Assembly (NCBI RefSeq): GCF_003268635.1
Contig: NZ_CP029639.1
Coordinates: 4,475,501 to 4,539,500, forward strand
Length of the DNA stretch: 64,000 bases
DNA from: Paenibacillus sp. DCT19
GTDB taxonomy: Bacteria; Bacillota; Bacilli; Paenibacillales; Paenibacillaceae
Direction of reading: 5' to 3'
The notes under the pieces are model-generated. The model did no database searches. It had not been told where the DNA came from and saw nothing but the letters and a program-made list of their open reading frames with translations. Below, piece by piece: positions 1 to 64,000 of this stretch (position 1 is the stretch's first letter; each line of letters opens with the position of its first letter). Both the position numbers and the translations under genes were made by a program.

Positions 1-1617
1 ATAATATGAAGACGACGAGCGCGAGAGCTGCGTCAGAGTCAGATATAGTGGAACTGGTAGAAACTTCTTGCCCATCCACTGGATCAGCTTCAAGATCCAT
101 GGGAATATCCGCAGGAAGAACAGACCCAGTGCAAAGATGGCAAGTGCAGGCACAAAGAACAAAAACGGTTGCACTTGCAGCTGGTCTGTAGTCATGCCTG
201 TCTGGAAAGTCAACATCTGTCGTTCATAAAACAGATAATATCCGTACCCGGCAAGTCCAAGCAGAACAACATCGAGGAACCAGCGCTGCCAGATTGGGGC
301 ACGATCCGTCCGTGCCTGTCTTCTCTTCGCCGACACAATCGTAGCGCGCGCATACGTAATTGCAGGAATTAGAGACGCTATGATTGCCACGAGCACAGCC
401 ACAAGTCCTAGGAGAATCGCTTCCTTCGATACTCCAATCGGAATTGACTTCCGATCTACGAAAGATAGGAAACCACTCGCTGAACCAATACTCTTCGCCA
501 TAAACCATCCGAGCAATGGACCTATAATCAAGGCAATTGCGCCAAGGAATATGCCTTCTAACAGATATAAAGAGAAAATCTGTCTTGCAGAAGCACCACG
601 ACTCCGAAGAACAGCAATGTCACTTTCCTGCTTCTGAAGCGACTGCCTTGCATTCATTGCAATAAAATAAAAGACCATCGCAATCATCGGTGCCGCAAGG
701 GTGAACAGCATCGTCTGCAACTGCAGGCTCTGACTGCGGAACTGCTTCAGCAGATCACCGAAGGTGATATCTACTTTTGTATCCTTTAATCGTTGATACA
801 GATCAATATCAAGTCTCTCCAGCACAGAAGAAAGCCCGGAAATTTGGCTAGTCTGAATGTCTTTCAGATCAAACGCATAATACCAACGGGAATTCTGAAG
901 CGGGATTCCTTTTTCCTTGAGCAACACATCATTAAAAACGGTTTCATCGATGTAAAGTCCATTCATCATGCTATCGAATCCTTGCACCCAATACGGGCTA
1001 CTTGTATCATCTGCTGTGAAGGCACCCGTAATCTTCACACGGAGCGTAATGTCCAGGCCACTGTATACGGGATATTCAAGAATATCTCCAATATGCAGAT
1101 CGTTTCGATACATGCCTTCTTCCAGCATAACCGCCTCAATGATCCCATCTTTCACCTGGTTACCAGGCTTAAGCCCTGTGGAATAACTGACCTGGGCATC
1201 CAAGCCAGACATCGTTCCTAGACTCATGCTACGCACCCGGCTTGCATCTACCTTGGTTGGATCCTCTGGATTCACCTCGGTACTGCGGATTGAACGAGAG
1301 TTCACATACGTATGGAAAGGGAAACCAATATCGCGCGGCACATCCTCACGAATATACCGATCCACTTCCTCCAATCCGAGTGTATCCGTCTTCACTCCAC
1401 CAGGAGCCTGGTAACTCATCAGCAATGAACCTGCTGGCAAACCTTCGCTATTGTCCTGTAAGGTTTGAGCTACAACTCTTTTCAGCGCACCATCGGCGTA
1501 CATCGGAATACTGACGGTGAACGCAACCGCCACGATCAATCCGATCAGTGTGCTGAAGGTCATCCAGCGAGTGTTCCACATTTTGCGGAACAGCAGCCGA
1601 AGCAATGGCAGCCCCAT
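1..1617 (-). CDS. ABC transporter permease, FtsX/MacB-like (C-terminus beyond left edge)
   Basis: Reading the reverse complement from ATG 1617 gives one uninterrupted frame of 539 codons that leaves the window still open. The protein starts with a basic segment and a membrane helix (TLIGLIVAVAFTVSIPM, residues ~20-37). A ~270-residue extracytoplasmic domain follows, then several helices around a segment typical of FtsX-family permeases (AVLRSRGASARQIFSLYLLE). This layout matches MacB/LolC-type permeases that work mechanically on substrates outside the membrane. Its ATG overlaps the TAA of the adaptor gene by one base (TAATG), so ATPase, adaptor and permease form a translationally coupled export operon. 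The substrate cannot be told from sequence; antimicrobial peptide or lipid export are family possibilities only. Confidence 0.85.
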   Translation of the reverse strand, partial: MGLPLLRLLFRKMWNTRWMTFSTLIGLIVAVAFTVSIPMYADGALKRVVAQTLQDNSEGLPAGSLLMSYQAPGGVKTDTLGLEEVDRYIREDVPRDIGFPFHTYVNSRSIRSTEVNPEDPTKVDASRVRSMSLGTMSGLDAQVSYSTGLKPGNQVKDGIIEAVMLEEGMYRNDLHIGDILEYPVYSGLDITLRVKITGAFTADDTSSPYWVQGFDSMMNGLYIDETVFNDVLLKEKGIPLQNSRWYYAFDLKDIQTSQISGLSSVLERLDIDLYQRLKDTKVDITFGDLLKQFRSQSLQLQTMLFTLAAPMIAMVFYFIAMNARQSLQKQESDIAVLRSRGASARQIFSLYLLEGIFLGAIALIIGPLLGWFMAKSIGSASGFLSFVDRKSIPIGVSKEAILLGLVAVLVAIIASLIPAITYARATIVSAKRRQARTDRAPIWQRWFLDVVLLGLAGYGYYLFYERQMLTFQTGMTTDQLQVQPFLFFVPALAIFALGLFFLRIFPWILKLIQWMGKKFLPVPLYLTLTQLSRSSSSYY

Positions 1618-2725
1618 TAGCGACCCACTACTTTCTGTCCCACAGTAAGACCTTTCAGAATCTCAACATCAGTAGATGTCTGCTGACCCACCTCAACATC
1701 CACTTCTCGTTTGCTGCCATCGTTCTCTATGACTTGAACATAGGTTCTTGAACCAATAGAACGAAGAGCCGACACTGGAATAACAACTGCATCCTTGGTA
1801 CGCTGCGTTACGATGGATACCGTAAGAGGTGTACCGCGTTCAACACCCTTGGGCATTTTCGCCAAGGAAACGATCACATATTGATCAAGGGATTCTTTCG
1901 CTGGAGGTGTGTTGGTATCTCCTGAACTTCCCCCACTACCACTGTCCGAAGATGAAGCAATCGGCATTACTTTAATGACTCCAGAGACCTTGCCTGCGCC
2001 ATTAATATCAACGTCTGCTTTCATGCCTACCGAGAATTTCTCTAGATCCTCTTTGGCAAACGTAGCTGCAACGACCAGATTCGAAGTATCAGCAATCGTG
2101 GCAATTGGATCATACGCCTTGACAGCAGCACCCTTCTCTACCTGAACGGCAATGACTGTTCCCCCAAATGGAGCCGTTAGAGTCGCTTTCCCCAGCTTCT
2201 CCTCCAGATCAGCCAATTCTTGACGCAGCTCTTCAAAAGCTATGGTGGCTTCTTCAAATTCTACCGGGTCCATCTCATCCCGCTTACGCAGCGTTTCCTT
2301 CATCTGGACCTCAGCTTTGCGGATCTGAAGGTTCTTCGCCCGAATTTCCTTCTCCACGCTCTCTACATCAAGCACAGCAAGGAGCTGACCCTTTTTGACC
2401 TTATCGCCAGGTTTCACATTCAGCTCTTTCACATGCATACCGTCCAGCGTAAAATACACCTTTTCTTCCCTTTGGCTCATCATTTTACCGCTTCCGCTAA
2501 CTTTCTTCTCCAGGGTCTCAGTCCGGACTTCATACTCCGGCTTTTTGGAGATCGTTGGCGGTGTAATTGGCGGAAGTACTTCCTCCTCTGTCTCAGCCGG
2601 TAACAAGGAACATCCCGACATCGTTGCAACAACTATCGCACTAAGCACGATAAGCGCTGCGCGTTTCCCCTCTTCGTAGCGGCAGCTTTACTTGATAAAT
2701 CTGCCGTCCGCCATTTCATAAACAT
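1617..2725 (-). CDS. MacA/HlyD-like membrane-fusion adaptor lipoprotein (frame broken near its start)
   Basis: The protein has a lipoprotein signal ending IVVATMSGC, a HlyD-type hairpin with a coiled coil (~residues 95-160 of the restored protein), and lipoyl and beta-barrel parts carrying GGTVIAVQVEKGAAV and VVIPVSALR. In Gram-positives such adaptors link an ABC permease to the wall side. As given, the only start in frame is GTG 2648, which would cut off the basic part of the signal peptide. ATG 2725 lies 8 bases behind a strong GGAGGT site, overlaps the end of the ATPase gene, and joins the main frame if one G is restored to the run at 2667-2670. That gives 369 residues and a normal signal peptide. 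I therefore take 2725 as the real start. The function is clear at family level; the substrate is unknown. Confidence 0.8.
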
Positions 2726-3637
2726 GGTCCGCAACCTCCAGAATCGTAGGATCGTGTGTAGTCATACATATCGTTACTTGTTCTACTTCAATAATATTGC
2801 GAAATACAGCCATAACTTGTGCACCCATCTTGGAATCAAGTTCAGCTGTCGGCTCATCCGCAAGCAACAATCTCGGTCGATGTGCAATGGCTTTGGCAAT
2901 AGCGACCCGTTGTTGTTCCCCCCGGACATCTCAAATGGTCGGTGCTTCACCCGTTTGGTCAGACCAACCAGATCAAGACAATGACCTACTCGTTCCTTCC
3001 ATTCCGAGCGAGGCACATCAGCCATTCGCAGCGACAGCTCTACATTTTCCCAAGCAGATAATAAGGGCATAAGCGCATATGCCTGAAAAATAAATCCAAT
3101 TTCCTTACGTCGTAACGCCGTACGCCGCCTGTCTCCCCAATCTTGCAGAGGCTGGCCAGAGAACAGGATATCACCGCTAGAAGGCTGATCCAGCCCACCA
3201 AGCATATTAAGGAGTGTTGTTTTACCAGAGCCGGAGCGGCCTTTCAGCATCACAAGCTGCTGTGGGTTGACTTCCATATCAATGCCTTTGAGCACATGTA
3301 TAATTCGGCTTCCTGTCTGAAAACTACGGTGCACATTACGCACTTCCAGCACAGGCCCATCATATGGAGGCAACAAATCCCGCTTCTTCACAGTTTTGGG
3401 TTTCTTGTCTTGAGCAGCAACAGCAACTGCCAGTTCATCGGAGCTAGATTCGTTCTGTTCAGTGAGACTCTCATCTGAGAGGCTCTCCTTCACTTGAATC
3501 TCTGCTTCGCTTATGTAGGTTTGATCTTGCTGCTGGGCAGACTCCGGCTGCTGTGTTCCCCCGATATCAGGCTCATTCCCTGGCTGGCTTTTGGCTGATT
3601 TGATTTTGGAAAATAACTTCTTCATGCCAGCAATCAC
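2688..3637 (-). CDS. ABC transporter ATP-binding protein, MacB/LolD type (frameshifted)
   Basis: This is the energy-supplying subunit for the adjoining permease and adaptor. It carries Walker A (GRSGSGKTTLLN), a Q-loop (FIFQAYALMPLLSA), the signature MSGG and Walker B (RLLLADEPTAEL). The frame breaks just after MSGG at the six-C run 2918-2923. Adding one base restores GGEQQRVAIAKA and gives about 316 residues. An unusual N-terminal extension of roughly 90 residues, rich in Glu, Gln and Ser, precedes the ATPase domain. The start is uncertain: ATG 3643 sits directly on the AGAGG ribosome site, whereas GTG 3637 has 6-base spacing and is preferred. Probably intact in the organism. Confidence 0.8.
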
Positions 3638-3792
3638 ACTCATCCTCTCTTCACATTCCGGTCGTTTCATGAAGACTCTAAAACTAGAAATCTATTCCAT
3701 ACTACACTGCATTATAAACGACGAATCACAACTAAAAGTTACAAGCTTTTTACAACGTTCCAGAGAAAAAGTTAATATTCTGTAGAGAACAA

Positions 3793-3824
3793 CAAAAAAG
3801 CACCCCAAAGTGTGGGATGCTTCA
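3793..3824 (-). terminator. Rho-independent terminator of the pyr operon
   Basis: On the minus strand, downstream of pyrE, a hairpin (GCATCCCAC / TTGGGGTGC) is followed by six T. It separates the pyrimidine operon from the ABC export genes. The 90 bases between it and pyrE show nothing else. Confidence 0.8.
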
Positions 3825-3914
3825 TACTAAACGGTGGAATTTGCCTGTATACCAGCAATCGTTACAATTTTGATACCGTTCGTGTAAGGACTACTTTTTT
3901 GTGCCTATATGATA

Positions 3915-4556
3915 TTATTTACCAAAAGAAGAAGGATCTTCACGCCAGGATTTAAGCAATGCGAAGTCGCTCTCTTGAATCGTTCCTTGAGCCAGAGCCA
4001 CATCCATCAGCGCTGTATAATTGGACAGGGTTTGCAGTGGAATTCCTGCTTCCTCAAAGGCTTTGATACCTTTATCCAACTGGTAGCTGAAAATAGCAAG
4101 TACGGCGAGTGGTGTTGCGCCAGCATCTTGTACGGCTTGTGCGGCTTTAATGGAGCTTCCGCCGGTTGAGATCAAATCTTCAATGACTACAACCTTCTGA
4201 CCTTCCTGAATCAAACCTTCAATCAGATTTTCTTTACCATGTCCTTTGGCTTTATCACGAATGTAGGCCATTGGCAGATTCAGTTTCTGAGCTACCCACG
4301 CCGCGTGAGGGATACCTGCTGTAGCTGTCCCCGCAATGACTTCCGCTTCCGGATATTGTTCACGAATAATCGTTGCAAAAGCTTCTGCAATGTCCTCACG
4401 AATCTCAGGATAGGACATCGTCAGACGGTTATCACAATAAATTGGCGATTTGATGCCGGATGTCCACGTAAATGGTTGCTGTGGACGGAGCGCTACAGCT
4501 TTGATTTTCAACAATTGGGAAGCAATATGATTCGGAATCTCGTTAAGTGTAATCAT
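3915..4556 (-). CDS. pyrE: Orotate phosphoribosyltransferase
   Basis: It transfers phosphoribose from PRPP to orotate to form OMP, the fifth step of UMP synthesis, in the cytoplasm. The 213-residue protein has the type I phosphoribosyltransferase PRPP-binding motif [14 protein letters not shown] (~residues 122-135), the ribose-recognition segment [12 protein letters not shown], and the substrate-loop segment [17 protein letters not shown]. Its length is normal. The ATG overlaps the pyrF stop by four bases (ATGA), so the two are translationally coupled. It is the last gene of the pyr operon. Confidence 0.97.
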
Positions 4557-5292
4557 GCGTTTAACATCTCCTTCAAAATAGCCTCTGCCGCTTCACGCGG
4601 ATTCGGGGCACCTGTAATCGGTCTTCCTACGACGATATAATGACTACCTCTAGCGATCGCTTCTCCAGGAGTCAACACACGTGTCTGATCTCCGAGACCG
4701 CTTCCTGCTGGGCGAATACCTGGAGTGACGGTGTGAAACTCACTTCCACACGCCGCTCGAATGGCTGGTACTTCCAAAGGAGAAGCTACAACACCATCCA
4801 GCCCTGATTCATGGGCAAGACTAGCATAACGGACAACCGTCGCTTCAACTGAGCCATCAATACCGATTTCTGTATTCATCGTTTCTTGGCTTGTACTGGT
4901 AAGCTGCGTAACCGCGATGATCTCTGGTCTCGTCAGTGAAGCATCAGCCAACAGTGCAGCTTCTGCGCCATCACGAGCTGCTCGCATCATGACTGTTCCC
5001 CGGCTGCATGCACGTTGAACATATCTACTCCAAGACGAGTGATACTCTCTGCCCCTCCGCGCACGGTATTCGGGATGTCGTGCATTTTGACATCAAGGAA
5101 TACCGAATATCCTTTGGACTTCAACTCTCGAATGAATTCTGGCCCTGCTGCGTAGAACAACTGCATGCCAACTTTGAGGTAACAAGGGATCCCTTCAAGG
5201 GACTGTACAAGTTCCTTTGCTTGTTCCGCTCCAGGATAGTCCAGTGCAACCATTAAACGTCCTGCCAGCTGGTTGAAATCAGGATGGTTCAT
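4553..5292 (-). CDS. pyrF: Orotidine 5'-phosphate decarboxylase (frameshifted in assembly)
   Basis: It decarboxylates OMP to UMP. The first part holds [13 protein letters not shown] and the catalytic [11 protein letters not shown] (Lys/Asp/Asp/Ile network); the second holds [16 protein letters not shown] and IVVGRPIT, the phosphate-binding end of the barrel. The two parts lie in different frames because the run at 4998-5001 is one base short. Restoring it yields [15 protein letters not shown] and a 246-residue protein close to the family norm of ~240. ATG 5292 follows GAGGAG at usable spacing and removes an atypical upstream leader from the longer open frame. A short MITE-like repeat lies between it and carB, where pyrK and pyrD sit in Bacillus subtilis. 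Confidence 0.92.
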
Positions 5293-5412
5293 TTCGCAGC
5301 AACTCCTCTGCCTGTATGGCTTAATTTTGGTGTTTTTGCCCGATATAAAGGACATCCCGCCAACCCGGAGGTTGACTGATGTCCTTCATCAGTGACAAAT
5401 CTGTCTTATTAG

Positions 5413-5467
5413 AGGTTGTTCAAAAAGTCCGCTTCTTCTAAGTACTGAAAACCATCCTTTTTGAACA
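5413..5467. repeat. Short (internally deleted) copy of the MITE-like repeat
   Basis: It carries both ends of the longer copies at 21776 and 30324: left end GGTTGTTCAAAAAGTCCGCTT, here written without the remaining interior, and right end TACTGAAAACC..TCCTTTTTGAACA. The ends form an inverted repeat around GTTCAAAAAG. It begins right after the carB stop codon (8 bases away) and could act as a hairpin in the carB-pyrF transcript. Confidence 0.75.
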
Positions 5468-5475
5468 TTCACTTT

Positions 5476-8400
5476 TTAGTTTACAAAGGCTGGCATAGCC
5501 TCAGAGGAGAAGTTGATCGTTTCCAGCATTTTCAGCAGGGCACCGATCGTATCCAATGAAGTCATACACACAACACCGTTCTCTACCGCTTCACGGCGAA
5601 TTCTGAATCCGTCACGCTGTGGAGTTTTACCTTTGGTCAAGGTGTTGAACACAAAGTTCGCTTCACCACTGCGGATCATATCCAAAATGTTCGGTGAACC
5701 TTCGCTTAATTTGTTTACTTTCGTTACCGGAATGTTGGCTGCTTCGAGAGCTGCTGCCGTTCCGCCTGTAGCCATAATTTTGTAACCCAATCTGTAGAAA
5801 CCTTCAAGCAAAGGCACTGCTTCGTCTTTGTCTTTGTCCGCTACAGTAACCACAATTGCTCCTGTTGCTGGAATTTTCATACCTGCTCCGATAAGACCTT
5901 TAAACAGCGCTTTAGCGTAATTCGGGTCACGACCCATTACTTCACCTGTAGATTTCATCTCAGGACCAAGCGTTGGTTCTACACGACGAAGCTTCGCGAA
6001 GGAGAACACTGGAACTTTAACCGATACATGATCCGTTTCAGGCCAGAGACCATCCACATAACCCAGATCTTTCAGTTTCACACCGAGAATAGCTTGTGTT
6101 GCCAGGTTAGCCATCGGAATGTTCGTTACTTTACTCAAGAATGGTACGGTACGGGATGAACGTGGGTTCACCTCGATCACATACACTTGGCCATCATGGA
6201 TGACAAACTGGATATTCACCAAACCAATGGTTTTCAATTCTTTCGCAATTTTGATTGTAATTTCTACAATCTTCTCTTTCAGATCCTGGGACAAGTGTTG
6301 TGGCGGATATACTGCGATGGAGTCACCAGAGTGAACCCCTGCGCGTTCGATATGCTCCATGATTCCTGGAACGAGTACCGTTTCACCATCGCAGATCGCG
6401 TCTACCTCTACCTCTTTACCCAGCATGTAACGGTCAATCAGAACCGGATGCTCTGGGTTGATCTTAACTGCTTGCTCCATGTATGTCAGCAATTCAGCAT
6501 CGGAGTATACAATCTCCATGGCACGACCACCAAGTACGTACGATGGACGAACGAGTACTGGATATCCGAGACCTTGAGCTGTTTCTACTGCATCATCCAC
6601 TGAAGTGACCGTTTTACCTTTTGGCTGTGCAATCTCCAGACGGGAGAGAAGATGCTCGAACTTCTTACGGTCTTCCGCTTCATCGATGCTTTCCAGATCC
6701 GTACCAAGGATCGTTACACCTGCATTACGCAGTGGTGCTGCAAGATTGATTGCCGTTTGGCCACCAAACTGTACGATTACGCCCACCGGTTGTTCTTGTT
6801 CGATTACGTTCATAACATCCTCGAAGAACAGTGGCTCGAAGTACAGACGATCTGATGTATTAAAGTCCGTAGACACCGTCTCCGGGTTGTTGTTGATAAT
6901 TACCGCTTCATAGCCTGCTTTTTGCAGAGCCCACACCGCGTGTACTGTTGAATAGTCAAACTCAATCCCTTGACCAATCCGGATCGGACCGGAGCCAAGT
7001 ACAACTACTTTTTTCTTATCCGAAGGAAGTACTTCATTCTCTGTTTCGTATGTCGAGTAGTAGTAAGGCGTAGTTGCTTCGAACTCTGCCGCACATGTAT
7101 CTACCATTTTGTATACCGGACGAAGGTTTTCCTCTTCACGACGCGCTCTTACCTCAGCTTCTGTTGTCAATGTGCTTCCAGGTTGACCCTGAGCACGCAA
7201 TTCAGCAATCGCACGGTCTGTGAATCCAAGACGCTTCGCTTGATATAATGTTTCGGATGACAGTTCGGATTCTTCACGAATACGATCTTCGAATTTGATG
7301 AGGCCTTCGATTTTGTCCAGGAACCACCAGTCAATCTTAGTCAGATCCTGCAATTGTTGCAAAGTGTATCCTCTGCGGAATGCCTCAGCAATCAGGAACA
7401 TACGCTCATCGTCCGCTTTGATCAGACGCTCGTTCAGCGTTGCTTCATCAAGTGTTTCCGCCTCTTTCAGGTATAGACGGTGTACGCCGATTTCCAGGGA
7501 GCGAACCGCTTTATGAATGGATTCTTCGAATGTCCGTCCGATCGCCATAACTTCGCCCGTTGCTTTCATTTGTGTACCAAGCTTCCGGTTAGCTGATGTG
7601 AATTTGTCGAACGGCCAACGCGGAATTTTGCTTACGATGTAATCGAGTGTAGGCTCGAAACAAGCGTAGGTTTGACCTGTTACCGGGTTCACGATCTCAT
7701 CCAATGTGTATCCCATAGCAATTTTGGCAGCCATTTTGGCAATCGGATAACCCGTTGCTTTGGAAGCAAGCGCGGATGAACGGCTTACCCGTGGGTTAAC
7801 TTCAATTACATAGTATTGGAAGCTGTGCGGATCTAGTGCAAACTGTACGTTGCATCCACCTTCGATGTTGAGGGCACGGATGATTTTTAAGGAAGCCGAA
7901 CGCAGCATTTGGTATTCACGGTCAGACAACGTTTGACTCGGAGCTACTACGATACTGTCACCTGTATGAACGCCAACCGGGTCAAAGTTCTCCATGTTGC
8001 AGACTACGATACAGTTATCGTTTTTGTCCCGCATAACTTCATACTCGACTTCTTTCATACCAGCAATGCTTTTCTCAACCAAACACTGCCCGATTGGGCT
8101 GTAACGAAGACCTGCAGCTACCGTTTCGCGCAATTCTTCTTCATTCGCACAGATTCCGCCGCCTGTTCCACCCAGTGTGTAGGCAGGACGAACGATGATC
8201 GGATAACCAATCTCATTTGCAAAATCTAGTGATTCTTCCAGTGTTGTTACGATTACACTCTCAGGTACAGGTTGCTCCAGTTCACGCATCAGGTCACGGA
8301 ACAAGTCCCGATCTTCTGCTTTTTCGATTGAAGTTAGCTGTGTACCCAGCAATTTCACATTTTCACGTTCCAGTACACCTGCACGCGCAAGTTCTACCGC

Positions 8401-8694
8401 CATGTTCAAACCGGTTTGACCACCCAGTGTTGGCAACAATCCATCTGGACGCTCTTGACGGATAATTTGAGTTACGAAATCCAATGTGATTGGTTCGATA
8501 TACACTTTGTCAGCCATGTTTGTATCGGTCATAATCGTTGCAGGGTTGCTGTTGATGAGGACAACTTCCACGCCTTCTTCTTTCAACGCCTGGCAAGCTT
8601 GCGTACCGGCATAGTCGAACTCGGCCGCTTGACCGATGACGATTGGTCCGGAACCAATCACCAGGATTTTTTTGAGGTCTTTGTTAATCGGCAT
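5476..8694 (-). CDS. carB: Carbamoyl-phosphate synthase large subunit
   Basis: It makes carbamoyl phosphate from bicarbonate, two ATP and ammonia delivered by CarA. The 1072-residue protein has the duplicated structure of the family: two halves each opening with a nucleotide-binding segment ([20 protein letters not shown] near 7-26; [19 protein letters not shown] near 557-575) and each with an ATP-grasp domain ([22 protein letters not shown]). An MGS-like regulatory domain closes the protein ([13 protein letters not shown]), where UMP or other effectors bind in the family. ATG 8694 follows AAAGGAGC. It lies one base from the carA stop. Full length and intact. Confidence 0.98.
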
Positions 8695-8695
8695 G

Positions 8696-9834
8696 TTATT
8701 GCGCTCCTTTCACTGCAGCTGCCAATACGGCTTGACGTGGCTGTGGTGGGTTAGTGATTTTGTGCTCACGAATCATCTCGATGAAGCGATCGAACAGATA
8801 GCTGTTATCGTAAGGTCCTGGCGCTGCTTCCGGGTGATACTGTACGGAAAACGCTGGGAACGTTTTATGTTTCAGACCTTCAATGGTCTTGTCGTTATTG
8901 TTGATATGTGTTACTTCCAGATCAGTGTTCTTCACAGAATCCTCATTCACCGTGTAACCATGGTTCTGAGAAGTGATGAAGCAACGTCCACTTTCAAGTT
9001 CTTTCACCGGATGGTTTCCGCCGCGGTGTCCGAATTTCAGTTTTTCTGTATCTGCTCCTGCTGCAAGAGCGAAAAGTTGGTGACCCAGGCAGATGCCGAA
9101 GATCGGATATTCGCCAAGCAACTCACTGATCATTTTAACCGCGTGAGGTACATCTTTTGGATCCCAGGGCCGTTGGACAACTGGATGCCGTCTGGGTTCA
9201 AGCGACGAATCTCGTCTGCAGTTACATCATGAGGAACAACAACTACGTCACAGTTACGTTTGCTAAGTTCGCGCAAGATCCCTGTTTTTGCACCATAGTC
9301 TACCAACACAATGCGCTCAGCCGTTCCTGGGCTATTGTACACATGCGGAGTCGACGTCAGTGGAACTTGGTTGCGCAGCTCAGCAATTGTTGTATCACCC
9401 ATCATCTCCAGCAGTTCTTCCACAGGCTTCGATCCTGTTGTGAGAATTCCCTTCATCGTGCCGTGGTGGCGAATCCGGCGAGTCAACATGCGAGTATCAA
9501 TTTCGCTGATACCTACAATGCCGTACTCTTTGAGCAAATTGTCTACGCTGTACTCTGCACGCCAGTTACTTGGCGTCGGCTCATGACGACGTACTACGAA
9601 GCCGTGTACAAATGGACGAATCGACTCAAAGTCATCACGTGTAATTCCGTAGTTACCAATCAACGGATACGTCATGGTTACGATTTGACCGCAATAAGAA
9701 GGATCCGAAAGCACCTCTTGGTAGCCTGTAATTCCCGTATTAAAAACGACCTCACCTGTAGTTTCACCTTCAGCTCCGAACGCTTTACCAGTGAACAGTG
9801 TGCCGTCTTCCAACAATAATCTCGCCTGTGCCAT
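8696..9834 (-). CDS. carA: Carbamoyl-phosphate synthase small (glutaminase) subunit, frameshifted in assembly
   Basis: It hydrolyses glutamine and passes ammonia to CarB. The N-terminal half shows [17 protein letters not shown] and [10 protein letters not shown]; the class I glutamine amidotransferase half has the nucleophile motif [11 protein letters not shown] and a C-terminal His/Glu pair in [10 protein letters not shown]. The frame breaks at the short run 9163-9165. With one base added, SNGPGDPKDV runs straight into the second part and the protein is 379 residues, a normal length. ATG 9834 follows GAGGAG. The ~350-base gap upstream holds a long palindrome (see 9861). Confidence 0.95.
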
Positions 9835-9860
9835 CCCATCTCACTCCTCTGTGTTTATCA

Positions 9861-10080
9861 ACGGTTGAATGTCATTTAGGTTGAACTTGTAGCTCCCCTT
9901 CGCGTGGGACTTCGTAGACAGAAAACCCTTCGATCGCTGTTATCCCGGATTACTTTTTATCAATTTTTCAATTGATGTAATCCGGTGATAAAGGCGAACG
10001 CTTTGCTTCTTCGGGTCTTTTCTGTCCACTTCGTTAGCTAATGTAGAGCTCAAAGTTCAAAAGACTGCATTCAACGTGTG
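9861..10080. repeat. ~220-bp imperfect palindrome between pyrC and carA
   Basis: The two arms match in order from the outside inwards: GTTGAATG, TTGAACTT..AGCTC, GACAGAAAA..CCC, TTATC.CCGGATTAC, then an inner ATCAATT/AATTGAT loop. Single-stranded RNA or DNA could fold into one long hairpin with small bulges. No open frame fits it, and it does not resemble the three GTTCAAAAAG repeats. It fills the only large gap inside the pyr operon and is most simply a MITE-like insertion. The remaining ~100 bases up to pyrC show nothing I can name. Confidence 0.75.
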
Positions 10081-10182
10081 CTTGTTTCTTATATTGGACT
10101 CTCGGCATAAGCTGCCTCGAGTTAGTTAGTTCTAAAGATGTTACTCGTTAACATTTGTAGAATAGTTCAGTAATTTACCAAT

Positions 10183-11487
10183 TTACTGTTGAACCGTGTT
10201 ATTCCATACACTTTTGCCATCTACCCACGTTTGTACAGGCCAGCCTTTTAGCTTCCATCCTGTAAACGGTGTGTTTCTTCCCTTGGTGGCAAATGTAGAT
10301 GGATCAACTGCTTTTTCTTGATTCAGATCAATCATCGTAATGTCGGCTGGAGCACCCTCTTCAAGCTTACCTGTATCCAGTCGGAATACTCTTGCTGGAT
10401 CAGCAGTCATCCGTTTAACCAGGAAGTCGAGTGTCCAGATTCCTGTCTCCACAAACTTTGTGTAGAGGAGTGGGAAAGCTGTTTCGAAACCGACGATTCC
10501 GAATGGTGCCAGTTCCATGCCTTTTGCTTTCTCTTCTTCGCTATGCGGTGCATGATCCGTTACGATCATATCCAGTGTTCCGTCCTGCAAGCCTTCAATG
10601 CAAGCCTGCACATCGCGTGGTGAGCGTAACGGTGGGTTCATTTTCCAGTTAGAGTCCATGCCCGGAATGTCTTCATCGGATAGGAGCAAATGGTGCGGAC
10701 ATACCTCAGCGGTTACCTTGATGCCGATGGACTTCGCCAAGCGGATCAAACGAACCGATTGTTCTGTGCTAACATGGCACACATGGTAGTGAACTCCTGT
10801 TGCTTCAGCAAGCAGAATGTCCCGCCCTACATGAATCGCTTCGGATTCATTCGGAATACCTTTGATGCCGTGACGTTTGGAGAATTCCCCTTCGGTCACA
10901 TAGCGACCCACAACTAGTGAATCATCTTCACAGTGGGCAATAACCGGCATATCCATGCTTGCTGCGAGTGTCATGGCGTCCTTCATCATTTGAGCATTTT
11001 GTACGCCTACTCCGTCATCTGTGAATCCAATCGCACCCGCTTCTTTCAGCGCGGCAAAGTCGGTAAGTTCACGACCAAGTTCATTTTTGGTGATCGCCGC
11101 ATATGGCAGTACTTTAACCAGGTCTGCTTCCTTCGCTTTATCCAGTACCAGCTTCACGGTATCCGGATTATCGGTTACAGGTCTGGTATTGGGCATACAT
11201 GCAATCGTAGTAAAACCGCCTTGTGCCGCTGACCGTGCGCCTGTTTCGATCGTCTCTTTGTGTTCGAATCCCGGTTCGCGCAGATGCACATGCATGTCGA
11301 TCAGCCCTGGGATAACCAGTTTTCCTGAAGCATCCGTTACACGTTCAGCTGATTTTTCCGCACTTAGTACTGCCTCGTCTTCCACTCCAACGATGGCTTG
11401 AATCTTTCCTCCATCTATAATGATGCTTTTCCGTTCAAGTTCCCCTTTTTGATTCAAGACATTTGCGTTTTTAATAATCTGTACCAT
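10183..11487 (-). CDS. pyrC: Dihydroorotase
   Basis: It cyclises carbamoyl-aspartate to dihydroorotate. The 434-residue protein belongs to the amidohydrolase superfamily (class I dihydroorotase): metal ligands in DMHVHLREPG (~residues 61-70), further His in IAHCED and VCHVSTEQS, and the catalytic Asp in VTDHAPHS. The length is normal for Gram-positive PyrC (~428). It follows pyrB in the operon with a ~110-base gap. ATG 11487 is the family-like start (VQIIKNANVLN). Confidence 0.97.
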   Translation of the reverse strand: MVQIIKNANVLNQKGELERKSIIIDGGKIQAIVGVEDEAVLSAEKSAERVTDASGKLVIPGLIDMHVHLREPGFEHKETIETGARSAAQGGFTTIACMPNTRPVTDNPDTVKLVLDKAKEADLVKVLPYAAITKNELGRELTDFAALKEAGAIGFTDDGVGVQNAQMMKDAMTLAASMDMPVIAHCEDDSLVVGRYVTEGEFSKRHGIKGIPNESEAIHVGRDILLAEATGVHYHVCHVSTEQSVRLIRLAKSIGIKVTAEVCPHHLLLSDEDIPGMDSNWKMNPPLRSPRDVQACIEGLQDGTLDMIVTDHAPHSEEEKAKGMELAPFGIVGFETAFPLLYTKFVETGIWTLDFLVKRMTADPARVFRLDTGKLEEGAPADITMIDLNQEKAVDPSTFATKGRNTPFTGWKLKGWPVQTWVDGKSVWNNTVQQ

Positions 11488-11595
11488 GATTGCCCTCCGC
11501 TTCGGTTCTGTCCGACTTCCTAGAAGCCGGATGATTTGGTTTATCGTTTACGCTCTATTGCTCTATAAGAACTCTCGCCCTTGAGCCCAACATTG

Positions 11596-13098
<1,503 letters not shown>

Positions 13099-13121
13099 TC
13101 ATGGCCCCGTGACGAGGAGAA

Positions 13122-13160
13122 CAAAAAAGACTCCTTGCCGTGTTTAATGGCAAGGAGTCT
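13122..13160 (-). terminator. pyr leader attenuator hairpin
   Basis: A strong hairpin (AGACTCCTTGCC / GGCAAGGAGTCT) followed by six T lies between the pyr promoter and the pyrR start on the minus strand. It sits within the leader, so it is the conditional terminator of the PyrR attenuation mechanism. Confidence 0.88.
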
Positions 13161-13255
13161 CCGAACTTCAGTCTACGCTGAAGAAAGTTTACTCTCGGGG
13201 ATGCATCGCTTCATTTGCCGCAGCAAATAAACGACGTATCGTTCACGTTACCTTG

Positions 13256-13273
13256 CCAGTCTCACGGGACTGA
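13256..13273 (-). promoter_or_regulatory. PyrR-binding stem-loop in the pyr leader
   Basis: The minus strand reads CAGTCCCGTGAGACTG, a hairpin that fits the known PyrR RNA target (conserved UCC and GAG around the loop, short flanking stem). It lies ~100 bases upstream of the attenuator hairpin, the expected position of the anti-antiterminator. No second copy is seen between pyrR and pyrB, so one attenuator seems to serve the whole operon. Confidence 0.75.
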
Positions 13274-13353
13274 TTTAAAGGTGCTATTCATGACGTCCAT
13301 CTGGCAGTACCTCACAGGGTGCTGTTATCCATCAGGTCGTTTTATCTTCATGA

Positions 13354-13381
13354 ATTATGACAGAAAGACAACCCCTGTCAA
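13354..13381 (-). promoter_or_regulatory. Sigma-A-type promoter of the pyr operon
   Basis: TTGACA and CATAAT are separated by 16 bases on the minus strand. Transcription would start near 13347, giving a ~280-base leader before pyrR that contains the PyrR site and the attenuator. Confidence 0.75.
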
Positions 13382-13542
13382 CACCTCACCATAACAGGCG
13401 AAATTCCTCTGCTGTGATTCTCTTAGAATCAGCATTTGGGCTGAAAAACATCCATGCACACTACATTTCATTCGTCATTCATAATTATACAATAAATCTG
13501 TATATTTATCCATAGGCAATTATTCAAGGCTGTACACCAAAA

Positions 13543-13579
13543 TAACCCTTTTCCCACATAAACAGTGTGGTAAAGGGTT
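13543..13579 (-). terminator. Terminator of the UbiA/flippase cluster
   Basis: The minus strand has a stem AACCCTTT..CCACA / TGTGG..AAAGGGTT, then a weak T-rich tail (ATTTTGG). It lies downstream of the polytopic membrane protein gene and upstream of the pyr promoter. The remaining ~250 bases of this gap are AT-rich with nothing else recognised. Confidence 0.6.
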
Positions 13580-13697
13580 ATAAATTGTTATGTGAATATA
13601 TTCAATAATACGGAACGACAACATATTTTTCGGTATATGGGTTCCATCGCTTTTTATTATCTCAAGGAGAGCAATCAACGGATTAATTCCAATTCTG

Positions 13698-14999
13698 CTA
13701 CTTAGCTACAACCTTCTTCCCTAGTTGCTCATAGGACTGTTTGATGGTCGAGAGCGTCTCCATGTGGCGATATATATTATTGCCTGCTGTTATAAGTATA
13801 CTTACGATCAATAAGCCAACCAGAATTTTTTTCCCTAACCCCTGACGTAAACCAATAACAAATCCTCCACCTAATAAGAAGAGAGCGAACAAATAATGCC
13901 CAGCATACAGATACATGTCATATTGGAATACAGCGAGTCCAAAACCAACAACGATATGAAGCAAAAACGCAAATAAAATATAAGGAAGAAGTGTCCACAC
14001 TTCTCGTTCCCGAATGCCTCTGATTACTCCAGTAAGAGCCAGAAGCAAGATGAATACACCGGTAATTTGCACATACAGTGGGTTGGATCTTGTAAGATCC
14101 GTGACAAACGCAACCATACCCGGATCAAGCAAAATCACTTTTGGCGTCAAGATCGGATTGATGGTTAATAGATTCAGTGCTTTCCAGTGTACGGCGAATT
14201 GAAAAGGTGTTGCATAACTCGTTCCTCCGTTTTGAATACCCAGCAACCAGTTGGTTACCCAGCTCCGTCCACCAAGAGATACATATTGAATAACGGTAAA
14301 TACCACGATCAAGCCAGCCGCGAGCAGCATAATGCCGATATATTTTGTCCATCCAGCCTTGCTCCTCCAAGTCCGCATATTCCCAAACAATGCAGCAGCA
14401 AATGGAACGATATTCGTTGACGTCAATCCAAAATTCACAGTGGCCAGAACAGCATGAGGTACAACACGAACTTCATTCTGTTCCCGGGAATATTGCAGAT
14501 AAACCACAGATAACAAAATCATAAATTGCACATAGGGATACGAGTCAGGAATCAGAGCCGTGAACATCAAATACGAGCTGAAACCAAAAAGAAGCGCAAA
14601 AAGCAACGGTACCGTGATCGTTCTGTCCTTCTTACTTAGAAAAATAAATACTAATACAACGGAAGCAGCATTAATTAAAGATTGCAGCACGAGAAAGAAT
14701 CCATTGCCGCCTAACAACTGCGCTCCAGCGCCCAGGGCAAGAGCCAAAAATGAAATTAACGGATGAATAATGGATGAGCTATTGGTGCCGTAATACATTG
14801 ATGGATCAAAATTGAATAAATTAAGCGGAAAAAGATGAGTACTAAATGGCGAGTATACTGCCAAACGAGCTGCATTTTCCGAAATATAACTTACATATGC
14901 CAAATTCATTACACCGTAAAACAGAGCAAAACCAACGAACAAGTAAAGCGCTGCCCAATTCGTTTTGCGATTGTAAAATATGTATTCTAAAAATTTCAT
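13698..14999 (-). CDS. Polytopic membrane protein, possible GT-C type glycosyltransferase
   Basis: The 433-residue protein has about ten to eleven hydrophobic segments. The first extracytoplasmic loop is long and contains FNFDPSMYYGTNSSSIIHP (~residues 62-80), which recalls the acidic first loop of GT-C glycosyltransferases that use polyprenyl-phosphate sugars. I do not recognise a named family. It is the last gene of a cluster with a phosphoribosyl-prenol synthase homologue, a phosphatase and two EamA/SMR-like proteins, so a role as acceptor glycosyltransferase is an inference from context. ATG 14999 follows GGATGTGAG; an upstream extension to 15032 lacks a better site. Confidence 0.6.
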   Translation of the reverse strand: MKFLEYIFYNRKTNWAALYLFVGFALFYGVMNLAYVSYISENAARLAVYSPFSTHLFPLNLFNFDPSMYYGTNSSSIIHPLISFLALALGAGAQLLGGNGFFLVLQSLINAASVVLVFIFLSKKDRTITVPLLFALLFGFSSYLMFTALIPDSYPYVQFMILLSVVYLQYSREQNEVRVVPHAVLATVNFGLTSTNIVPFAAALFGNMRTWRSKAGWTKYIGIMLLAAGLIVVFTVIQYVSLGGRSWVTNWLLGIQNGGTSYATPFQFAVHWKALNLLTINPILTPKVILLDPGMVAFVTDLTRSNPLYVQITGVFILLLALTGVIRGIREREVWTLLPYILFAFLLHIVVGFGLAVFQYDMYLYAGHYLFALFLLGGGFVIGLRQGLGKKILVGLLIVSILITAGNNIYRHMETLSTIKQSYEQLGKKVVAK

Positions 15000-15080
15000 G
15001 CACTCACATCCAATTTCTTTGATTACAAACATGTTATAAGCATTAGCCCAAGCTGCAATTAAACCAGACTCGTCTTCGGA

Positions 15081-15401
15081 CTACATTACAAGGAAACATA
15101 ATCCACCCATGATGCAAATGACGCCTAACCAGCGTAGTGTGCCAACCGTCTCCTTAAATGCAAATCGAGCGATGAACAGTGTCCACACATAGGTGAGGGC
15201 ATTGGCAGGTAATACCACCGTCAGTGGCAGAAACTTCAACAATAAAATATTCAGGAGCGCTCCTGTACCATAGAAGCCAAGTCCCATGAATACATGTATT
15301 CGTCTGCGGCTGGTCGCATAGGCTTTCAACCCCGCTCCCCCCATGGCTCCGCATAACGTCATCACAATGAGCACTACAACCATCCAGCTATCGATCAACA
15401 C
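15081..15401 (-). CDS. EamA/SMR-like small membrane protein, ArnF-like flippase subunit (second of pair)
   Basis: It is 106 residues with four predicted membrane helices. The first helix carries the GAMGGAGLKAYA segment that resembles the Gly..Lys motif of ArnE/ArnF-type EamA proteins, which flip aminoarabinose-phosphoundecaprenol as heterodimers. A GTG start is used and the gene overlaps the preceding small transporter by 14 bases, so equal co-translation is likely. An EamA/SMR drug exporter is the alternative, but a paired arrangement next to lipid-sugar genes favours a flippase. Confidence 0.7.
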   Translation of the reverse strand: MLIDSWMVVVLIVMTLCGAMGGAGLKAYATSRRRIHVFMGLGFYGTGALLNILLLKFLPLTVVLPANALTYVWTLFIARFAFKETVGTLRWLGVICIMGGLCFLVM

Positions 15402-15717
15402 TGGTCAATGTCACCCCAATTCCGAGCAATACAACAGCTGCCAGCTTTTGAACGGTAATATCTTCACCGAGTAGGAAATATCCATAGATCAGTGCAAAAA
15501 TGTAACTGGCACACATCAAAGGATAGGCAACCGATAACTTTTCCATCGCAAAGGCTTTGATCATCAAAATCGCACCCAATCCGTAACAGAGAAAGCCCGC
15601 CCCCAAGAAAAACCAGTCCGTCAGTCCCCATTTCCAAAACAGTTGACCGGTTGCGGTAAGAAAAGCAGAGATGAGCATTAGCAGCTTCCCTGTGTGGCGA
15701 CTTCTTATTTCCCCCAC
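15388..15717 (-). CDS. EamA/SMR-like small membrane protein, ArnE-like flippase subunit (first of pair)
   Basis: It is 109 residues with four predicted helices. Helix 1 shows FLTATGQLFWKWGLTD and helix 3 AYPLMCASYIFALIYGY, typical of the EamA fold in small two-gene flippases. GTG 15717 sits 7 bases behind GGAGG and lies inside the end of the phosphatase gene (13-base overlap). Together with the next gene it would make a heterodimer moving a lipid-linked sugar across the membrane. Substrate inferred from neighbours only. Confidence 0.7.
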   Translation of the reverse strand: MGEIRSRHTGKLLMLISAFLTATGQLFWKWGLTDWFFLGAGFLCYGLGAILMIKAFAMEKLSVAYPLMCASYIFALIYGYFLLGEDITVQKLAAVVLLGIGVTLTSVDR

Positions 15718-16337
15718 GATAATGCCTCCGTCTCTGGCACATGTCTGTTGATAAAATATCGCTGTGCGACGAGTTGCATCACCGGCATATCAGACAAAGA
15801 ATCTGAGTAAGCGCAGGACTGATCGTAGTCAATAACCATGCCCTTCTGATCGAGATAAGCTTGTATGCGTCGCACTTTTTCTTCCCCTTTGCAATTCAAG
15901 CCTTCAACGGTACAGGTATATCCCTGATCTTGGCGTACAAGCTCTGTTCCAATCACATGATCAACCCAAGGGAAATTTTCAAAGTATTTCATGTACGCAT
16001 GTGGGGATGCTGTAACAAGCAAAACATGATACCCTGCCTCCTTGCGGTGTTGCATCTCCACACTGGCTTCAGCAAAGATGGCCTTACGCAATCGGGAATC
16101 AAAAAAATGAGCCAGATCTTCTTCCGTCATGCGTTCAATGCCTTTAAAGTACGAGCGTTTGACTTGTTCAACACTCATAAGTCCTGCCTTGAACATCAGT
16201 GTGTGTAGCGCAATCACAGGCAATCTCCACGACTGTCCTGGATAACGCCGAACACCATAATGCACGAATTGAAACATGGAATCGGTACGTATAATCGTTT
16301 TATCAATATCAAAAATTGCAATTTTTGTACTTCTCAC
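15705..16337 (-). CDS. HAD-superfamily (subclass IB) phosphatase
   Basis: The 210-residue protein has the HAD nucleophile motif IFDIDKT (Asp10, Asp12), motif II VTASPHAYM and motif IV YSDSLSDMP. This is the SerB-like IB class that removes phosphate from small molecules. GTG 16337 is preferred because AAGGGGATC precedes it; the longer frame to 16367 has no ribosome site. It directly follows the UbiA-type gene. In related pathways a phosphatase removes the 5'-phosphate from polyprenyl-phosphoribose, and that is the proposed role here by context, not by direct evidence. Confidence 0.8.
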   Translation of the reverse strand: MRSTKIAIFDIDKTIIRTDSMFQFVHYGVRRYPGQSWRLPVIALHTLMFKAGLMSVEQVKRSYFKGIERMTEEDLAHFFDSRLRKAIFAEASVEMQHRKEAGYHVLLVTASPHAYMKYFENFPWVDHVIGTELVRQDQGYTCTVEGLNCKGEEKVRRIQAYLDQKGMVIDYDQSCAYSDSLSDMPVMQLVAQRYFINRHVPETEALSWGK

Positions 16338-16372
16338 TCTGATCCCCTTACACTCTCTACAAATCACAACAT

Positions 16373-17287
16373 TTATTCGAAAATAGCAAAAATGCAGATT
16401 ACACTGATCACATACAGAATCACGGTAATGAGGATAGGCTTGTCCTCAAACAACACCCGATCCGGTGAACCACCCTGGTTCTTCATATGAATCAAATACA
16501 AGTAGCGGAACATACCATAAATAACTAAAGGAATCGTCCACATAAGGTGTATCGTTCGATCCGACGTAAATGTAAATAACGAGTAGCTGATAATGGTCGC
16601 TGTTGTGACAATGGTATTAAATTGATCCAACAAGGTTATTGAGTAGTTATCTAGAACCTTGCGATGAGAGCCTGTATTGCCTTCAAGCAGGGTAAGCTCA
16701 TTTCTCCGTTTCCCAATGGCCAGAAATAGCGAAAGCAGCAGTGTGCAGATCAGAAACCACGGTGTAAAAGGAACATGAATTAACACTCCCCCTGCAATCG
16801 CCCGCAATACAAAGCCGGCTGCAATGGTCATCATATCCAATATTACGAGATGCTTCAGCACAAATGAATAAGACACATTCAGTATAAAGTACACGATACA
16901 CAATACGCCGAATAACGGATTGATCACAAACGCTGTTCCTATTGCTCCGATCAACAGCAAGGCACCAAATAGAAGGGCATGCGCCCCATTCACCTGTCCT
17001 GAGGCAAGAGGGCGAAATTTCTTCACCGGATGTTGCTGATCCCTTTCTCTGTCCACAAAGTCATTCAAAATATATACGCAGCCTGCAACCAAGCTAAATA
17101 AAATAAAACCAAGTATCGTCGTTAGAACCGTTTCCGTGCGAATTTCTTCAAAGGAAAACAGTAATGCTGCAAATAATAACCCATTCTTCGTCCACTGTTT
17201 GGGTCTTAACAATCGCAATAATCCTGAAATTGTGTTACCGGTTCCCACTGAACTAGAGGACACTGTGTTTGTACGTGAAGATAACAA
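16373..17287 (-). CDS. UbiA-family polyprenyl-phosphate phosphoribosyltransferase-like protein
   Basis: It is 304 residues with about nine helices. The Asp-rich motif is NDFVDRERD (residues 75-83), followed by HPVKKFRPLASG. It opens with RPKQWTKN (28-35) and later shows GFVLRAIAGG and LFLAIGKRRNEL. These features match the decaprenyl-phosphate phosphoribosyltransferase branch of UbiA (mycobacterial Rv3806c family), which joins PRPP to a polyprenyl phosphate, better than quinone or haem branches. TTG 17287 follows AAGGGAG by 9 bases. It heads a five-gene cluster with its own promoter. Function is inferred from family. Confidence 0.82.
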   Translation of the reverse strand: MLSSRTNTVSSSSVGTGNTISGLLRLLRPKQWTKNGLLFAALLFSFEEIRTETVLTTILGFILFSLVAGCVYILNDFVDRERDQQHPVKKFRPLASGQVNGAHALLFGALLLIGAIGTAFVINPLFGVLCIVYFILNVSYSFVLKHLVILDMMTIAAGFVLRAIAGGVLIHVPFTPWFLICTLLLSLFLAIGKRRNELTLLEGNTGSHRKVLDNYSITLLDQFNTIVTTATIISYSLFTFTSDRTIHLMWTIPLVIYGMFRYLYLIHMKNQGGSPDRVLFEDKPILITVILYVISVICIFAIFE

Positions 17288-17343
17288 TTTCCATAACTCC
17301 CTTCAATAACAACTTCTACCTATAAAAACAACGTAAAGACTTT

Positions 17344-17372
17344 ATAATATGTTGCTTGTATATTTTTGTAAA
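17344..17372 (-). promoter_or_regulatory. Sigma-A-type promoter of the UbiA cluster
   Basis: TTTACA and TATTAT are spaced exactly 17 bases apart on the minus strand, about 57 bases upstream of the UbiA TTG start. The AT-rich spacer and near-consensus boxes suggest vegetative expression of the cluster. Confidence 0.7.
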
Positions 17373-17393
17373 GGGAAATTTATCCTAAAACAC

Positions 17394-17421
17394 AAAAAAA
17401 GAGACCGTTACCGGTCTCTTC
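17394..17421 (-). terminator. Terminator after the DapL-like gene
   Basis: Minus-strand hairpin AGAGACCG-GTAA-CGGTCTCT followed by seven T, just downstream of the aminotransferase stop. It isolates that gene from the UbiA cluster promoter that follows it. Confidence 0.88.
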
Positions 17422-17471
17422 TGTGATCTATCTTATTCATACAAATGTTTGTATTGAGTTAAAAGTTACAA

Positions 17472-18725
17472 TTAGAATTCAAACTGCACATCGCTCAGGC
17501 GGCGTTTGATTTCAGCGATGACACGTTTCTCTTCCTCTTCCCCTTGCGCTACAAAGGTAACGGAGAAACGAACGAAATTACCTGCATCATCCCAAGGTAC
17601 AGAAGAAATCAATTTTTCGCGGATCAAGAATTGGGAGAAGTCTTCCCCAGACTCGAAGCGACGTCCACCAACTACCCCTTTTGGTGCTTCAACATAAAGG
17701 AAGAATGAACCTTTAGGTTTTTCAGCTTGGAAGCCCAGTTCGTTCAATGCAGCAACAAGCATATCATGACGACGGGAATACTTCTCTGCAATTTTTTCTG
17801 TGATTTCCGGGTGGTTCAATCCATAAGCAGCAGCTTTCTGGATCGCAATGAATTGACCGGAATCGTTGTTGTCTTTTACATCACTGAATGCTTTGACAAC
17901 AAGCGGATTACCCGCTACGAAACCAATTCTCCAGCCTGTCATGTTGTAGGACTTAGACAAGGAATGTAGCTCGACACCAACGTCTTTTGCACCAGGCACA
18001 GACAAGAAGCTGAATGGTTTTTTGCCATCATACGTAAGAGCTGCATAAGGAGCATCATGCACAACCACTACGTTGTATTTCTTCGCCCATTCTACAACCT
18101 CGGTGAAGAACTCTACCGTTGCACTTGCACCCGTTGGGTTATTTGGGTAGTTCAGATAAAGCAATTTCGCACGTTTAGCGATGTCTTCAGGAATCGCTGT
18201 CAGATCAGGCAGGAAGTTATTTTCCTTCGTCAACTGAATGTTGAACACTTCTCCACCAAGGTATTTCGTGTGCGTACCCATTACTGGGTATCCTGGCACC
18301 GTCATAATTGTTACATCACCTGGGTTAATGAAGCAAGAAGGCATCATAGCCAGTGCAGGCTTAGAACCGATGGAATGCACGATTTCCGTATCTGCATCAA
18401 TGCCGTCTACGTTAAATACGTTCTTCAGGTAAGCTGCTGCAGCTTCCTTGAATTCTGGAATACCATTGTCAGCATAACCACGGTTCTCCGGCTTGGAAGC
18501 TTCCTGTGCCAGTGCAGCTACGATCCCTGCATCTGCCATCTCGTCAGGCTCGCCTACACCAAGGTCAATCAGCTCTACATCAGGGAAATCCTTTTTAGCT
18601 GAAGCTTTGGCGCGTTTGATTTTCTCAAATTTATAAATGTTTGTGTCTTTACCATAGTTGGAGCCGCCAATGCGGTCGGCAAAATTAGTTTGAATGTACG
18701 TTTCTTGATATTTATCGATACTCAT
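17472..18725 (-). CDS. dapL: LL-diaminopimelate aminotransferase-like PLP enzyme
   Basis: This is a fold-type I aminotransferase of 417 residues. The N-terminal segments DTNIYKFEKIKRAK and LIDLGVGEPDEMA are characteristic of the DapL group, which converts tetrahydrodipicolinate to LL-DAP in one step. The PLP-site features are YPNNPTGA (Asn) and the Schiff-base Lys in HSLSKSYNMTGWRIGF (~residue 250). The enzyme would supply DAP for the wall, which fits the DAP-type MurE in this window. A different aminotransferase activity on an amino-acid donor remains possible. It is monocistronic, with its own terminator. Confidence 0.75.
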   Translation of the reverse strand: MSIDKYQETYIQTNFADRIGGSNYGKDTNIYKFEKIKRAKASAKKDFPDVELIDLGVGEPDEMADAGIVAALAQEASKPENRGYADNGIPEFKEAAAAYLKNVFNVDGIDADTEIVHSIGSKPALAMMPSCFINPGDVTIMTVPGYPVMGTHTKYLGGEVFNIQLTKENNFLPDLTAIPEDIAKRAKLLYLNYPNNPTGASATVEFFTEVVEWAKKYNVVVVHDAPYAALTYDGKKPFSFLSVPGAKDVGVELHSLSKSYNMTGWRIGFVAGNPLVVKAFSDVKDNNDSGQFIAIQKAAAYGLNHPEITEKIAEKYSRRHDMLVAALNELGFQAEKPKGSFFLYVEAPKGVVGGRRFESGEDFSQFLIREKLISSVPWDDAGNFVRFSVTFVAQGEEEEKRVIAEIKRRLSDVQFEF

Positions 18726-18833
18726 TACGTGTTCATCTCCTCGTTTGACGCAAATTTCTACACTTTAATATGAAGCATTTGCGGAGGCTTAGCCATGGAC
18801 AAAGTATCTGAACATTTGTACTTTCACGAGATG

Positions 18834-19832
18834 TCAGCGACTACGCAATGAGGCGAGCACATCTTCCATATCCTGCGGAAGCGGAGCAGAGAACTCCAGA
18901 TACTCTCCAGTTGTCGGATGAACAAAACCCAAGATCGCAGCATGTAAGGCCTGTCCTTGCATTTTGATACCTTTGTTCCGTCCATATATCGGATCTCCTA
19001 CAAGCGGATGTCCGATAAATTTAAGATGTACACGAATCTGGTGGGTTCGGCCTGTCTCCAGCTTCAATTCCAGCAAAGTATAGTCGTTAATCCGCTCTGT
19101 CACGTTGAAATGAGTGACCGCATGTTTGCTGTTACGCTCGGTCACAGTAAACATCTTACGGTCATTGGTGTCACGCCCAATTGGTGCATCAATTGTACCT
19201 TGATCATGACTCAAATGACCATGAGCAAGCGCAATATATCGTCTGTTGACGCTATGATCCTTAAGCTGTGCAGCTAATGAGGCATGCGCCCGATCATTCT
19301 TGGCAGCCATGAGTAGACCAGACGTATCTTTATCAATGCGATGTACAATGCCTGGGCGAAGTTCTCCATTGATCCCTGACAAGTCCTTGCAATGATGCAT
19401 TAGCGCGTTTACAAGCGTACCTGAAGTATGTCCAGGTGCGGGATGCACCACAAGACCCCGAGGTTTATTAATGACGATAACGTCACTATCCTCATATACA
19501 ACTTCAAGTGGAATATCTTCAGGAATGATCTCGACCGCTTTCGGTTCAGGGATCTGTAACACAACAAGATCACCTTCTGCCAGTTTGGCATTAGCTTTGA
19601 CCACACCGCTATTAACAGTAACATGCCCCTCTGATATCCATAGCTGTACTTGAGAACGGGATACATTATCTATAGATTCAGTTATATATTTGTCGATTCG
19701 TTCTTTCTTATGTTCAGAAGAAACGGTCCACTCCATACGTTCATCATTTGTGAGTTCATCATCAACATTCATCTGCATCTCCTCAATTGATGTGTTCTCA
19801 TTATTGTGTTCTTCCTTGTGTAAATTACTCAT
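18834..19832 (-). CDS. RluA/RluD-family pseudouridine synthase (YlyB-like)
   Basis: It isomerises uridine to pseudouridine in rRNA. An S4 RNA-binding domain (ERIDKYITESIDNVSRSQVQ) is followed by the catalytic domain with HRIDKDTSGLLM (catalytic Asp), VINKPRGLVVHPAPGH and ETGRTHQIRVHL. ATG 19832 is chosen: AAGGA lies 9 bases upstream, whereas it abuts ATG 19841, and the open frame further up overlaps lspA. The first ~40 residues are acidic and low complexity. The gene follows lspA with a short overlap, the same order as lspA-ylyB in Bacillus. Confidence 0.9.
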   Translation of the reverse strand: MSNLHKEEHNNENTSIEEMQMNVDDELTNDERMEWTVSSEHKKERIDKYITESIDNVSRSQVQLWISEGHVTVNSGVVKANAKLAEGDLVVLQIPEPKAVEIIPEDIPLEVVYEDSDVIVINKPRGLVVHPAPGHTSGTLVNALMHHCKDLSGINGELRPGIVHRIDKDTSGLLMAAKNDRAHASLAAQLKDHSVNRRYIALAHGHLSHDQGTIDAPIGRDTNDRKMFTVTERNSKHAVTHFNVTERINDYTLLELKLETGRTHQIRVHLKFIGHPLVGDPIYGRNKGIKMQGQALHAAILGFVHPTTGEYLEFSAPLPQDMEDVLASLRSR

Positions 19833-20319
19833 GGTGTTCATTCCTTTCAACCTGTGCAGCAGCTTTCTCTCGACGTCCCTCAAGCAAAGTTTCGATGATG
19901 ATCAGTGCTACACCAATACAGATTGCCGAATCAGCAATGTTAAAGATAGGGAACGTGTAGGTTCCAAAATTAAGCTGCACGAAATCGACAACTTCTCCGG
20001 TTAATGCGCGATCAAGGAAGTTTCCGATCGCTCCACCGAGCACTAAACTAAGCGCTACAGGCAGCAATTTGTGCGGAGTATTCTTTACTTTTTGCAAATA
20101 CCAAACCAATGCAACAACGACAACCAATGTAACGACAATAAAGAACCAACGTTGATTCTGCAGTATGCCAAAGGCTGCACCCGAGTTGCGATGTGATGTG
20201 ATGATAAAGAAATTGCCGATTACCGGAATTTCCTCTCTTAGTTCCATCCGAGTTGCAATTAAGAATTTTGTTCCCTGATCCACCAAAAATACGATAAAAG
20301 CGAGGATATAATACACCAC
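19825..20319 (-). CDS. lspA: Lipoprotein signal peptidase (signal peptidase II)
   Basis: It cuts the signal peptide from prolipoproteins such as OppA and the adaptor in this window. The 164-residue protein has four membrane helices and the two catalytic Asp motifs GNFLDRALTGEVVDF and FNIADSAICIG, plus the conserved NSGAAFGIL. The GTG start 20319 lies behind GGAGTGA. It overlaps rluD by eight bases. Confidence 0.97.
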   Translation of the reverse strand: MVYYILAFIVFLVDQGTKFLIATRMELREEIPVIGNFFIITSHRNSGAAFGILQNQRWFFIVVTLVVVVALVWYLQKVKNTPHKLLPVALSLVLGGAIGNFLDRALTGEVVDFVQLNFGTYTFPIFNIADSAICIGVALIIIETLLEGRREKAAAQVERNEHHE

Positions 20320-20539
20320 GTTTGTTTGTCACTCCGATCTTGTCTTTTCCAAACGATACCAGGCTTAACGCCAGACTTGTTCATTGTAGCACAGCTGTTT
20401 AGAAATCGTCCACGGGCGCGCTGTACTGCAGATCGGTTGGTAAAAACGATAACATTTCCCTTCTGTAATCCCGTACGCAATGGTACATCCTACAATAGAG
20501 TCCACATCCGGCTTACGCACGGAAGCAGAAAGGGGGAAC

Positions 20540-21280
20540 ATGATGTCACATTTTACAGCCAAACAACTGCAATCCCTTCAAGCTCAGCTTATTACTGAAA
20601 AGCAGGATATTGAGCACAGGCTCAAGCAAAACGAACATTATGGCCTCGGGGATTCAATGCGCTTTCAGACAGGTGAATTATCTCCAATCGATAATCATCC
20701 CGGTGACTTAGCTACCGAGATGTATGATCGTGAGAAAGATATTTCCTTGCTGGAACACGATGAGTTCCAATTGGAGCGAATTGATTCTGCTCTTCATGCC
20801 ATGCAAGAGGGACATTACGGTATATGTGCTGTCTGCCAGCAACCGATTGATTATGAACGCTTGCAGGCGGTTCCTTACACCAAATACTGCAAAAAACATC
20901 AACCCGAAACCGTTGTTTCTGAAAATCGACCGGTAGAAGAGGAATTTCTTGCGCCTGCATTTGGTCGAACCAGCTTGGATGAACGTGAGGATCAAAATGG
21001 ATTCGACGGCGAAGATGCTTGGCAGATCGTTGAAAGTTGGGGAAGCTCTAACTCCCCGGCGATGGCTGAAGGACGAGACATTGATAGTTACGACGTTATG
21101 GCAATCGAAGCCACCGATGAGATTGAAGGTTGTGTTGAAGCTTATGAGAGCTTTGTGGCAACCGACATCTATGGTCACGATGTGTCCATCGTTCGTAATC
21201 GGCAATATCGGCAGTATTTAGAAAACCGAGAAGGCGATAACCTGCTTGAGCCTGAATCATCATCAGACGATCTGTACTAA
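20540..21280 (+). CDS. DksA/TraR-type zinc-finger protein (YteA/YlyA-like, sporulation-associated family)
   Basis: This is the only clear plus-strand gene. ATG 20540 follows AAAGGGGG and gives 246 residues; the longer open frame from 20480 has no ribosome site. It has an N-terminal coiled coil (LQSLQAQLITEKQDIEHRL) and a TraR/DksA finger CAVCQQPIDYERL..YCKKH in which the fourth ligand is His, as in YteA-type proteins. An acidic C-terminal tail follows (~residues 130-246). In Bacillus a DksA-like gene (ylyA) sits between ileS and lspA; here it lies there but reads against its neighbours. Family members affect sporulation or germination transcription; the exact role is unknown. Confidence 0.85.
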   Translation: MMSHFTAKQLQSLQAQLITEKQDIEHRLKQNEHYGLGDSMRFQTGELSPIDNHPGDLATEMYDREKDISLLEHDEFQLERIDSALHAMQEGHYGICAVCQQPIDYERLQAVPYTKYCKKHQPETVVSENRPVEEEFLAPAFGRTSLDEREDQNGFDGEDAWQIVESWGSSNSPAMAEGRDIDSYDVMAIEATDEIEGCVEAYESFVATDIYGHDVSIVRNRQYRQYLENREGDNLLEPESSSDDLY

Positions 21281-21306
21281 CCTTCGAGCCGTCGTTCAAT
21301 AGGTGC

Positions 21307-21648
21307 TCAGCTCAGTTCGAGCTGACGTTGTACGATCCTTACGATATCCGCAATGTAATCACCTACAATAGGTAAATTAAGCGCTCCGAGCACCTGTAAC
21401 ACATAAATGATCGTTGCTGCAAAAAAGGTAAAGCCAATCGCAATCCCTACACCTCGTGCAGTGCCAGATAAAAGGTTAAGCCCGATTAATTTCCATGGTC
21501 GGTTTAACAGCTCTGTATATTGAGCAATACGTGACCGTTCGAGCTCATTAGCAATGCGATTGGTCAGCGTATGTAGCTCTCCGATTTTATCATCCGCATC
21601 TTTCGTCGTTGACGAGAGTGAGGCATCTTGCTTTTCTTTATCATTCAT
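21307..21648 (-). CDS. DUF5665 family membrane protein
   Basis: It is 113 residues from ATG 21648, chosen because AAAGGA lies upstream and the longer frame to 21726 adds an unlikely leader. The N-terminal half is charged (DKEKQDASLSS..IANELERSRIAQYTEL) and is followed by NRPWKLIGLNLLSGTARGVG and one or two membrane helices. Function is unknown. It converges on the zinc-finger gene with 26 bases between stops. Confidence 0.8.
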   Translation of the reverse strand: MNDKEKQDASLSSTTKDADDKIGELHTLTNRIANELERSRIAQYTELLNRPWKLIGLNLLSGTARGVGIAIGFTFFAATIIYVLQVLGALNLPIVGDYIADIVRIVQRQLELS

Positions 21649-21775
21649 GTTTCGCTCAGTCCTTTGGAGTAGAGTGACTGCCCAATAGCAATCATTGCCC
21701 ATTTGCCGAAAAACCAAACGAGCCAAGATACAGGGATTATTATCCTTGCATCTAAGGCTCGTTTTGTCTTTAATA

Positions 21776-21984
21776 GGTTGTTCAAAAAGTCCGCTTTTAA
21801 TTACGAAGGATGCCTAAGAGCATCTCTGCGTCGAAGATTGAATTCAGCCGAAATAAGTAGATGCTTACGAAGGTTGTTTCCTTCAGAAACAATGTAGTTG
21901 CTCACGTAGTCCTGCCTACGCTCCGCTACTCCATTTCTAGCTTCATCCCATCTTCTCGGTACTGAAAACCGTCCTTTTTGAACA
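21776..21984. repeat. MITE-like repeat, long copy
   Basis: It is 209 bp with imperfect terminal inverted repeats around GTTCAAAAAG (left GGTTGTTCAAAAAGTCCGC, right end CCTTTTTGAACA). The interior contains CGAA..GGAATTCAGCCGAAAT-like and CTACGCTCCGCTACTCCA segments shared with the copy at 30324, plus ~38 bases unique to this copy. No coding capacity. It fills most of the 436-base gap between the DUF5665 gene and ileS. Confidence 0.85.
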
Positions 21985-22084
21985 TGCGCTTTAGGGCATA
22001 TTCTGTCCCATTTAAAATAGGGTTACTCCATCGTAACTGAGATCATGAATTGTTTCACCTTTACACAAGCTTCTGTTCACGATA

Positions 22085-25000
22085 CTACGCTTCGATATAA
22101 ACACCGAACGTTTTGCCACCTGCTTCGATCTGTACCATGTTATCCACTTTAGCAAATGTAACCTCGGTTACGAGGACATTCTCACGCAATACATCATCAA
22201 ACGCCTGAATAGCTGCTTGAAGCTCAGCATCTACGTCTAGTGTCAGACGTACTCTTTTCTCAATCGGTAGATCCAGCTTCTTCCGAGTATCCTGAACAGC
22301 ACGCACCACTTCACGAACCCAGCCCTCTTGCTCCAGCTCTGTTGTGATTTCCGTATTGAGCGCTACTGTCAAACCATAACCTGATGCAGAAGCAAAACCT
22401 GATTTGGCATGTTTATCTACGAGCAGTTCCTCTTGGGTCACTTGCAGCTCTTCTCCTTCTGGAGAAACGACATTCAGTACACCTTCTGTAACCACTTTGC
22501 GCGTTTCGTCAGCAGACATGCCTTTGAAGAAATTCTGCAGGAAGCCAACATTTTTACCATACTTCTTCCCTGCGACTTTCAAATTCAGTTTCAAGGAGAA
22601 GTCAACGAATTCCGCATCATCATTCTCTGTACGGATTCCCTTCACATTGATCTCTTCCTTAATGATCTCTTCATAACTTTCCAGGTCGAAACCTTTGTCT
22701 AATGATACGATCAATTCGGACAATGGCTGACGTGTCTTGATGCCTGTTTCGTTACGTACGTTACGAGCCAATTCAACGACCCGGCGTGCTGTCTCCATAT
22801 CCTGTTCCAGCTTCAGATCAATCATATTCTCTTGAGCTACCGGATAATCCTCCATATGCACACTCTCGCCTGTAGTCAGGTTCAGATAGATATCCTCTGC
22901 CAGCATCGGCGTAAATGGAGCCACCAGCTTCGCTGTAGTCACGAGTACTTCAGTAAGCGTACGATAAGCATCCAATTTATCTTCTGTCAATCCCGCTCCC
23001 CAGAAACGGTCACGGGAACGACGGATGTACCAGTTGCTCAGTTCATCCACAAACGCTTCAATCGCTTTGGAGGAATTCAAGTAATCATTCACAGCCAGCG
23101 CTTTTTCTACAACCAGGATCAGACTATTCAGTCTGGATAGAATCCAACGATCCAGCTTGTGTGAAGAGAGCTTGAACGGATGCTCCTGTGGATCAAATCC
23201 ATCAATCGTGGCATACAACGTTAGGAATGCATGTGTGTTGACAAGTGTATCTACCATTTTGGATTTAGCTTCACCGACAATGCCTTTGGAGAAACGTTTG
23301 CTGTTCCATGGTGCGCTGTCAGACAACAAAGCCCAGCGGAATGCATCTGTGCCATATTCTTCGATAACTTCCCAAGGGTCGATAACATTGCCTTTGGATT
23401 TGGACATTTTTTGTCCATTCTCATCCAAGACGTGACCTGTTGCCATAACGGCTTTGTAAGGTGCTTTGCCTGTCAAAAGCGTAGAAACCGCCAGCAAACT
23501 ATAGAACCAGCCACGAGTCTGGTCGATACCTTCACAGATCATATCTGCCGGGTATTGCTGCTCAAAAGTCTCTTTATTTTCAAACGGATAGTGTTGTTGA
23601 GCAAACGGCATCGATCCACTGTCAAACCAAACGTCGATGACTTCTGGCGTACGTGTCATCTCGTATTTACCACAAGAGCTCAGAACCTTCACATCGTCTA
23701 CATACGGCTTGTGCAGCTCCAAGTTCTCAGGCACGTCCCCTACCGCACGAGCACGCAATTCAGCGATGCTATGTGGGGCGAATTGTTCTCCTGTCTCTTC
23801 ACATACCCAGATGTTAAGCGGAGTTCCCCAATAACGGTCACGACTGATGTTCCAGTCCACCAGATCTTCAAGGAACTTACCGAAACGGCCTTCACGAACG
23901 TGACCTGGATACCATTCTACTTCACTGTTGTTTGCGATGAGTTGATCCTTGATCGCTGTTGTTTGGATAAACCAACTGTCCATTGCATAGTACAGAAGTG
24001 GTGTATCACAACGCCAGCAGAATGGATAGCTGTGCTCATATTTTTCTTTGCTAAACAAACGTCCATTCTCTGACAGATAACGTACGATATCAATATCACA
24101 GTCCTTCACGAAACGTCCGGCAAAGTCGGTAACCTCAGCAACAAATTTACCTTCCAGATCCACCATGTTCACGAAGCTGATTCCATTCTCACGGCATACA
24201 CGGTAGTCATCCTCACCATGTGCAGGAGCCATGTGTACGATACCCGTACCGCTTGCATCTGTTACGAAGCTTGCTCCAAGGACAATGTTGGCTTTCTCAG
24301 CCTGTACGTAATTAAACGGAGGGTTATAGGTTTTGCCAACCAAATCAGAACCCTTTAGCGCTCCGATTACTTCATACTCCCCTTTGGAGTCCTTCATCAC
24401 TTTTTCTACAAGATTAGTTGCCATGATATATACTTCGTTATCCTGACGCACACGGGAGTAGTCCATATCCGGATTCACCGCAAGTGCTACGTGGGAAGGA
24501 AGTGTCCAAGGCGTTGTTGTCCAAGCAAGGACAAATTCACCGCTGTCATCAAGCTTAAATTTCGCCGTAGCACTCAGATCTTTAACATCCTTATACCCTT
24601 GTGCAACTTCATGGGAGCTAAGCGTTGTTTGACAAGAAGGGCAATACGGGCTAACGCGGTGACCACGATAGAGCAATCCCTTTTCGTGAATGGTCGCCAA
24701 GATGTTCCATACACTCTCGATGTAGTTGTTATCGAGCGTGATATATGGATGATCCATATCTGTCCAATAACCGATTCCTTCTGTCAGGTCACGCCATTGC
24801 TGTTCGTATTCAAACACGCTGGCTTTACATTCATTGATAAATTTCTCTACACCGTAATCCTCGATCTCCCACTTGTGAGAGATGCCCAGTTTCTTCTGTA
24901 CACCCAGTTCTACGGGAAGTCCATGTGTATCCCAACCTGCTTTACGAACGACACGGTACCCTTTCATCGTGTTGTAACGTCCTACAAAGTCCTTGATAAC

Positions 25001-25183
25001 CCGACCTAATACGTGCCCGATATGCGGCTTACCATTCGCTGTTGGTGGCCCTTCGTAAAATACAAAGTTTGGCTTGCCTTCACGGTTCTGAATCGATTTT
25101 TGGAATGTATTTTCTGTTTTCCATTTGGTTAACACGCGCAGCTCTCTAGCCCGCGCTTTTTCTTTGACATCAACTCGTTGCAT
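22085..25183 (-). CDS. ileS: Isoleucyl-tRNA synthetase, IleS2 (eukaryote-like) type
   Basis: It charges tRNA-Ile. It is a class I synthetase of 1032 residues with HIGH motif GKPHIGHVLG, KMSKS motif GQKMSKSKGN, an editing domain (CP1) between them and a DALR-like anticodon region. The C-terminus lacks the four-Cys zinc ribbon of the common bacterial IleS1, and the wording (KAGWDTHGLPVELGVQKKLG) fits the IleS2 branch, which in other bacteria is linked to low mupirocin sensitivity. ATG 25183 follows AAAGGA by 8 bases; the open frame extends to 25225 without a site. It occupies the place of ileS next to divIVA in Bacillus and is controlled by a T-box. Confidence 0.95.
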   Translation of the reverse strand: MQRVDVKEKARARELRVLTKWKTENTFQKSIQNREGKPNFVFYEGPPTANGKPHIGHVLGRVIKDFVGRYNTMKGYRVVRKAGWDTHGLPVELGVQKKLGISHKWEIEDYGVEKFINECKASVFEYEQQWRDLTEGIGYWTDMDHPYITLDNNYIESVWNILATIHEKGLLYRGHRVSPYCPSCQTTLSSHEVAQGYKDVKDLSATAKFKLDDSGEFVLAWTTTPWTLPSHVALAVNPDMDYSRVRQDNEVYIMATNLVEKVMKDSKGEYEVIGALKGSDLVGKTYNPPFNYVQAEKANIVLGASFVTDASGTGIVHMAPAHGEDDYRVCRENGISFVNMVDLEGKFVAEVTDFAGRFVKDCDIDIVRYLSENGRLFSKEKYEHSYPFCWRCDTPLLYYAMDSWFIQTTAIKDQLIANNSEVEWYPGHVREGRFGKFLEDLVDWNISRDRYWGTPLNIWVCEETGEQFAPHSIAELRARAVGDVPENLELHKPYVDDVKVLSSCGKYEMTRTPEVIDVWFDSGSMPFAQQHYPFENKETFEQQYPADMICEGIDQTRGWFYSLLAVSTLLTGKAPYKAVMATGHVLDENGQKMSKSKGNVIDPWEVIEEYGTDAFRWALLSDSAPWNSKRFSKGIVGEAKSKMVDTLVNTHAFLTLYATIDGFDPQEHPFKLSSHKLDRWILSRLNSLILVVEKALAVNDYLNSSKAIEAFVDELSNWYIRRSRDRFWGAGLTEDKLDAYRTLTEVLVTTAKLVAPFTPMLAEDIYLNLTTGESVHMEDYPVAQENMIDLKLEQDMETARRVVELARNVRNETGIKTRQPLSELIVSLDKGFDLESYEEIIKEEINVKGIRTENDDAEFVDFSLKLNLKVAGKKYGKNVGFLQNFFKGMSADETRKVVTEGVLNVVSPEGEELQVTQEELLVDKHAKSGFASASGYGLTVALNTEITTELEQEGWVREVVRAVQDTRKKLDLPIEKRVRLTLDVDAELQAAIQAFDDVLRENVLVTEVTFAKVDNMVQIEAGGKTFGVYIEA

Positions 25184-25417
25184 GATTGTCATCCTTTCAG
25201 TTGTTAAATTGTGGACCGTCCACAAAAGCGTTTCAATCCCCCTAAATCCCCATTGCCAAGGGGGACCCCATAGGCGCTCCGCCCTCTAGACACCCGGGAT
25301 GGGTTGTCTTGGGACAGTCTGCGGCGCTATGGGATGTATTGTTCGTGCGGTGCGGCGGCTCTTCTGCGGCTTGTTCCCTACGTGAACGCCGCAGAGCCTC
25401 ACTGCGTGGGTTCGGTT

Positions 25418-25570
25418 GCCGTCCGCTTCGCTCGAACGGCGCTTAGCTCTCTACCTGAGCCCCCTGCGGGGCTCATGGACGTTCGCCTTAGCGAACCCTT
25501 GTGCCGTCCGCTTCGCTCGAACGGCGCTTGGCTCTCTACCTGAGCTCCCTGCGGGGCTCATGGACGTTCG
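25418..25570. repeat. Two direct copies of a 68-bp GC-rich palindromic unit
   Basis: Units at 25418-25485 and 25503-25570 (period 85) differ at only two positions. Each contains two hairpins: GCCGTCCG..CGAACGGC and GAGC.CCCTGCGGGGCTC. The spacer has a further GTTCGC/GCGAAC palindrome. The whole 25240-25575 stretch is much richer in G+C than its surroundings and lies between the T-box terminator and ileS, so it is transcribed as a structured part of the leader. REP/BIME-like by appearance. Confidence 0.8.
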
Positions 25571-25585
25571 TCCTTTTTTAGACAC

Positions 25586-25915
25586 AAAAAAACCTCGTCC
25601 CTGGAAAGGGACGAGGTTGTGCTCGCGTTACCACCCTAATTCTGTTCATCACAAACCACATCCAATAAGATTGGGTATGCTCTGTCATCAACAGCGCTTA
25701 TGCCCCGCTAACTTCAGCAGGGTGCCGATATAACGTTCGGCTCACGGTTTCGCTTACGCACGGCATAGGTATCACCGCTTCAGCGTCACTTCTCCGGGGA
25801 GATATTCGGCTATAACTCATCCATTGGCTTGCACCGGTATGCCAACTCTCTGAGGGATGAGATCATAACGTACTGAACCCGTCATGGAATCACTATTCAT
25901 TATGAATATAGTTAT
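25586..25915 (-). promoter_or_regulatory. T-box riboswitch (isoleucine) controlling ileS
   Basis: The minus-strand RNA has stem I with AGAGAG and the distal GGTG loop, then GAATATCTC, in which ATC is the likely Ile specifier codon. Further on comes the T-box sequence AGGGTGGTAACGCG that pairs with the acceptor end of uncharged tRNA, and a terminator hairpin CCTCGTCCCTTTCCAGGGACGAGG with seven T (25586-25612). Uncharged tRNA-Ile should stabilise the antiterminator. An exact 5' end or promoter was not fixed. Confidence 0.92.
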
Positions 25916-25952
25916 AGCCTCTTTGCAGACAAAAGTCAACCAGGCGCGTGAC

Positions 25953-26462
25953 CTAATAAATTTCCTTCATTTCCCGCTCCCGATCACGGACTTCCTGCTC
26001 CCGGCTCTCCAGCGCTTCCCAACCATCTTGAGACAGCAATTCAAGCTGTGCCTCAACAAGTGTACGGAAACGAGCACGATAGATAGAAGCTTGCTTCTTC
26101 AGCTCTTCAACCTCTAAAGCAATTTTGCGCGATTTAGCCAAAGATTCGTTGACGATGCGGTCCGCATTTTTTTCTGCTTCCTTCACGATCAACTGTGCTT
26201 CCTTCTTCGCGTTATTCTTCACATCATCGGCAGCTTCCTGCGCGATAATAATCGTTTTGCTCAGCGTTTCCTCAATTGTCGCAAAATGATCGAGTTTCTC
26301 CTGAACGGACAGCAACTGATTGCTCAGTTCTTTGTTTTCGCGAATGACGCCTTCATAATCTTTGATGACTTGATCCAGGAACTCATTGACTTCATCCTCG
26401 TCATACCCACGCAAGCGTCGGGAAAATTCCTTGTTATGTATGTCCAGCGGCGTTAATGGCAT
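25953..26462 (-). CDS. divIVA: DivIVA cell-pole/septum protein
   Basis: It marks curved membrane at the septum and poles and, in sporulation, helps anchor chromosome origins. The 169-residue protein begins PLTPLDIHNKEFSRRLRGYD, the membrane-binding N-terminus of the family, with YDEDEVNEFLDQVIKDYE, followed by a long coiled coil (~residues 35-130). ATG 26462 has a near-ideal AGGAGGTG; a GTG three codons earlier would overlap it. The 240-base gap to ylmH holds a TTGTCGAAA site (26670) that resembles a Spo0A box. Confidence 0.96.
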   Translation of the reverse strand: MPLTPLDIHNKEFSRRLRGYDEDEVNEFLDQVIKDYEGVIRENKELSNQLLSVQEKLDHFATIEETLSKTIIIAQEAADDVKNNAKKEAQLIVKEAEKNADRIVNESLAKSRKIALEVEELKKQASIYRARFRTLVEAQLELLSQDGWEALESREQEVRDREREMKEIY

Positions 26463-26703
26463 GCTGTCCACCTCCTGTAAAAGTTCCTTCCCTGCTTGAG
26501 AAGGTTTGCAGCATATGGGTTCGACCCAAGAATCCGTATGCAGAATCCCGTGGAAACCTATACGAGTATAAGGCTAGACCAACTTGTGATCTGTATCGGT
26601 TAGGATAACCCTTTGCACTTCAATGTATATCGGAAACATCGAATGTTTTTTACACCTTTATTTTAAACATTTCGACAAGAAAGCTTGTTTTCCTGCAACA
26701 CAC

Positions 26704-27486
26704 TTAGGCAAATTTGCCGATTTTTACGCGACAGCGTCCTTTTTTGGTCATTCCATCCTGCTCCAGCACCTTGAAACGGCCAAAACCTTGAATCGAGACC
26801 ACGTCCCCAGCCTTCAGTGGTTTGGACGGATCCTCTTCCACCTTCCAGTTCACACGGCAGCGCCCTGCCTTGATTGGAACCAGAACTTTACTGCGACTTA
26901 AACGGTAGACATCTGCACAAATGCCATCCAGACGCAGCGAAGCAACCGTGATGTCCATCGTGTCTAGCTTGCTCGCTGACCATTTCATCTGATCGATCGG
27001 CAACAATTCTGTGAAGACATGTACACGGTGCACCTGATTCAATTGAAGCGATAAAAAAGCGCCGGTCTCCGCAGCCACTACAGTGTGGCATCCGTCATCC
27101 AGCACTTGGATATCTCCAATCTTACCCCGCTTCATCCCAAGCCCGAGCAGGGCACCCATATAGTCCCCATGCTCTAGCTCACTAATCTTCTGGTCATCCG
27201 ACGTGATACTCATGACCTGCATACTCATGTCTTCATCATCCAGATAACGATAGTCAGGTGCGATCAACGCCCGTTTGCGTTCAGCCGCTTCATAACCGCC
27301 GTCTAGACGAATCTGTACATCATCACGGCGATTCACAAGCGTTTGCAAAATAAAAGCCTGTCTCGGATCAAGAAAATCAGTAAGTTTCATATCATGATAC
27401 TTACCTGCACGTTCTACCCAATCGGAGGCTTTATCCACAAAGTCTCGTTCATCATGACTAAAATGTTCGTAAATTTCACCACTCAT
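26704..27486 (-). CDS. ylmH: YlmH, S4-domain RNA-binding protein
   Basis: It is 260 residues. An N-terminal domain has GYEAAERKRALIAPDYR, and the C-terminal S4 RNA-binding domain spans ~180-255 (SRSKVLVPIKAGRCRVNW, VSIQGFGRFKVL). YlmH-type proteins act on stalled ribosomes or in division-related phenotypes in Gram-positives. Placed between yggT and divIVA, as in Bacillus. Intact and of normal length. Confidence 0.93.
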   Translation of the reverse strand: MSGEIYEHFSHDERDFVDKASDWVERAGKYHDMKLTDFLDPRQAFILQTLVNRRDDVQIRLDGGYEAAERKRALIAPDYRYLDDEDMSMQVMSITSDDQKISELEHGDYMGALLGLGMKRGKIGDIQVLDDGCHTVVAAETGAFLSLQLNQVHRVHVFTELLPIDQMKWSASKLDTMDITVASLRLDGICADVYRLSRSKVLVPIKAGRCRVNWKVEEDPSKPLKAGDVVSIQGFGRFKVLEQDGMTKKGRCRVKIGKFA

Positions 27487-27501
27487 CTGTGCTCACCCTG
27501 C

Positions 27502-27771
27502 CTAGAATAAATAGCCCAAAATTGTGAATAGCCCCATACGAACTAACGTCAGCGTAAAGAGCGCTACGATTGGAGAAATATCCAATGTCCCAAATAGAGG
27601 AGGGATAAACCTTCTAAACGGACTTAAGTATGGCTCTACAAATTTACCCAACATCTCACCAATGAAACTTTCTCTAGCGTTGGGTAGCCACGACATCAGA
27701 ATATACGCAATGATCATCCAATAATAAATGTTAAACAATGTATCCAAAAAACTAAAGATCATCGGACTCAA
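27502..27771 (-). CDS. YggT family membrane protein (YlmG-like)
   Basis: It is 89 residues with two membrane helices and the family segment PYLSPFRRFIPPLFGTLDISP. Function is unclear; relatives affect membrane or nucleoid organisation at division. TTG 27771 is chosen because GAGGTGAGCC precedes it at 4-9 bases, whereas the ATG three codons later is too far. It lies between sepF and ylmH. Confidence 0.9.
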   Translation of the reverse strand: MSPMIFSFLDTLFNIYYWMIIAYILMSWLPNARESFIGEMLGKFVEPYLSPFRRFIPPLFGTLDISPIVALFTLTLVRMGLFTILGYLF

Positions 27772-27778
27772 AAAAGGC

Positions 27779-28246
27779 TCACCTCATTCTGTTATAATCT
27801 TGCTCGCTGTCAGCCAGTATTTCCGAAATTGCTCCCTGAATTTCAACTGTATCTGGCGTACAGAGAAAAATGTTGCCGCCAATTTTAGAAATCCCGCCAC
27901 CTAGGGCATATACCGTACCACTCAAAAAATCGATTACGCGTAATGCCTGATCCTGACGCACTCGCTGCAAGTTAACAACAACCGTGCGATGGGAACGAAG
28001 ATGATCGGCAATCTCTTGAGCTTCGTCATATGAACGCGGTTCATAAAGGACAACTTTAACATTTTTCTGGGAATGAATGCTCACGACATTATTACCCCTT
28101 TGGTTTCTACGTTTATCCAGACTGGAGGTTTCATTTTCTTGATGTTCTGCCTCAGTTTCCTCTTGCGCTGCCAAACGTTCACGCTCCACAATCTCTTCTT
28201 CTTCCTGGAGCCCTAGGAAATTCATGAATTTATTCATTACGCCCAT
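27779..28246 (-). CDS. sepF: SepF, FtsZ-associated septum protein
   Basis: SepF binds FtsZ filaments and the membrane and helps shape the septum. It is 155 residues with an N-terminal amphipathic helix ([15 protein letters not shown]), an acidic/charged linker, and a C-terminal core with [21 protein letters not shown] and [16 protein letters not shown] 28246 follows GAGGAGGG; an extension to 28294 overlaps the upstream gene without a site. The start overlaps the end of yggS by ten bases. Confidence 0.95.
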
Positions 28247-28938
28247 CGTGAACCCTCCTCTTTTCCTACAAGAATTGAACCCAGCCGAACCCATGTTGCC
28301 CCTTCTTCAATGGCCACTTCAAAATCATTAGACATGCCCATAGAGAGCTGGCTTATCGGTTCTGAGGTCAAGGCTTGTCCATTTAAGTCGTCTCTAAGCT
28401 CACGAAGTCCACGGAATACAGGACGGGTAAGCTCAGGATTTTCCTCATGAGGCGCCATCGTCATTAAACCGACGACTTTTAGGTTGCTAAATGAACTGAT
28501 CTCACGCAAAAATGGTTTGGCCTGTTCGGGCTGTAATCCATATTTGCTCTCTTCACCCGAAATGTTAACTTGTAAAAACGTCTCCACCTGAATACCGAGT
28601 GCAGCCGCCTTTTTATCCAGTTCCTTCGCAAGCGATAAACGATCCAGGGAGTGTATGTAGCGGAATTTACCAATAACGTCCTTCACTTTGTTCGTCTGCA
28701 GATGACCAATAAAATGCCATATGCCCTGTTGGCCAAAAGCCTCCCATTTCGCCTGCGCATCTTGCCAGCGGTTTTCTCCAATATGCTCAAGACCATGTTG
28801 CAACACAGCTCCCGTCGTTTTAAGCGAGACGTATTTGGTAACTGCAATTACGTTCACTTCCTCACGTGCACGGTTACTGCGCTGACACGCGTCTTCAATC
28901 TTCTGATTTACCTGTTGTATACGCTCCTCCAATGACAC
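28237..28938 (-). CDS. YggS/PLPBP family pyridoxal-phosphate-binding protein (YlmE)
   Basis: It is 233 residues with a TIM-barrel PLP fold: the PLP-lysine lies in VIAVTKYVS and the phosphate-binding loop in [21 protein letters not shown] split across the C-terminal part. Members keep PLP homeostasis and have no fixed catalytic reaction. GTG 28938 is supported by AGAGAGGTG at 6 bases; the open frame to 28968 runs into pgeF. It is adjacent to pgeF and sepF as in Bacillus (ylmD-ylmE-sepF). Confidence 0.9.
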
Positions 28939-28943
28939 AGAGG

Positions 28944-29843
28944 TCACCTCTCTTCCAGCCCAATCCAACTCGCCATTCTACCCGTTGTTCCATTTTCTTT
29001 ACGATATGAAAAAAACAGTTCTGTATGGCAGCTTGTACACCAACTTGTACATTCGATATGATCCGGCAATATTCCTGCTTTCATCATAATGTGTCGATTA
29101 CATTCTTTCAAGTTTAACATCGTTTTTCCATTATTGGCAGGTTGATAAATGCGATTAGAAGCAGACTCCATGTATTCATCATTACCCGTAGGATCGTCTA
29201 GCCAAACCCGTACATGCTGCATAACATTCTCGTCTACTTCATAACAGCAGTCTCCAATTGAAGGCCCAATAGCACAGCGAATGTCTTCTCTGCGACTCCC
29301 ATAGTTCTCTTCCATCGTTTCTATCATGGACTGCGCGATCCCAGCAACAGTACCTTTCCATCCAGCATGTGCAAGCCCAACCGCTTGTTGAACAGGATCA
29401 TAGAAATAGAGTGGTACACAGTCTGCATAGAACGACGTTAATAATACACCTGGTACATTCGTAACCAGTCCATCGGTATCCTGAAGAGCAGACTGCCGAT
29501 CTTGCAGACCTCTGCCTCGATCCTCTGCGGTGATTACCGCTACATGTTTGCCATGCACCTGTTCTCCGCAGGTCCACGCTTCTACCGAGAAACCGAGTTG
29601 TTCAGCAACAAGTTTACGATTACGGAGAACATCGTCTGCGTTATCTCCCACATGATATGCACAGTTCAGACTGGCGTAAGGAGCAATCCCAACGCCTCCC
29701 TGTCTTGTAGTAAATCCTGCGGTCATCTTACTGAATTGCTGTCTCCACGGCTCCAGATGTAATAACCTTGGTTCAGCAATGAATTGTTCTGCCTGCTTTA
29801 TATCTTGTTCTGTATCATCATGATCTAAAATAAAGGATTCCAT
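28944..29843 (-). CDS. pgeF: PgeF, peptidoglycan editing factor (laccase-domain protein YlmD)
   Basis: It is 299 residues of the multicopper-polyphenol-oxidoreductase-like DUF152 fold. The metal/active-site residues appear in CGEQVHGKH, YADCVPLYF and AHAGWKGT. Family members also show adenosine-phosphorylase or deaminase-type activity, and some prevent wrong amino acids in the wall precursor. The start ATG 29843 follows GAGGTGAG. The gap to ylmC is 56 bases. Confidence 0.92.
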   Translation of the reverse strand: MESFILDHDDTEQDIKQAEQFIAEPRLLHLEPWRQQFSKMTAGFTTRQGGVGIAPYASLNCAYHVGDNADDVLRNRKLVAEQLGFSVEAWTCGEQVHGKHVAVITAEDRGRGLQDRQSALQDTDGLVTNVPGVLLTSFYADCVPLYFYDPVQQAVGLAHAGWKGTVAGIAQSMIETMEENYGSRREDIRCAIGPSIGDCCYEVDENVMQHVRVWLDDPTGNDEYMESASNRIYQPANNGKTMLNLKECNRHIMMKAGILPDHIECTSWCTSCHTELFFSYRKENGTTGRMASWIGLEER

Positions 29844-29899
29844 CTTCTCACCTCACAACTTCCAGTTTACCAAATGTAATGCATTCTGTCTTGACTAGA

Positions 29900-30283
29900 T
29901 CATTGTCGCTGACTGCGCTCTAACCGCTCAATTCGTTCCTCACGCTGTAAACGACCTTGTTGTTCATCGTACATCCGTGCTTCGCGGTCACGATCATCTA
30001 GAACTGTTTCCTTTATCTCATCCATTTTGACCAGAATAACGTCCGAGCCAATCTTTACGATATTTCTCCACGGAATGACCAGATCCGTTCCACCGCCAAA
30101 TAACCCCATAAACCGGCTAGACCCCGGCACCACAATCGCCTCAATACGGCCCTGTCTCAGATCCAGCTCCAAGTCGCTTATCTGGCCTAGCCGCTTACCA
30201 TCGGTAATATTGATGACTTCCTTCGTTTGGAAATCAGAAATCTTCACACCTCTTGATACGGATTCCCCTGTATTTCCTTTCAT
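29900..30283 (-). CDS. YlmC/YmxH family PRC-barrel sporulation protein
   Basis: It is 127 residues, with a PRC-barrel-like domain (KISDFQTKEVINITDGKRLG, LDLRQGRIEAIVVPG, DLVIPWRNIVKIG) and a charged C-terminal tail rich in Arg and Glu (~90-127). Homologues accompany sigG in spore formers; the function is not known. ATG 30283 follows GGGAGGAAAC. It lies downstream of sigG, separated by a MITE-like repeat, so it may be transcribed apart. Confidence 0.88.
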   Translation of the reverse strand: MKGNTGESVSRGVKISDFQTKEVINITDGKRLGQISDLELDLRQGRIEAIVVPGSSRFMGLFGGGTDLVIPWRNIVKIGSDVILVKMDEIKETVLDDRDREARMYDEQQGRLQREERIERLERSQRQ

Positions 30284-30323
30284 CCGGTTTCCTCCCGCCT
30301 TTGCCCACCATCACACTTATAGG

Positions 30324-30494
30324 GGTTGTTCAAAAAGTCCGCTTTTGATTACAAAGGATGCCCTGTGGCATCTTAACGTCGAATATGGAATTCAGCCGAA
30401 ATGTCCGTTGCTCACGTAGTTTTTCCTACGCTCCGCTACTCCATTTCTATCTTCATCCCATCTTCTCGGTACTGAAAACCACCCTTTTTGAACA
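30324..30494. repeat. MITE-like repeat, second long copy
   Basis: This 171-bp copy shares both ends and most of the interior with the copy at 21776 but lacks ~38 bases of it. The ends form the same GTTCAAAAAG inverted repeat. It is in the 327-base gap between sigG and ylmC. The bases ACTTATA occur on both sides, which may be a target duplication, though it was not resolved in the other copies. Confidence 0.85.
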
Positions 30495-30557
30495 CGCACT
30501 TATATATAATTATATGTTCCTGTTGCGAAAAATGTCCTATTTCTCGGCTCACAGCAA

Positions 30558-30598
30558 AAAGGCGACCCCAGGTTATTTCCCTCTGATCGCCTTCTTGG
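30558..30598 (-). terminator. Terminator after sigG
   Basis: Minus-strand hairpin AAGGCGA / TCGCCTT with five T after it. The loop is long (~20 bases). It follows the sigG stop and precedes the MITE-like repeat. Confidence 0.65.
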
Positions 30599-30610
30599 CT
30601 CTACTTCATC

Positions 30611-31393
30611 TTACGACTTAACATGCTTTTGCATCTGTTGTATGGCCGACTTCTCCAGGCGCGATACCTGCGCTTGAGAAATGCCGATCTCATCAGCTAC
30701 TTCCATTTGCGTTTTTCCTTCAAAAAAACGCATGGACAAAATCATTTTTTCGCGTTGACCAAGACGATGCATCGCTTCTCGAAGTGCAATCTCTTCAATC
30801 CATGATACATCCTTGTTTTTATCGTCACTGATCTGATCCATCACATAGATCGGATCTCCACCGTCATGATAAATCGGTTCAAAGAGTGAAACCGGGTCTT
30901 GGATGGCATCTAATGCAAACACGACATCTTCCTTAGGCACATTCAGTGCTTCGGAAATTTCGAATATCGTCGGTTCACGGGAATTTTTATTAGTCAGGCT
31001 GTCACGAACCTGAAGTGCTTTATAAGCAATGTCCCGCAAGGAGCGAGATACCCGAATCGGGTTATTGTCGCGCAAGTATCTACGGATTTCCCCAATAATC
31101 ATCGGAACCGCATACGTTGAAAATTTAACATTTTGGGATAAGTCAAAATTATCAATGGCTTTCATCAGGCCAATACATCCAACCTGGAACAGATCATCGA
31201 CAAACTCCCCTCGATTGTTAAAGCGCTGAATGACGCTGAGTACCAGACGCAGGTTGCCATTCACTAATTTTTCTCTTGCTGAGCGATCGTGATGTTGCTG
31301 AAGGGAATGAAATAATTCCCTCATTTCAGTGTTGGTGAGAACAGGCAACTTTGCGGTGTCCACGCCACAAATCTCGACTTTGTTTCGGGTCAT
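30611..31393 (-). CDS. sigG: RNA polymerase sigma-G (late forespore)
   Basis: It is 260 residues. Region 2 has LVNGNLRLVLSVIQRF, DLFQVGCIGLMKAIDNFD and KFSTYAVPMIIGEIRRYLRD; region 4 has a helix-turn-helix MEVADEIGISQAQVSRLEK. The N-terminus RNKVEICGVDTAKLPVLTN is diagnostic for sigma-G, not sigma-F. It follows sigE in the conserved spoIIGA-sigE-sigG order. ATG 31393 follows GGGAGGT. Confidence 0.97.
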   Translation of the reverse strand: MTRNKVEICGVDTAKLPVLTNTEMRELFHSLQQHHDRSAREKLVNGNLRLVLSVIQRFNNRGEFVDDLFQVGCIGLMKAIDNFDLSQNVKFSTYAVPMIIGEIRRYLRDNNPIRVSRSLRDIAYKALQVRDSLTNKNSREPTIFEISEALNVPKEDVVFALDAIQDPVSLFEPIYHDGGDPIYVMDQISDDKNKDVSWIEEIALREAMHRLGQREKMILSMRFFEGKTQMEVADEIGISQAQVSRLEKSAIQQMQKHVKS

Positions 31394-31504
31394 CGTGATT
31401 TACCTCCCAAGGAGAAACATTAATGTACATTATCTCCGGGGCAGGCTTTTTTATTCGTCCTTGGCAACCTTGCCATTAATACCCAACTTTACATTTCACG
31501 CTGT

Positions 31505-32227
31505 TCAGACCATTTTATTAAACTCTTTGCGTAGTCTTTTAATGATTCTTTTTTCGAGACGAGAGATGTAGGATTGCGAGATTCCGAGTAAATCGGCAAC
31601 ATCTTTTTGCGTCTTTTCTTCCCCATCCGTTAAGCCAAAGCGAAGCTCCATAATCATCCGTTCACGATCGGTTAATTTTTCCAGAGCCTTATGCAGCAAC
31701 TTACGATCTACTTGTTCTTCAATATTTCGATAGATTGTATCGTTCTCTGTACCGAGTACATCGGATAATAATAGTTCATTTCCATCCCAATCAATATTGA
31801 GCGGTTCGTCAAAAGAAACCTCTGTACGAATTTTACTATTACGCCGTAAGTACATTAGAATTTCATTTTCAATACAACGCGATGCGTAAGTTGCCAGTTT
31901 AATTTTCTTTTCCGGATCAAATGTGTTCACCGCTTTAATAAGCCCAATGGCTCCGATGGAGACCAAGTCTTCGATGTTAATACCCGTATTTTCGAATTTG
32001 CGTGCAATGTAAACGACCAATCGCAGATTCCGTTCAATCAGCATCGCTCGGATCGCAGCGTCTCCTGAGGATAACTTTTGAAGCAAAAATTCCTCTTCTT
32101 CACGGGTCAACGGAGGTGGTAGCGCTTCACTCCCACCGATATAATAAATCTCTTCACTCTTCAGACCGAACAAAAACAACACACGATAGTATTGCAGCTG
32201 AGCTACCAATTTCCATTTTACAAGCAT
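31505..32227 (-). CDS. sigE: RNA polymerase sigma-E precursor (mother cell)
   Basis: It is 240 residues. The first ~27 residues are a hydrophobic/basic pro-sequence ([20 protein letters not shown]) that SpoIIGA removes in B. subtilis, followed by [19 protein letters not shown] and regions 2 and 4 ([38 protein letters not shown]). It lies 11 bases after spoIIGA. ATG 32227 follows AGGAGGGA. Normal length and intact. Confidence 0.97.
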
Positions 32228-32238
32228 GTTCGTCCCTC

Positions 32239-33219
32239 CTATACCACATTCAGCGGCTTTTCTGTTGCTCCCACCGTGAGAGCCGTAGACTGTGTGTTAA
32301 CAGCTTCTGACACGAGTTCAGGATGAATCACAGCACGATACTTGCCCTCTGAAGACAATACGCCGCCATCCAGACCTACCAACACCTTCGTTGTTTCATA
32401 GCATATTTCACCCAGACTCACTCGAACGAGATCAGGTCTTATCGCGAGCATAAAAGCAGTTCCTTTGTTAATCCCGCGAAATGGGACAAGCCTTAAACGA
32501 TCCTGCCAACGAAACTGCTCTTGATCCAGTTCCATAATAAGGTTGTCCGGTGCCTCGTCCTTCAACCTGCCTTTCCAAGCCTCAGGCAACAGATCTTGCC
32601 AAAGTGAGACTTCCATGACCATGACCGGTAACCGAGAAAGAGGATCTGTCAGCTGATTGCCGGTATCCACAAGGCCTGTACAAGTTATGGTCACCTCGTC
32701 AATCACAACTTCGACTCTACCTAAATAAGTTGTCATTCGATCTGTTTTGCGTTTGGAGTTCTGAACAACCTTGAATAAAAATAAAACAGTAAAGAACACG
32801 ATAAACGTAAACCAGAACGCAATTTTCAGATCAAAGGACATCCCACCAGACGTGGTAAACCAGATACCGTTAAATATCTCACCTGAATTCTGAAGCATAT
32901 AATGCATACCTAGAATGCCTCCAGCGGCCACAAAATTGATGACGTAGAAGGTACCCAAGGTCCTTACGAAAGACTGAAGGCCTTTAAACCCGAATGCGAT
33001 GCTGAGCATCACCAGTGACAAGCCGAACTTGATCAGAAAGGTGAACATGAATTCCAGCTCCGGCACAAACATCATAACCACATACAGCGCACCTACTACT
33101 GCTGACAGTAGCCATCTCCACCAAACTAACTTGATGCCTCGCATCCATGCCGTAAGTCCAATAAGTGCACCGTCAATACACAAGTTCGTCAAAAAGATAA
33201 GATCCACATAAACAACCAA
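32239..33219 (-). CDS. spoIIGA: SpoIIGA, pro-sigma-E processing aspartic protease
   Basis: It is 326 residues, with five N-terminal membrane helices (~1-145) and a C-terminal protease domain. The active-site motif [15 protein letters not shown] contains the catalytic DTG; a second Gly-rich flap is seen at VGLDGGVLS. It cleaves pro-sigma-E in the mother cell after a forespore signal (SpoIIR). TTG 33219 follows GCAGGTGA. It is first in the spoIIG operon. Confidence 0.95.
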
Positions 33220-33348
33220 CGCTTCACCTGCCTACATCCATATCAGAATTCGATATAATGCACCGCTATACACCTATCAGGATATTCACAAGTATACGCA
33301 GCCCCTCTTCAAAGTCTGTCTAATCATGGAGGGATCGGCTCAACTATT

Positions 33349-33357
33349 TTTGTCGGA
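33349..33357 (+). promoter_or_regulatory. Possible Spo0A box upstream of spoIIGA
   Basis: TTTGTCGGA matches the 0A-box TTTGTCRAA at seven of nine positions and lies ~130 bases upstream of spoIIGA, the region where Spo0A binds in B. subtilis spoIIG. A single weak box; not a firm call. The rest of this ~300-base gap shows only AT-rich promoter-like sequence and the ftsZ terminator. Confidence 0.35.
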
Positions 33358-33460
33358 TTACGCTTCTGATTGATTGTTCAGAATTTGTTCATTACCGTAT
33401 GGTACAGTTAATTTGATTGCTTTATGGGCTAGCTAAGCTACGTATACATGGCGCAAAAAA

Positions 33461-33497
33461 ATAAAAAAACCGGAACTCCATATGGAGAACCGGGTTT
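33461..33497 (-). terminator. Terminator after ftsZ
   Basis: Minus-strand hairpin AACCCGGTTCTCC-ATAT-GGAGTTCCGGTT followed by T-rich sequence with two T runs. It ends the ftsA-ftsZ transcript before the spoIIG operon. Confidence 0.85.
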
Positions 33498-33518
33498 AGA
33501 ATACAAACTATATTTTGT

Positions 33519-34631
33519 TTAGTCGTTATTAGTGTTACGTGAACGATTGCGCAAAAATGTCGGAATGTCCAACTGATCGCTGCTTGGCTGATTGCCGAAC
33601 GGACGCAGATTAGGCGCACGGTTATCCGTAGGCTCACTAGTTGGAGCAGTTTTACGAGCTGGTGGCGGCGATACAGGCTTATCTTCAAAGCCAGTCGCGA
33701 TCACCGTAACCTTGATTTCTTCCTTCAGGTTCTCATCAATGATGGCACCGAAGATCATGTTTACTTCCGGATCGGAAGCAGACGTGACGATTTCTGCTGC
33801 TTCGTTAACTTCATATAGCGACAGGTTAATGCCACCTGTGATATTCATGATTACGCCACGAGCACCTTCAATTGATGTTTCAAGCAAAGGACTCATGATC
33901 GCTTTACGAGCTGCTTCAGCCGCACGATTTTCACCAGTAGATTCACCAATACCCATCAGCGCAGATCCACGTTCATGCATAATCGTTTTGACGTCAGCAA
34001 AGTCAAGGTTGATTAGACCCGGAACAGCGATCAGATCAGAAATACCTTGTACTGCTTGACGCAATACGTTATCTGCTTGACGGAATGCTTCCAGCATCGG
34101 TGTCTTTTTGTCTACAATCTCAAGCAAACGATCGTTAGGAATAACGATTAGTGTATCTACTTTTTCCTTCAGAGCTTCAATGCCTTGCTCTGCATGGCTA
34201 GAACGTTTACGTCCTTCAAAAGTAAATGGGCGTGTTACTACGCCAACTGTAAGTGCACCACATTCTTTGGCGATCTCAGCGATAACTGGAGCCGCTCCTG
34301 TACCTGTACCACCGCCCATACCGGCTGTAACAAATACCATGTCTGCACCTTTGAGCGTATTCATGATCAGATCGCGGGATTCTTCCGCTGCTTTCTTACC
34401 AACATCGGGGTTAGCACCTGCGCCAAGACCACGTGTTAGTTTGTCACCGATTTGCAATTTATGTTCGGATTTAGCCAGATGCAATGCTTGAGCATCTGTA
34501 TTTACCGTTATAAATTCCACACCTTGTACACCATTTTCGATCATTCGGTTAACAGCATTGCTTCCGCCGCCGCCTACCCCGATGACCTTTATTTGAGCCA
34601 AGCTCTCCATCTCGAAATCAAATTCCAACAT
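33519..34631 (-). CDS. ftsZ: FtsZ, cell-division GTPase
   Basis: It polymerises at midcell to form the Z-ring. The 370-residue protein has the tubulin signature [16 protein letters not shown], the N-terminal [18 protein letters not shown] and the GTPase T7 segment [14 protein letters not shown] flexible linker leads to the C-terminal peptide [12 protein letters not shown], which binds FtsA and SepF. ATG 34631 follows GGGGGAGAT; the extension to 34652 lacks a site. It follows ftsA in the same operon. Confidence 0.98.
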
Positions 34632-34779
34632 ATTATTCCATCTCCCCCTCAATGTGCATGGATGGCTCGTCCAATTTTTGATTGAACCGAATCAATTTCA
34701 TATATCGACGAACGAAAGCGTTTATGTTAGTTTCAGCGCATTCAGACGTCTTCAAGAAGTATGAAAGAGATTCAACCTG

Positions 34780-36063
34780 TTATATAAATTCGCTGAACAT
34801 ATTTTTCAGCCGTTCGAACAAACCCGGTTTTTGCTCCGATTCCGGAGACGCATTCGGCTTAACACGGTTGGTCGGTTTCTTGTTGTTATTGTTATTATTG
34901 TTGCTGCCACCGCCGTTGCTGCTCGAAGGACGAAGACGCAAACTGCGGATTACATTGTGCAGAATACCAACCCCGCTAGTGAAGCCTGGGTCGCGTACAC
35001 CGATATAATCCGGAACGGCTACTCGCACCGATGCAGCAAGCTCATGCTGAGCTACTTGCAGAACACCTGGCATAGACACGGTTCCTCCCGTTAGTATATA
35101 ACCTCCAGGAAGCTCTGTGTAACCAAGTTGCTTCACTTCTTGAGAGATCATCTGGAATATTTCCTGAACTCTTGGTTCGATAATGGCTGCCAAATCCTCT
35201 TGCGAGAATTCTTTGTCCACATTGCTACCGATTCGTGTCACTTTGAACATGACATCCGCGGCAGCATCATCCAGCCAAGCACAGCCATATTTCAGCTTCA
35301 CCTTTTCTGCTTGATCCGTTAGCGTACGCAAACCATAGGCGATATCATTCGTTACGAACTCTCCGCCAATGGGTAACGTTGAAGTTGCTACAAGACTATC
35401 CTCTTCAAAGATAGCAATCGTTGTAGCCCCTGCTCCAACATCAACAAGTACAGATCCCATTGCTTTTTCATCTTTAGATAAAGCCAATTGGCCTGCACCA
35501 AGTGACATGAGTACCAAATCACTTACTTTCAGACCCGCTTTCTCTACGCAGCGCAAAAGATTATGTATCGCGGTTTTTGCACCCGTAATGATGGTCGCCT
35601 CCACTTCCAGACGAACACCAATCATACCACGGGGATCCTGAATGCCTTCCAAGCCATCAACAACGTACTGCTTGGCGACAACGTCAATAATTTCCCGTTC
35701 CGGCGGAACCGCAATAACTTCGGCTGCTTTCAACACCCGCTCCATGTCTTCTTCTCCGATTTCACGATCCTCGTTAGATACTGCCACGACGCCGTGACTG
35801 CTCATCAGTCCGATATGATTTCCCGAGATTCCAACATATACTTCGGATATTTGAATACCTACCATACGTTCAGCATGATCCACAGCATTTCGAATCGACT
35901 GTACCGTTTGATCGATATCTACGATTACACCTTTGCGAATTCCTTCCGAGTCGGCAGATCCAACTCCAATAATATTAAAGGTTCCATTATTAATTTCCCC
36001 AATAATAGCGCGAATTTTGGATGTACCGATGTCCAAACTAACAATGATGTCATTGTTACTCAA
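34780..36063 (-). CDS. ftsA: FtsA, actin-like division protein
   Basis: It anchors FtsZ to the membrane. It is 427 residues of the actin/Hsp70 ATPase fold: IIVSLDIGTSKIRAIIGEIN (phosphate 1), DVGAGATTIAIFEE (phosphate 2) and ILTGGTVSMPGVLQVA (adenosine). The C-terminus ends with an amphipathic helix GLFERLKNMFSEF after an Asn-rich linker. TTG 36063 is the start: CAGGAGGTG lies 8 bases upstream, whereas the open frame to 36255 has no site. A sigma-H-like promoter lies 60 bases upstream. Confidence 0.95.
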   Translation of the reverse strand: MSNNDIIVSLDIGTSKIRAIIGEINNGTFNIIGVGSADSEGIRKGVIVDIDQTVQSIRNAVDHAERMVGIQISEVYVGISGNHIGLMSSHGVVAVSNEDREIGEEDMERVLKAAEVIAVPPEREIIDVVAKQYVVDGLEGIQDPRGMIGVRLEVEATIITGAKTAIHNLLRCVEKAGLKVSDLVLMSLGAGQLALSKDEKAMGSVLVDVGAGATTIAIFEEDSLVATSTLPIGGEFVTNDIAYGLRTLTDQAEKVKLKYGCAWLDDAAADVMFKVTRIGSNVDKEFSQEDLAAIIEPRVQEIFQMISQEVKQLGYTELPGGYILTGGTVSMPGVLQVAQHELAASVRVAVPDYIGVRDPGFTSGVGILHNVIRSLRLRPSSSNGGGSNNNNNNNKKPTNRVKPNASPESEQKPGLFERLKNMFSEFI

Positions 36064-36123
36064 GTCTGTGGCACCTCCTGACTCCAATAGTAAAATACGT
36101 TCGGGTTTAAACACTCTTAAAAC

Positions 36124-36152
36124 ATATTCAACACACTTTAGGCTTTCCCTCT
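36124..36152 (-). promoter_or_regulatory. Sigma-H-type promoter upstream of ftsA
   Basis: The minus strand reads AGAGGGAAA, 11 bases, GTTGAATAT. The sigma-H consensus is RNAGGAWWW and RNNGAATWW with 11-12 spacing, so the downstream box is perfect and the upstream one has one mismatch. In B. subtilis ftsAZ has a sigma-H promoter used at sporulation onset. The rest of the 292-base gap to divIB is AT-rich without a gene. Confidence 0.6.
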
Positions 36153-36355
36153 TTTTTCTACAATTTTTTTGGGTGCCAAGATCTGGTTGCGAGACATAAA
36201 ACCTTGAAGAAAAAAGAAGGAGGCAACTCCAGTGCCATAAGTTCAAGTGTATCATTTTTTCTTCATCTCAGAAAGAACAACTTTCACAGGTTAGACGTGG
36301 GCAAACCCTGATTCCGTAGGGATTTTAAATTCATTTCAAACCCAACAATCCGAAA

Positions 36356-37123
36356 TCAAGGATTTGCTCCTGGTTCAACATCGTCCTCAGGGTTGTCGGC
36401 GATAAAAGGTACATAGGTATCGGCCTCCAACATCGTTATTTTTCCTGGCCGCTCCGTCTCAATAACCTGATTAAGATATTCCACCTTGTCCGGCAGCATA
36501 GACACCGTCGTAATCACTTCAAACTGCGATTTTGTATAGATCCGAATCTGATCCGGAAATGAGGGCGTAGGATTCGGAATAATCTCCGAAATGTCCGTTG
36601 TAAGCTCATTCGGTATGGTAGCTAAGACTTCACTCAATTTGGCTTTGAGCGGATCGTCTGCTTTCCACTGTGTCAGAATGGGTTTCTCTACAGCTACACC
36701 AATGGTAGGGGGTACAATCAAGCTTGTCCCGCTGGCAAGTATCGCTTTGAGTGCTCCATCCGCGGCAAGTTCATATGCAACCGTTGGATATTCCTCTACC
36801 TTGATATGAATCGTGCCAGGAAACTGCTTGTCCACCGTTACATTAGAGATCGCTTTATCTGTCTTCAGTTGTTCGATAATCTCTGACGAGCTTGTCCCAA
36901 AAAATTGTTCGCCTACCTTCAGACCACTTTTCTCCAACAATTCCGAAGTTGATGTGTATACATTACCCGTAATCTCAATCTCCGAAATCCGACTCATTGA
37001 AGAGCGAAAGAATAACACTGCAAGTAAGGCAATAAAAAGAAGTAGCAAAATGAATACAATTTTACGGCTTGTGTTTCGTTTAGGCCGATTCTTTTTGAGA
37101 ACCGGAATTTGACTTTTTGGCAT
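36356..37123 (-). CDS. divIB: DivIB/FtsQ cell-division protein
   Basis: It is 255 residues: a short basic cytoplasmic tail (PKSQIPVLKKNRPKRN), one membrane helix (~24-43), the POTRA domain (ISEIEITGNVYTSTSELLEKS) and a beta domain ending in an acidic tail. It acts with FtsL and DivIC in the divisome, mainly outside the membrane. It follows murA directly. ATG 37123 has GGAG at 8 bases. Confidence 0.92.
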   Translation of the reverse strand: MPKSQIPVLKKNRPKRNTSRKIVFILLLLFIALLAVLFFRSSMSRISEIEITGNVYTSTSELLEKSGLKVGEQFFGTSSSEIIEQLKTDKAISNVTVDKQFPGTIHIKVEEYPTVAYELAADGALKAILASGTSLIVPPTIGVAVEKPILTQWKADDPLKAKLSEVLATIPNELTTDISEIIPNPTPSFPDQIRIYTKSQFEVITTVSMLPDKVEYLNQVIETERPGKITMLEADTYVPFIADNPEDDVEPGANP

Positions 37124-37182
37124 AGATCGCGCTCCACAAAGCCTTCAGCCCCCTTCCCTTGAAGAAGGGGACTCAAAGGACG

Positions 37183-38466
37183 TTAATTGGCAAAATCGAG
37201 CTGTTTCGAAACGGGAGATTGTCTTTCAACGGAAGCTCCGAGACTCTGGAACAACTTTTCGATACAATCATACCCTCTGTCAATGTGATGAACTTGCTCT
37301 ACAACCGTCTTGCCCTGTGCTGCTAAACCAGCAATAACCAGAGCTGCACCTGCACGCAAGTCAGTTGCTTCCACTGTGGCTCCGTATAAACGGGGAACAC
37401 CACGTATAAAGGCTGCATTCAGATCTACCGATATATCGGCTCCCATTACATTCAGCTCATCCACATGTTTGAATCGACCTTCAAACACCGTCTCCTTCAT
37501 TACACTAAACCCATCGGCTAGACTAAGCAGAACCATAATTTGCGACTGCAGGTCTGTGGGGAACGAAGGATAAGGTGAAGTTACAATTCGATCTACTGAT
37601 TTTGGACGGCTCATACAGCTCACCGTCATTATATCATTGCATACTGTAATTTGAACACCAGTGCGCTTCAACACATGTATAAGAGAAGTAAGATGTGCCG
37701 GATTGCAATGTGTAAGCGTTACATTTCCTCGCGTAGCTGCGGCTGCGATCATCACCGTTCCAGCCACAATTCGATCAGGAATAATTTCGTATGAGCATGG
37801 TACCAGCTTTTCCACGCCATTAATCGTAATGGTATCCGTTCCCGCACCAATGATACTTGCGCCCATAGCATTCAGAAAGTGCTGCAAATCCTGAATTTCA
37901 GGTTCACGTGCTGCATTAAAAATGGTTGTTGTGCCCTTGGCTACCACAGCTGCCATCATAATATTCTCCGTGGCTCCCACGCTCGGGAAATCCAGATGAA
38001 TATCCGTTCCAACCAACTCACGACCACGACAAATGATCTGTTGATCCTGTTCCTCGATTGTCGCTCCGAGCGCTTCCAGGCCCCGGAGGTGAAGATCAAT
38101 TTTACGTTCTCCAATCGCACAACCACCTGGCTGATACACGGATACTTGCCCGAATTTAGCGAGCAGTGGTCCCATTAAGAAAATGGAAGAGCGCATCTGT
38201 TTCATAAGCTCCTCAGGCACATCATAAGACTGAATGGACGACGTATTAATCGTCACTGTTCCCTGTTCATGCCGACACGTGCATCCAAGCCGTTCCAGGA
38301 TATACAGCATTACTTCAATGTCCAGCAAGTGTGGTACGTTGTGCAGTGTGACTTCCCCATCTGCCAACAAACTTGCGGCCATAATCGGTAAAGCGGCATT
38401 TTTTGCTCCATGGATGCGTATGGATCCTGAGAGGGGTTTCCCGCCTTCAATCACCAATTTGTCCAA
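37183..38466 (-). CDS. murA: UDP-GlcNAc 1-carboxyvinyltransferase (MurA)
   Basis: It transfers enolpyruvate from PEP to UDP-GlcNAc, the first wall-specific step. The 427-residue protein shows the substrate-binding GAKNAALPIMAASLL near the N-terminus, the active-site Cys in YQPGGCAIGERKID (~115), and the VGATENIMMAA and DLRAGAALVIAGLA segments of the EPT fold. The Cys implies fosfomycin-sensitive chemistry. TTG 38466 follows GGAGGTGAT. It lies between murB and divIB. Confidence 0.95.
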   Translation of the reverse strand: MDKLVIEGGKPLSGSIRIHGAKNAALPIMAASLLADGEVTLHNVPHLLDIEVMLYILERLGCTCRHEQGTVTINTSSIQSYDVPEELMKQMRSSIFLMGPLLAKFGQVSVYQPGGCAIGERKIDLHLRGLEALGATIEEQDQQIICRGRELVGTDIHLDFPSVGATENIMMAAVVAKGTTTIFNAAREPEIQDLQHFLNAMGASIIGAGTDTITINGVEKLVPCSYEIIPDRIVAGTVMIAAAATRGNVTLTHCNPAHLTSLIHVLKRTGVQITVCNDIMTVSCMSRPKSVDRIVTSPYPSFPTDLQSQIMVLLSLADGFSVMKETVFEGRFKHVDELNVMGADISVDLNAAFIRGVPRLYGATVEATDLRAGAALVIAGLAAQGKTVVEQVHHIDRGYDCIEKLFQSLGASVERQSPVSKQLDFAN

Positions 38467-38483
38467 TGTATCACCTCCGGGGT

Positions 38484-39389
38484 TTACCGCTCACCCACTA
38501 CGAAGACTTCCGGTACCAGGTCAATACCGTTTTGAGATGATATAGTGTTCTGAATCTGCTGCATAAGGGTGATAACGTCCTCTGCTGTTGCTTGGCCGGT
38601 ATTAACAATGAAATTGGCATGCATGGTGGATACCTGTGCGCCTCCCTGTGTCTTACCCTTTAGCCCTGCTGCTTCAATCAGTCGGGCTGCATAATCACCA
38701 GGTGGGTTTCGGAAAACACTACCTGCACAAGCCATCTGCAGTGGCTGTGTGCGACGCCTGCGATTCTTATAGGCAGCCATCGATTCCGAAATGACCTTGC
38801 GCTCGCCTTGCTGAAGAGCAAACGTAGCCTCCAGTACAATGCCTCTCTGGTCATGCAGTACAGAGTGGCGGTAGGCAAATTTCATGTCCTCCTTGCTGTA
38901 ACGTACCAATTCCCCTGTTCCCAGCACAATCTCAGCGGATTGAAATATCCGTGACACATCCGATCCATGGGCTCCCGCATTCATATACACAGCTCCACCA
39001 ACAGTTCCAGGAATGCCGCTACCAAATTCCAAACCGGTAAATTCTTTTTTAGCAGCCATCACACTCAGTTTAACAAAAGAAAATGCAGCTCCGGCCGTTA
39101 CGCCATCTTCGTGAAATTCCGCAAAATCAAAGCCTTCTCCCGGTTTCACAACAACACCACGTATTCCTTTGTCAGATACTAACATGTTGGATCCACGTCC
39201 GAGTTGCATCCACGGGATCTCATGCTTCTGTAACAACTGAATTAGATTGACCATTTGCTCTTTGTTTTCCGGTATGACTAGCACATCCGCAGGACCACCG
39301 ATTTTCCATGTTGTATATTTTGCGAGCGGCTCGTTTTCAAGAACTTTGCCGACATTATTCTGGGATAGTAACGATATCCACTGCTGCAT
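38484..39389 (-). CDS. murB: UDP-N-acetylenolpyruvoylglucosamine reductase
   Basis: It reduces the enolpyruvyl product of MurA to UDP-MurNAc with NADPH and FAD. The 301-residue protein has the FAD-binding YTTWKIGGPADVLV and MQLGRGSNMLVSDKGIRGVV, the GIPGTVGGAVYMNAGAHGSD loop and a catalytic Ser in CAGSVFRNPPG. The SVFRNP form and length place it among type II enzymes. ATG 39389 follows GGAGG. Confidence 0.97.
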   Translation of the reverse strand: MQQWISLLSQNNVGKVLENEPLAKYTTWKIGGPADVLVIPENKEQMVNLIQLLQKHEIPWMQLGRGSNMLVSDKGIRGVVVKPGEGFDFAEFHEDGVTAGAAFSFVKLSVMAAKKEFTGLEFGSGIPGTVGGAVYMNAGAHGSDVSRIFQSAEIVLGTGELVRYSKEDMKFAYRHSVLHDQRGIVLEATFALQQGERKVISESMAAYKNRRRRTQPLQMACAGSVFRNPPGDYAARLIEAAGLKGKTQGGAQVSTMHANFIVNTGQATAEDVITLMQQIQNTISSQNGIDLVPEVFVVGER

Positions 39390-39536
39390 GTTGAAAACCT
39401 CCTTTACTTCGAACCGATGAGCAAGCCTGCTGCTGTCTCAACAGGCTGTGCTACGACGCTATGGAACGATTGTCACGATTTATACGGTATCTTATGTCAG
39501 TCCCGCCAGGGATGTGACAGTCGCCCAGAACACACT

Positions 39537-40646
39537 TTAGCGGCGCACAGCGAGTCGCCGAATTTCATTCACAAGCACCTCTGCTGAGTCAGGTTTGCCA
39601 AGCTGCTTGGATGCTGCAGCCATCTCCCTGCGAGTCCCTTCATCATTCATGATGCCGGCAATGGTTTCATAGAGCTTTTGGCCCGTCAGATCTTTTTCCA
39701 ACATCGTAATGGATGCTCCTCCACCTTCAAGGGTACGCGCATTCGCTTCCTGATGATTATTCGTTACATTCGGCGAAGGTATGAGAATAGATGGAATGCC
39801 AAGTGACGTAATCTCCGCAAGGAATGACGCCCCAGCACGATTTACAATCAGAGAAGTACAAGCAAGCACTTCAGGCATATTGTGCACATAAGGCAATACG
39901 TGCAGATGATTAGGCATCGTGCCAAGTGAACTTCGGATTGCTTCTCTTGTTTCATCGAAATAGGTATCGCCGGTCACGTATACCACATGAACATCATCCA
40001 GCTCAGCTAACCTTGGAGCCATATCTACCATTGCTTTGTTGATTGCTTTGGCTCCGCGGCTGCCCCCTACAACAAGAACAACACGGCTGTCCATCGGAAC
40101 ACCCAGTGTAGCAAAACCTCGATCACGGCTCGCCTTAGCAACCGTAGTTGCCCGTGGATTACCTGTATAGATGACTCGTTTAGCCCCGGAGAATGCTTTT
40201 TCTGCACCTTCAAAGCTAACAGCTACGGTATCCACATAACGTGTGAGGAACTTGTTGGTCAGACCTGGGATGGCATTCTGTTCGTGAATAATACTTGGAA
40301 TACCTAGCTTGGCCGCAGCGTAAACGACAGGACCACATACATATCCGCCCGTACCAATCACGACATCAGGTTTAAATTCCTTGAGCATTTTTTTGGATTT
40401 GCTTACACCTTGAATAAAACGCATAACGGTCTTCAAGTTGTCAATCGACAGTTTCCTACGAAAGCCAGTAATGTCGATGGATTGAAACGGAATATTTTCT
40501 TGAGGCACCAGTTTGCTTTCCAAACCTCTGGTTCCTCCAATATATAAAAATGTCGAGTCGGGATTCTCCGTCTCCAATTGTCTTGCTATGGCAACAGCCG
40601 GATAGATATGTCCACCCGTACCGCCGCCGCTTAGAACGACTCGCAT
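39537..40646 (-). CDS. murG: MurG, lipid II synthase (GlcNAc transferase)
   Basis: It adds GlcNAc to lipid I at the inner membrane face. The 369-residue GT-B protein has the N-terminal VVLSGGGTGGHIYPAVAIA, the second Gly-rich VVGGSRGAKAINKA and the acceptor-region NRAGASFLAEITSLG. ATG 40646 is the start, since AGGTGA is just upstream and the three-codon-longer frame would begin in that site. It follows spoVE after a few bases. The preceding 147 bases to murB are short and unremarkable. Confidence 0.97.
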   Translation of the reverse strand: MRVVLSGGGTGGHIYPAVAIARQLETENPDSTFLYIGGTRGLESKLVPQENIPFQSIDITGFRRKLSIDNLKTVMRFIQGVSKSKKMLKEFKPDVVIGTGGYVCGPVVYAAAKLGIPSIIHEQNAIPGLTNKFLTRYVDTVAVSFEGAEKAFSGAKRVIYTGNPRATTVAKASRDRGFATLGVPMDSRVVLVVGGSRGAKAINKAMVDMAPRLAELDDVHVVYVTGDTYFDETREAIRSSLGTMPNHLHVLPYVHNMPEVLACTSLIVNRAGASFLAEITSLGIPSILIPSPNVTNNHQEANARTLEGGGASITMLEKDLTGQKLYETIAGIMNDEGTRREMAAASKQLGKPDSAEVLVNEIRRLAVRR

Positions 40647-40651
40647 CGTTT

Positions 40652-41749
40652 TCACCTCGCATAACGGGATAAGTTTAATAAAATGCCTAGAGCAGTGAGC
40701 ATGAGTGTTAGAGACGATCCACCGTAACTGATTAACGGCAGTGTAATCCCGGTAACAGGCATAAGCCCAATAACAACACCGATATTAATGATCACCTGAA
40801 CAGCAACCATACCTACGATCCCTACGCCGAGCAAGCTGCCAAAGGCATCAGGAACTGTCATTGCTACACGCATCCCTCTCCAGACCAACACTAGAAATAA
40901 AAGCAATACAATTAACCCACCGATAAAGCCTAACTCCTCGGCCAAAATAGAAAAAATAAAATCCGTCTGTGGCTCTGGCACATAACTGTACTTCTGACGG
41001 CTCATGCCGAGTCCAAGACCCGCGAGTCCTCCTGGCCCAATTGCATATAACGATTGAATAATTTGATATCCTGCGCCCAGTGGGTCAGACCATGGATCTA
41101 GAAAGGCTGTAATCCGTTTCAAACGGTAAGGTGCTGCCGCAATTAACGCCGCGAATCCAGCCACACCGCCTAGAGCCAGGAACAATAAATGCTTCATTCG
41201 TGCACCTGCCGTAAACACAATCAGCATGGATGCACCCATCATAACTGTGCCTGTCCCCAAATCGGGCTGTAGCATAATAATGCCAAAAGCCAAACCCATC
41301 AATCCAAGTGGCGGTAGTAAACCGGTGGTGAAGGTTTTGATTTTCCCAGGGTCTTTACTAAGCCAGTGTGCCAAAAACAATATCATGCCTAGCTTCATGA
41401 ACTCTGAAGGCTGGATACCAAAGGAACCAATCCCAAGCCAGCTTCGCGCTCCACCGCGAACAACACCAATGCCCGGAATCAGTACAGCTATCAGCATAAT
41501 AAAACAGGCGATTAAAATCGGCTTTGCATACTTCCGCCAAACACGGTAATCCACACTCGCCGTTACAAACATCGCGGCAAGTCCAAGTCCTGCGAACAGA
41601 AGTTGTCTTTTGGCAAAGTAAAATGAATCCCCATAGTCGTGGAAAGCAAGAACCGAACCTGCACTGTATACCATAATAATGCCGATGGCAAGCAATGCCA
41701 TAATACATATCAGGAGCCAGAGATCTGGCGCCGGTCGCGACTGTTTCAT
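40652..41749 (-). CDS. spoVE: SpoVE/FtsW-type SEDS glycosyltransferase
   Basis: It polymerises lipid II; in B. subtilis SpoVE is the spore-cortex SEDS protein in this position. The 365-residue protein has about ten helices, YRVWRKYAKPIL, and the SEDS signatures GGARSWLGIGSFGIQPSEFMK split around the catalytic loop and PVTGITLPLISYGGSS. A vegetative FtsW role cannot be ruled out by sequence, but position between murD and murG is that of spoVE. ATG 41749 overlaps nothing upstream. Confidence 0.9.
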   Translation of the reverse strand: MKQSRPAPDLWLLICIMALLAIGIIMVYSAGSVLAFHDYGDSFYFAKRQLLFAGLGLAAMFVTASVDYRVWRKYAKPILIACFIMLIAVLIPGIGVVRGGARSWLGIGSFGIQPSEFMKLGMILFLAHWLSKDPGKIKTFTTGLLPPLGLMGLAFGIIMLQPDLGTGTVMMGASMLIVFTAGARMKHLLFLALGGVAGFAALIAAAPYRLKRITAFLDPWSDPLGAGYQIIQSLYAIGPGGLAGLGLGMSRQKYSYVPEPQTDFIFSILAEELGFIGGLIVLLLFLVLVWRGMRVAMTVPDAFGSLLGVGIVGMVAVQVIINIGVVIGLMPVTGITLPLISYGGSSLTLMLTALGILLNLSRYAR

Positions 41750-41797
41750 CAGGAGGCCACCCCTTGCATGGAAGTAGGGGCTTTTCCACCCCCCTAC

Positions 41798-43219
41798 TTA
41801 CAAGTTATGCGCCGCCTCTTTAAAAATGCGTCCCCGCTCTTCATAGGATGCAAACATGTCCCAACTTGCGCATGCTGGTGACAAAAGAACTACATCACCT
41901 GGAGCCGCAAGCCGAGATGCTTCCTGCACCGCAGCGGTTAACGTCTTGGCAGCGTCCTCTTCATTATCGACGACCTTAATTTGCTTTAACCCAGCCAATT
42001 CAGCTACATGAGCGATTTTCGCACGATTTTCACCAAGTGCAACAACAGCCTTAACTCGTTCCTGGAACAGTGGTAAGAGCTCCATCATATCTGAACCCCG
42101 ATCGAGTCCGCCTGCTATAAGTACAACGGGCTCTTTGAAAGAATTCAGCGCCATAACCGTAGCTTTGGAATTGGTTGCTTTGGAGTTATTGAAGTATGTA
42201 GCTCCATTATGTTGCAACACATATTCAAGTCGATGCTCAACTCCCTTGAACTCGATTAGAGGAGTTGCAAGCACAGCAGGATCAGCTCCAGCGGATACCG
42301 CTATAGCTACCGCTGCCAGCGCGTTCTCTACATTGAATCTTCCGGGAATGCCGATATTCTCCACATCAACAATCACATGACGATGACCTTGCTCATCCGC
42401 ATAAATCACCTGACGCTTCACATCATCTTCTTCTCCATCCACATAAGAAGGATCAGCATATACGCCTGTTTCTAACTTCTCGGTCATGGAGAACGGAAGC
42501 AGTTTGCTCTTGATGTAAGGTATTAGTCCACGACATACAGGATCATCCCAATTCAAAATGGCGATATCATCTGATTGCTGATTGGAGAACAACTTGGCTT
42601 TGGAAGCTACATAATCATCCATATCCCCATGGTAGTCCAAGTGAGTCTCAGCTACGTTGAGCAAACTAGCAATACGTGGACGGAAATCACTAGTGCCTTT
42701 GAGCTGGAAGCTACTAAGTTCCACAACCATCCAATTATCGGCCGTAGCCTGTTGTGCTGCCTCCGAAAGCGGGGTTCCGATATTACCAGCAACGATAGGC
42801 TGTAAGCCCGCATGCTGAAGCATTTTGCCTACCCACGTCGTCGTGGTAGTTTTGCCATTGGAACCCGTAATTCCAATCATCGGAGCAGCACACAGGTGAT
42901 AGGCAACTTCCACTTCAGTCACTACCTCGATGCCTAAATTCAATGCTTGCTGAACGGGTGGTGCTTGATAAGGAATTCCAGGATTCTTAACCACTAGCTT
43001 TACATCACTGTGGATCAGATCATCCGGATGTCCTCCGCATACAACAGAAATTCCCAAAGCCTCCAATTCGGATGCTTCGGGACACTGTTCTCTTTCTTTT
43101 TTATCATTTACTGTGACAATTGCTCCAACGTGATGCAGTACTTTGGCTACTTGCACACCACTCTTGGCAAGTCCCAGCACAACGATTTGTTGTCCGCGAT
43201 ACGATTCAGGATGGTTCAT
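41798..43219 (-). CDS. murD: UDP-N-acetylmuramoyl-L-alanine--D-glutamate ligase
   Basis: It adds D-Glu to UDP-MurNAc-L-Ala. The 473-residue protein has an N-terminal Rossmann segment IVVLGLAKSGVQVAKVLH, the ATP-binding P-loop ITGSNGKTTTTTWVGKML, the EVSSFQL-like VVELSSFQLKGT and the C-terminal IAGGLDRGSD. The normal length and order with mraY and spoVE support the call. It begins three bases after the mraY stop. Confidence 0.97.
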   Translation of the reverse strand: MNHPESYRGQQIVVLGLAKSGVQVAKVLHHVGAIVTVNDKKEREQCPEASELEALGISVVCGGHPDDLIHSDVKLVVKNPGIPYQAPPVQQALNLGIEVVTEVEVAYHLCAAPMIGITGSNGKTTTTTWVGKMLQHAGLQPIVAGNIGTPLSEAAQQATADNWMVVELSSFQLKGTSDFRPRIASLLNVAETHLDYHGDMDDYVASKAKLFSNQQSDDIAILNWDDPVCRGLIPYIKSKLLPFSMTEKLETGVYADPSYVDGEEDDVKRQVIYADEQGHRHVIVDVENIGIPGRFNVENALAAVAIAVSAGADPAVLATPLIEFKGVEHRLEYVLQHNGATYFNNSKATNSKATVMALNSFKEPVVLIAGGLDRGSDMMELLPLFQERVKAVVALGENRAKIAHVAELAGLKQIKVVDNEEDAAKTLTAAVQEASRLAAPGDVVLLSPACASWDMFASYEERGRIFKEAAHNL

Positions 43220-43222
43220 GAT

Positions 43223-44191
43223 CTACAACCCCTTGTTGAGATAAAGTCCAAGAGCGGCCAGAATTGCGCCTACCGCCCAAAAGGTAATAACAACTCTCCA
43301 TTCAGACCATCCACTTAATTCAAAGTGGTGATGAATAGGACTCATTTTGAACACACGTTTGCCTCGTGTTTTGAAAGATATCACCTGAATAACTACAGAT
43401 AGAATCTCAATCACGAACACACCGCCGATAATGACGAAAAGCAGTTCTGTCTTGGTTACTATAGCTACTGCACCAATTGCACCACCGATCCCAAGAGAAC
43501 CGGTATCTCCCATAAATACTTTGGCAGGATGTGCGTTGTATACTAGAAAACCAAGTACAGCACCAATCATGGCAGCCGCACACACCGCAGCAGGCATCGA
43601 AGTTGCTTGCATCGCAACAATCGCAAATGCTCCGAAGGCTATAGCGCTAATCCCGGATAACAATCCGTCTAGTCCATCGGTAAAGTTCACCGCATTGGTG
43701 ATCGCAAGCATCATGAAGACCACAAACGGATAATAGAACCATCCGGTCCAATCGAAGGAAACCGATGTACCTGGGATGGAGATTGCCGTGCTGTGTCCAT
43801 TTTGAATTAACAAGTAACACATCACTGCACTGAAGAACAACTGACCGAGCATTTTTTGTCTAGCTGTCAGTCCAAGTGAACGTTTAAATACGATCTTGAT
43901 GTAATCATCTAAGAATCCAATCAGACCAAAGCCCAGTGTAGCTACAAGCAGGACATAGAAGTCTGTATTCTTAACTGCTGAAAATTTCAAAAATGCCAAT
44001 GTGAACGCGAGCAAAATCACGACTCCGCCCATTGTCGGTGTTCCGCTTTTTTTGAGATGGCTCTGTGGGCCATCCTCCCGTACCTGCTGCCCGAATTTCA
44101 TACGTCGCAGCAATGGAATCAGGAGCGGTGCGGCAATCACCGCCAGAATAAATGAAACGCCGATTGTTAACAGTAATACCTGGAAATCCAT
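43223..44191 (-). CDS. mraY: MraY, phospho-MurNAc-pentapeptide transferase
   Basis: It moves phospho-MurNAc-pentapeptide onto undecaprenyl phosphate to make lipid I. The 322-residue membrane protein has ten helices and the signatures [28 protein letters not shown] (Asp-Asp pair), [12 protein letters not shown] and the His-rich [13 protein letters not shown], all active-site loops of the family. Intact and full length, between murF and murD. Confidence 0.98.
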
Positions 44192-44213
44192 GGGTTCACC
44201 CCTCTAGTCTACT

Positions 44214-45620
44214 TCATTTCTGTAATGGTGCTATTTTTAGTGCTTCGACCACGTCCTCAAGCTTCATTCCCCGGGAAGCCTTGAACAAGACAACATCTCT
44301 TGGCTGGAGCTTCTCCATAAGGTAACGGGTCAGTTCCTCTTTATCCTCAAAGGCAAGAACGGCTTCTGCAGGCATATGCTGCCTAGCCCCTTCAGCGATA
44401 CTTGCAGCAAGAGAGCCATATGTCAGTACCATATCCATCTTATCTGGAGTCACATATGACCCAATGCCATAGTGAAGCTCTTCCTCTTGGGGCCCTAGTT
44501 CAAGCATATCTCCTAGTACAGCGACTTTGAAACGATATCCTCGTAAACTTTCAAGAACATCCACCGCTGCTTTCATTGAAGTTGGACTAGCATTATACGC
44601 ATCATTAAGTATCGTGAGTCCACTGGAGGACTGGAGTACCTCAATACGCATACCTGTGAGCTTTAATCGGGACAACCCGTCAGCAACCTGCTCAGATTTC
44701 ACACCGAAATGACGCGCAACAGCAAGGGCTGCCAGACAATTCACCACATTATGCGTACCTAACAGCGGAAGTGCATAGGCTGCTTCTCCCGATTGCTTAC
44801 TCGTAAAAACAACGCCACTCGGAGCGTTCATGATCCCTGTCGGGTAATCGTCATTATCGGTTTGAAGTCCAAACGTTACTCGCTGCATGTCATTTGGCTG
44901 TATCGTTGATGGTTCAGCCAGCACTTGAGCGATTAACGGCTCGTCTCCGTTGTAGATCAACACACCGCTAGGCTTCATGCCTGCCGCAATTTCAGCTTTG
45001 GCTCTAGCAATCTCCAAACGAGACCCCAACTGAAGTAGATGAGATTCTCCAATATTCGTAATGATTGCCACATCAGGCTGGGCGATCTTGGATAGAACTT
45101 CAATCTCTCCCCGTCCACTCATGCCCATCTCCAAAATAATAATTTCGGTGTCTTCGTTCATGGACAGAACGGTCAATGGCAAACCGATATGATTATTAAA
45201 GTTACCTTGCGTTTTGTGTACTTTGTACGTCGTAGACAGAACTGCATCCACAATGTCTTTTGTTGTGGTTTTACCATTACTGCCTGTAATACCTACGACA
45301 GATGCACGACTCTCGTTCAGATAAGCCGATGCAAGTGCCTGTAGTGCGAGCAGTGTATCATCAACAAGGATGATTGCTCCGTCAGGAGCAGCACCATGAT
45401 CCTTTTGCCACAACGCAGCTGCAGCTCCTGTCTCTAAACAGGTTTGCACAAATTCGTGCCCGTCAAACCTCTCACCCACAAGCGGAATAAACAAGCTGCC
45501 GACCGCTCGCTTACGTGAGTCTGTAAATACGCCTTCTACAAGCGTCTCACCATATGCGGCAGTGTCACACAACGTTCCTCCGCACATCTCCGCCAATTGT
45601 GCCAATGTTCGTTTTATCAA
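44214..45620 (-). CDS. murF: UDP-MurNAc-tripeptide--D-Ala-D-Ala ligase
   Basis: It adds D-Ala-D-Ala to the tripeptide precursor. The 468-residue Mur ligase shows VVGITGSNGKTTTKDIVDAV, the LEMGMSGRGEIEVLS segment and the C-terminal NDAYNASPTSMKAA, which is MurF-specific. It starts at TTG 45620, which overlaps the murE stop (TTGA, four bases), with AAGGGGC upstream, so coupling with murE is likely. Confidence 0.96.
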   Translation of the reverse strand: MIKRTLAQLAEMCGGTLCDTAAYGETLVEGVFTDSRKRAVGSLFIPLVGERFDGHEFVQTCLETGAAAALWQKDHGAAPDGAIILVDDTLLALQALASAYLNESRASVVGITGSNGKTTTKDIVDAVLSTTYKVHKTQGNFNNHIGLPLTVLSMNEDTEIIILEMGMSGRGEIEVLSKIAQPDVAIITNIGESHLLQLGSRLEIARAKAEIAAGMKPSGVLIYNGDEPLIAQVLAEPSTIQPNDMQRVTFGLQTDNDDYPTGIMNAPSGVVFTSKQSGEAAYALPLLGTHNVVNCLAALAVARHFGVKSEQVADGLSRLKLTGMRIEVLQSSSGLTILNDAYNASPTSMKAAVDVLESLRGYRFKVAVLGDMLELGPQEEELHYGIGSYVTPDKMDMVLTYGSLAASIAEGARQHMPAEAVLAFEDKEELTRYLMEKLQPRDVVLFKASRGMKLEDVVEALKIAPLQK

Positions 45621-47104
45621 TTGGATTTGCCCCTTATCGCTTCTTTGGCTATGATTCGATCATCAAAATCGGTTTTGGTTGTTCCGATAATCTGATAGGT
45701 TTCATGACCCTTGCCCGCAATCAATACTACATCGGCTGGGCTTGCCATTTCAATAGCCTCATGAATAGCCTGGCGTCGATCAACAATCATAACATAGCGA
45801 TCCGCTGGAACGGATTCTTCAATCAGCCCTTGCTCAATGTCCTTAAGAATCAGGTCAGGATCCTCTGTCCGTGGATTATCTGAAGTGACAAAAACGACGT
45901 CACTATATGAAGCTGCAATTTTGCCCATCAACGGACGCTTGGTGCGATCCCGGTCGCCACCACAGCCAAATACGCAGATTACACGTCCTTCAGCAAATTC
46001 TTTGACTGTTTTAAGTACATTCTCTAATCCATCCGGTGTATGGGCATAGTCAACAATGACGGCAAACGGTTGTCCCGCATCAACTGCTTCTACACGTCCA
46101 TCTACCCCTGGCACGGTCTCCAGGCTACGTTTGATTTCTTCAAGAGGAATGCCCTCAATGAGTGCTGCAGCAATTGCAGCCATGGCATTATACACATTGA
46201 ATTTACCAACCATTCGTAGAGAAATATCTGTACTGCCTGCAAATGTATCCACATGGAAAGCTGTACCCTGAGAAGTAATTGAAATTTGGGATGCACGTAC
46301 GTCTGCATTTTCACCCATACCATATGTAATCACTTCAGCCGCCGTAACGGAAATGAAATAATCTGCTGCCGGATCATCCGCGTTAATGACCGCAAATTTC
46401 CGTTTGGAAGCTTCTTCGGCATACCCATTGCCTAGGCGGGCAAAGAACAACCCTTTTGCTGCGCGATATTCTTCCATGGAATGATGGTAATCTAGATGAT
46501 CCTGTGTCAAGTTGGTAAACACCGCTGTGCGGAACTCCGTTCCTTTTACACGACCCTGTTCAAGAGCGTGAGAGGAAACCTCCATAACGCAGCACTGCGT
46601 ACCCGATTGTACCATATCATGCAAACTCCGCTGCAAATCAAGTGCTTCAGGTGTCGTACCTGACATCGGGTACGTACGACCGGCATAACGCATTTGGATC
46701 GTACCGATCAGCCCTGTATTTTGTCCATAGTCACTCATGATTTTTTCGATCAAGTACGTGGTCGTTGTTTTACCATTCGTTCCTGTTACTCCAATCATAT
46801 TCATCTTGTGACTTGGCGAGTCAAAAAAGAAATCAGCAAGTACAGCCATGGCTACGCGGCTATCTCTCACAAGAAGCTGTGGCACGGGTAGATCGAGCAG
46901 TCGTTCCACAACCAGAGCTGCGGCTCCTGACTGTACGGCCTTCTCCGCATAATCATGTCCATCCACGGTATGTCCCGGAAGACAGATAAACAGATCTCCC
47001 GGTTGTACCTGACGAGAATCTGTCTGCAAGTTTGTGCACTCTGTATTTGGTTCACCATTCAGACGAGCAGTTATAAGTTTTGATGCAAGTTGTTTTAAGA
47101 GCAC
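45617..47104 (-). CDS. murE: UDP-MurNAc-dipeptide--meso-DAP ligase
   Basis: It adds meso-diaminopimelate to UDP-MurNAc-L-Ala-D-Glu. The 495-residue Mur ligase has GVTGTNGKTTTTYLIEKIM, the MEVSSHAL segment and the DNPR motif in VTSDNPRTEDP that recognises DAP. The GTG start 47104 lies 8 bases behind GTGAGGT; the ORF's earlier TTG at 47125 is in poor context. It precedes murF and follows spoVD after a 124-base gap. Confidence 0.96.
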   Translation of the reverse strand: MLLKQLASKLITARLNGEPNTECTNLQTDSRQVQPGDLFICLPGHTVDGHDYAEKAVQSGAAALVVERLLDLPVPQLLVRDSRVAMAVLADFFFDSPSHKMNMIGVTGTNGKTTTTYLIEKIMSDYGQNTGLIGTIQMRYAGRTYPMSGTTPEALDLQRSLHDMVQSGTQCCVMEVSSHALEQGRVKGTEFRTAVFTNLTQDHLDYHHSMEEYRAAKGLFFARLGNGYAEEASKRKFAVINADDPAADYFISVTAAEVITYGMGENADVRASQISITSQGTAFHVDTFAGSTDISLRMVGKFNVYNAMAAIAAALIEGIPLEEIKRSLETVPGVDGRVEAVDAGQPFAVIVDYAHTPDGLENVLKTVKEFAEGRVICVFGCGGDRDRTKRPLMGKIAASYSDVVFVTSDNPRTEDPDLILKDIEQGLIEESVPADRYVMIVDRRQAIHEAIEMASPADVVLIAGKGHETYQIIGTTKTDFDDRIIAKEAIRGKSN

Positions 47105-47228
47105 ATGAATAACCTCACTTCTCAAAGTTTACTACTTCTGTATATGTCTTTATTATACTATCGTCATTATAACCAATTAATGAAACGCATCTGGATGAAT
47201 TTTGTTGCGGTCAGGCCTTGAATAAGAC

Positions 47229-49193
47229 TCAAGGTTCCTGACCTTCTTCTGCTGAATGATTATGAGCATCGTTCAGGACATCGCCCATATAGATACGTAT
47301 GGTTGAACCTTGATCAACACGTGCTCCAGGCTTAGGTGCTTGATTAATTACATATTTCCCGCTGCCGGACTTCGCGAGCATGAAGTTCATATTCAGATCC
47401 TCGTACAAGTCCTCAACCGTCGCGCCTGTTAAATCAGGTACGGTTACGATTTTAGTTTCACCATATTTATATTCTTTGGCAACTTGATCCTTACGCACAG
47501 GAACTTTCATATAGTGAAGTGCATCCTCTAAAATATTTTGTACAATCGGCGCTGCTACCACACCACCGAATTGAATTCCCTTAGGATTATCCACAGCGGT
47601 ATACACGACAATCTGAGGATCATCTGCTGGGGCAAAGCCGATGAAGGATACAATATGTTCACTGGAAGAATAGCGCCCATTAATAACCTTTTGTGCTGTT
47701 CCCGTTTTACCACCTACACGATAGCCATCAATAAAGGCTGGTCGACCGGTTCCTTTTGCGACAACACTCTCTAACGCTTCACGCACTTGTTTGGACGTAT
47801 CCTCCGAAATGACTTGCCTTACAAGCTCTGGCTTAGCTTCCTCCATCACTTCACCTGTCTCAGGATGAACCCACGCCTTGGTAACATAAGGCTTGTAGAG
47901 CTTACCACCATTAATCGCAGCAGAGACTGCTGCAACTTGCTGGATCGGGGTCACAGATACACCCTGACCAAATGCAGTGGTTGCCAGTTCCACAGGACCT
48001 ACTCGTGAGAGCTTGAATAGAATTCCACTCGCTTCACCACTAAGATCGATGCCCGTTTTGGTACCAAATCCAAAGTTTTTAATATACGAGAAGAGCGATT
48101 CCTTCCCTAGCTTTTGACCCAAAGCTACGAATCCAGGGTTGCAAGAGTTCTCGACAACCTGTAAGAATGTCTGGCTCCCATGCCCGCCCTTCTTCCAACA
48201 GCGTAACCTTGCACCGCCAACCTCTACATATCCGGGATCAAAAAACTGATCCTGCTGCAGATTCACTTTCTTTTCTTCCAGTGCTGCTGCTAAAGTGATG
48301 ATCTTAAACGTTGAACCTGGCTCATATGTCATCCAGATTGGCAGATTGCGGTTATAAATCTCCGCAGGATACTGTTGATAGTCAGCAGGCTCATATCCCG
48401 GTCTACTAGCCATTCCCAGCACTTCACCCGTTTTGGGATTCATGGCAATGGCAAGCGCAGAGTTTGCTTGAAACTTGACCATCGCCTGATCTAACTCGCG
48501 CTCCATGATAGACTGAATGGACTTGTCGATCGTAAGCTCCAGATTCAGCCCGTCCCTCGGTTCCACATACTTCTCAGATGAGCCCGGCATTAGCCTTCCG
48601 GCCGCATCGGACAAGTAGGACACGCTGCCGTTCAAGCCATTAAGCTTATCATCATACTTTTTCTCTACCCCGGTTAAACCTTGATTGTCGATCCCAGTAA
48701 ACCCAAGAATATGAGCAGCCAAATCACCATAAGGATAGAAGCGTTTATTGTCCTCTGCAACAACGATACCCGGAAGCTTCAAATCACGGATGCGTTGAGC
48801 TTTATCCATCGTAATTTTGCGGCCGCCGGGCTGTAGTCTGACAATGAGTTCTCTTTTCTTGATGGTTGCCAGCACTTTCTCTTCCGTCATGCCAAGCAGT
48901 GGAGCGAGTGCTTTTGCGGTGACCTCTGCTTCCTTCACCTGGGCAGGAATAGCCATGATGGTTGGACTCGTCACATTATAAGCAAGCGAGGTGCCATTCC
49001 GGTCCAGAATCTCTCCCCGTTTTGCCGAATACGGAATGTTCCGACGCCACGATTCCTCCGCCTTAGCCGACAGTTCCGGCCCCTTTCCCAGTTGCACATA
49101 AGCCAGTCGTATCACCAGAGCAGAGAACAATAAGATTAAAACAACTAAACTCCATAACAGCCTGCGCCGTAAATTTACACTTGATCCCTTCAC
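47229..49193 (-). CDS. spoVD: SpoVD-like penicillin-binding protein with PASTA domain
   Basis: It is a class B transpeptidase of 654 residues. An N-terminal membrane helix (~8-30) is followed by a dimerisation/pedestal domain (SAKRGEILDRNGTSLAYN), the transpeptidase with YEPGSTFKIITL (Ser-x-x-Lys), ENSCNPG (SxN) and VGGKTGTAQKV (KTG), and one C-terminal PASTA domain (VTVPDLTGATVEDL). In B. subtilis SpoVD works with SpoVE on the spore cortex. The start is a GTG. It sits just downstream of pbpB. Confidence 0.93.
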   Translation of the reverse strand: MKGSSVNLRRRLLWSLVVLILLFSALVIRLAYVQLGKGPELSAKAEESWRRNIPYSAKRGEILDRNGTSLAYNVTSPTIMAIPAQVKEAEVTAKALAPLLGMTEEKVLATIKKRELIVRLQPGGRKITMDKAQRIRDLKLPGIVVAEDNKRFYPYGDLAAHILGFTGIDNQGLTGVEKKYDDKLNGLNGSVSYLSDAAGRLMPGSSEKYVEPRDGLNLELTIDKSIQSIMERELDQAMVKFQANSALAIAMNPKTGEVLGMASRPGYEPADYQQYPAEIYNRNLPIWMTYEPGSTFKIITLAAALEEKKVNLQQDQFFDPGYVEVGGARLRCWKKGGHGSQTFLQVVENSCNPGFVALGQKLGKESLFSYIKNFGFGTKTGIDLSGEASGILFKLSRVGPVELATTAFGQGVSVTPIQQVAAVSAAINGGKLYKPYVTKAWVHPETGEVMEEAKPELVRQVISEDTSKQVREALESVVAKGTGRPAFIDGYRVGGKTGTAQKVINGRYSSSEHIVSFIGFAPADDPQIVVYTAVDNPKGIQFGGVVAAPIVQNILEDALHYMKVPVRKDQVAKEYKYGETKIVTVPDLTGATVEDLYEDLNMNFMLAKSGSGKYVINQAPKPGARVDQGSTIRIYMGDVLNDAHNHSAEEGQEP

Positions 49194-49300
49194 GAAAAAG
49201 ATCCCCCCACTCGTCCCAAAATCATGAGCTTCCTTACATTCATGAATATTCGGGACAACCAGGGGTTAGAACAAGCTGTATTTTATAATGCCATTGCGTA

Positions 49301-51630
49301 TTATGGAAGTGAACTGTCCGTCTGATTACCTTCAGATGATTCGTTCTCACTTGAAGATGCAGCATTCTGATTGGTCTGACTCGCTTCTTCTCCCTGCCCG
49401 GCAGCATCTGATTTTGAATCTTCGGCATTCTTGTCAACCGCTGCGTCCGAAGAGTCTGGAGCATCATCTGCAATACCCGTGACAGCCGCCTTGGCCGTTT
49501 GAAGTACCAACTGAACCGTACGCTGCTCACCTGATACCTGTTCAGTCTGTTTCACAACAAAGCCTTCTCCTTTAACGGTTACGCCTACTTTGATCAAAGA
49601 GAGTACTTCAAGTGCATCTCGGAGAGATGAGCCCTTTAGATCCGGAATCTTCATCTTGCTGCTTTCTTCCGTTAGTAGGTAGATTCGCTGTCCAGGATTC
49701 ATTAAATCTCCGGCAGCTGGATACTGACGAATCACATTTTCGCCTTGGCCTAATGTCTCATATGCAATACCAGCATTCAGTAATTGACTTCTCGCTTGCT
49801 TTGCTGTTTTGCCAATTAGATCAGGAGCCTTGATTTGAATGACAGGATCAGCCTTCGCTTTGCTATTAGCGGTTGATACCGTTTCTTTTGGAATTCCCCA
49901 ATATTGAAGGGTTTGGCTAACGATTTTCTTAAATACCGGAGCGGCGGCAGTTCCGCCTCCAATATTAGCACCGCTTGGTTGGTCGATAAGAACCAGCATC
50001 GCGATTTTGGGATTGTTCACAGGTGCGAATCCAATAAATGAAACGACGTCTTTGGATTTACTATATTCCTTACCGTCCCATTTTCTGGCTGTACCTGTTT
50101 TACCCGCTACTCGATATCCTTCAATATAGGCGTTACGTCCTGTACCAATCGTTTGGTCTGCGACAACCTGCTCCAAATATCCACTCACAAGTTTGGAAGA
50201 CTCCTTCGAAATAACCTGACGAACTTCCTTCGGCTTAATAACTTCTGTCGTTCCATCATTCGGATTAATGATCTCTTTAACCAGATGAGGTGTCAGTAGC
50301 TTCCCACCGTTGGCAATCGCTGAAATAGCTGCCACCTGTTGAATCGGTGTAACTTGTACGAGACCATGACCATAAGCAGCCGTTGCAATCTCTGACTTAT
50401 ACACCAGTGGTTTGATTGGTGAGGCCGACTCACTTGGAAGATCAATGCCTGTCTTCTTACCGAAGCCAAACTGATCAATATAGTGACGTAACCGATCACC
50501 GCCCAGCATGTTATAACCAAGGTTAACAAACGCAATGTTACTTGAACGTTTTACACCCTCCAAATACGAAATCCAGCCATATGCATGACCATTATCACTG
50601 ATCGGATAACCGCCAATATAAACCCGTTTCGATTCAAAGGTCGCATTCGGATCGAATAACTTCTCTTCAACTGCCCCTGCTAAAGTGACAATCTTAAACG
50701 TGGAACCTGGTTCATAGATTGACTGCGTCGCATGGTTAATAAAGTTTTTCTGATCCGGTGTTTCTCCATACGTATTCGGGTTAAAGGTTGGCCAGTTAGC
50801 CATACCTAAGATTTCCATTGTATTTGGATCTGCTGCAATGACTGTCATACTCAGCGGATTGTATTTAGCCACAGCTTCTTTCATGGCATCTTCAATATAA
50901 TATTGAATCGTATCATCAATCGTAAGTTTTAACGTTTTACCATTCTGTGGTGGCAGATACGTATCCTGAGAGCCTGGCAGTTTAATGCCTTTGGCATCCT
51001 TTTGGTAATTTAAATGCCCGTCCGTGCCTGTCAATACATCATCATAAGACACTTCGAGCCCGTTAACCGCTTTTCCATCCCGATTCATATAACCTAGCAG
51101 ATGCGAAGCAAGTGTCTCCTCTGGATAATAGCGCTTCGATTCCTGTGTCATTACAATAGCATTTCGTGCCTTATACTTTTCCTGCAACTCTTCCCGAAAC
51201 TCATTCACTTTCGCTTGGAGGTCAGGTCCAATCTTGTACCCCTCACTGCGCACTTCACGTTGGGCATAGAATCCGCCATTATCTGGTTTCTTCGCTGTGA
51301 CGATCGCACGCATCTCACTTTCATTTTTACCTAGTATAGAAGAGAGTCTACTTGTAACTTCATCCTCGATACCTAGCTCATTAATTAGCAGGGGGTTTAC
51401 AGATACGGTGTATGCAGGAGCATCCGTTGCCAGTACATTTCCGTTTCGATCTGTGATTGAACCTCGACTGGCCTTAATCGTCTGATCCCGTTCGATCAAT
51501 CCGGTGGCTTCTTTTGTCCAAAAATCATTATTTACGATCTGAATGAAGAAGATTCGAATCACCAGTACAAGAAAAAAGAGGGTAATACATCCCCTATAAG
51601 TATCGTGCGCATTTTTATTCTTTTTACCAT
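49301..51630 (-). CDS. pbpB: PbpB-like division transpeptidase with two PASTA domains (frame broken at N-terminus)
   Basis: It cross-links peptidoglycan at the septum. Domains in order: membrane helix, SRGSITDRNGNVLATDAPAY pedestal, transpeptidase motifs YEPGSTFKIVTL, RSSNIAFVN and AGKTGTARKW, then two PASTA repeats (IKAPDLIGKTAKQA; MKIPDLKGSSLRDA) and a Ser/Asn/Glu-rich tail. The open frame starts only at 51562, inside the helix. ATG 51630 with GAGGTG upstream encodes VKRIKMRTILIGG, and one G missing in the run at 51591-51594 separates the two frames. Restored, the protein has 776 residues and a normal anchor. Confidence 0.93.
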
Positions 51631-51646
51631 CGGTACACCTCTTTAC

Positions 51647-52054
51647 TTACTTTGCTGTATCCGAAGAAGACCCTGTCTTTGTTGAACGTGGTACATAAAT
51701 CACGTTTTTATCTGTCGCTTCAACGTAACCAAGTTCACGTGCATGTTCGATGACCAGATTGTTTAATTTCTCACGTTCCACTTGCAAATCAGCAATCGTC
51801 TTCTCAGCTTCTCTTACCTCGGATAACGTTGATTGCGCCTGTTTGTTCAGATCATAGATCTGAGCATAACGGGACATCATTACGCCACCTACCACGATTA
51901 CTGCGACCAAAGTGATTAAGTATAGAAATTTTTCACGTGCGGGAAGTCCGGTACGACGGGTCACTACTTTCGTAGTTTCCTTGTACCGTTGCTGGGTCAC
52001 ACGCTGTTGTGACGCTTTTTCTTTTACAGCCAGATTACCACGTGTATATGCCAT
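51647..52054 (-). CDS. ftsL: FtsL cell-division protein
   Basis: It is a small bitopic protein of 135 residues: basic cytoplasmic tail, one helix (~45-65, FLYLITLVAVIVVGGVMM) and an extracytoplasmic coiled coil (KQAQSTLSEVREAEKTIADLQ, with a leucine-zipper-like spacing). FtsL forms a complex with DivIB and DivIC. It lies between rsmH and pbpB, as in Bacillus. ATG 52054 follows AAGGAGG. Identification depends on position and shape, since FtsL is weakly conserved. Confidence 0.88.
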   Translation of the reverse strand: MAYTRGNLAVKEKASQQRVTQQRYKETTKVVTRRTGLPAREKFLYLITLVAVIVVGGVMMSRYAQIYDLNKQAQSTLSEVREAEKTIADLQVEREKLNNLVIEHARELGYVEATDKNVIYVPRSTKTGSSSDTAK

Positions 52055-52081
52055 GCATAGGCTCCTCCTTCACTCTCAAGT

Positions 52082-53032
52082 TTACAATTTCTCTGCTACG
52101 CGCAGTTTGGCTGAGCGAGCACGGGAATTTTCAGCTAGTTCTGATTCCGTCGGAATCATCGGCTTCCTGTTGACTAAACGCAACGTTCCCTTACCGCCAC
52201 ACACGCATAAAGGGAAATCGGGAGGGCATGTACACTTCTCCAGATAACTGCTAAAAATCTGTTTGCATATCCGATCTTCAAGGGAGTGAAACGTTATGAC
52301 AGATACACGTCCACCTGGTGCCAGGCATCGAACGGCCTGATGCAAGCCTTCCTCAAATGCCCCTAACTCATCATTAACTGCAATTCGTAGAGCCTGAAAA
52401 CTTCTCTTAGCAGGGTGTCCACCGGTACGACGAGCTGCCGCAGGGATCCCTTCCTTGATTAACTCGACAAGCTCACCTGTAGTTTCAATAGGCGACTGAC
52501 TTCGCTTATCTACAATGACACGTGCAATTCTTCTTGAGAACTTCTCTTCACCATAACGATAAAGGATCTGAGCAATTTCATCCTCTGGCCACTCGTTTAC
52601 GATTTCTTTGGCAGTCAAAAATGCATCCTGATCCATTCGCATATCGAGCGGAGCATCGTGATTATAACTAAACCCACGTTCTCCTTCATCAAATTGCGGT
52701 GAGGATACGCCTAAATCGTATAAAATACCATCAACTTGTGGCACACCATCCTTCTGTGGAATGTCCAGTTCTTTCAGAACTTGTTCCAAATCACGGAAAT
52801 TGGTCTTGACCAATGTTACACGGTCTCCATAGGCAGCTAACTTCTCACGTGCATTATCCAAAGCCCAATCATCCTGATCCAGTGCGATCAGACGTCCCCC
52901 TGGACCAAGCTTGGAAGCAATTACGGAACTATGTCCGCCACCGCCTAAAGTGCAGTCCACGTATATACCGTCCTGCTTGATGTTTAATCCCTCTGTTGCC
53001 TCTTCTTTGAGTACGGTTATGTGGTGAAACAA
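52082..53032 (-). CDS. rsmH: RsmH, 16S rRNA (cytosine-1402 N4) methyltransferase
   Basis: It methylates C1402 of 16S rRNA with SAM. The 316-residue protein has the SAM-binding [18 protein letters not shown] and the Rossmann [10 protein letters not shown], plus [15 protein letters not shown] [21 protein letters not shown] and the C-terminal [13 protein letters not shown] 53032 follows AGGAGGGG. It is second gene in the mraZ operon. Confidence 0.97.
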
Positions 53033-53050
53033 CCTGCACCCCTCCTGACT

Positions 53051-53487
53051 TTATAAATCAAAATTAAAATCGACCAGCTTTTCGGCAATGTCGTTGAATA
53101 CTTCTTCTGATTGATTAAAATAATTCTCCCAGATGTCTTTGCTCCAGATCTCTACCCGATTCGATACACCAAGAACAACACAATCCTTGTCTAGTTTGGC
53201 GTATTCCCTTAGATTGCCCGGCAAATTTACCCTACCCTGTTTGTCCAAATCACATTCAGTCGCACCAGAGAAAAAAATCGAGTAAATGCACGTGCATCTG
53301 ACTTCATTAAAGGTAGAGCTTTGAGTTTCTGTTCCATGACCCCCCACTCCTCCATAGGGTACACGAAAAGACATTGATCCAACCCCCGTGTGACAACGAA
53401 AGACGGCCCTAGAGATTCGCGGAATTTGGCAGGAATAATAACCCGCCCTTTATCATCAATGCTATGTTGGAACTCCCCCATAAACAT
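53051..53487 (-). CDS. mraZ: MraZ transcriptional regulator (frameshifted in assembly)
   Basis: MraZ is a double-AbrB/SpoVT-domain repressor of the dcw operon. The first half reads [21 protein letters not shown] and the second [20 protein letters not shown], the two DNA-binding copies. They lie in different frames because the A run at 53271-53277 is one base short; with it restored, [17 protein letters not shown] is read and the protein has 145 residues (family ~143). Start ATG 53487 gives the family N-terminus. A 10-bp-period operator lies immediately upstream. Confidence 0.93.
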
Positions 53488-53498
53488 TGGCCCACTCA

Positions 53499-53538
53499 CT
53501 CCTCACCCGTTTCTCCCACTTTGCCCCACTTTCCACCA
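53499..53538 (-). promoter_or_regulatory. MraZ operator: four 10-bp direct repeats
   Basis: On the minus strand: TGGTGGAAAG, TGGGGCAAAG, TGGGAGAAAC, GGGTGAGGAG, one per helical turn. The known MraZ operators are TGGGN or GTGG boxes with 5-base spacers. It lies between the promoter and the start codon of mraZ, so autoregulation of the whole cluster is expected. Confidence 0.75.
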
Positions 53539-53545
53539 CCTAAGC

Positions 53546-53573
53546 ATAATAGATTCGCACTAAAAAATCAAAA
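53546..53573 (-). promoter_or_regulatory. Candidate sigma-A promoter of the mraZ cluster
   Basis: The minus strand has TTTTGA, 16 bases and TATTAT. The operator begins eight bases downstream, so bound MraZ would cover the start site and early transcript. The -35 is weak. Confidence 0.5.
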
Positions 53574-53611
53574 CCCTTCTTACTTGCTTAACTTTTTTCA
53601 TTTCAGCCACC

Positions 53612-53653
53612 AAAAAAACGCCTCTGACCCTGCAACTCAGGATCAAAGACGTT
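53612..53653 (-). terminator. Terminator after ahcY
   Basis: Minus-strand hairpin AACGTCTTTGATCCTGA / TCAGAGGCGTT (with one bulge) followed by seven T. It isolates ahcY from the mraZ promoter. Confidence 0.75.
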
Positions 53654-53759
53654 TCCTTCTACGGGCAACTAAACCTTTACCCGATTATGAGCCATATCAT
53701 CAATACACTATTGTAGACCGTTTGAATCAGTTATTCAGCTTGTAATTATTGGGATTCGA

Positions 53760-55023
53760 TTAGAATTTCCAGCTATCCAGGTATTTTTCTTGTTCTGTGG
53801 AGAGAGTATCAATCGTAATATCCAGACTTTCAAGCTTATAACTAGCTACTTGTTGATCGATTTCATAAGGTACATTGACTACATTTTTGCCAAGACTTGC
53901 ATAATTTTCACTCACATAACGCAAACCGAGCGCTTGAAGTGCAAACGTCGTATCCATGATCTCAGCAGGGTGGCCGTCAGCTGCTCCCAAGTTTACAAGA
54001 CGACCTTCTGCCAACAAGTACATCTTACGTCCATCTTTGAAGCGATATTCTTCAATGTTACGACGAACCGTGCGAATGGACTCGGAACGTTTAGCAAGTT
54101 CAGGCTTATTCACTTCGACATCAAAGTGACCTGCATTGCTCAGGATCGCACCATCTTTCATGACATCATAATGCTCACCCGTGATCACGTCTTTGTTTCC
54201 TGTAACTGCGATGAAGAAATCACCAATCTTAGCTGCTTCTACCATCGTCATCACGCGGAACCCATCCATATGTGCTTCTACTGCTTTGATCGGGTCAATC
54301 TCGGTTACGATGACATTCGCTCCGAGCCCTTTAGCACGCATAGCTACACCTTTTCCACCAGCCGTAACCAGCAACAACGACATTTTTCCCTGCTACGACG
54401 AGGTTGGTTGTACGTATAATACCATCAAATGCAGACTGCCCTGTACCATAGCGGTTATCGAACAAGTATTTGCAATAAGCGTCATTAACTGCAACCATCG
54501 GGAATTGCAATTGGCCTTCTTTCGCCAATGCTTTCAGACGGATAATACCCGTTGTCGTTTCCTCTGCACCACCACGAATCGTTGCAGCTAAGTCAGGGCG
54601 TTCTGATGCGATAATTGTAGCAAAGTCTCCACCATCATCAATGATGAGATCAGGCTTCACTTCAAGAGCGCGAAGTTGAAGTTGTTTGAACTCCGCAGGC
54701 TCTGGATTGTATTTTGCATATACCGTTACACCGTCTTCAACAAGAGCGGCACACACATCATCCTGCGTGGACAACGGGTTACTGTGGGTAATCGTCACTT
54801 CTGCCCCACCAGCCTGAATGACTTTAGCAAGATAAGCCGTTTTGGCTTCAAGGTGCAAGCAGATCGCAACTTTGAGTCCTTTAAATGGAAGATCCTGCTC
54901 AAATTGACGACGAATCCGGTTGAGCACAGGCATATGCGCCTCGACCCAATCAATTTTCAAATGTCCTTCTGGAGCAAGCCCCATGTCTTTCACAATACTA
55001 TTTTGCAAAGCGGGTGTTGTCAT
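53760..55023 (-). CDS. ahcY: Adenosylhomocysteinase (frameshifted in assembly)
   Basis: It hydrolyses S-adenosylhomocysteine to homocysteine and adenosine with bound NAD. The first part has [30 protein letters not shown] and [18 protein letters not shown]; the second has [20 protein letters not shown] and the C-terminal [16 protein letters not shown]. The break near 54355-54360 lies within the NAD-binding GYGWCGKG motif and is two bases, consistent with loss of one TG from a TGTG. Restored length is 421 residues, the family norm. ATG 55023 follows GGAGGAT. Confidence 0.95.
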
Positions 55024-55066
55024 TACAGATCCTCCTTAGTTTATATTCCTTCTATTATAAAGAGCG

Positions 55067-56698
55067 TTACAGTGAGATCACTTGATGTTGCCCCCGGAAT
55101 TCACGCTGATCTTGAATCAATTCTTCAATCCACTCAGTTCCGTAGCGGTTCAGATAATAGAGCGTATTATGTACGCGTTCTTGTGGTTTATTCATTGGGA
55201 ACAGAGCATTTTGTATGCCATTCCAATGTCTAAGCCCAACCTGATGTTTGAGTGATATCGCTTTGTTCGTCTGCTTTTGCAAATACTGAATTTGTTCGTT
55301 GATTTTCTTTAAATTCGTATCACAGATTCGATCCAGTCCGGGATGAATGGCCATAACTTGATCAAGTAAAGGACGATAGATATCAGCAATCGCCTGACTC
55401 GCCTGGCTGAATTGTTCCTCTACCTGAAACGTCTCCTGACCAGCAAGCCATTGATCACGTTTTTCTTCGAGATGGTATTGTACATCTTGGAAAGAGAGTC
55501 CGTACTGATTCATATGCTTCTGATGAACATCCTCAAGGATGGTGAATGACAAACGTGGTAACAGAATTGGCATCTGGAGACCAAACTGTGTAAATGCAGT
55601 ACGTGTCAAACCCCAATAAGAGATCTCACCTTGCCCCAAAATAACGGCGACAACAGGCAGAATCGAATCCTGCATTAACGGACGGGTAAGCACGTTATTA
55701 CTGAATCTCTCGGGATGTTCCGTTAACTCTTGTAACAAACGTTCTTCTGAAAAGGATACGAGACCTTTCCGATCCGTGTACAGACCGTCTTTCAAAAGCA
55801 ACAGCAGCCGTGCCCCTCCATGAATGTAAAACAAGTTGGCGCCATCGTCTGCCACTTCTGCTGGCATGTCATAGCCTGCTTCTTTGACTAATGAAGCTCC
55901 GTGAAGATAAGCCTCACGCAAGATATCATTTTCACGAATGATCCGTTCAAAAACGGGTTGTTCTAATCGGCGAAGTTCGGGCGAAGCAGCATCCATAAGG
56001 ATTAGTCCACTTTCGCCAAACAACGCAGCGATCAATCGAGCAAAAGCGTCACTGAGATTGGAACTTGAGTTATGGATATCAACCAGCAGTTTCATTAAAC
56101 TCGGTTTATGTACCGTGTCAGGTAACAGATGCTCAACCTGCTCAATTGAAGTCATCCACTGTTCTGTGTCAACCTTAACGTTACTGACCGAATCACGTCC
56201 TTCAAAGCGTCCATGGAGCTTCAGCTTCACGATATCGCCTTGGGTATCCGGTAAATAGGTGTGGTTAACCTCATCCCAATCATGATCTTCTCCCGCAATC
56301 CAGAAGACGGGTACAACCGGGCGTTGTAATCTAGTCTCAGCTTCACGTGCAGCTGCTACTACACTGGCTGCTTTGTAAATAACGAACAAGGGTCCTGTCA
56401 ACAAACCACTCTGCTGACCCCCTGTGACTACCAGCGCATGCTCTTCAGCCAAACGATCGAGTGATCGTTGCACAGCATCATCAGGGTTTAATCGCTTATT
56501 ATATATACGTAGATATTCTACCAAGTCCTGACGGTTGATACGTGTGTCCTCCGATTGGTCGAGCCATTCGGCACGTCTACCTAGTTCAGATTCCCAGTGA
56601 ATGTCATACTCATAAAGGCCACGCGCAGCATCACGTGAACAGATGTAGTCTTCTGCAAGCCGTGATCCGCTGCGGAGCGCCTCTGTAATACCTTTCAT
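55067..56698 (-). CDS. bshC: BshC, bacillithiol synthesis cysteine-adding enzyme
   Basis: It adds cysteine to GlcN-malate in the last step of bacillithiol, the low-molecular-weight thiol of Bacillales. The 543-residue protein has VTGGQQSGLLTGPLFVIYKA, VPVFWIAGEDHDWDEVNH with the HxxH-like cluster, a C-terminal coiled coil (KINEQIQYLQKQTNKAI) and QERVHNTLYYLNRYG. The length is normal (B. subtilis 539). It lies upstream of ahcY in the same direction. Start ATG 56698 follows AGGAGG. Confidence 0.95.
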   Translation of the reverse strand: MKGITEALRSGSRLAEDYICSRDAARGLYEYDIHWESELGRRAEWLDQSEDTRINRQDLVEYLRIYNKRLNPDDAVQRSLDRLAEEHALVVTGGQQSGLLTGPLFVIYKAASVVAAAREAETRLQRPVVPVFWIAGEDHDWDEVNHTYLPDTQGDIVKLKLHGRFEGRDSVSNVKVDTEQWMTSIEQVEHLLPDTVHKPSLMKLLVDIHNSSSNLSDAFARLIAALFGESGLILMDAASPELRRLEQPVFERIIRENDILREAYLHGASLVKEAGYDMPAEVADDGANLFYIHGGARLLLLLKDGLYTDRKGLVSFSEERLLQELTEHPERFSNNVLTRPLMQDSILPVVAVILGQGEISYWGLTRTAFTQFGLQMPILLPRLSFTILEDVHQKHMNQYGLSFQDVQYHLEEKRDQWLAGQETFQVEEQFSQASQAIADIYRPLLDQVMAIHPGLDRICDTNLKKINEQIQYLQKQTNKAISLKHQVGLRHWNGIQNALFPMNKPQERVHNTLYYLNRYGTEWIEELIQDQREFRGQHQVISL

Positions 56699-56785
56699 GA
56701 GGTCTGCCTCCTATTCTGCTTCAAAGCCTTTCTTGATTGTACCGAATCCAATGCCTCTTCGTCAAAAGAAAGTCACAAAAACTAC

Positions 56786-56814
56786 AAAAAAACCGCCGAA
56801 CAAGTCGACGGTTT
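56786..56814 (-). terminator. Terminator after the opp ATPase gene
   Basis: Minus-strand hairpin AAACCGTCGA-CTTG-TTCGGCGGTTT followed by seven T. It ends the oligopeptide transporter operon ahead of bshC. Confidence 0.85.
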
Positions 56815-56846
56815 AAGATACATAGATAAGTCCAGTTACAATTGGT

Positions 56847-58616
56847 TTATACGTAAGGCTCTGAAACCCAATGACCTTTGGAAACTTCAATTAATTGAGC
56901 ATTTTCCAGGTTATATGGATCGTTTACAGGGCCACTACCTGCATTCTGGATTGGGCCTGATTGCTCATCCGGTAACAAAATACGACGTTTGTTCGCTTCA
57001 ACTTCCGGATCAGGTACCGGAATTGCAGACAACAATGTTTTCGTATAAGGGTGGATCGGATTAGCGTAGAGCTCTTCACTTTCAGCAAGCTCAACCACTT
57101 TACCCATATACATAACCGCTACGCGGTCACTGATATGTTTAACCATGGACAAGTCATGTGCAATAAAGAGGTATGTCAAGCCAAGACGTTGTTGGAGCTC
57201 TTCCAACAATTTAACAACTTGAGCTTGGATCGATACATCCAATGCAGACAAAGGCTCGTCACAGATGATGAATTTAGGGTCTACAGCCAAGGCACGGGCA
57301 ATCCCGATCCGTTGTCTTTGACCACCAGAGAATTCATGTGGGTAACGAAGCGCATGGCTTGGATTCAAGCCTACCAGATCAAGCAGTTCTTCAACGCGTT
57401 TTTTACGCTCAGCCCGGCTGGAAGCCAAACCGTGGATATCTAGAGATTCACCGATAATATCCATAACGTTAAAACGAGGGTTCAAGGATGCATATGGATC
57501 TTGGAAGATCATCTGCATGTCTTTACGCATTTCCTTCATCTTACGTGGAGACAGCTTGTAGATATCTGTTCCGTTAAAGTTAACACTTCCGCCAGTTGGT
57601 TCATAAAGGCGCAGAATGGTACGACCTGTTGTAGATTTACCACAACCAGATTCGCCTACAACCCCAAGGGTTTCGCCTTCAAAAATATCAAAGCTGACAT
57701 CATTAACCGCCTTAAGAATGTTACCTTTACCCAGATTGAAGTATTGTTTCAAGTTTTTCACTTGAACTAGCGGCTTGTTGGCACCTTTGATAATACCAGC
57801 CGGTGCAGGTTTTTCTTTCTTAGGCTCATCCAAGCGTGGTAGAGCGTTCAGCAATTTAATCGTGTATGGATGTTGAGGATTGCTAAAGATTTCGGCAGTT
57901 GTTCCTGTCTCAACCACTTCGCCTTCCTTCATAACAACAACACGGTCACACATACCAGCAACTACACCAAGGTCATGGGTAATCAGCATGATCGATGTTC
58001 CGAGTTTTTGTTGCATATCCTTCATAACGTCCAGAATTTGCGCCTGAATCGTTACGTCGAGTGCTGTTGTCGGCTCATCCGCGATAAGAAGAGATGGACG
58101 GCACGCAAGCGCGATCGCGATCATCGCACGTTGACGCATACCACCGGAGAATTGGTGCGGGTAATGGTTCATGCGAATAGCTGCATTTTTGATTCCCACG
58201 AGTTCCAACATTTCCAGAGCGCGTTTTTCCGCTTCTTTCTTGGACATATTCTGGTGCTTACGCAGAACTTCAGTGATCTGTTTACCTATTTTAATTGTAG
58301 GATTCAATGAAGTCATTGGATCTTGGAAGATCATACCGATATCTTTACCACGAATAGCTTCCATTTGTTTATCTGTCTTATTTAATAGGCTTTGCCCGTG
58401 AAAAGTAATTTCTCCACTTTTGACCTTCGAAGGCGGGGAGGGAATCAACTTCATGATCGTTTGGGCGGTAACACTCTTACCACTACCCGATTCACCAACG
58501 ATCCCCAACGTCTCTCCTTTGCCAAGTTCAAAACTCACATTTTTAACGGCATCAAATTCTCCAGAACGTGTCGTAAAGGACACGCTCAAATCTTTGACTG
58601 TTAAAATCGGCTCCAT
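56847..58616 (-). CDS. Fused two-domain ABC ATPase for oligopeptide uptake (OppD-OppF fusion)
   Basis: It is 589 residues holding two complete ATPase domains in tandem. The first has Walker [13 protein letters not shown], signature [12 protein letters not shown] and [12 protein letters not shown]; the second has [24 protein letters not shown] and [12 protein letters not shown]. Usually OppD and OppF are separate genes; fusions are known in other dipeptide systems (e.g. GsiA, YejF). The C-terminal ~70 residues resemble the oligopeptide-ATPase tail ([19 protein letters not shown]). ATG 58616 follows GGAGGTG. It drives uptake by OppB/OppC. Confidence 0.93.
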
Positions 58617-58634
58617 TAATCCCACCTCCTATTT

Positions 58635-59561
58635 CTATTTACGTAATTTCGGATCGAGTGCATCACGCAGACCGTCACCGAGCAAGTTAAATGCTAACAT
58701 TGTGATAACCATCAAACCTGCTGGGAACCACATACGCCAAGGGAACAGCGTCCAACCTGTCAATGCATCATTGATCATTGAACCTAGTGAAGATCTTGGT
58801 GCAGATACACCTAGTCCGAGGAAGCTCAAGAAAGCTTCGGCAAAGATCGCATTTGGAATAGACAATGTCAATGTTACGAGAATTGGACCGATAGCGTTAG
58901 GCAGCAAATGACGGAACAACTGACGAGTTGTGCTTGCACCCATCGAACGTGCCGCGAGAATAAAGTCTCTGTTTTTGAGTTGCATAATCTCTCCACGGAC
59001 AATCCATGACATACTGATCCAGCCCGTAATGGTGAGTGCAATGATAATGGTAGTCAAACTTGGTTCCAATACAACCAACAACAAGATTACAACGAGCATG
59101 TACGGCAAAGAGTAAAGAATTTCGGAGAACTTGTTCATAATTCCATCTACACGTCCACCGTAGAAGCCCATGATTGCCCCATAAATAACACCGATAATAA
59201 GGTCAATCAACGCTGCTGCCAAACCTACAGTAAGGGATACACGTGCACCGACCCATGTTCTTACCCATACATCACGACCGAGCTCGTCCGTTCCGAACCA
59301 GTGCTCCGCACTTGGTGCTGAGTTGGAATTCATTAGATCATTGGAATAATAGTTATACTGAGTAAACAACGAAGTTGGACCGATTATAGAGAAAATCACG
59401 ACAAGGATTAAGATACCTAGACTAATCATTGCGGCTTTATTGGCTGCAAGTCTATACATAGCATCTTTAAAAAGAGATATGCTTTCTTCCGATTTAACCG
59501 CTGCCTGACTGTTCAGGTCAGTGTTAGCCGTTTCATTTTTTTTATTGTTCGTGCCAGACAA
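58635..59561 (-). CDS. oppC: Oligopeptide ABC transporter permease, OppC type
   Basis: It is 308 residues with an N-terminal extension and six helices. The cytoplasmic coupling loop is RSMGASTTRQLFRHLLPNAI, and GTDELGRDVWVRTWVGARVS is the OppC/DppC signature. Partner of OppB in the membrane channel. TTG 59561 follows AAGGGGG. The 3-base gap to oppB supports co-translation. Confidence 0.94.
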   Translation of the reverse strand: MSGTNNKKNETANTDLNSQAAVKSEESISLFKDAMYRLAANKAAMISLGILILVVIFSIIGPTSLFTQYNYYSNDLMNSNSAPSAEHWFGTDELGRDVWVRTWVGARVSLTVGLAAALIDLIIGVIYGAIMGFYGGRVDGIMNKFSEILYSLPYMLVVILLLVVLEPSLTTIIIALTITGWISMSWIVRGEIMQLKNRDFILAARSMGASTTRQLFRHLLPNAIGPILVTLTLSIPNAIFAEAFLSFLGLGVSAPRSSLGSMINDALTGWTLFPWRMWFPAGLMVITMLAFNLLGDGLRDALDPKLRK

Positions 59562-59563
59562 CG

Positions 59564-60496
59564 TTATGCCCCCTTCCGGCTTTCCAGCTTAATTCTAGGA
59601 TCAATTAGCACGTAAGCAATATCTGTGAAGAAACGTGCCAACATCAGGAGAATACCGTAGAAGATCGTAATCCCCATGATCATTGTGTAATCACGGTTTG
59701 TGATACTTTCTACGAATACTTTACCAATACCACCAATGTTAAAGATTTGTTCAATAACTACGGAACCTGTAATAATATTTGCTGTCATTGGACCAACATA
59801 AGTCACAACAGGAAGAATACCATTACGTACAACGTGTCTGAACATAATTGCAGGCCATTTCAGACCTTTAGCTTTCGCTGTTTTGATGTAGTCAGCATGA
59901 AGCACTTCCAGCATGCTTGAACGCGTCAAACGAGCGATAAAGGCGATCGGAGATGCAGATAGAGCTGCAACCGGGAGCACATAGTCGAGTGGTCCGTCGA
60001 AGCCCATTACGTTAAACCATCCGAGTTTGGATGCAAAAATGTATTGCAATAGGGACGCTAACAAGAAGCTTGGTACCGCGATCCCGATAACAGCAAGCAC
60101 CATCGTGACATCATCAATGAGTTTACGGTGATACACTGCTGCGATCAGACCAAGCAGTACACCCACTATAACGGAGATAATAATTGCGAAGACACCCAGT
60201 TTAAGTGACGCTGTAAACGTTTGAGTAATCATGTCGGTTACTTCTTGGTTCAGGTATTTCATAGAAACCCCGAAATCCCCTTGAATAATTCCACCCATGT
60301 ACTTCAGATATTGAACAAACATAGGCTTGTCTAATCCATACTTCACTTCTAGTAGTGCCCGAATTTCAGGCGTTACTTTTTTCTCGGATGTAAAAGGGTC
60401 ACCCGGAATGGCCTTCATTAGGAAGAAGGTTGCTGATGCGAGTATGAAAAGCGATAGCAGCATAAATAGCAGTTTTTTCAGCACGTACTTAACCAA
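59564..60496 (-). CDS. oppB: Oligopeptide ABC transporter permease, OppB type
   Basis: It is 310 residues with six helices. The N-terminal helix precedes FFLMKAIPGDPF and the coupling loop is TAKAKGLKWPAIMFRHVVRN, both typical. TTG 60496 lies 8 bases behind GGAGGTG; the open frame to 60646 has no site. It lies downstream of a hairpin terminator that follows oppA, so it may be made at a lower level than OppA. Confidence 0.94.
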   Translation of the reverse strand: MVKYVLKKLLFMLLSLFILASATFFLMKAIPGDPFTSEKKVTPEIRALLEVKYGLDKPMFVQYLKYMGGIIQGDFGVSMKYLNQEVTDMITQTFTASLKLGVFAIIISVIVGVLLGLIAAVYHRKLIDDVTMVLAVIGIAVPSFLLASLLQYIFASKLGWFNVMGFDGPLDYVLPVAALSASPIAFIARLTRSSMLEVLHADYIKTAKAKGLKWPAIMFRHVVRNGILPVVTYVGPMTANIITGSVVIEQIFNIGGIGKVFVESITNRDYTMIMGITIFYGILLMLARFFTDIAYVLIDPRIKLESRKGA

Positions 60497-60612
60497 CCCT
60501 TGCACACCTCCAAAAACAATATTTTGTATACAAATCGATTGTAGAATTAGACAACAATAAAGTCCAATCCATTTATCGGAAATTTCAAGAATTATAAGGA
60601 AAATCAGTTCAC

Positions 60613-60660
60613 ATACAAAAAAATCGGGATATATATGGAATTCCACATATATATCCCGAA
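60613..60660 (-). terminator. Hairpin terminator between oppA and oppB
   Basis: Minus-strand palindrome CGGGATATATATGTGGAA..TTCCATATATATCCCG followed by seven T, just after the oppA stop. The perfect stem and T-run suggest strong termination, with part read-through to the permease genes. Confidence 0.85.
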
Positions 60661-60685
60661 GTAATCATATAGACTTCAGAACAAC

Positions 60686-62386
60686 TTATTTCTCTTCCAG
60701 ATATGCACGAGTGAAGTCAATTGCTCCACTGAAATCAAGTTGTACGCCTTTCAGGTAAGGCTTAGTCAAAGATACGTTAGTGTAGTAGTAGATTGGCATA
60801 ACAGCCATTTCATCTTGAATCAGGATTTTTTCAGCGTCAGCGAAAGCAGCCATACGAGCAGCTGGTTCAGCAGATTTTACAGTGTCTTTTACATCTTTGT
60901 CATACTGAGCGTTGCTGAACTTGGAATCGTTGTTTGTGTTTCCAGTAGTCCACATTTCCAAGAAGTTGTACGGGTCATTATAGTCTGCAGACCAACCTGC
61001 ACGAGCGATTTGGAAGTTTTGGTTTTGACGGTTCTCAAGGAATACGCCCCACTCTTGGTTTTCAGTTTTCACGTCAACACCAAGATTGTTTTTCCACATA
61101 TCAGCGATAGCCAAAGCGATTTTTGCATGGTTGTCACTTGTGTTGTAGATCAAAGTGATTGCAGGCAACGTAGTGTAACCTTCTTCTTTCATACCTTCTT
61201 CAAGCAATTTTTTAGCTTCTTCTACATTTTCAGTGAAGTAGTCATCTTTGTGCTCATCACGGAATTCGCCGTTTTCACCGCGGATACCTGGAGGTACGAA
61301 ACCGAATGCTGGAATTTGTCCACCTTGAGTTACTTTGTCAACGATTGGTTGACGGTTAATAGACATTGCAAATGCTTTACGGATTTTAACGTTGTTAAAT
61401 GGAGCTTCATTTACGTTAAATTGGTAGTAGTACGTACTTGCGATACCAGTAGCTTTGAACTCATCTGGCAATTCTGCTTTCACAGAAGGAATTTGGTCAG
61501 TTGGGATCTCACCGTTAGGTGCACCAGTGTAATCCAATTGTCCGGATTTGTAAGCTTGCAGTTCAGAAGCACTGCTGCTTGTCAGGGACATATCGATTTG
61601 AGTCAATTTGATATCAGATGCTGCATGGTAGCCATCATTTTTCTTAACTACGATTTTTTGACCTTTAGCGTACGTATCCATAGTGAATGGTCCGTTAACG
61701 ATCATGTTTTTGTAGTCTGTGAAGAATTTGTCATTTGTATCAGCAGACTGGTGTACTGGGTAGTACGTATAGAATGCTGTCAGACCCAAGAAGTAAGGTG
61801 TAGGGTTTTCCAAAGTAACTTCAAGCGTATGCTCGTCTGTCGCTTTAACACCTACTTGTGCGAAGTCAGTAACTTTAGTACCTTCGAATGTTTCATCAGA
61901 GCTACGGTTGTAACCTTCAGCACCTTTGATGTAGTACAATTGGTAAGCATAAGGAGAAGCAGTTTCTGGTTTCAATGCACGCTCCCAAGAACGAACAAAG
62001 TCTTCAGCAGTGATTGCATCACCGTTGCTCCATTTTGCTTCCGGGTTCAGGTTGAAAACATATTTCAAACCATCTTCAGAAATTTCCCATTTTGTAGCGA
62101 CACCTGGTGCTTCTTTACCATCAGCATCGATGCGTACAAGACCTTCATACAAGAATTTCAAAACTGTGTTGGTTTGGCTGTCTTTTGCTTGAGCCGGGTC
62201 CAACGTAGGAGGTTCAGCTGTCAGGTTGATTTTCAGCACTTGATCTTTCGCAAGACCATTACTTTCGCTTGCAGAACCAGTATCGGTGTTGTTACCTGTG
62301 CCTTCATTTTTCGATCCGCACGCTGCAAGTACGGTACCGAACGCCAAGATCAGCGTCAAAAGGACTAATAGACTTTTCCTTTTCAT
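60686..62386 (-). CDS. oppA: Oligopeptide-binding lipoprotein, OppA type
   Basis: It is 566 residues. The signal KRKSLLVLLTLILAFGTVLAACG ends at the lipobox LAAC. The SBP_bac_5 fold then shows LTAEPPTLDPAQA, WEISEDGLKYVFNL and WSADYNDPYNFLEMWT. It binds peptides outside the membrane for OppBC; in Bacillus this system also brings in signal peptides that control sporulation and competence. Codon usage is highly biased and avoids TTA, TCA and CTA, consistent with high expression, and this leaves a long open frame on the opposite strand. A Spo0A-like tandem site lies upstream. Confidence 0.95.
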   Translation of the reverse strand: MKRKSLLVLLTLILAFGTVLAACGSKNEGTGNNTDTGSASESNGLAKDQVLKINLTAEPPTLDPAQAKDSQTNTVLKFLYEGLVRIDADGKEAPGVATKWEISEDGLKYVFNLNPEAKWSNGDAITAEDFVRSWERALKPETASPYAYQLYYIKGAEGYNRSSDETFEGTKVTDFAQVGVKATDEHTLEVTLENPTPYFLGLTAFYTYYPVHQSADTNDKFFTDYKNMIVNGPFTMDTYAKGQKIVVKKNDGYHAASDIKLTQIDMSLTSSSASELQAYKSGQLDYTGAPNGEIPTDQIPSVKAELPDEFKATGIASTYYYQFNVNEAPFNNVKIRKAFAMSINRQPIVDKVTQGGQIPAFGFVPPGIRGENGEFRDEHKDDYFTENVEEAKKLLEEGMKEEGYTTLPAITLIYNTSDNHAKIALAIADMWKNNLGVDVKTENQEWGVFLENRQNQNFQIARAGWSADYNDPYNFLEMWTTGNTNNDSKFSNAQYDKDVKDTVKSAEPAARMAAFADAEKILIQDEMAVMPIYYYTNVSLTKPYLKGVQLDFSGAIDFTRAYLEEK

Positions 62387-62491
62387 CTAACACTTTCCCC
62401 CTAAATTGATGTGGTTTATGTTTATAGATTATACAACCACCGGTCAAAAAAATCTACATTACTTTTTCAGAAAGTAATGTTTTTTTCACTT

Positions 62492-62507
62492 TTCGACAAA
62501 TTCGACA
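62492..62507 (-). promoter_or_regulatory. Tandem Spo0A-box-like sites upstream of oppA
   Basis: The minus strand carries TGTCGAATTTGTCGAAAA: two TGTCGAA cores exactly nine bases apart, the second preceded by TT as in the full consensus TTTGTCRAA. They lie ~110 bases upstream of the oppA start. No promoter was fixed, so whether they repress or activate is unknown. Confidence 0.5.
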
Positions 62508-62537
62508 CATTTTTTAACCCTTTTGCGTTATGTAACC

Positions 62538-62912
62538 TTACATCACTTTCACAAAATATCTAAAAAGTCCAAATATAGTAAACAAAATGTAACCAAAACT
62601 CATCATTACAAATGCCATACGCCAAACTGCCCGGAACATTCGTCCCCCATCCACTTTACCTTTTAGTCGATTTTGCGCCCCTCCTACCAATCCAAGTGCT
62701 ATTAGTATGAAAATAAGCGTCAAATAAAAACCAAAATTCGTTTCAAATGTTAAGTTGAATAACGCAGATACAGAGAAAATTAGAAATAACGTTGTAACAT
62801 CCATCGCTTTTCGAACCGCAACCCGTTTATCCTTTTTCCAAGCATACATAACCCAATAGACAATAATGAAAGGAAAGAAGGGCAGTATACTCAACGTGAT
62901 AAAAAAGCTCAT
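62538..62912 (-). CDS. DUF3397 family membrane protein
   Basis: It is 124 residues with four predicted helices and the family features SILPFFPFIIVYWVMYAWKK and KGKVDGGRMFRAVWRM. Function is not known. The start ATG 62912 overlaps the panE stop by one base (TGATG), with AGGAG upstream, so the two are coupled. Confidence 0.85.
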   Translation of the reverse strand: MSFFITLSILPFFPFIIVYWVMYAWKKDKRVAVRKAMDVTTLFLIFSVSALFNLTFETNFGFYLTLIFILIALGLVGGAQNRLKGKVDGGRMFRAVWRMAFVMMSFGYILFTIFGLFRYFVKVM

Positions 62913-63880
62913 CAATTCACTCCTTCCGGATGCATACCTTTGATTAAATGCAGCAATGTTTCATGCAACGGAGCAGTCAGTCCACATTGGTGCGCCAAAT
63001 TTACAACTTGCCCATTAATGGAGTCAATCTCAGTACGGCGTCCTTCCAGAACATCTGCAAGCATTGAGGAGGTATTCGAAGCCGTCGCCTGGCATACGGA
63101 CAACAGTTGTTCCCAGAGATCTACATCCATCGTAATTCCGTTTGCTTTATATACCCTTGTTGCCTCATCATAGAGCTGGCGCATGACCATGGTGCGTTCT
63201 TTATTTTGAAGTAATTGACCATTTGGTACTCGCCAGATTGCCGTAAGTGGATTAATGACTGCATTGATGATCAACTTCCTGTATATCAGCTTATCGATTT
63301 GATTCGACACTGTACAGTCAAATCCTGCCTGTTGTATAGTCTGCACCAAACTTATTAGTTCATTCTTCCCTATCTGCACTACAGAACGGGGTGAAGCATC
63401 TGCGCTTTGACCAATCCAAGTCTGGCCTTTACCAGCACGAATTACCTCGTTACCTAGTCTTTTTGCCCCTTCTGTAGTTATTGCATTATATATAGTAGCT
63501 GTTGGCGTAGCTTTTTGTATTTTCGAGACATGCCCGATCCCATTTTGGAAACATACAATATTAAGAGGTTCCTGCTCTATCGTACCAATGTCACGAATGA
63601 GTTCATCCATTGCTGTCTGCTTCACCATCAGAAGTAACCAATCCCCAGGTGAATGTGCCCATGTCTCGCCCAACTTCTTGATGCAATAGGCCTGAATGTC
63701 CCTTCCGCTTATTCGCAGCGCTTCTGCTTCGCTCGGCTCTGTAATTTGCAATCCACGCTTCTTCATGTCGGACGCTTGCTCAGAAGTTCTAGTCCAATAT
63801 CGCACCTGATAGCCAGCAGCATGTAGTTTACTCCCATATAACAATCCAAGTGATCCTGCGCCTATAATGTCAATAATCAT
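62912..63880 (-). CDS. panE: 2-dehydropantoate 2-reductase
   Basis: It reduces ketopantoate with NADPH in pantothenate (CoA) synthesis. The 322-residue protein has the nucleotide fold IIDIIGAGSLGLLYGSKL at the N-terminus, the catalytic-region KLIINAVINPLTAIW (Lys, Asn) and the C-terminal TEIDSINGQVV (Glu). ATG 63880 lies behind GGAAGGTG. The gene is short of typical panE operons (no panBCD here). Similar ketopantoate-reductase-family proteins act on other 2-oxoacids; I favour PanE. Confidence 0.85.
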   Translation of the reverse strand: MIIDIIGAGSLGLLYGSKLHAAGYQVRYWTRTSEQASDMKKRGLQITEPSEAEALRISGRDIQAYCIKKLGETWAHSPGDWLLLMVKQTAMDELIRDIGTIEQEPLNIVCFQNGIGHVSKIQKATPTATIYNAITTEGAKRLGNEVIRAGKGQTWIGQSADASPRSVVQIGKNELISLVQTIQQAGFDCTVSNQIDKLIYRKLIINAVINPLTAIWRVPNGQLLQNKERTMVMRQLYDEATRVYKANGITMDVDLWEQLLSVCQATASNTSSMLADVLEGRRTEIDSINGQVVNLAHQCGLTAPLHETLLHLIKGMHPEGVN

Positions 63881-63954
63881 ATGACACCTTCCTCTCGCCA
63901 TTCTCCATTTCTTAGATTATATCTATATATCATAGAACAAAATGGTCAAACAAA

Positions 63955-63998
63955 AAACCCGCACACACCGCCGTATATAACGGAAATGTGACGGGTTT
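63955..63998 (-). terminator. Terminator of a gene beyond the right edge
   Basis: Minus-strand hairpin AAACCCG..CACA / TGTG..CGGGTTT with T-run. It must end a transcript from outside the window and precedes panE. Confidence 0.75.
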
Positions 63999-64000
63999 AT

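Follow-up and report, generated by a model that had tools for sequence, protein, structure and literature searches.

A five-gene operon of Paenibacillus sp. DCT19 as a probable Gram-positive system for pentofuranose glycosylation across the membrane

Background

In mycobacteria, the decaprenyl-phospho-arabinose pathway comprises Rv3806c, Rv3807c, DprE1/E2, Rv3789, and the Emb/Aft transferases. ArnE and ArnF are paired four-helix proteins that serve a GT-C step. A three-component pentofuranose system (ORF15/14/12/13, GT136) was reported for Citrobacter youngae O1/O2 (Kelly et al. 2024, PMC11127046), and the available text of that paper states that flipping has yet to be shown directly for any of the proteins proposed as flippases.

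The window analyzed here is a 64,000-nucleotide stretch of the Paenibacillus sp. DCT19 genome (NZ_CP029639.1, positions 4,475,501 to 4,539,500). The preliminary description had read five of its genes as an operon for the synthesis, flipping, and transfer of a lipid-linked ribose. This reading was supported by the family of the UbiA protein, the co-conservation of the genes, and the predicted fold of the last protein, and we consider the operon, with a probability of about 0.8, to be a Gram-positive pentofuranose transmembrane glycosylation system.

Operon organization

The features of the locus are as follows.
17422-17397, minus strand: terminator of the gene upstream of the operon, from the hairpin scan (fold z -5.55)
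17372-17344, minus strand: candidate sigma-A promoter, TTTACA-17-TATTAT (10/12 consensus match)
17287-16373, minus strand: UbiA gene (304 aa, TTG start; AAGGGAG upstream, read by eye)
16367-15705, minus strand: HAD gene, HAD-IB phosphatase, predicted 5'-phosphatase of polyprenyl-P-ribose-5-P
15717-15388, minus strand: SMR-A gene, EamA/SMR subunit, predicted to form the N-in/C-in half of a flippase heterodimer
15401-15081, minus strand: SMR-B gene, EamA/SMR subunit, predicted to form the N-out/C-out half of that heterodimer
13698-14999 (longer form to 15032), minus strand: DUF6080 gene for a polytopic protein (433 aa), predicted GT-C fold, predicted pentosyltransferase
about 13590-13540, minus strand: probable operon terminator hairpin (fold -20 kcal/mol, z -3.25), absent from the hairpin scan list

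All five open reading frames were present on the one strand as initially described, and the overlaps of up to 14 bases were confirmed as 13 bases between HAD and SMR-A and 14 bases between SMR-A and SMR-B. A 5-base gap separates UbiA from HAD, and 81 bases lie between SMR-B and the DUF6080 gene when the latter starts at 14999. The strong hairpin at 17422-17397 insulates the operon from the upstream gene, and the one at about 13590-13540 is probably the operon terminator. The claim of one good promoter was borne out in part: the site exists, but the scanned region held 7 promoter-like sites compared with 11.8 in shuffled sequences, and because such sites are fewer than in the shuffles, the promoter is weak evidence. 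By eye, the neighbors of the window locus look like pyrimidine, dapL, rluD, and lspA genes.

The DUF6080 gene probably starts at 14999 (MKFLEY...) and not at 15032, because this methionine is nearly invariant among 72 relatives and the stop codons vanish with the shorter form. The match to the longer form crosses a stop codon in 10 genomes of the genus, while none was crossed by the shorter form in the 9 genomes rechecked.

Conservation across genomes and loci

The genes are conserved together, with exceptions among the relatives: all five were adjacent in 45 of 75 genomes of the genus, beyond what chance would give, and the cluster was absent from 26. Two of the 45 five-gene genomes carry a fragmented gene (UbiA in G005 and HAD in G054). 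For 61 named loci, only UbiA and the glycosyltransferase (GT) were found in five (L066, L071, L073, L074, and L096, the GT of the last being split over two frames), HAD was absent from six more (L079, L081, L084, L085, L090, and L095), and three were otherwise incomplete (L057, L082, and L069). The HAD counts were taken from tblastn, as the clustering of neighbors merged the HAD and SMR reading frames into one component. Searches of the 11 HAD-less genomes outside these loci detected no member of this HAD family. Of the five genomes with the two-gene form, two gave no SMR-A relative, two gave weak matches (E about 4e-4), and one gave a moderate match (E 9e-13). Thus, either other proteins perform the missing steps in the two-gene and HAD-less loci or the model is incomplete. 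At L142, the order was rearranged to HAD-GT-single SMR-UbiA, with the functions still together. A neighbor family present at 13 loci looks like ABC transporters. The five-gene, four-gene, two-gene, and rearranged cassettes, together with deletion remnants in close relatives, constitute a natural comparison set.

Predicted functions of the encoded proteins

The UbiA protein belongs to the DPPR-synthase family, as had been proposed from its motifs, scoring 283.4 bits with NF008977 (cut-off 234) and 232.2 bits with NF008978 (cut-off 207); with the third DPPR model, NF008976, it scored 186.7 bits, below the cut-off of 474. The models of other UbiA branches scored low (haem O, 42.6 bits; ubiA_proteo, 42.7 bits), and the Rv3806c structure 8j8j matched over nearly the full length (160.7 bits, E 4.4e-46, query 17-296). 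The protein contains the NDxxDxxxD motif, and N75, D76, D79, D83, R194, and E197 were invariant in 28 sequences. As the R366A and E369A mutants of the C. youngae enzyme are still active according to the available text of PMC11127046, the conservation of that R/E pair here says little. The protein is predicted to be a polyprenyl-phosphate phosphoribosyltransferase, which would convert PRPP and polyprenyl-P to polyprenyl-P-ribose-5-P. In the phylogenetic tree, a branch with support of 100/99 parted three UbiA paralogs of the same genome from the window UbiA, Rv3806c, and 22 others; constraining the window UbiA with these paralogs was not rejected (p-AU 0.257), the branches being long. A place in the haem/quinone branch was ruled out by the model scores, the tree alone not being decisive. 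A search of viral contigs with the UbiA alignment gave 19 pattern stretches with no relative confirmed, so the phage case of Kelly et al. did not reappear.

The HAD protein matched PF12710 (123.1 bits) and TIGR01490 (119.6 bits, above the cut-off of 98.3), and its D20, D22, T24, S121, K164, D189, and D193 were invariant in 20 sequences. The sole PDB match of the HAD profile was the uncharacterised protein 3fvv. Judged by protein family, the genes for a synthase and a 5'-phosphatase of the kind described by Kelly et al. are thus both present, and their activities are predicted.

The EamA model scored 36 bits on SMR-A, above the cut-off of 28.2, and 24.9 bits on SMR-B, under it. Neither subunit reached the ArnE/ArnF equivalog cut-offs (SMR-B, 34.7 vs 92 bits for ArnE; SMR-A, 22.5 vs 99 bits for ArnF), and the SMR-A profile retrieved no relative from the PDB at E 0.01. 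The K+R bias placed SMR-A as N-in in 55/55 sequences and SMR-B as N-out in 55/55 sequences. The cluster therefore holds two small multidrug-resistance-like genes, the kind of gene proposed as flippase in the system of Kelly et al.; here the two are of opposed charge bias, with flipping as their predicted role. Such a pair of fixed opposite bias would be a good model for lipid-linked sugar flipping by small transporters.

The last protein, suspected earlier to be a GT-C enzyme, carried the DUF6080 domain in 71 of 72 sequences and was predicted by AlphaFold2 to have a GT-C fold (pLDDT 90.7, GT-C matches in the fold search). Neither the GT protein nor its profile matched any PDB entry by sequence, but the predicted structure resembled AftB, AftA, AftD, and the Emb proteins in the fold search. 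An invariant aspartate, D65, which lies in the loop that follows helix 1, is a candidate base. A literature search found no paper on DUF6080 and one on GT136 with ribofuranose; for the DUF6080 family, which has no assigned function, the operon suggests a role that can be tested, that of a GT-C pentosyltransferase.

Proposed pathway and alternative explanations

Family membership, the predicted fold, co-inheritance, and the charge bias come from the computations. For the substrates, direction, linkage, and acceptor, we infer the following route. The UbiA protein would join PRPP to polyprenyl-P, giving polyprenyl-P-ribose-5-P, and the HAD phosphatase would remove the 5'-phosphate to leave undecaprenyl-phospho-ribofuranose. 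This lipid would be flipped by an antiparallel SMR-A/SMR-B heterodimer, and the ribofuranose would be moved by the DUF6080 GT-C protein onto an extracytoplasmic acceptor.

The neighborhood might be incidental in part, with UbiA and the GT alone linked, the SMR proteins acting as drug exporters, and HAD as a general phosphatase. The five two-gene loci and the six further loci without HAD fit this explanation, but the adjacency of all five genes in 45 genomes and the absence of the cluster from 26, the rearranged L142 locus that keeps the functions together, and the opposite SMR-A/SMR-B bias in every sequence counted make it very improbable. It is also unlikely, though somewhat less so, that an unlinked enzyme epimerises the lipid-linked pentose before flipping, so that arabinofuranose or xylofuranose and not ribose is transferred. 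Epimerases set the sugar in the published systems, as far as the text of PMC11127046 covers them, and a UbiA locus of the same class (L113/L173) has DprE1- and DprE2-like genes; however, PF04030 (ALO; DprE1 oxidase) had 0 matches in the genome studied here, in a search that was positive in 3 of 14 control genomes, and none of the neighbor families common to at least 3 of 38 diverse loci looked epimerase-like by eye.

For the ribofuranose route, the acceptor that we would name first is the poly(glycerol-phosphate) chain of lipoteichoic acid (LTA), but we rate it as clearly less likely than not. LtaS-like genes lie next to the cassette in two different arrangements among the named loci (raw adjacency), with scores of 286 and 340 bits, well below the equivalog cut-off of 970. 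The chances are about equal for and against the same donor pathway serving another acceptor, such as a secondary wall polymer, wall teichoic acid, exopolysaccharide, glycolipid, or surface protein (e.g., pilin). The fetched flanks (at most 6 kb, and in some cases less) had no LtaS-like gene in 55 of 61 named loci, none was seen by eye beside the window cassette, and the window neighbors named above point the same way, as does the published system, which modifies O antigen, with a Pseudomonas relative proposed for pilin (PMC11127046, available text). Against this stand the two LtaS-like arrangements and the Gram-positive hexose systems, whose targets in the portion of PMC8035078 seen are LTA, WTA, or wall polysaccharide, LTA being one option of several. 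We tentatively suggest, as a possible but doubtful generalization, that many Paenibacillaceae put ribofuranose on LTA (or on the envelope glycopolymer of a nearby LtaS-family enzyme) via a dedicated route of lipid-linked ribose, in which DUF6080 would be the first member of a new family of GT-C pentosyltransferases and the flippase would be an SMR heterodimer, obligate and antiparallel. The operon points to a surface molecule of Bacillales that is modified with ribofuranose; the literature searches listed no report of one.

Comparison with known systems

The operon shares with the mycobacterial decaprenyl-phospho-arabinose pathway the family of its first enzyme and a similar GT-C end step, that of AftB, AftA, AftD, and Emb. 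It differs in that no ALO/DprE1 match was found in the genome, and we know of no arabinan in this host. The SMR pair matched the models of ArnE/ArnF, the undecaprenyl-P-aminoarabinose flippase, weakly, and its predicted lipid-linked pentose is a different one. The mycobacterial phosphatase is unrelated to HAD, according to the available text of PMC11127046. The CsbB/GtcA/YfhO systems, as presented in the accessible part of PMC8035078, similarly use a C55-P-sugar inside, a small protein for flipping, and a GT-C enzyme outside, several of them acting on LTA; their sugars are hexoses or GlcNAc, loaded by a GT-A enzyme and flipped by a GtrA-type protein, in contrast to UbiA plus HAD and an SMR pair here.

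The absence of any described Bacillales pathway of this kind, as stated in the preliminary description, was partly right, but the available text of PMC11127046 shows the same logic in Citrobacter and names Gram-positive candidates, one from Bacillus. As described there, the C. youngae system likewise combines a PRPP-dependent UbiA-type synthase, a HAD phosphatase module, a four-helix flippase likened to EmrE/ArnE, and a GT-C enzyme outside, with an optional epimerase that the window cassette does not have. In the Gram-positive host studied here, unlike in C. youngae, HAD stands as a protein of its own, two SMR proteins of opposite charge bias make up the predicted flippase, and the 433-aa DUF6080 GT, compared with ORF12 by its description in that text, has no C-terminal carbohydrate-binding domain. 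The operon is very probably a Gram-positive form, built from components of its own, of a pathway that was recently elucidated in other bacteria.

Operon layout and the start of the last gene

The operon was read as five ORFs on one strand of the window, as follows.

17287-16373, - strand: ORF, gene 1 of five, UbiA (predicted polyprenyl-phosphate phosphoribosyltransferase)
16367-15705, - strand: ORF, gene 2, HAD (predicted 5'-phosphatase)
15717-15388, - strand: ORF, gene 3, SMR-A (predicted flippase half)
15401-15081, - strand: ORF, gene 4, SMR-B (predicted flippase half)
14999 (likely start) to 13698, - strand: ORF, gene 5, polytopic last protein (DUF6080, predicted pentosyltransferase)

UbiA and HAD are separated by a 5-base gap, HAD overlaps SMR-A by 13 bases, SMR-B overlaps SMR-A by 14 bases, and a gap lies between SMR-B and the last gene; the same-strand arrangement with overlaps of up to 14 bases given in the preliminary description was thus borne out. 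A strong terminator sets the operon apart from the upstream gene, and a weaker hairpin lies 3' of the last gene. Judged from the alignments, the most likely start of the last gene is 14999 rather than 15032, because the Met at 14999 was nearly invariant among 72 aligned sequences and matches to the longer form (start 15032) crossed stop codons in 10 genus genomes; with the shorter form, no stop codons were crossed in the nine of these that reappeared in a second search.

The genome is a single contig of 6.67 Mb. Compared by the last protein, Paenibacillus sp. Root52 and P. tundrae (94%) stand nearest to it among named relatives, followed by the P. pabuli/taichungensis/amylolyticus group. Next to pyrB, a pyrR-like gene (12437-13068, - strand; gene names assigned by eye) is split between two reading frames, its N-terminal part being an ORF of 69 aa and a phosphoribosyltransferase domain lying in a second ORF of 176 aa; it is one ORF in relatives (240 aa in locus L170, 216 aa in L171), and the break is either a real lesion or a sequencing error.

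Functional assignment of the enzymes and the SMR pair

The predicted membership of UbiA in the decaprenyl-phosphate phosphoribosyltransferase family, the branch originally proposed, rests on scores, alignment, and motif. UbiA scored above two curated NCBIfam cut-offs of this family, below that of a third model (NF008976), and far higher with the family models than with haem and quinone models, and almost the whole protein aligned with Rv3806c, whose structure is known. N75, D76, D79, D83, R194, and E197 were invariant in 28 sequences and correspond by motif and spacing to N247, D248, D251, D255, R366, and E369 of Citrobacter youngae ORF15. As described for ORF15, full activity depends on the first four, while the R366A and E369A mutants retained activity (PMC11127046). 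Three further UbiA-family genes are present in the genome; a 100/99 branch lay between these paralogs and the window UbiA with Rv3806c, and a tree forcing the window UbiA onto the paralogs was not rejected (p-AU 0.257), the branches being very long.

The HAD protein belongs to HAD-IB, with invariant catalytic residues. The D18A mutant of ORF15 is described as yielding the 5'-phosphate form and a small amount of dephosphorylated product (PMC11127046). The phosphatase seems to be replaceable, because a DUF212 (divergent PAP2) protein stands in its stead at the UbiA locus of genus genome G031 (L172), with a GtrA protein nearby, and similar-looking proteins were seen by eye at L130 and L173.

SMR-A was EamA-like above the cut-off, SMR-B was below the EamA cut-off and closest to ArnE, and both were below the ArnE/ArnF equivalog cut-offs. 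Lys and Arg were counted per loop, with loop limits set by hand and one 71-aa SMR-B excluded by the length filter. The excess fell on the N-terminus, loop 2, and C-terminus of SMR-A and on loops 1 and 3 of SMR-B, each in 55/55 sequences, which are related and not independent trials. An antiparallel heterodimer requires opposite fixed topologies, and we infer that SMR-A pairs with SMR-B.

Conservation of the cassette and its variants

Among 75 genus genomes, the last protein matched in 48, UbiA in 47, SMR-B in 46, and HAD and SMR-A in 45 each. The five genes were adjacent in 45 genomes (places read off listings), two of which carry a broken gene (UbiA in G005; HAD, in pieces, in G054). The cluster was absent from 26, one of them (G044) with a weak unlinked SMR-B match, and four held remnants or a single gene: UbiA residues 1-85 and the tail of the last gene (G036), tail fragments of the last gene only (G029 and G042), and a distant UbiA (48%) elsewhere in the genome (G031). 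All 45 HAD genomes fell inside the 47 UbiA genomes (chance of 1.4e-18 by simple counting, kinship ignored). L170 (G036) and L171 (G029) appear as deletion remnants of the cassette between apparently the same flanking genes.

When public genomes were scanned with the last protein as the query, 61 named loci emerged. By tblastn, 47 of them carry all five genes, with only a partial HAD match at L052, and 60 carry UbiA, which is no more than a fragment in L057. The expectation that the genes are conserved together was supported, with exceptions in relatives: 14 of the 61 loci are incomplete. Flanking genes common to 24 loci mark one chromosomal place, the remaining loci being more varied. At the order level, the last protein was found in 73 of 392 genomes (E 1e-20).

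UbiA directly precedes the last gene, without HAD and SMR genes, at five loci (L066, L071, L073, L074, and L096, the last gene of L096 being divided between two frames), and HAD alone is missing at six (L079, L081, L084, L085, L090, and L095). Genes are broken or missing at L057 and L082, and tblastn found only the last gene in the fetched locus of Brevibacillus formosus (L069; 6001-7299, 47%, the other four genes absent). Of 15 genomes searched with a HAD profile, only two gave a match: that of the control locus L064 and that of L082, where the copy is broken. SMR-A relatives were found in the two-gene genomes of L071 and L074 (E about 4e-4) and L096 (E 9e-13), with none in those of L066 and L073; L069 had one (E 1.6e-9). 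At L142 (5714-8998), the cassette is rearranged to HAD, last gene, one SMR protein, and UbiA, the SMR pair being replaced by a single ArnF-like protein (ArnF score 53 bits, cut-off 99). At L152, other ORFs lie between UbiA, the SMR genes, and the last gene, which together span 6 kb. From these variant loci, therefore, the synthase and transferase can be regarded as the core, and the phosphatase and flippase as losable or exchangeable, which weakens a strict five-gene model.

Sugar and acceptor

Ribose is the simplest reading for the window system, because a search of the genome gave no ALO-domain (DprE1-type) protein and no epimerase was seen among the cassette genes, in contrast to L173, from the same genome as L113 and of the same class. 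There, UbiA occurs together with an oxidase resembling DprE1 (450.1 bits against a cut-off of 500), an SDR protein that scores 281.5 bits with a general SDR model and 152.8 with the DprE2 model (cut-off 250), and genes for LPG_synthase_TM and PMT-type transferase proteins. This class-level relative (6959-13268) is probably an arabinofuranose system of another lineage. In several of 26 short phylum-level loci (L112-L137), UbiA adjoins genes for LPG_synthase_TM (L112, L114), ABC1-kinase (L115), EamA (L120, L130), or PMT-type (L129) proteins.

Neighbouring LtaS-family (LTA-synthase-like) genes are a suggestive hint to the acceptor. Such a gene lies at most about 100 bases 3' of the transferase, in the same orientation, at L083, L087, L088, L089, and L092, divergently about 200 bases before UbiA at L070, and 6 kb distant at L159; none was found in the fetched flanks of 55 of the 61 named loci. 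The two proteins that were scanned with the LTA-synthase equivalog (cut-off 970) reached 286 and 340 bits; a sulfatase domain is present in the former.

Comparison with known systems

The same pathway was described by Kelly et al. 2024 for alpha-ribofuranose and xylofuranose in Citrobacter O antigens, in work that founded GT136 and stated Gram-positive candidates, Bacillus among them (PMC11127046). Gram-positive hexose systems of the same logic are described with LTA, WTA, and wall polysaccharides as targets (PMC8035078), and a word search of the main texts of both papers gave no mention of Paenibacillus. The preliminary view that no Bacillales pathway of this composition had been described thus holds only in part, as the same logic had been demonstrated in Citrobacter and a Bacillus candidate had been stated. 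In C. youngae ORF15, the phosphatase is fused to the synthase (PMC11127046), whereas HAD and UbiA are separate ORFs in the window operon. Given these published systems, the system in the window is of a known kind, and its architecture and possible acceptor make it a variant.
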